This document shows positions 1 to 19,455 of a stretch of DNA of 19,455 nt, piece by piece (positions within the stretch are counted from its first letter, which is position 1; the number at the start of each line of letters is the position of its first letter). This DNA is from Bacteroidaceae bacterium (GTDB lineage Bacteria > Bacteroidota > Bacteroidia > Bacteroidales > Bacteroidaceae). The stretch covers positions 1 to 19,455 of the forward strand of contig JAFZUB010000193.1 of the NCBI GenBank assembly GCA_017618515.1. The letters are read 5' to 3'. Made by a program: the position numbers and the translations under genes. The notes beneath the pieces were generated by a model. It did no database searches. It was given only the letters and a program-made list of their open reading frames with translations, and was not told where the DNA came from.

Positions 1-1125
1 CTTATAGGCAGGCAGGTCGATGGGACACACATACCCCTCGCCGCCATGCATCGGGGTAATCTTGACCTGCACATAGTCGGGGGTGTTAGCCATGACGTGG
101 TCAATAAAGAGTTGCGAAATCTTGGCGTGGTCTTGATTGGCCACCAGTCGGCAGCTCACCTTGGCGTAAGCCTTAGAGGGCAGCACGGTCTTGGCACCCT
201 CGCCAGTATAGCCACCCCAGATGCCGCATATGTCAAACGTCGGCCGGCAACTGTTGCGCTCCAGCGTAGAGTAGCCCGTCTCACCCTTGAGAGCCTTCAC
301 ACCGATGGCAGCCTTGTATTTCTCTTCGTCGAATGGTATCTGGGCTATCATGTCGCGCTCTTGCTGCGGAACAGGCAGCACGTCGTCGTAGAAGCCCGGG
401 ATGGTGATGCGACCGTCAGCGTCCTGCATGTCGCTCATCATCTTGCACAGCACATTGATGGGGTTGGCTACCGCTCCGCCGAAATGGCCAGAGTGCAGGT
501 CGCGGTTAGGCCCTGTGACCTCCACCTCCCAGTATGCCAGGCCTCGAAGTCCCGTGGTCAGTGACGGCAGATCAGCCCCCAACATACTCGTATCGCTCAC
601 CAGTATGATGTCGGCCTTAAGCAGCTCCTTGTGCATGTTGAGAAAACTATTCAGGCTCGGACTGCCTATCTCCTCCTCGCCCTCGAGGATGAACTTCACA
701 TTGTGGCGCAGCAAGCCTTCCTTGACAACGTACTCAAAGGCCTTAAGCTGTATGAAGGACTGGCCTTTATCGTCATCGGCACCGCGAGCCCAGATACGGC
801 CGTCCCTTATCTCCAGCTCAAACGGGTCGCTCTTCCACAACTCTAGCGGCTCCACAGGCATGACGTCGTAGTGACCGTATATGAGGATGGTGTTGGCCGC
901 GTCGCTGACATGCTTCTCGGCATACACCAAGGGGTTACCCTCGCTGGGCATCACCTCTGCCCTATCGACACCAGCCTCCAACAACAGTTGCTTCCAGCGC
1001 TCGGCACAGCGGACCATGTCGGCCTTATGCTCACTCTGCGAACTGATGCTCGGGATCCTTATCAAGCTGAACAGCTCGTCCAACCAGCGCCCCTCATTAG
1101 TGCGGATATACTCTTTTATTTCCAT
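1..1125 (-). CDS. M20-family dipeptidase (partial, C-terminus off the window)
   Basis: Metal-dependent cytosolic peptidase of the M20/ArgE/DapE/CPG2 family, probably a dipeptidase that hydrolyses imported short peptides. The 375 visible residues start at an ATG at 1125 and run open to the window edge. They show the di-zinc site in order: GHYDV (His85, Asp87), the bridging Asp in GADDD (about residue 118), and the catalytic/metal Glu pair in EGEEEIGS (about 150-152). The lid/dimerisation region with LHSGHFGG follows. About 80 residues appear to be missing compared with usual family members of about 450. The start codon touches the TAA of the upstream OPT transporter gene with no gap, so the two are almost certainly co-transcribed and translationally coupled. 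Family assignment is firm; substrate is inferred from the neighbour. Confidence 0.93.
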   Translation of the reverse strand, partial: MEIKEYIRTNEGRWLDELFSLIRIPSISSQSEHKADMVRCAERWKQLLLEAGVDRAEVMPSEGNPLVYAEKHVSDAANTILIYGHYDVMPVEPLELWKSDPFELEIRDGRIWARGADDDKGQSFIQLKAFEYVVKEGLLRHNVKFILEGEEEIGSPSLNSFLNMHKELLKADIILVSDTSMLGADLPSLTTGLRGLAYWEVEVTGPNRDLHSGHFGGAVANPINVLCKMMSDMQDADGRITIPGFYDDVLPVPQQERDMIAQIPFDEEKYKAAIGVKALKGETGYSTLERNSCRPTFDICGIWGGYTGEGAKTVLPSKAYAKVSCRLVANQDHAKISQLFIDHVMANTPDYVQVKITPMHGGEGYVCPIDLPAYK

Positions 1126-3102
1126 TTATTTTCTACTTCCTTTAATCATGTAAATAATAATCATGCAGAACATGCCGAGGGCAAGCAACTCGCTAAGGGG
1201 ATTCATCCACCATGCTTCATAGTCAAACTGGATACCACCGAAACGCAGTGCAGCACTGGCCACTCCCATCAATGCGCCACCGGCAATGAAACCGCTAGCA
1301 ATCAGAGTGCCCTTCTCGCCGCGCACACGGTTCACCTCGGCGTCCTTGGAGCGCGTGGTCACAAACCAACTGATAGCGCCACCCACCAGCAACGGCAAGT
1401 TGAGCTCAATTGGGATAAACATACCCAACGCGAAAGCCAAGGCGGGCACCTTAAACAGCGTCAGTACCACAGCTATCAATGCACCCACGCCGTAAAGCAG
1501 CCACGGAGCACCCTCGCCACTCATCAACGGCTCTATCACCGCCGCCATGGCATTAGCCTGCGGGGCGGCCAGCTGACCAGAGGTGAAGCCGTAGGTCTTG
1601 TTGAGAATCATTATCACCCCTGCCACAGTAACGGCGCTAACCAGCGTGCCGAGGAACTTCCATGTCTCCTGCTTCTGCGGAGTAGAGCCCAACCAGTAGC
1701 CCGTCTTGAGGTCGGTGATGAACGCACCTGCCGTGCTCAACGCCGTGCACACCACACCGCCCATAATTAGCGCAGCCACCATGCCGCCAGTGCCCTTAAG
1801 GCCTACGCCAACCATAACAACAGAAGCCACAATTAGCGTCATCAGAGTCATGCCACTCACGGGGTTGGTGCCCACGATAGCAATAGCGTTGGCGGCCACA
1901 GTGGTAAAGAGGAAAGCGATGATGGTCAGTATCAATATTGCCGTGATGCTAAACAGCCATACGCCGTCCATCACGCCAAACTGGAAGAACAAGAACGTAA
2001 CCACTATTGTGGCAATCGCGCCAATAGCCACCACCTTCATGGGCAGGTCGCGCTGAGTGCGCTCCACCTTAGTGTCATCGGATTTCTTCTTGCCGCCAAG
2101 CTCGCGTCCTGCCAAACCCACAGCACCCTTGATGATGGGCCAACTCTTGATGATGCCTATGATGCCGGCCATGGCAATACCACCGATACCTATCGACTTA
2201 GCGTACTTGAACAACTGCTCGGGACTAGCCACAGCAGCGGTAACTCCGTCACCTATATTCATGTCGGGCCATATCATAGCAATGGCGGGCACTATCAGCC
2301 ACCATACAGTGACGGAGCCTACGCAGATGATAAAAGCGTACTTCAGACCAATGATGTAACCCATACCCAGCACTGCGGCACCGGTGTTCATCTTAAACAC
2401 CAGCTTGGTCTTCTCTGCCAGGGTGTCACCCCACATCAGACAGCGCGAGGTGAAGTTCTCGTTCCACAAACCAAAAGTAGCTACTGCGAAGTCATACAAG
2501 CCACCCACTAATCCTGCCAACAACAGCGGCTTAGCGCCCTGACCGTCCTTCTCGCCGGAGATAAGCACCTGAGTGCTTGCCGTAGCCTCGGGGAAGGGAT
2601 ATTTGCCATGCATGTCCTTGACAAAATATTTGCGGAAGGGGATGAGCAGCAGTATGCCCAGCACACCGCCCAGCAGAGAGGCCATGAATACCTCGAAGAA
2701 GTTGACTGCAATATCGGGATACTTAGACTGCAAAATGTAGAGCGCAGGCAGTGTGAAGATGGCGCCTGCCACTATCATGCCCGAGCAAGCACCGATACTC
2801 TGTATCATCACATTCTCGCCCAGAGCACCCTTACGCTTGGTGGCACTCGAGAGGCCTACGGCGATGATGGCTATAGGTATAGCCGCCTCAAATACCTGAC
2901 CCACCTTGAGACCCAGATAAGCTGCGGCAGCACTAAACAGCACTGCCATCAGCAGACCCCAGGTTACCGACCAGCGTGTCACCTCTTTGGGACTGCTCGA
3001 TGCACTCATTAGCGGTTTATATACCTCGCCCTCCTTCAGTGGGCGCATAGCGTTTTCGGGAAGAGAGGACATCGCGTTCTGCTTATTATCGTCTTGTGTC
3101 AT
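1126..3102 (-). CDS. OPT-family oligopeptide transporter
   Basis: Inner-membrane secondary transporter of the OPT (oligopeptide/YSL) family, 658 residues, with many hydrophobic segments. Recognisable OPT stretches are GKYPFPEATAS, the block NENFTSRCLMWGD followed by KMNTGAAVLGMGYIIGLKYA, TNPVSGMTLMTL, and KTGYWLGSTPQKQ near the C-terminal third. I chose the ATG at 3102 (protein starting MTQDDNK). An in-frame ATG at 3141 is possible, but it lies inside the putative promoter and would add 13 residues. Substrate is probably short peptides, since the next gene is a dipeptidase with zero spacing; some OPT members instead move metal chelates or glutathione. It lies just after the tmRNA terminator and has its own promoter-like sequence. 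Confidence 0.92.
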   Translation of the reverse strand: MTQDDNKQNAMSSLPENAMRPLKEGEVYKPLMSASSSPKEVTRWSVTWGLLMAVLFSAAAAYLGLKVGQVFEAAIPIAIIAVGLSSATKRKGALGENVMIQSIGACSGMIVAGAIFTLPALYILQSKYPDIAVNFFEVFMASLLGGVLGILLLIPFRKYFVKDMHGKYPFPEATASTQVLISGEKDGQGAKPLLLAGLVGGLYDFAVATFGLWNENFTSRCLMWGDTLAEKTKLVFKMNTGAAVLGMGYIIGLKYAFIICVGSVTVWWLIVPAIAMIWPDMNIGDGVTAAVASPEQLFKYAKSIGIGGIAMAGIIGIIKSWPIIKGAVGLAGRELGGKKKSDDTKVERTQRDLPMKVVAIGAIATIVVTFLFFQFGVMDGVWLFSITAILILTIIAFLFTTVAANAIAIVGTNPVSGMTLMTLIVASVVMVGVGLKGTGGMVAALIMGGVVCTALSTAGAFITDLKTGYWLGSTPQKQETWKFLGTLVSAVTVAGVIMILNKTYGFTSGQLAAPQANAMAAVIEPLMSGEGAPWLLYGVGALIAVVLTLFKVPALAFALGMFIPIELNLPLLVGGAISWFVTTRSKDAEVNRVRGEKGTLIASGFIAGGALMGVASAALRFGGIQFDYEAWWMNPLSELLALGMFCMIIIYMIKGSRK

Positions 3103-3128
3103 AACAATAGTTTTTATTTTTTCACCGA

Positions 3129-3150
3129 GCGAAATTACCAATTATTTCGC
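3129..3150 (-). promoter_or_regulatory. Putative promoter of the OPT-M20 operon
   Basis: Reading leftwards, TTTG is followed after 12 nt by TAATTTCG, one base off the Bacteroidota -7 consensus TAnnTTTG. It lies 26 nt before the OPT start codon. The 13-mer TTGGTAATTTCGC here recurs upstream of the efflux adaptor gene. The site is also an inverted repeat (GCGAAAT at 3129-3135, ATTTCGC at 3144-3150). The TTTG-to-TAnnTTTG spacing is shorter than the usual 19-21 nt, so the call is tentative. Confidence 0.4.
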
Positions 3151-3173
3151 AAACAAAAAAGAAAAGTAGAGAT

Positions 3174-3204
3174 AAAAAATTCCACCTTCTTGACGATGGT
3201 GGAA
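3174..3204 (-). terminator. Rho-independent terminator of the tmRNA
   Basis: On the minus strand TTCCACC and GGTGGAA form a 7-bp stem around an 11-nt loop, followed at once by six U. It starts 11 nt after the tmRNA 3' end and separates the stable-RNA cluster from the OPT promoter. Confidence 0.8.
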
Positions 3205-3214
3205 CACTCTTCCG

Positions 3215-3613
3215 TGGACCAGGGGAGAATCGAACTCCCGTCCAAACAAGGAAGCCATGTGATTTCTACATGCTTAGTCAGGCTAAGATTGTCTGTCCCA
3301 CGGCCGGAGCCCGACCGCCAACTGTGGGGCATATCCTCTAAAAGACTTCGCCCAAGGCGCGAGGCCGCCTCAAGCTATCCCCGATTTGCTGCGCCACTGA
3401 GCCGATACGCTTCGGAGAAAGAGCGACCGAGTGACGTCTCGTTCTGCACCCTGGGCGCAGAATAAAGCAGTCCTACTGTACTTCAGACTAAGCTGCGAGA
3501 GCGTAGTTGTTTTCGCCAGATAAATTTGCGGATAGTTGCGTTTTAAGTGACTGCTACCAACGCACTGCATGCTTACACACCTCTTGACCTCGCTGTCAAA
3601 TCCAGTCTGGCCC
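3215..3613 (-). ncRNA. ssrA: tmRNA (transfer-messenger RNA)
   Basis: One-piece tmRNA of about 399 nt that rescues ribosomes stalled on broken mRNAs and tags their products for proteolysis. The 5' end GGGCCAG pairs over 7 bp (one G-U) with CTGGTCC near the 3' end. Next to it is a T-arm GGGAG-TTCGATT-CTCCC, and the typical ACTGGATTTGACAGCGAGGT follows the 5' end. The discriminator base is A, and the CCA tail is not encoded (CGG follows). A short tag frame ending in TAG lies near residue 100 of the RNA. It follows tRNA-Ser and tRNA-Glu on the same strand. Ends are set from the acceptor stem and should be accurate to a few bases. Confidence 0.95.
3488..3517 (-). other. tmRNA proteolysis-tag reading frame
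   Basis: GGC GAA AAC AAC TAC GCT CTC GCA GCT TAG encodes GENNYALAA followed by a stop. The YALAA end is the usual degradation signal for ClpXP-type proteases. The resume codon is taken as GGC by analogy with Bacteroidales tags of the GE..YALAA type; a start a few codons earlier cannot be excluded from sequence alone. Confidence 0.85.
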
Positions 3614-3623
3614 GAAAGTGAAA

Positions 3624-3639
3624 CCCCCTTGACAGGGGG
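3624..3639 (-). terminator. Hairpin between tRNA-Glu and tmRNA (weak terminator or processing site)
   Basis: CCCCCT and AGGGGG form a perfect 6-bp stem with a 4-nt loop. On the minus strand only UUUCACUUU follows, so termination would be partial. On the plus strand TCG plus six T follows, which is a better terminator shape, but I see no gene on that strand. It may separate the tRNA transcript from tmRNA or mark a processing site. Confidence 0.45.
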
Positions 3640-3649
3640 TCGTTTTTTG

Positions 3650-3721
3650 TAGCGCCTACGGGACTCGAACCCGTGTACCCGGCGTGAGAGGCCGGTATCC
3701 TAACCACTAGATGAAAGCGCC
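3650..3721 (-). tRNA. tRNA-Glu (anticodon CUC)
   Basis: 72-nt cloverleaf. Acceptor GGCGCTT pairs with AGGCGCT (G-U at 1-72). The anticodon arm is CCGGC-CTCTCAC-GCCGG, giving anticodon CTC for codon GAG. The T-arm is ACGGG-TTCGAGT-CCCGT and the discriminator is A. CCA is not encoded. It lies between tRNA-Ser and tmRNA on the same strand. Confidence 0.95.
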
Positions 3722-3731
3722 AGTATATTCG

Positions 3732-3818
3732 CGGAAGCTAGGAGATTCGAACTCCTGGTACGGTTACCCGCACGGCAGTTTAGCAAACTGCTGGTTTAAG
3801 CCACTCACCCAAACTTCC
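3732..3818 (-). tRNA. tRNA-Ser (anticodon GCU)
   Basis: 87-nt class II tRNA. Acceptor GGAAGTT pairs with AGCTTCC and the discriminator is G. The anticodon arm GCAGT-TTGCTAA-ACTGC gives anticodon GCT (codons AGC/AGU). It has a long variable arm, as expected for serine, and T-arm AGGAG-TTCGAAT-CTCCT. CCA is not encoded. First gene after the promoter at 3859-3889. Confidence 0.95.
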
Positions 3819-3858
3819 AGTCCGCATCTCACTATCTCATGAGCGATAAATGCGGGTG

Positions 3859-3889
3859 CAAAAGTAATACTTTTTTCTTAATCTCCAAA
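3859..3889 (-). promoter_or_regulatory. Promoter of the tRNA-Ser / tRNA-Glu / tmRNA cluster
   Basis: On the minus strand TTTG (3889-3886), exactly 19 nt, then TACTTTTG (3866-3859). This matches the Bacteroidota primary-sigma pattern (TTTG, 19-21 nt, TAnnTTTG). The predicted start falls around 3850, about 35 nt before the mature 5' end of tRNA-Ser. Confidence 0.75.
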
Positions 3890-3922
3890 ATTTTTCCAAA
3901 AAAAATGATGTAATTTTTGGAG
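3883..3922 (-). terminator. Inverted repeat after the LpxA-like gene, possible terminator
   Basis: CTCCAAAA (3883-3890) and TTTTGGAG (3915-3922) form an 8-bp stem around a 24-nt AT-rich loop, beginning 7 nt after the LpxA-like stop codon. On the minus strand a run of eight U lies inside the loop rather than after the stem. The far arm overlaps the TTTG box of the tRNA promoter, so operon end and cluster promoter are packed together. Terminator function is uncertain. Confidence 0.35.
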
Positions 3923-3932
3923 TTAAGAGTTA
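3919..3932. repeat. 7-nt periodic junction repeat (2 units)
   Basis: GGAGTTA AGAGTTA, two heptads in register (AACTC-type on the minus strand). It overlaps the stop codon of the LpxA-like gene. Confidence 0.45.
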
Positions 3933-4700
3933 TTTCCCAATGATACCAAGCTGCGAGGTCTGCAGAAACTCTACTATTGAGTCTATCTCAGCGCTGCCTT
4001 CGACTTGCGAGCGCACCTGCAGGATTCCATCTTCAAGGGATGTCTTGCCATTGAACACGAGGCGGTATGCGTTGGCTATCTGTCGCTGCACGTCTTCCTC
4101 GATGCCAGCATTGGTAAGGATGGTGGCATTGACTCCACCGTACTCAATGGGATTGTGTGTGGCAATGATAAATGGTGGCACGTCACGAGAGAAGCGGCAC
4201 CCGCTCTTGATCATGGCGCAGCGCCCTACGCGGGCTCCGGGATTAGCGATGACGTTGGAGGTAAGGATGGCATCGTCGTGTATCTCCACACGCCCAGCTA
4301 TCTTGGTGCCATAGCCTATGACGGCGTTGTTGAAGATGTGTGCATCGTGAGAGATGTGCACACCCTCCATGATGCAGTTGCCGTTACCTATAATGGTACG
4401 GTCGCCGCTATGGGTAGCACGGTTGATCACAACATTCTCGCGAATGATGTTATGGTTGCCTATTACCAACTCAGTTGCCTCGCCGGTATAGCTGAAATCC
4501 TGCGGCACGGCTCCGAGCACGGTACCTTGATACACGGTATTGTCAACACCGAGAGTGGTGCCGGCCATGATGCTGACATAGGGATAAATGACGCAGTTGT
4601 CGCCTATTACGGTGTTTGCTTCAATGTAGGCGAAAGGATATACTGTGACGTTGCTGCCTATCTTGGCTGCAGGGTCAATGTGTGCTTGGGGACTTATCAT
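3930..4700 (-). CDS. Divergent LpxA-like acyl-ACP:UDP-GlcNAc O-acyltransferase family protein
   Basis: 256-residue left-handed beta-helix protein of the LpxA type, the enzyme that puts the first acyl chain on UDP-GlcNAc for lipid A. Hexapeptide repeats run from about residue 2 to 175. The family block PQDFSYTGE (66-74) is present, as is GVHISHD with the expected catalytic His118 and Asp119. The C-terminal helical domain (about 190-256) has IANAYRLVF. Differences from textbook LpxA: the HQF segment is replaced by NPG near residue 153, the His of AGH is Arg (AGR, 137), and the KRRGFS segment after GVN is TNAGIE. A housekeeping lpxA in Bacteroidales usually follows an lpxC-fabZ fusion; this one instead closes an RND efflux operon, 39 nt after the outer-membrane factor gene. 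It may be a second, specialised acyltransferase. I therefore give no symbol. Confidence 0.85.
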
Positions 4701-4706
4701 CTTTTT

Positions 4707-4741
4707 AGAGTTCGAGAGTTAATTCTCAATTGTCAATGATT
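4707..4741. repeat. 7-nt periodic junction repeat (5 units, both orientations)
   Basis: AGAGTTC GAGAGTT AATTCTC AATTGTC AATGATT, in unbroken 7-nt register, fills the gap between the outer-membrane factor gene and the LpxA-like gene. The first two units have the opposite orientation to the last three. Confidence 0.7.
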
Positions 4742-6119
4742 ATTCTCCTCCACCGCCGAGGGCGTAGTAGAGGTTTACAACAGCCTGCATCTTGTTGAAA
4801 TCGTCGGCGACCTTGGTAAGCTGGCTGGAGAGGAGTGCCTGCTGTGCACTGATAACCTCGAGATAGGTAGCTCCGTTGGTCATGAGCAACTCGACAGCCT
4901 CTACATTGGCTTCGAGGGTGGCTGTGCGCTCTGCCTCTATCTCGGAGAGGCGTGCAGAGGTCTCGTACTGCTTGAGAGCGTTGCTGACCTCGCTGCCTGC
5001 ATTGAGTATAGACTGCTGCCAGGCTATATAAGCTTTCTCTTCGTCGGCCTTGGCTACCTTGAGGCCTGCCACGAGCTGGCCATGCTGGAAGATGGGCTGC
5101 ACGAGTGAGCCGACGGCCTGAGCGAGCAGTTTGCCGGGATTGACAACGCCGGCTCCGCCAGAGTTGGTCCACGCAGCGGTGCCAGTGATAGTGATATTGG
5201 GATAGAAGGCTGCACGGGCCTTGTTGACATTATAGAAGCAGCTGGCGAGTGCCATCTCTTTGGCGTGCACGTCGGGACGATTGCCGAGGAGCTGTATGCC
5301 CACTCCAGTGCTGAGGTTAGAAGGCAGCGACTGTTGCTCGAAGGTGGAGCGGTCAATATGCTGCGGCGCCTGTGCGAGCAGGAGGCTGAGGGAATTCTCC
5401 ACCTCGCGTATCTGACGCTCTATCTCAGGGATAGAAGCCTGCACGGCGAGGTAGTTTGCTTTGGCGGAAAGGACGGAAGCCTCGGTGTAGCCGTAAAGTT
5501 GCTTCATGTCCTGCATCTTCTCCCAGGTCTCCAGAGTGAGGCTCTCGGTCTGGCGTGTTATCTCGAGCTGCTTGTCAAGCATGAGGAGGGTGTAGTAGCA
5601 GTTGGCTACGCCAGCTATGATGCTGGTCTTAACAGCTCGCTGATAGTCGCGTGTCTGTATGAGCACGGCCTGCTGCGCTCTCTTGGCATTGGTGAGGCTG
5701 CCGAAGAGGTCGATGGTCCACGAGGCCTGGATGGGCAGCGTGTAGGTCTGCACGGCTTTGTTGTTATCCCATGATGACAGAGTACCGCTGGGGGCAAAGA
5801 CAAACGATGGCACATATGCCAACTTGGCAACGGAGAGCATGGCCTCAGCTTGCTTCACTGACAAGGCTGCAGTAAGAAGGTCACTATTGTTGGCCAACGC
5901 ACTGTCAATAAGCACTTGCAGCTTGGGGTCGGTAAACACTTCGCGCCACGGTGTGGAGGCAAGTGTGGTCGTGTCTGTTACCACAAGAGTGTCAAGGTCG
6001 TTGCTGAAGTCGCGATAGAGGCCCTCGGTATTGACATCGGGGCGCTTGTACTTATTATATAGTCCGCAACTCTGCAGAAGAGTACACAATACTATTATTA
6101 TATATAAGGTGTGTTTCAT
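4740..6119 (-). CDS. RND efflux outer-membrane lipoprotein, TolC/NodT-type
   Basis: Outer-membrane channel of a tripartite efflux system, 459 residues. The N-terminus MKHTLYIIIVLCTLLQSC is a lipoprotein signal with lipobox LLQSC and acylated Cys18. The following sequence (YKRPDV, TPWREVFTDPKLQVLIDSAL) and the C-terminal repeat of the same theme fit the NodT/CusC subfamily. FGSLTNAKRAQQA and the conserved block beginning GNRPDVHAKEMALASCFYNV belong to the periplasmic helical barrel. A start at 6140 would add seven residues encoded only by the junction repeat, so I use 6119, where the signal peptide begins. It lies 35 nt after the pump gene and 39 nt before the LpxA-like gene, all in one operon. 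Confidence 0.95.
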   Translation of the reverse strand: MKHTLYIIIVLCTLLQSCGLYNKYKRPDVNTEGLYRDFSNDLDTLVVTDTTTLASTPWREVFTDPKLQVLIDSALANNSDLLTAALSVKQAEAMLSVAKLAYVPSFVFAPSGTLSSWDNNKAVQTYTLPIQASWTIDLFGSLTNAKRAQQAVLIQTRDYQRAVKTSIIAGVANCYYTLLMLDKQLEITRQTESLTLETWEKMQDMKQLYGYTEASVLSAKANYLAVQASIPEIERQIREVENSLSLLLAQAPQHIDRSTFEQQSLPSNLSTGVGIQLLGNRPDVHAKEMALASCFYNVNKARAAFYPNITITGTAAWTNSGGAGVVNPGKLLAQAVGSLVQPIFQHGQLVAGLKVAKADEEKAYIAWQQSILNAGSEVSNALKQYETSARLSEIEAERTATLEANVEAVELLMTNGATYLEVISAQQALLSSQLTKVADDFNKMQAVVNLYYALGGGGE

Positions 6120-6148
6120 TGAACATTGAACATTGAGCATTGAACATT
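6118..6148. repeat. 7-nt periodic junction repeat (4+ units)
   Basis: ATTGAAC ATTGAAC ATTGAGC ATTGAAC ATT in exact register, between the pump gene and the outer-membrane factor gene. On the minus strand it reads as AATGTTC units, and its ATG triplets create a false upstream start for the outer-membrane factor. Confidence 0.85.
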
Positions 6149-6154
6149 CGGGCT

Positions 6155-9100
6155 TTACGACTCTCTGACTTTCTTCGGGTTAGTATATTGCTTGAGCTCG
6201 GTGTCGCCGGAACCATCGACGAGGCCGATGAAGTGCATAGGACTAACTTTTTCCTGCAGCCACTGGAAGATAACGAACAAGCAGGGCACCACAAGCACCT
6301 GGAGTATCATGCCGATCAGCATACCACCCACTGCGGAGGCTCCGAGCGTAGAGTTGCCGTTGGCCCCCACTCCGCTTGCGAACATCAGCGGTAGCAGACC
6401 GACTATCATGGCCAGCGAGGTCATGAGAATAGGTCGCAGACGAGCCGATGCACCAAGGACGGACGACCACTTGATAGCCATACCCGTTTGGCGACGTTCG
6501 AGGGCGAACTGCACGATAAGGATGGCGTTCTTTGCCAAGAGGCCGATGAGCATGATGAGTGCTATCTGGGTGTAGATATCGTTGGAGTGGCCGAAGATGT
6601 TGGTAAACAGGAATGCTCCTGACAGGCCGAACGGAATAGATAGTATTACCGCTAGCGGCAGGATGTAACTCTCATACTGCGCACTAAGGATAAGGTAGAT
6701 AAATAGGAAGCATAGCACGAAGATGAGGGTGGTGTTGTTTGATGCCTCGCTCTCCGAGCGGCTGAGGCCTGAGTATTCGTAGCCGTAACCTGTGGGCAAG
6801 GTCTGCGCAGCCACTTCCTTCACTGCCTGCATAGCATCGCCGGTGGAGTAACCATCATTGGGCGCTGCGTTGACGTTGATGGCGGTGAAGAGGTTAAAAC
6901 GGTTGATGTTTGACGGGCCGTACACTTTCTTCATATTAATAAAGCTGCTGACGGGAGCCATCTGGCCGTTGATGCGCATATAGATGCTGGAGAGTGAGTT
7001 CTCGTCGATGCGTGTCTCGGGCGAGGACTGCACCATCACGCGGTAAAGCTTACCATAGGCGTTGAAGTTGCTAGCATAAAGTCCGCCGAAATAACCCTGC
7101 AACACGAGCATCACATCGCGGGGGGTGGTGCCTGCTTTAGTACATTTGGCAGCATCGACCTCGAGCATATACTGTGGATAGGACGAGTTGTAGGATGTCA
7201 TCGCATATTGTATCTCGGGGCGCTGGTTGAGGGCGCCGAGGAACTGCATAGTGATGCCGAAGAACTTATCAACGGAGCCACCGGTCTTATCTTGCATCGA
7301 GAAACTAAGACCGTTGGAGGCGCCGTAGCCGGGAATCATCGGCGGCTGGAATGCCATTATCTGGGCATCCTTGAGAGAGGCTGTCTGCGCAAAGATTTTC
7401 TTTATCACCTCAGCGGAAGACAGGCTCTTGTCCTTGCGCTGGTCAAAGTCTTTCAACTTGATAATGAACGTGGCTTGGTTGGAGCCCTGGCCTGCCATAA
7501 AGTTGAAACCGATAACCTGAATGGAGGTCTGCACAGCAGGGTTGGTATTGAGCATCTCCTGCACTTTGTTGGCGAGGTTCATGGTCTTGTCCTTGCCAGT
7601 GCCGGGTGCCATGGATATGGTGCAGAACACGGTGCCGGTGTCCTCATCTGGAACGAGACCGGTGCGGGTGGTCTGCAGCAGCACTACCATCACCACGATG
7701 GATGCTGCCACCACAGCGATGGTGATGACTTTTGCCTTGATGAAGAACTCCACCAGAGTGCGATATTTAGAGAGCATCTTGTCGTAGGCCGTATTGAACG
7801 CGGCGTGGAAACGGTCGATGACACTCATCTTCTTGTCGGGGTTGTGCGGCTTAAGGAATATGGCGCAGAGAGCCGGCGACAGGGTGAGGGCGTTGATGGC
7901 GGAGATTATGATAGACACAGCCATCGTCACACCAAATTCACGATAGAAAGAGCCCGATGTGCCACCCACGAAGCTCACCGGCACAAATACAGCCGCCATC
8001 ACGAGGGTGATGGAGATGATGGCACCAGATATCTCGCTCATGGCATCGGTGGCAGCCAAGTGGGGCGACTTGTAGCCCTGGTCAAGCTTGGCATGCACTG
8101 CCTCCACCACCACGATGGCGTCGTCCACCACAATGGCGATGGCCAGCACCAATGCCGACAGCGTAAGCAGGTTGATACTGAATCCAAACAGATTGAGGAA
8201 GAAGAATGTGCCCACCAGCGACACCGGCACAGCCACCATCGGGATAATAGTGGAGCGCATGTCTTGCAGGAAGATGTACACCACCAATATCACCAGCAGG
8301 AAGGCGATAAGCAGAGTCTCCACCACCTCGCTGATGGAAGCATAGAGAAACTCTGTCACATCCTGACCATAGACAATCTTCATGCCCGGCGGAAATGACT
8401 GCTGCAACGACTCAATCTCCTTCTTTACATTCTTTACTATCTCATTAGCGTTGGAGCCCGCCATCTGGGTGACCATCATCGTCACAGAAGGCTTACCGTC
8501 ACACAGGTTGTTGACAGTATATGACTGGGCGCCCAGCTCCACCTTGGCCACATCCTTTACACAGAGGTTGGTGCCGTCGGGGTTAGAATATACCACGAGG
8601 TTCTCAAACTCCTCCACCGTCTTGAGGCGACCAGTATAGCGCAAGATATACTCAAACTGCGTGTCGCTGCTCTCGCCCAGTTTGCCAGGCGCAGCCTCGA
8701 TATTCTGGGTGGCCAGCACATTGGAGATGTCGGCGGGCACAAGGCTGTGCTCCTTCATCTTCACAGGGTCGAGCCATATACGCATCGTGTAGGTCTTGGC
8801 TCCAAAACCCTCCACCGAGCCCACGCCGCTGATACGCTGCAGCACTGGCGCGATGTTGATGAGGTTATAGTTGGTGAGGAACTTCTCGTCGTACTGCCCC
8901 TTGTCAGATGTTAGGGCGTAGATGAGCACCTGCGAAGTCTGGCGCTTACGGGTGGTGACACCCACCTGCACCACTTCGGCAGGTAGCAGGTTGGTAGCCT
9001 GACTCACACGGTTCTGCACATTCACTGCAGCCATATCGGAGTCGGTGCCCTGCTTGAAATAGATAGTGATTGAAGCGGAGCCGTCGTTGGTGGCCGACGA

Positions 9101-9340
9101 GGTCATATAAGTCATGTCCTCCACACCGTTGATGCTCTCCTCCAGCGGAGCCACCACCGAATTAAGCACCGTCTCGGCATCCGCACCGGCATACGTAGCC
9201 CACACCATGATAGTAGGCGGTGCAATATTGGGATACTGCTCTACAGGCATTCCTGTGAGGCCTATCACACCCAGCACCACAAACAATATACTAATCACTG
9301 TGGACAGTACCGGTCGCTTTATAAAGTTGTCTAACTTCAT
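6155..9340 (-). CDS. RND multidrug efflux pump, AcrB/MexB-type (HAE1)
   Basis: Inner-membrane proton-driven pump, 1061 residues, the full length for the family. The N-terminus FIKRPVLSTVISILFVVLG is the first transmembrane helix, and MPVEQYPNIAPPTIMV leads into the periplasmic porter domain. The proton-relay residues are present: the Asp pair in IVVDDAIVVVE (406-407, TM4) and the Lys of LLAKNAILIVQF (937, TM10). The second repeat carries the usual RPILMTSLAMIVGLLPL segment. Its adaptor gene lies 37 nt upstream and its outer-membrane factor 35 nt downstream. Likely substrates are drugs, bile salts or detergents, but the sequence does not say which. No local regulator gene (TetR, AraC or two-component) is visible. 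Confidence 0.97.
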   Translation of the reverse strand: MKLDNFIKRPVLSTVISILFVVLGVIGLTGMPVEQYPNIAPPTIMVWATYAGADAETVLNSVVAPLEESINGVEDMTYMTSSATNDGSASITIYFKQGTDSDMAAVNVQNRVSQATNLLPAEVVQVGVTTRKRQTSQVLIYALTSDKGQYDEKFLTNYNLINIAPVLQRISGVGSVEGFGAKTYTMRIWLDPVKMKEHSLVPADISNVLATQNIEAAPGKLGESSDTQFEYILRYTGRLKTVEEFENLVVYSNPDGTNLCVKDVAKVELGAQSYTVNNLCDGKPSVTMMVTQMAGSNANEIVKNVKKEIESLQQSFPPGMKIVYGQDVTEFLYASISEVVETLLIAFLLVILVVYIFLQDMRSTIIPMVAVPVSLVGTFFFLNLFGFSINLLTLSALVLAIAIVVDDAIVVVEAVHAKLDQGYKSPHLAATDAMSEISGAIISITLVMAAVFVPVSFVGGTSGSFYREFGVTMAVSIIISAINALTLSPALCAIFLKPHNPDKKMSVIDRFHAAFNTAYDKMLSKYRTLVEFFIKAKVITIAVVAASIVVMVVLLQTTRTGLVPDEDTGTVFCTISMAPGTGKDKTMNLANKVQEMLNTNPAVQTSIQVIGFNFMAGQGSNQATFIIKLKDFDQRKDKSLSSAEVIKKIFAQTASLKDAQIMAFQPPMIPGYGASNGLSFSMQDKTGGSVDKFFGITMQFLGALNQRPEIQYAMTSYNSSYPQYMLEVDAAKCTKAGTTPRDVMLVLQGYFGGLYASNFNAYGKLYRVMVQSSPETRIDENSLSSIYMRINGQMAPVSSFINMKKVYGPSNINRFNLFTAINVNAAPNDGYSTGDAMQAVKEVAAQTLPTGYGYEYSGLSRSESEASNNTTLIFVLCFLFIYLILSAQYESYILPLAVILSIPFGLSGAFLFTNIFGHSNDIYTQIALIMLIGLLAKNAILIVQFALERRQTGMAIKWSSVLGASARLRPILMTSLAMIVGLLPLMFASGVGANGNSTLGASAVGGMLIGMILQVLVVPCLFVIFQWLQEKVSPMHFIGLVDGSGDTELKQYTNPKKVRES

Positions 9341-9350
9341 CAGAATTAAC

Positions 9351-9378
9351 TTTTAGAACTTTCGGACTTTCGAACTCT
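9351..9378. repeat. 7-nt periodic junction repeat (4 units)
   Basis: TTTTAGA ACTTTCG GACTTTC GAACTCT in register between the adaptor and pump genes. It ends on the first base of the adaptor stop codon (minus strand). More degenerate than the other copies. Confidence 0.5.
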
Positions 9379-10601
9379 TAGTGTTTACTCAAATCCACAC
9401 CGCCCATCTGGATGGACTGCTGCACCCTGGCGGCAGACTCCTCCTCGGTGATGGGCTTAATCTCCATGCCGTCCTGCAGACGGGTAACACCCTCCACCAC
9501 GATGCGGTCGCCAGCCTTCAGACCAGCAGTAACGATATAGTTGGTGCCGTCGTTGACGTCAGCCACCTGCACCACAGTGTAGCTTACCTTGTTGTCCTTG
9601 CCCACAGTGTACACAAACTTCTGGTCCTGCACCTCCACCGTGGCGCTCTGCGGGATGACTATCACATCCTTGGCTACATAGGGCACCAATATCTTGCCCG
9701 AGCCGCCAGTCTTGAGCAGATGCTGCGGGTTTGGGAAATCGGCGCGTACAGCCACCGAGCCTGTTTTCTGGTCAATCACACCACTGATAGTGCTCACCTT
9801 GCCAGGACGGTCGTACACCGAGCCGTCGGCCAACTGCAGCTGAACGGCAGGCATTGATGCCAGTATTGTCTTACTGTCACCGGAGGTGCGAGTCATGTCA
9901 AGCATCTGCTGCTCGGTCATCGAGAAATATACATACATCTCGTCAATGTTAGACACCGTGGTCAGCGGCTCCACACTCGACCCACTCACCAATGCACCTA
10001 CACGGAAGGGGATGGAGCCCACTACGCCATTGGCGGGACTCTTCACGTAACAGTACGACAGATTTTGGCGGGCAGCCGTCAGAGCAGCCTGCGCCGACAC
10101 CACGCCAGCCTTGGCAGTGGCTACAGCGGCCTCAGCCTGCTTCATAGCATTGACAGCCGTCTGAAATTCGTAGTCGCCAATGATATTCTTCTGCTTCAAC
10201 TGCTGCTTGTTTTCATAGGTAAGCGTAGCAGTGGCTAGAGCCGCGTTGGCCTGGTTGAGCGACGCGTTGGCCTGGTTGACGGAAGCGCTGGCCTGGTTGA
10301 CAGCCTCGCGGTAAGTGACATCGTCAATCACAAACAGCGTCTGCCCTACCCTCACGTTGGCACCCTCGTCAACACACACTCTCACGATGTTGCCCGACAC
10401 ACGGGGACGTATCTCTACATCCTGCTTGCCCTTTATGGTGGCGGGATAAGTATAGTTCAACTCCGGCGAGTCGGTAGTCACCGTCCTCACTGCAAACTCG
10501 TTCGCCTGAGGCTGCTGGCCCCCCTGCTTACCGCAGCTGACCAACATCATTGCGCTGACAAGCACCATTGCAGCCGAACCGACACTAAAAAGCTTTTTCA
10601 T
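9378..10601 (-). CDS. RND efflux periplasmic adaptor (membrane-fusion lipoprotein)
   Basis: AcrA/MexA-type adaptor, 407 residues, that links the pump to the outer-membrane channel. The N-terminal signal ends in LVSC with acylated Cys23. The split biotinyl-lipoyl domain shows VEIRPRVSGNIVRVCVDEGA (about 62-81) and returns at SPANGVVGSIPFRVG (188-202). Between them is an alpha-helical hairpin (about 97-182) with the heptads VNQASAS, VNQANAS and LNQANAA. The beta-barrel and membrane-proximal domains follow, with the late motif LKAGDRIVVEGVTRLQDGM. First gene of the adaptor-pump-channel-LpxA-like operon. A TTTG-N12-TAATTTCG promoter-like site lies 46 nt before the start, and the uracil operon's terminator lies beyond it. 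Confidence 0.96.
   Translation of the reverse strand: MKKLFSVGSAAMVLVSAMMLVSCGKQGGQQPQANEFAVRTVTTDSPELNYTYPATIKGKQDVEIRPRVSGNIVRVCVDEGANVRVGQTLFVIDDVTYREAVNQASASVNQANASLNQANAALATATLTYENKQQLKQKNIIGDYEFQTAVNAMKQAEAAVATAKAGVVSAQAALTAARQNLSYCYVKSPANGVVGSIPFRVGALVSGSSVEPLTTVSNIDEMYVYFSMTEQQMLDMTRTSGDSKTILASMPAVQLQLADGSVYDRPGKVSTISGVIDQKTGSVAVRADFPNPQHLLKTGGSGKILVPYVAKDVIVIPQSATVEVQDQKFVYTVGKDNKVSYTVVQVADVNDGTNYIVTAGLKAGDRIVVEGVTRLQDGMEIKPITEEESAARVQQSIQMGGVDLSKH
10243..10305. repeat. Three 21-bp tandem repeats inside the adaptor gene
   Basis: Three consecutive units, each beginning GCG(T/C)TGGCCTGGTTGA, encode the VNQA(S/N)AS-type heptads of the coiled-coil hairpin. The first 15 bases of the unit are nearly identical in all three copies, which suggests recent unit duplication. 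Confidence 0.8.
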
Positions 10602-10647
10602 TTTGGTTGTTAGTTATTGTTTGTTTTGTTATTATTTTATTCGCGCC

Positions 10648-10672
10648 GCGAAATTACCAAAAATTTTCCAAA
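10648..10672 (-). promoter_or_regulatory. Putative promoter of the RND efflux operon
   Basis: Leftwards: TTTG, 12 nt, TAATTTCG, containing the same 13-mer TTGGTAATTTCGC as upstream of the OPT gene. It lies about 46 nt before the adaptor start. The spacing is shorter than the usual Bacteroidota promoter, so this is suggestive only. Confidence 0.4.
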
Positions 10673-10766
10673 CGACATACTCTATTCCCCTTACTTTATG
10701 CCCAAATACACCTTATATATTAAAAAATTAAGTAACATTAACATCTGCCACCTTCTTTTTGCCTAC

Positions 10767-10811
10767 AAAAAAAACACGCACCCCAAACTTTCTCACAGTT
10801 CAGGGCGCGTG
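10767..10811 (-). terminator. Rho-independent terminator of the uracil operon
   Basis: On the minus strand CACGCGCCC pairs with GGGTGCGTG (9 bp, one G-U) and eight U follow. It lies 18 nt after the upp stop codon and separates the uracil genes from the efflux operon. Confidence 0.9.
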
Positions 10812-10828
10812 AATCAATATCTTACTTT

Positions 10829-11488
10829 CTATATCTTCTCCCCGTACATCAAATCACCTGCATCGCCCAAACCAGGCACTATATAGCGGCGCTCGTTGAG
10901 CTCAGGGTCGATGGCTGCACAATAGAGCTCCACTTCGTCGGAGGGGAACAGTCGCTGCAGGTAGTCGATGCCTTCCTGCGCTGCTATCACACTAGCCATG
11001 ATGAGGCGGCCAGGCTTGCCCTTCGTGAGGAAAGCCTTGTAAGCCAACGACATACTCTCACCGGTGGCAAGCATGGGGTCAACGAGGATGAAGGTGCATC
11101 CGTCGAGACCGGGAGCTGCTATATACTCGATGTGCACATCGATATTGTGGCACTCTCGGTCGGTATAGTAGCGGTAGGCTGACAGAAAGGCATTGCCGGC
11201 CTTGTCGAAGATATCAAGGAAGCCCTGATGGAAGGGCAGCCCTGCACGAAAGACAGTGCCTATCACGATATCATCGATAGGTATCGACGCGGTGGCCATG
11301 GCCAGGGGTGTCTGCACCTCTATCGTCTCATAGCGCAGAGTCTTGCTTATCTCGTAAGCCATCACATGGCCTATGCGCTGCACATTGCGGCGAAAACGCA
11401 TGCGATCGGTCTGCACCTGCACATCGCGCAGCTCAGAGATATACTGATTGAGCACCGTATTACGGGCTCCAAGGTCATATACTTTCAT
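10829..11488 (-). CDS. upp: Uracil phosphoribosyltransferase
   Basis: Pyrimidine salvage enzyme: uracil plus PRPP gives UMP and pyrophosphate, in the cytosol. 219 residues. The PRPP-binding loop is VDPMLATGES (136-145), preceded by hydrophobic beta-strand residues. The C-terminal uracil-binding segment is YIVPGLGDAGDLMYG, typical of the family. I chose the ATG at 11488 (MKVYDLG); an in-frame ATG at 11515 lies inside the permease gene and would add nine residues. It starts one base after the TGA of the uracil permease gene, so the two are coupled: uptake followed by trapping as UMP. A strong terminator follows. Confidence 0.96.
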   Translation of the reverse strand: MKVYDLGARNTVLNQYISELRDVQVQTDRMRFRRNVQRIGHVMAYEISKTLRYETIEVQTPLAMATASIPIDDIVIGTVFRAGLPFHQGFLDIFDKAGNAFLSAYRYYTDRECHNIDVHIEYIAAPGLDGCTFILVDPMLATGESMSLAYKAFLTKGKPGRLIMASVIAAQEGIDYLQRLFPSDEVELYCAAIDPELNERRYIVPGLGDAGDLMYGEKI

Positions 11489-11489
11489 A

Positions 11490-12776
11490 TCACTTATCCT
11501 TCGGGAATACTGCATTGAGTATCACACCCACAATAGCTGCTATAGCAAGACCAGAGAGGCGGATGGGGCCAATGGCGATACCACCGTCCAGACCGTAGGT
11601 AACGCCCACGGCAAGCACGAGGATGAGAGCTGCCACGATGAGGTTGTGGCTCTTGGTGAGGTCAACCTTTGCCTCTACCATGTTGCGCACACCCACTGCA
11701 GCTATCATACCATAGAGTATGAGAGAGATACCACCGATAGTGGCGGCAGGCATCAGCTGAATAAGAGTGGCAAACTTCGGGCAGAAGGCGAGGATGATGG
11801 CGAAGATGGCTGCCAGGCGAATTACGCGGGGGTCAAACACACGGGTGATGTTGAGCACACCAGTGTTCTCACCATAAGTGGTGTTGGCAGGTGCGCCGAA
11901 CAGTGCTGCCACGAAGGTAGCCACACCGTCGCCAGTAAGAGTGCGGTGCAATCCGGGATCTGCCAGATAGTCCTTGTTGACAGTAGAGGAGATGGCGCTG
12001 ATATCGCCGATATGCTCCATCACGGTAGCTATGGCCAGCGGCATGATGGCCACGATGCTCGATACGAGCAGACCATAGTCAGGATTGTCAAACACTGCCA
12101 GCACAGTGCTCTCACGAGAGATAGGCAGACCAATCCAAGCTGCGTCGTTCAGGGCGCTGAAGTCCACCTCGCCCATGCAAGCGGCAATGACATATGACAC
12201 TACCACACCCAACAGAATGGGAATAATCTTAATCAGACCGCGGCCCCAGATGGTAGTGGCAATCACCACTACTACTGCCGAAAGAGCGAGAGTCCAGTTG
12301 GTGGTGCAGCTCTTGAGAGCGGTACCGGCAAGACACAGACCGATGGCAATAATGATCGGGCCAATCACCACTGGCGGGAAGAAACGCAGCACCTTCTTCA
12401 GTCCAAAGGCTTTGATGAGTGCTGCCACAACAAAATAGATGAGCGCAGCGGCGCAGATACCAATACCGGCATAGTCGAGGGCAAGGGTCTGCGACAGACC
12501 ATATTCCTCCGTACCCATCTGGGTAACGGCAGCGTAACCACCGAGGAATGCGAAGGAAGAACCGAGGAATGCAGGCACCTTCCACTTTGCGATAAAATGG
12601 AAAATAAGCGTTCCAATACCGGCGAATAGCAAGGTAGTCGAAACGCTTAGTCCTGTGATCAAGGGAACGAGAACAGTTGCACCGAACATGGCAAACATGT
12701 GCTGCAAGCCGAGCAGAGCCATGCGGGGCGTGCCCAGCGTACGGGCATCGTAGATAGCATTGTTGTTAGTAGCCAT
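11490..12776 (-). CDS. uraA: Uracil permease (NCS2 family)
   Basis: Inner-membrane nucleobase:proton symporter, 428 residues, mostly hydrophobic with the 7+7 inverted-repeat pattern. NCS2 landmarks: GLQHMFAMFG (23-32), GSSFAF (72-77), the MEHIGDIS motif with Glu254, and NTTYGENTGVLNITR with Glu303. In E. coli UraA the equivalent two glutamates bind uracil. Placement directly before upp makes uracil, rather than xanthine, the likely substrate. No clear promoter or terminator lies in the 47-nt gap to the upstream polysaccharide gene, so read-through from that operon is possible. Confidence 0.94.
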   Translation of the reverse strand: MATNNNAIYDARTLGTPRMALLGLQHMFAMFGATVLVPLITGLSVSTTLLFAGIGTLIFHFIAKWKVPAFLGSSFAFLGGYAAVTQMGTEEYGLSQTLALDYAGIGICAAALIYFVVAALIKAFGLKKVLRFFPPVVIGPIIIAIGLCLAGTALKSCTTNWTLALSAVVVVIATTIWGRGLIKIIPILLGVVVSYVIAACMGEVDFSALNDAAWIGLPISRESTVLAVFDNPDYGLLVSSIVAIMPLAIATVMEHIGDISAISSTVNKDYLADPGLHRTLTGDGVATFVAALFGAPANTTYGENTGVLNITRVFDPRVIRLAAIFAIILAFCPKFATLIQLMPAATIGGISLILYGMIAAVGVRNMVEAKVDLTKSHNLIVAALILVLAVGVTYGLDGGIAIGPIRLSGLAIAAIVGVILNAVFPKDK

Positions 12777-12804
12777 AAAAATAAAGTTTAAGGTTTATAA
12801 TTTA

Positions 12805-12825
12805 AATGTTCAATAGTCAATGTCT
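12805..12825. repeat. 7-nt periodic junction repeat (3 units)
   Basis: AATGTTC AATAGTC AATGTCT in register between the fusion PGT gene and uraA. It overlaps the fusion gene's stop codon. Confidence 0.65.
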
Positions 12826-14662
12826 AGAATTTCTTCCCAAATATGATGCTCAGGAACGTCAGTCCCAATATCTTGACATCAAACCACAGCGAGCGATGCT
12901 TAAGATAGTAGAGGTCCAGTTCCAGTCGCCGCAACATCTTCTCCATAGTGTCGGTGTAGCCGTTGTAGAGGGTGGCATAGGAGGTTACGCCGGGGCGTAT
13001 CTGATAGAGGAATGCGTAGCGCGGGTCTTCTTTCATTATCTGGCTGATATAGTAACTGCGCTCCGGGCGGTAGCCCACAAACGCTATGTCGCCTATAAAC
13101 ACGTTCCACAGCTGGGGCAGCTCGTCCAGATGGTGTGCCCTGAGGAACTTGCCCACCTTTGTCAGACGCGGGTCGTTGTCTCCGTTAGCGTGGCTCAGCG
13201 CAGGGCCCAGCGTCTCGGCATCCAATCGCATGGAGCGGAACTTATATATATAAAATGGATGTCCGAACCTGCCCACCCTTTCCTGCTTGAAGATAGCAGG
13301 GCCGCCGTCATCAATCTTTATCAAGATGTAACTCAGCAGCATCATCGGCGAGAACACGATGAGGCAGATGAAAGATATCACCAAATCCATGCCGCGCTTC
13401 ACATGCCGCTCCAGGCCGTTCATGCCATCGGGTATGAAAGCGATATTGTCCTCCAGCACCTTGTCGGGCGGCAGATTCATGTCGCCGTAGGTCTGCGCCT
13501 TACGCTTGAGTGTCTCATGCGGCAGATTGGCATACCAGGAGTCTTCGCCGTAGGCTTTCTCCCACTCTCTGTAGAATCCTTTCCTTTGATGTTCATGGAT
13601 GAAATAGTTGAGCACCAGATGGATAGTAATCCACAACGCCACATCGAGCAATAGCATGATGGTAGGATTCCAGTGAGAGAGCACCCCGTAGGTGTTCATC
13701 ACCACAAACATGCCTATCAACCCCGCTATGGTCACACCTATCATCCGTCGCGGCATACCGGTACGCAACAGCTTGTGGTTAAATTGGTTACGGTCGGGGC
13801 GGTCCAGCGTACGGTTGTCTCTCACACGACTACTAATCACACGGATGATATCGAGCATCGGCACAAACAGCGCACCGAGGCATATCATCAGCATGCCCTC
13901 TGGCATACGCTCGCTATGGCTCAGGCCGATGGTGTGGTAGCTGACTATATAGCCCAGCACATAAGCCCCCGAGTTGCCCATCAGCGTATTGCCCCAGTTG
14001 CTCGAGAAGAAAGATCTGAAACACATGGGGATAGCCACGCCCAATGTGGCAGCGGCTATAAAGCTGATAAGCGTAGAGTCATACCAAATACTGAACAAGA
14101 GGAAAGTAAACACAATGATAGTGCCTACCCCACTGCTCAGGCCGTCAATACCGTCGAGCAGACTGAACGCCTCAGTTATATAGCATACCAGCAACACGGA
14201 TAGCGGTATGCCGATGTAGGGCGACAACTCTTCAATACCAAACAAGCCATGCAGATTGTCTATCCACAATCCCGTGGCAGGAAACATCATGGCGGCAAGG
14301 AGCAAGGTACCCACCTTCACCAGTCCGCCTGTGCCGTGCAGGTCGTCCTTCAGTCCGGTGATAAACAGTATCGAGCAACCCACGATGAGCTGCATGATAC
14401 GCATCGACGCAGGCTCCACCCTGACACGCAGTTCCGCTATCTGAAACAGATAGGGCAGCGAGATACTGGTGCACAGGGCAATCAGTATAATGGGGAAGAA
14501 CGCTATTCCACCTATCATCACACCATTATTTAAGTTGTCGGCGCTCTCAGGCAAGAAATTCTTCTTCTTCGAGGCCGTCAGCCGCAGATTGGGAATGATA
14601 AGCAGTCCCAACACAAATGAAATAAAGAATGGTGTTATCTTCAGCAGAATAGAAAAATCCAT
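12824..14662 (-). CDS. Fusion: degenerate WecA-like membrane domain + monotopic sugar-phosphate transferase
   Basis: 612 residues. The N-terminal ~350 residues are a polytopic WecA/MraY-family (PNPT) domain. It keeps GLKDD (103-107) and FSLLDGIDGLSSG (167-178), but has MGNSGA (228-233) where active members have MGD, and NQFNHKLL (292-299) where its neighbour has HIHHKLL. It also lacks the DERxxH segment near residue 40. Residues ~420-612 are a complete monotopic phosphoglycosyltransferase (bacterial sugar transferase, WcaJ/PglC-like): KRGMDLVIS, FKQERVGR, YKFRSM, the catalytic Asp-Glu in LDELPQLWN (513-514), GDIAFVGYRPE and RPGVTSYATL. That half would transfer a sugar-1-phosphate to undecaprenyl phosphate, starting a surface glycan. 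A start at 14680 would add six residues from the junction repeat; I use 14662, preceded by GAGGA. It follows the GT2 gene in the operon. Confidence 0.9.
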   Translation of the reverse strand: MDFSILLKITPFFISFVLGLLIIPNLRLTASKKKNFLPESADNLNNGVMIGGIAFFPIILIALCTSISLPYLFQIAELRVRVEPASMRIMQLIVGCSILFITGLKDDLHGTGGLVKVGTLLLAAMMFPATGLWIDNLHGLFGIEELSPYIGIPLSVLLVCYITEAFSLLDGIDGLSSGVGTIIVFTFLLFSIWYDSTLISFIAAATLGVAIPMCFRSFFSSNWGNTLMGNSGAYVLGYIVSYHTIGLSHSERMPEGMLMICLGALFVPMLDIIRVISSRVRDNRTLDRPDRNQFNHKLLRTGMPRRMIGVTIAGLIGMFVVMNTYGVLSHWNPTIMLLLDVALWITIHLVLNYFIHEHQRKGFYREWEKAYGEDSWYANLPHETLKRKAQTYGDMNLPPDKVLEDNIAFIPDGMNGLERHVKRGMDLVISFICLIVFSPMMLLSYILIKIDDGGPAIFKQERVGRFGHPFYIYKFRSMRLDAETLGPALSHANGDNDPRLTKVGKFLRAHHLDELPQLWNVFIGDIAFVGYRPERSYYISQIMKEDPRYAFLYQIRPGVTSYATLYNGYTDTMEKMLRRLELDLYYLKHRSLWFDVKILGLTFLSIIFGKKF

Positions 14663-14664
14663 AT

Positions 14665-14706
14665 AATCCTCAATTCTCAATGTTCAATACTCAATGTTTA
14701 ACGGTC
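14665..14706. repeat. 7-nt periodic junction repeat (6 units)
   Basis: AATCCTC AATTCTC AATGTTC AATACTC AATGTTT AACGGTC: six heptads in perfect register between the GT2 gene and the fusion gene. The last unit covers the GT2 stop codon and its final residues. Confidence 0.85.
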
Positions 14707-15483
14707 AACGTGCACCAGCCGCAACTTACCTTGCATCGTGGCCCATATCTTGGGCAGCAATCGGCGCAGCACGATCAGCCCCGACTGCGAATAGCCGTTT
14801 TCTTGCAAAGCACGCTTGATGCCGAGGTTGCCGCGTATGATATTGCGCAGACTGCCGGTGCTCTCGCCGCCCATGCGCATGTTTACGAAGTAACGGTGTA
14901 TATAGCGATTGCTCAGTCCCGCCACCTCAATGAAGCGAAGCATCAGGTCGAAGTCCGCCGACACAGGGAAACTCGTGTTGAATACGCCCAAACGCTCGTA
15001 GCACTCGCGGCGGGCATAGAATGTTGGGTGCGCCGGATGCCATCCGCGCAAGAAAGCGCCCTTCTTATACTGCGAGCCTTTCCAAACCCTCACCACATGC
15101 GTTATGTCGTCAGCCTTCACAAACTTCAGGTCGCCATACACACAGTCCACTGGCTGGCCCTCCATTGCTCGGTTCACCTCCTCAAGCACATGTTCGTCGT
15201 AGTAGAAGTCATCAGAGTTCAGAAAGCCTATCACATCGCCGGTAGCCATGCGGATGCCCTTGTTCATCGCGTCATACACTCCGCTGTCCTTCTCACTCAT
15301 CCATCGCATACGGCCGCCAAACTGCGGCTCATACTTTTTGATGATATCGAGCGAGTTGTCAGAGCTGGCTCCGTCAACCACAATATACTCAATATCCTTA
15401 TGAGTCTGCGCCAGCACACTGCGAAACGTATCCTCCACTGTGCCTCCGCTATTATATGTCGTGGTTATAATCGAAATCTTCAT
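14698..15483 (-). CDS. GT2-family glycosyltransferase
   Basis: GT-A fold glycosyltransferase of family 2, 261 residues, cytosolic or membrane-associated, expected to add a sugar from a nucleotide donor to a lipid-linked acceptor. Visible motifs: the N-terminal strand ISIITTTYNSGGTVEDT (3-19), VVDGASSDNS (35-44), DSGVYDAMNKGI (66-77) and the metal/donor site FLNSDD (87-92). HPTFYARRE and SADFDLMLRF follow in the acceptor half. The sequence resembles the WcaE/WbbD-like group, but donor and linkage cannot be read. The start overlaps the stop of the upstream WecA-type gene by ATGA, so the two are coupled. It probably adds the second sugar to the lipid carrier made by a neighbouring enzyme. Confidence 0.93.
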   Translation of the reverse strand: MKISIITTTYNSGGTVEDTFRSVLAQTHKDIEYIVVDGASSDNSLDIIKKYEPQFGGRMRWMSEKDSGVYDAMNKGIRMATGDVIGFLNSDDFYYDEHVLEEVNRAMEGQPVDCVYGDLKFVKADDITHVVRVWKGSQYKKGAFLRGWHPAHPTFYARRECYERLGVFNTSFPVSADFDLMLRFIEVAGLSNRYIHRYFVNMRMGGESTGSLRNIIRGNLGIKRALQENGYSQSGLIVLRRLLPKIWATMQGKLRLVHVDR

Positions 15484-16583
15484 AACTCAATTCTCAATCT
15501 CCGATTCACTCCCCACCATATCAGCAGGTCGAGCAACAGGATAAGGTTAATCTTCACTCGGTTGTCCACTCCGATGTCAGCCACTGCCAACACTATGTTA
15601 AGCACCACCAGCGCCACATCCAGCAGCACTATCGTCACCAAGGTGCGCGTGGCACTGTATCCCATTCGCAACAGCTTATGGTGAATATGCGTCTGGTCGG
15701 GCAGGAAAGGATTCACGCCTCTCCTTATGCGGCCCGCCATCACCCTCACCGCGTCGAAACACGGGATGATAATCAAGCAAAACGCTATCACCGGCCACTG
15801 CACCTCACTGTATGCCTCGCCGCCCTTGCGCATCGACATGAATATCACCAGAAAAGCGATAATCAGTCCCATCGTCTGGCTACCGCCGTCACCCATGAAT
15901 ATCTTCGTGTGATTGCGCGTGCTGCCAAACTTGTTGAAGCAGAAGAACACCGCCAGCGACACAGCCAGCGCAAACGACAGCACAGCCATGATATGCTGCC
16001 CCGTCATCAAGAACAGAGCCCCTATCACCACCGTGGCGATGAAGCCCAAAGCCGACGCCAGACCGTCGATGCCGTCAATCAGGTTGAATGCGTTGATGAT
16101 ATACACCACCAGCAACACAGACAGCGGCTTGCCCACCCATGGCGACAGAGCCCCGATACCAAATAGGCCGCCCATATCGTTGATCCAGAAGTTGCCCACC
16201 ACCACAATCAGCAGTGCGCTCAACAGCTGAAACACAAACTTCATCTTGTAGCCCATGTGCTTGATGTCGTCCCATATGCCCGAGAAGTAGATAATCAGCG
16301 CCGCGGCAATCAACGCCCAGTACTGCAGCCAACCGCTCAAGACCGTCAGGCAACACCTTATATCCTCGCTGTCAGACATCAGCACCGCCACAACCAGCGC
16401 CACCAAAACAGACAAAATAAACGCACTGCCTCCCAACCTCGGCACTTCACCCGAGTGGACAGTACGTTCGTCAACAGTGTCACACAGCTTTTTCTTCAGC
16501 GACAGACGGATAATCAGGGGCACCATCAATGCCGTTAGAATCGCACTGACAATCACCGGTACTATGATGCTCAGCAAATCCAT
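15480..16583 (-). CDS. Undecaprenyl-phosphate sugar-1-phosphate transferase, WecA-type
   Basis: Polytopic inner-membrane enzyme of the WecA/TagO family, 367 residues. It transfers a sugar-1-phosphate (GlcNAc-1-P in WecA) from a UDP-sugar to undecaprenyl phosphate, releasing UMP. All signature motifs are intact: VDERTVHSGEVPRLGG (37-52), SGIWDD (101-106), AFNLIDGIDGLAS (165-177), FMGDGGS (229-235, metal Asp232) and THIHHKLLRMG (298-308). The first gene of the polysaccharide module, it ends in an ATGA overlap with the GT2 gene. An AGGAG lies close before the start codon (2-nt gap), unusual for this phylum. The last residues are encoded by a junction repeat. The sugar could be another N-acetylhexosamine, so I give no symbol. 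Confidence 0.93.
   Translation of the reverse strand: MDLLSIIVPVIVSAILTALMVPLIIRLSLKKKLCDTVDERTVHSGEVPRLGGSAFILSVLVALVVAVLMSDSEDIRCCLTVLSGWLQYWALIAAALIIYFSGIWDDIKHMGYKMKFVFQLLSALLIVVVGNFWINDMGGLFGIGALSPWVGKPLSVLLVVYIINAFNLIDGIDGLASALGFIATVVIGALFLMTGQHIMAVLSFALAVSLAVFFCFNKFGSTRNHTKIFMGDGGSQTMGLIIAFLVIFMSMRKGGEAYSEVQWPVIAFCLIIIPCFDAVRVMAGRIRRGVNPFLPDQTHIHHKLLRMGYSATRTLVTIVLLDVALVVLNIVLAVADIGVDNRVKINLILLLDLLIWWGVNRRLRIEL
15489..15502. repeat. 7-nt periodic repeat inside the 3' end of the WecA-type gene
   Basis: AATTCTC AATCTCC, two heptads in register just inside the coding end. They encode the final residues of the protein on the minus strand. Confidence 0.45.
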
Positions 16584-16712
16584 ATCTCCTGTCGCGTATT
16601 ATTTTTAATAATAACTCCCCAATTCGTTATTTATTGTTTACAAAATTCAAAAAACATTAAATGTCCCTGACACTCAAACATATATAAACGAAAAAAATAA
16701 TTTCTGATTTTT

Positions 16713-16747
16713 AACTCCTAATTCCTAACTCCTAATTCCCAATTTTT
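16713..16747. repeat. 7-nt periodic junction repeat (5 units)
   Basis: AACTCCT AATTCCT AACTCCT AATTCCC AATTTTT in register in the divergent gap between the WecA-type gene and ffh. It ends 3 nt before the TACTTTTG element, so it occupies the promoter spacer and the -33 position of ffh. Confidence 0.85.
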
Positions 16748-16750
16748 TAT

Positions 16751-16758
16751 TACTTTTG
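16751..16758 (+). promoter_or_regulatory. Promoter -7 element of ffh
   Basis: TACTTTTG matches TAnnTTTG and is identical to the element of the tRNA cluster. It lies 26 nt before the ffh start codon. No TTTG box is visible 19-21 nt upstream, where the heptad repeat lies, so this is only a half-match to the consensus. Confidence 0.55.
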
Positions 16759-16784
16759 CATCTCCAAAAACTCATAAGCTCAAA

Positions 16785-18128
16785 ATGTTTGAAAATCTAA
16801 GCGAAAAACTTGAACGCTCGTTCAAGGTACTTAAAGGCCAAGGCCGCATCACCGAAATCAACGTCGCCGAGACAATCAAGGAGATACGCAAAGCTCTATC
16901 CGATGCCGACGTTAACTATAAGGTAGCCAAGCAGTTTACCGATGAAGTTAAACAAAAGGTTATGGGTCAGAACGTGCTTACCGCCGTCCGCCCTGGCGAG
17001 CTGCTCATCAAGATAGTCCACGACGAGCTCATCACCCTCATGGGCAGCGAGACTGCCGAACTGCAGCTCCACTCGCGTCCCAGCATAATCCTGATGTCAG
17101 GACTACAAGGCTCCGGCAAGACCACCTTCTCCGGCAAGCTCGCCAACTGGCAGAAGACCAAGCTCGGCAAGAAGCCACTGCTTGTCGCCTGCGACGTCTA
17201 TCGCCCCGCCGCCATCAATCAGCTTCAAGTGGTCGGTGAGCAGATAGGAGTGCCCGTCTATACCGAGCCTGGCAACAACGACCCCGTCGATATAGCCCGC
17301 AATGCTGTGCGCCATGCCAAGCAAGAGGAGTATAACCTCGTCATCATCGACACCGCAGGCCGCCTCGCCATCGACGAGCAGATGATGCAGGAGATAGCCG
17401 CCATCAAGCAGGCCGTCACCCCCGACGAGACACTCTTCGTCGTTGACTCCATGACCGGCCAAGACGCCGTCAACACCGCACGCGAGTTCAATGAGCGCCT
17501 CGACTACACCGGCATCGTCATGACCAAGCTCGACGGCGACACACGCGGCGGTGCCGCAGTGTCCATACGCAGCGTGGTAGGCAAGCCCATCAAGTTTATC
17601 GGTACCGGCGAGAAGATGGACGCCTTCGACGTCTTCCATCCCGACCGCATGGCCAACCGCATCCTCGGCATGGGTGATGTCGTCTCCCTCGTTGAGCGTG
17701 CCCAGCAGGTTTACGACGAGCAGGAAGCCCGCAAGATAAGCAAGAAACTGGCACAAAACAAGTTCGACTTCAACGACTTCCTCTCCCAGATACGCCAAAT
17801 CAAGAAGATGGGCAACATCAAGGACCTCGCCGCCATGATACCAGGTGTGGGCAAAGCCATCAAAGACGTCGATATCGACAACGACGCCTTCAAGCAGATA
17901 GAAGCCATCATCGGCTCCATGACACCCTTCGAGCGTGCCAATCCCGATAAGATAGACTCCAGCCGCCGCGCCCGTATAGCACGAGGCTCCGGCAACACAC
18001 TCCAGGAAGTCAACAAGATGCTCAAGCAGTTCGACCAGACCCGCAAAATGATGCGCATGGTCAACGCCCCCGGCTTCGGCAACAAAATGAAAGGCCTCGC
18101 CGCCATGCGGCAAATGGGAAAAGCATAA
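16785..18128 (+). CDS. ffh: Signal recognition particle protein Ffh (SRP54)
   Basis: GTPase that with 4.5S RNA binds signal sequences on ribosomes and docks with FtsY for co-translational membrane insertion. 447 residues, the usual length. The N domain covers about 1-95. The G domain has the P-loop GLQGSGKTT (106-114), DVYRPAA (137-143), DTAGR (189-193) and [10 protein letters not shown] (247-256). The methionine-rich M domain (about 326-447) contains the RNA-binding [11 protein letters not shown] (393-403) and the hydrophobic finger region with [12 protein letters not shown]. First gene rightwards from the divergent intergenic region, with folD 23 nt downstream. Codon usage matches the rest of the window. 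Confidence 0.98.
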
Positions 18129-18129
18129 C

Positions 18130-18157
18130 AATTTTCAATACTCAATACTCAATGATT
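18130..18157. repeat. 7-nt periodic junction repeat (4 units) carrying the folD start codon
   Basis: AATTTTC AATACTC AATACTC AATGATT in perfect register between ffh and folD. The fourth unit contains the folD ATG (18152-18154). Confidence 0.8.
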
Positions 18158-19027
18158 CTCATCGACGGAAAACAAACAGCCGCCACCATCAAGGCCGAGA
18201 TAGCCCAGCAAGTGGCAGACATAGTGGCACGGGGCGGCAAGCGACCCCACCTTGCAGCCATACTCGTTGGCCACGACGGCGGTAGCGAAACCTACGTAGC
18301 CAACAAAGTGCTCGCATGCAAAGAGTGCGGCTTCACCTCCACCCTGCTACGCTTCGAAGACGACATCACCGAGGAGCAGTTGCTCCACGAAGTAGATAAG
18401 CTCAACAACGACACCGATGTCGATGGCTTCATCGTGCAGCTCCCCCTGCCGCGCCATATCGACGAGCAGAAAGTCATCGAGGCCATCGACTATCGCAAGG
18501 ACGTCGACGGCTTCCACCCCATCAATGTGGGGCGCATGGCTATAGGCCTCCCCTGCTTCATCTCCGCCACGCCCAAGGGCATTCTTGAGTTGCTCAAGCG
18601 CTACGAGATACCCACCTCCGGCAAGAAGTGCGTCATCCTCGGCCGCAGCAACATCGTGGGCAAGCCCATGGCACAGCTCATGATGCAGAAGCAGTATGGC
18701 GACGCCACCGTCACCGTATGCCACAGCCGCTCCGTCACCCTCAAGGACGAGTGCCGACAGGCCGACATCATCATCGCCGCCATCGGGCAGCCGGAGTTCG
18801 TCACCGCCGACATGGTGAAGGAGGGAGCAGTAATAATAGACGTAGGTACTACGCGCGTGCCCGATCCCACGCGCAAGAAAGGCTTCCGCCTCTGCGGCGA
18901 CGTCAACTTTGACGAAGTGGCACCCCACTGCTCCTATATCACCCCCGTTCCCGGCGGTGTAGGCCCCATGACCATCTGCACCCTGATGACCAACACACTC
19001 ATCGCCTCGCAGAAAAAAATCTTCTGA
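18152..19027 (+). CDS. folD: Bifunctional methylene-THF dehydrogenase / methenyl-THF cyclohydrolase
   Basis: Converts 5,10-methylene-THF to 10-formyl-THF in two steps with NADP(H), supplying one-carbon units for purines and initiator tRNA formylation. 291 residues, full length. Active-site residues are visible: Tyr48 and Lys52 in [17 protein letters not shown], Gln96 in [10 protein letters not shown], and Asp119 in KDVDGFHP. The nucleotide-binding segment is [10 protein letters not shown] (163-172), and the late motif [10 protein letters not shown] is intact. The segment [10 protein letters not shown] replaces the common PCTPxG, a form I associate with Bacteroidota FolD. It probably shares a transcript with ffh. 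The start codon is embedded in a heptad repeat and no Shine-Dalgarno is visible. Confidence 0.97.
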
Positions 19028-19032
19028 TTTTC

Positions 19033-19063
19033 TTTGCAGCTTACGGAAAAACGTGTAATTTTG
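19033..19063 (+). promoter_or_regulatory. Promoter of tRNA-His
   Basis: TTTG (19033-19036), exactly 19 nt, then TAATTTTG (19056-19063), a full match to the Bacteroidota pattern. The TTTG box begins 6 nt after the folD stop codon. Predicted transcription start is near 19070, about 55 nt before the tRNA. Confidence 0.75.
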
Positions 19064-19089
19064 CACCTCGAAAATAGACCAGACATTCG

Positions 19090-19110
19090 AATTTTCAAAT
19101 TTTAAATTCT
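19090..19110. repeat. 7-nt periodic repeat in the tRNA-His leader
   Basis: AATTTTC AAATTTT AAATTCT, three heptads in register, between the promoter and tRNA-His. More degenerate and AT-rich than the other copies. Confidence 0.4.
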
Positions 19111-19125
19111 CACTGGTCTTCACAT

Positions 19126-19203
19126 GGTGCCTATAGTTCAGTTGGTTAGAGCGTCAGATTGTGGTTCTGAATGTCGTCGGTTCGAGTCCGACTAGGCACC
19201 CCA
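19126..19203 (+). tRNA. tRNA-His (anticodon GUG)
   Basis: Acceptor GTGCCTA pairs with TAGGCAC, with the extra 5' G (-1) opposite C73 that marks tRNA-His. The anticodon arm TCAGA-TTGTGGT-TCTGA gives GTG, and the T-loop is TTCGAGT. CCA follows C73 in the DNA, unlike in the two other tRNAs here. Boundaries include G-1 and CCA. Confidence 0.95.
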
Positions 19204-19214
19204 CCAACCCTTAC

Positions 19215-19246
19215 TCCCAGCAGTCACACGACCGCTGGGAATTTTC
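19215..19246 (+). terminator. Rho-independent terminator after tRNA-His
   Basis: TCCCAGC and GCTGGGA form a 7-bp stem around a 12-nt loop with a possible inner GT/AC pair, followed by ATTTTCT. It begins 12 nt after the tRNA. Confidence 0.75.
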
Positions 19247-19455
19247 TATATAGAAAAACAAAAAAGAGAGAATAGGGAAATGATGGGCTGAACGCAAACG
19301 GCTTTAGTTTCCACGCAGTCAGCGTTAAATCCCACAAAGTATGGGGAATGATACGCTTTAGGAAATCAAAGTAAATCTTAGATATATAAACATATCCCAT
19401 TGAAATAAAGGTTATTAGCACAAATAGACATGCTTATTAAACTTTACTAAATTTC
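19247..19455. other. Unassigned AT-rich tail of the window
   Basis: 209 nt after the tRNA-His terminator with no convincing gene, RNA or promoter. The short minus-strand frame across it runs into the terminator and has a biased, unlikely composition. The 3' side of a tRNA gene is a common integration point, but no repeat of the tRNA end is visible here. Confidence 0.5.

Follow-up and report, generated by a model that had tools for sequence, protein, structure and literature searches.

We identified a natural join of a polytopic and a monotopic phosphoglycosyl transferase (PGT), in which one half appears from its sequence to have been switched off. For an enzyme at the start of surface polysaccharide synthesis, this would be an unfamiliar architecture. 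The gene lies in a 19,455-nucleotide stretch of DNA from a Bacteroidaceae bacterium (contig JAFZUB010000193.1), the whole of which is referred to here as the window. Polytopic and monotopic PGTs form structurally distinct superfamilies that catalyse one and the same type of initial membrane reaction, and undecaprenyl phosphate is a limited, shared substrate. The fusion is real, conserved and narrowly distributed. We consider it fairly likely that the protein is the initiating PGT of a surface polysaccharide, with a catalytic C half and an N half that serves as a non-catalytic, built-in membrane module. The C half would most likely transfer a sugar-1-phosphate onto undecaprenyl phosphate by means of its Asp-Glu dyad, and the adjoining GT2 enzyme would most likely add the next sugar. 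The N half would be a pseudoenzyme of the WecA type that has kept its membrane fold and several old active-site residues and has lost those for UDP-sugar and Mg2+. Its probable task is to anchor, orient or dimerise the enzyme, perhaps also keeping undecaprenyl phosphate close by.

The fused gene and its two halves

The gene is a single open frame of 612 aa on the minus strand, with its ATG at 14662 and a stop ending at 12824; an alternative TTG start at 14680 would give 618 aa. The preliminary description of this DNA was right that one frame joins two PGT classes, but the strand had to be corrected to minus: the plus strand of 12824-14662 has stops and no uninterrupted frame. Pfam places PF00953 (E 2.9e-17) on residues 91-245 and PF02397 (E 7.2e-58) on residues 422-607, the latter scoring 195.5 bits, above the gathering cut-off of 27. 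The PF00953 match is joined by a PNPT fold in the fold search. When the whole fusion was compared by sequence with solved structures, the matches were monotopic PGTs only, and the match to solved PNPT structures came through a WecA-like profile and the fold search. PF13727 was not found in the N half by Pfam search, and matches to TIGR03025 and TIGR03023 are confined to residues 414-610. Thus, no four-helix plus PF13727-type module of the large (Lg, WcaJ/WbaP) type precedes the core, and PF00953 stands there instead. The main residue counts below come from 143 distinct fused sequences, obtained from 146 rows by removing identical and contained ones, with gaps reducing n. The features are as follows.

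12824-14662, minus strand: fused gene, PNPT-like half and monotopic PGT, 612 aa (Pfam, homologues, loci)
13598-14662, minus strand: N half, residues 1-355, degenerate PNPT (WecA/MraY fold)
14342-14347, minus strand: D106-D107 of GLKDD (residues 103-107), kept
14153-14173, minus strand: E164, S167 and D170 in the NxxNLIDGIDGL region (N164E, N167S, D170 kept; SLLDGIDGL of the window, residues 167-175)
13973-13975, minus strand: N230, MGN for MGD (LMGNSG, residues 227-232)
13775-13798, minus strand: PDRNQFNH, residues 289-296, replacing PDxxHIHH, last His kept
13433-13666, minus strand: residues 333-410, comprising the long final helix (333-378 in the model) and a linker that bears a YGTMGLP-like family motif
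12827-13432, minus strand: C half, residues 411-612, monotopic PGT core
13346-13351, minus strand: S438-P439, Ser-Pro (S 142/143, P 143/143)
13121-13126, minus strand: D513-E514, catalytic dyad of the monotopic half (both in 143/143 fused sequences)
14698-15483, minus strand: GT2 glycosyltransferase gene directly upstream (PF00535), 35 bases from the ATG of the fusion
15480-16583, minus strand: a further, unfused WecA-like gene whose motifs GIWDD, NLIDGIDGL, FMGDGG and PDQTHIHH are intact

The monotopic half is intact as far as its motifs tell. Besides the invariant dyad, which lies in HHLDELPQL (510-518), it carries KQERVGR (459-465), as the preliminary description had reported. We take S438-P439 to be the Ser-Pro of the re-entrant membrane helix. 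The predicted structure of this half is partly of low confidence.

Relatives and natural variants of the monotopic core

The large monotopic PGTs WbaP, WcaJ and EpsZ, which are initiating enzymes of polysaccharide pathways, resemble the fusion in having an N-terminal membrane module ahead of a C-terminal PF02397 core that contains an Asp-Glu dyad (PMC10942596, PMC12802240). However, their module is a four-helix bundle with a PF13727-type domain, whereas that of the fusion is a PNPT-fold pseudoenzyme; the small monotopic PGT PglC, unlike the fusion, is without an N-terminal module. The Bi-PGT class (O'Toole et al. 2021, as given in PMC10942596) also has an extra domain on the monotopic core. 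In the fusion, a second domain is likewise present on the core, but its catalytic residues are lost; it looks non-catalytic, may still have a function of another kind, and belongs to the other PGT superfamily. WecA, MraY and DPAGT1 differ in that the PNPT half of the fusion is joined to a monotopic PGT, and the window fusion has lost the Asn pair, the Asp of MGD and all but the last His of HIHH. A PNPT-monotopic PGT fusion was not found among the titles and opening lines of abstracts examined, although the monotopic PGT network of O'Toole et al. 2021 could contain it; among the papers found, PMC7484181 alone names both PF00953 and PF02397.

The same monotopic core occurs with differing N-terminal modules (none, four-helix Lg-type, soluble, GT2 or PNPT-like), and the N half occupies the place that these take in its same-core relatives. 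A bare core of about 209 aa is found in many of them. Three loci (L028, L042 and L054) carry the four-helix Lg-type module, with TIGR03025 matching over nearly the full length and above cut-off in the last two, which bears out the earlier suggestion that the N half stands in place of a WcaJ/WbaP-type module. In L029 (9698-10705) and L076 (9575-10618), the core is preceded by roughly 130 aa that form a soluble module and have no Pfam match; similar Alistipes and Parabacteroides loci share this arrangement.

In L034 (9218-10672; also L097 and P0234, a database cluster of 40 members), the PNPT half is missing and a GT2 gene runs in frame into the linker and monotopic core, continuing straight into fusion residue 390. 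The linker motif, a pattern drawn from the fused set itself, is present in 117 of the 120 fused proteins but, among 54 relatives without the PNPT half, in L034 alone. Because the linker motif is shared and the GT2 is joined at residue 390, it is very likely that an ancestor of L034 was fused and that its PNPT half was later lost. A second, distinct GT2-monotopic PGT group of 469 aa (P0235-P0240, among the best 120 of 7976 matches) is without the motif. A third form, of 344 aa, is N-truncated and begins at fusion residue 268 (L022, 10004-11038; L095, 1510-2544; P0244). This form adjoins an unrelated gene, and no trace of the missing N part was found upstream of it. Since L034 is without all of the N half and L022 and L095 are without most of it, the C half can evidently persist without it, and the N half is dispensable in some lineages. 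Together with the split copies described below, the truncated, GT2-joined, four-helix and bare relatives are natural controls on one catalytic core, and the fusion offers a ready system for the role of accessory modules in initiating PGTs and for undecaprenyl phosphate delivery.

Residues of the N half and its possible roles

Five positions that we assign to the UDP-sugar/Mg side are largely lost among the fused sequences: N164 is kept in 0/141, N167 in 18/141 (Ser in the window), D230, the Asp of MGD, in 3/142 (Asn), H293 in 2/143 (Gln) and H295 in 7/143 (Asn). None of the five is kept in 111/141, one is kept in 30/141 and two in 0. The last His of HIHH, H296, is present in the window and in 131/143. 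D106 is kept in 117 of 139 sequences, K116 in 129/139, D107 in 139/139 and D170 in 140/141, and all four of these in 115/139; N292 is kept in 146/146. Position 164 is Asn in the unfused proteins compared, whereas 115 of 141 fused proteins have Glu, so that the former active site has gained a conserved residue. A second set of 163 rows held 31 fused proteins and 132 unfused PNPTs (103 closest database matches of 330-450 aa, 24 from family genomes, three neighbours and two split copies). D106, D107, N167, D230, H293, H295 and H296 are kept in 132/132 of the unfused; the 31 fused rows keep N167 in one, D230 in three, H293 in two and H295 in one. The DERxxH stretch was not found in the window N half. 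D37, R42, P48 and R49, which represent the DERxxH region together with the PRxGG that follows, are all changed in the window and kept in 0/29, 1/29, 0/31 and 2/31 fused rows, and N217 and F227 are kept in 0/31 each.

The N half, whose PNPT fold is retained in the fold search, thus looks dead by sequence across the fused family. This agrees with the preliminary description, which had noted the kept GLKDD and LLDGIDGL and the absent DERxxH correctly but had not listed the stronger signs, at N164 and N167. It had proposed that the changes in MGD and HIHH be checked for fixation: loss at D230, H293 and H295 is near-general, and in QFNH the last His of HIHH is retained. The pattern of kept and lost residues favours a structural or lipid role for this half; the scaffold, carrier-lipid platform or regulator proposed earlier are candidate functions. 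The bundle of Lg-PGTs contributes to the dimer interface in WbaP (PMC10942596), dimerisation of EpsZ/EpsW is a possible control point (PMC12802240), and MraY and DPAGT1 are dimers (PMC10942596, PMC6218659). Because MraY and DPAGT1 dimerise, the PNPT fold could serve as a dimer module.

The N half may instead be an inert relic or a simple anchor, its helices kept so that the C half stays at the membrane, with no ligand bound, a possibility that deserves weight even though we tend to doubt it. The natural forms without all of the N half (L034, L097, P0234) or most of it (L022, L095, P0244), the bare core of many relatives and the drift of active-site positions among the fused proteins are in keeping with such a relic. 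However, the N half is under purifying selection, with dN/dS of 0.05-0.09 across its whole length, and the conservation of D107, D170, N292 and E164 exceeds the apparent need of a bare anchor.

A more specific idea casts the N half as a carrier-lipid receptor that has given up its donor and metal site, still capturing undecaprenyl phosphate on the D106/K116 side and handing it to, or gating, the monotopic transferase. Loss of the donor side with D106 and K116 mostly kept hints that undecaprenyl phosphate may still be contacted, while D107 and D170 may be kept for structure only. There is variation on the lipid side too, D106 being altered in 22/139 and K116 in 10/139, and we regard the receptor as a rather doubtful, tentative proposal. 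If it were true, one PGT superfamily would have become an acceptor-feeding or undecaprenyl phosphate-sensing part of the other.

It is improbable that the N half has remained a transferase with changed use of substrate or metal, which would make the protein bifunctional. From a WecA-like profile aligned to solved MraY, and from motif spacing, we read N167, D230 and H295 as N171, D231 and H289 of Bacillus subtilis MraY. By motif spacing, we also take Asn185 of DPAGT1 to correspond to position 167. At the position so matched, Asn185Ala and Asn185Asp leave 1.2% and 0.7% of DPAGT1 activity, and Asn185 chelates Mg2+ together with Asp252 (PMC6218659). The three MraY residues are reported to be catalytically important, and H289R lowers activity by three orders of magnitude or abolishes it (PMC5039524). 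These losses weigh against a working enzyme in which N164, N167 and H295 are so rarely kept. In its favour, the fold is kept, D106/D107 and K116 are mostly kept, DPAGT1 Asp252Asn has five times wild-type activity, and changes at Asp115/Asp116 leave at least 10% (PMC6218659). As the Asp252Asn enzyme is more active, MGN alone, which the preliminary description had correctly seen, is not proof of a dead N half; the case for death is therefore carried by the loss of the Asn pair and H295. A single residue is insufficient to call an enzyme dead.

Distribution, origin and gene context

We return to the fusion as a probable initiating PGT with a non-catalytic membrane module. The database search for the two-domain architecture that had been proposed earlier found both Pfam domains in 120/120 homologues (the best 120 of 841 at E <= 1e-3), most of them 608-616 aa and from several sources. 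At least 25 loci carry the fused gene (25 among the 80 contig-scan loci listed: L001-L023, L026 and L027), of which L017 and L023 end at contig edges and L022 is the natural N-truncation. These 25 belong to Bacteroidales, many from the rumen, and the fused protein is encoded in some gut and rumen members of the order. L028-L080 have the core without the PNPT half. In a sample of 301 genomes from the family of G001, that genome counted, an uninterrupted match spanning both halves was found in seven (G001, G002, G008, G161, G176, G190 and G218), that in G190 reaching the contig end; G259 has an N-truncated copy, and G009 (a split case) and G202 have inner stops. In the order-level sample, one of 393 genomes, the sample's centre genome, had a match at E <= 1e-130, in a search that may miss copies because at most three candidates were scored per genome.

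In L024 and L025, the two domains are encoded apart, by an intact PNPT gene and then a monotopic PGT gene. Such separate halves were to have pointed to an error of assembly or annotation that joined two genes, but this is virtually out of the question given the homologue lengths, the many fused loci and the split PNPTs, which are intact and diverged.

A tree of 98 PNPT domains, built by a quick method, placed the 31 fused N domains on one side of a single branch (SH-aLRT 100, stem 0.94). They sit among Bacteroidales WecA-like proteins, with the neighbour genes and both split copies elsewhere. The neighbouring intact WecA-like gene was rejected as parent of the N half, the three neighbours lying far from the fused clade. 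In a tree of 84 monotopic cores, of weak resolution and support, the fused cores do not form one clade (four changes); L020 groups with Lg-type cores, and the two split cores lie on long branches among the fused ones. Because the N domains group and the cores do not, a single fusion is well supported from the N domain and is left open by the C domain.

A GT2 homologue lies immediately upstream in 14 of the 21 other fused loci with enough upstream DNA, overlapping the fused gene by four bases in 6/14 (separated by 35 bases in the window), and is absent in seven (L006, L009, L011, L013, L016, L020 and L027). Elsewhere, the fused gene is often the last in a run of genes that by eye resemble glycosyltransferase genes, and a Wzz/GNVR/AAA protein (L010) or a polysaccharide export protein (L012) is encoded close downstream. 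In L006, a WcaJ-like large monotopic PGT gene (9233-10591; TIGR03023 407.9 bits against a cut-off of 410.75) lies directly upstream of the fused gene, placing two initiating-type transferases in tandem, and L070 (9995-11341) has two small-monotopic-core genes in tandem. In the window, the WecA-like, GT2 and fused genes are the sole genes between a permease gene (uracil type, by eye) and an SRP54 gene. The window also includes, on the minus strand at 4740-10601, what appears by eye to be an RND efflux operon (adaptor, pump and outer-membrane factor), after which a UDP-GlcNAc acyltransferase-like gene (Pfam) was found at 3930-4700.
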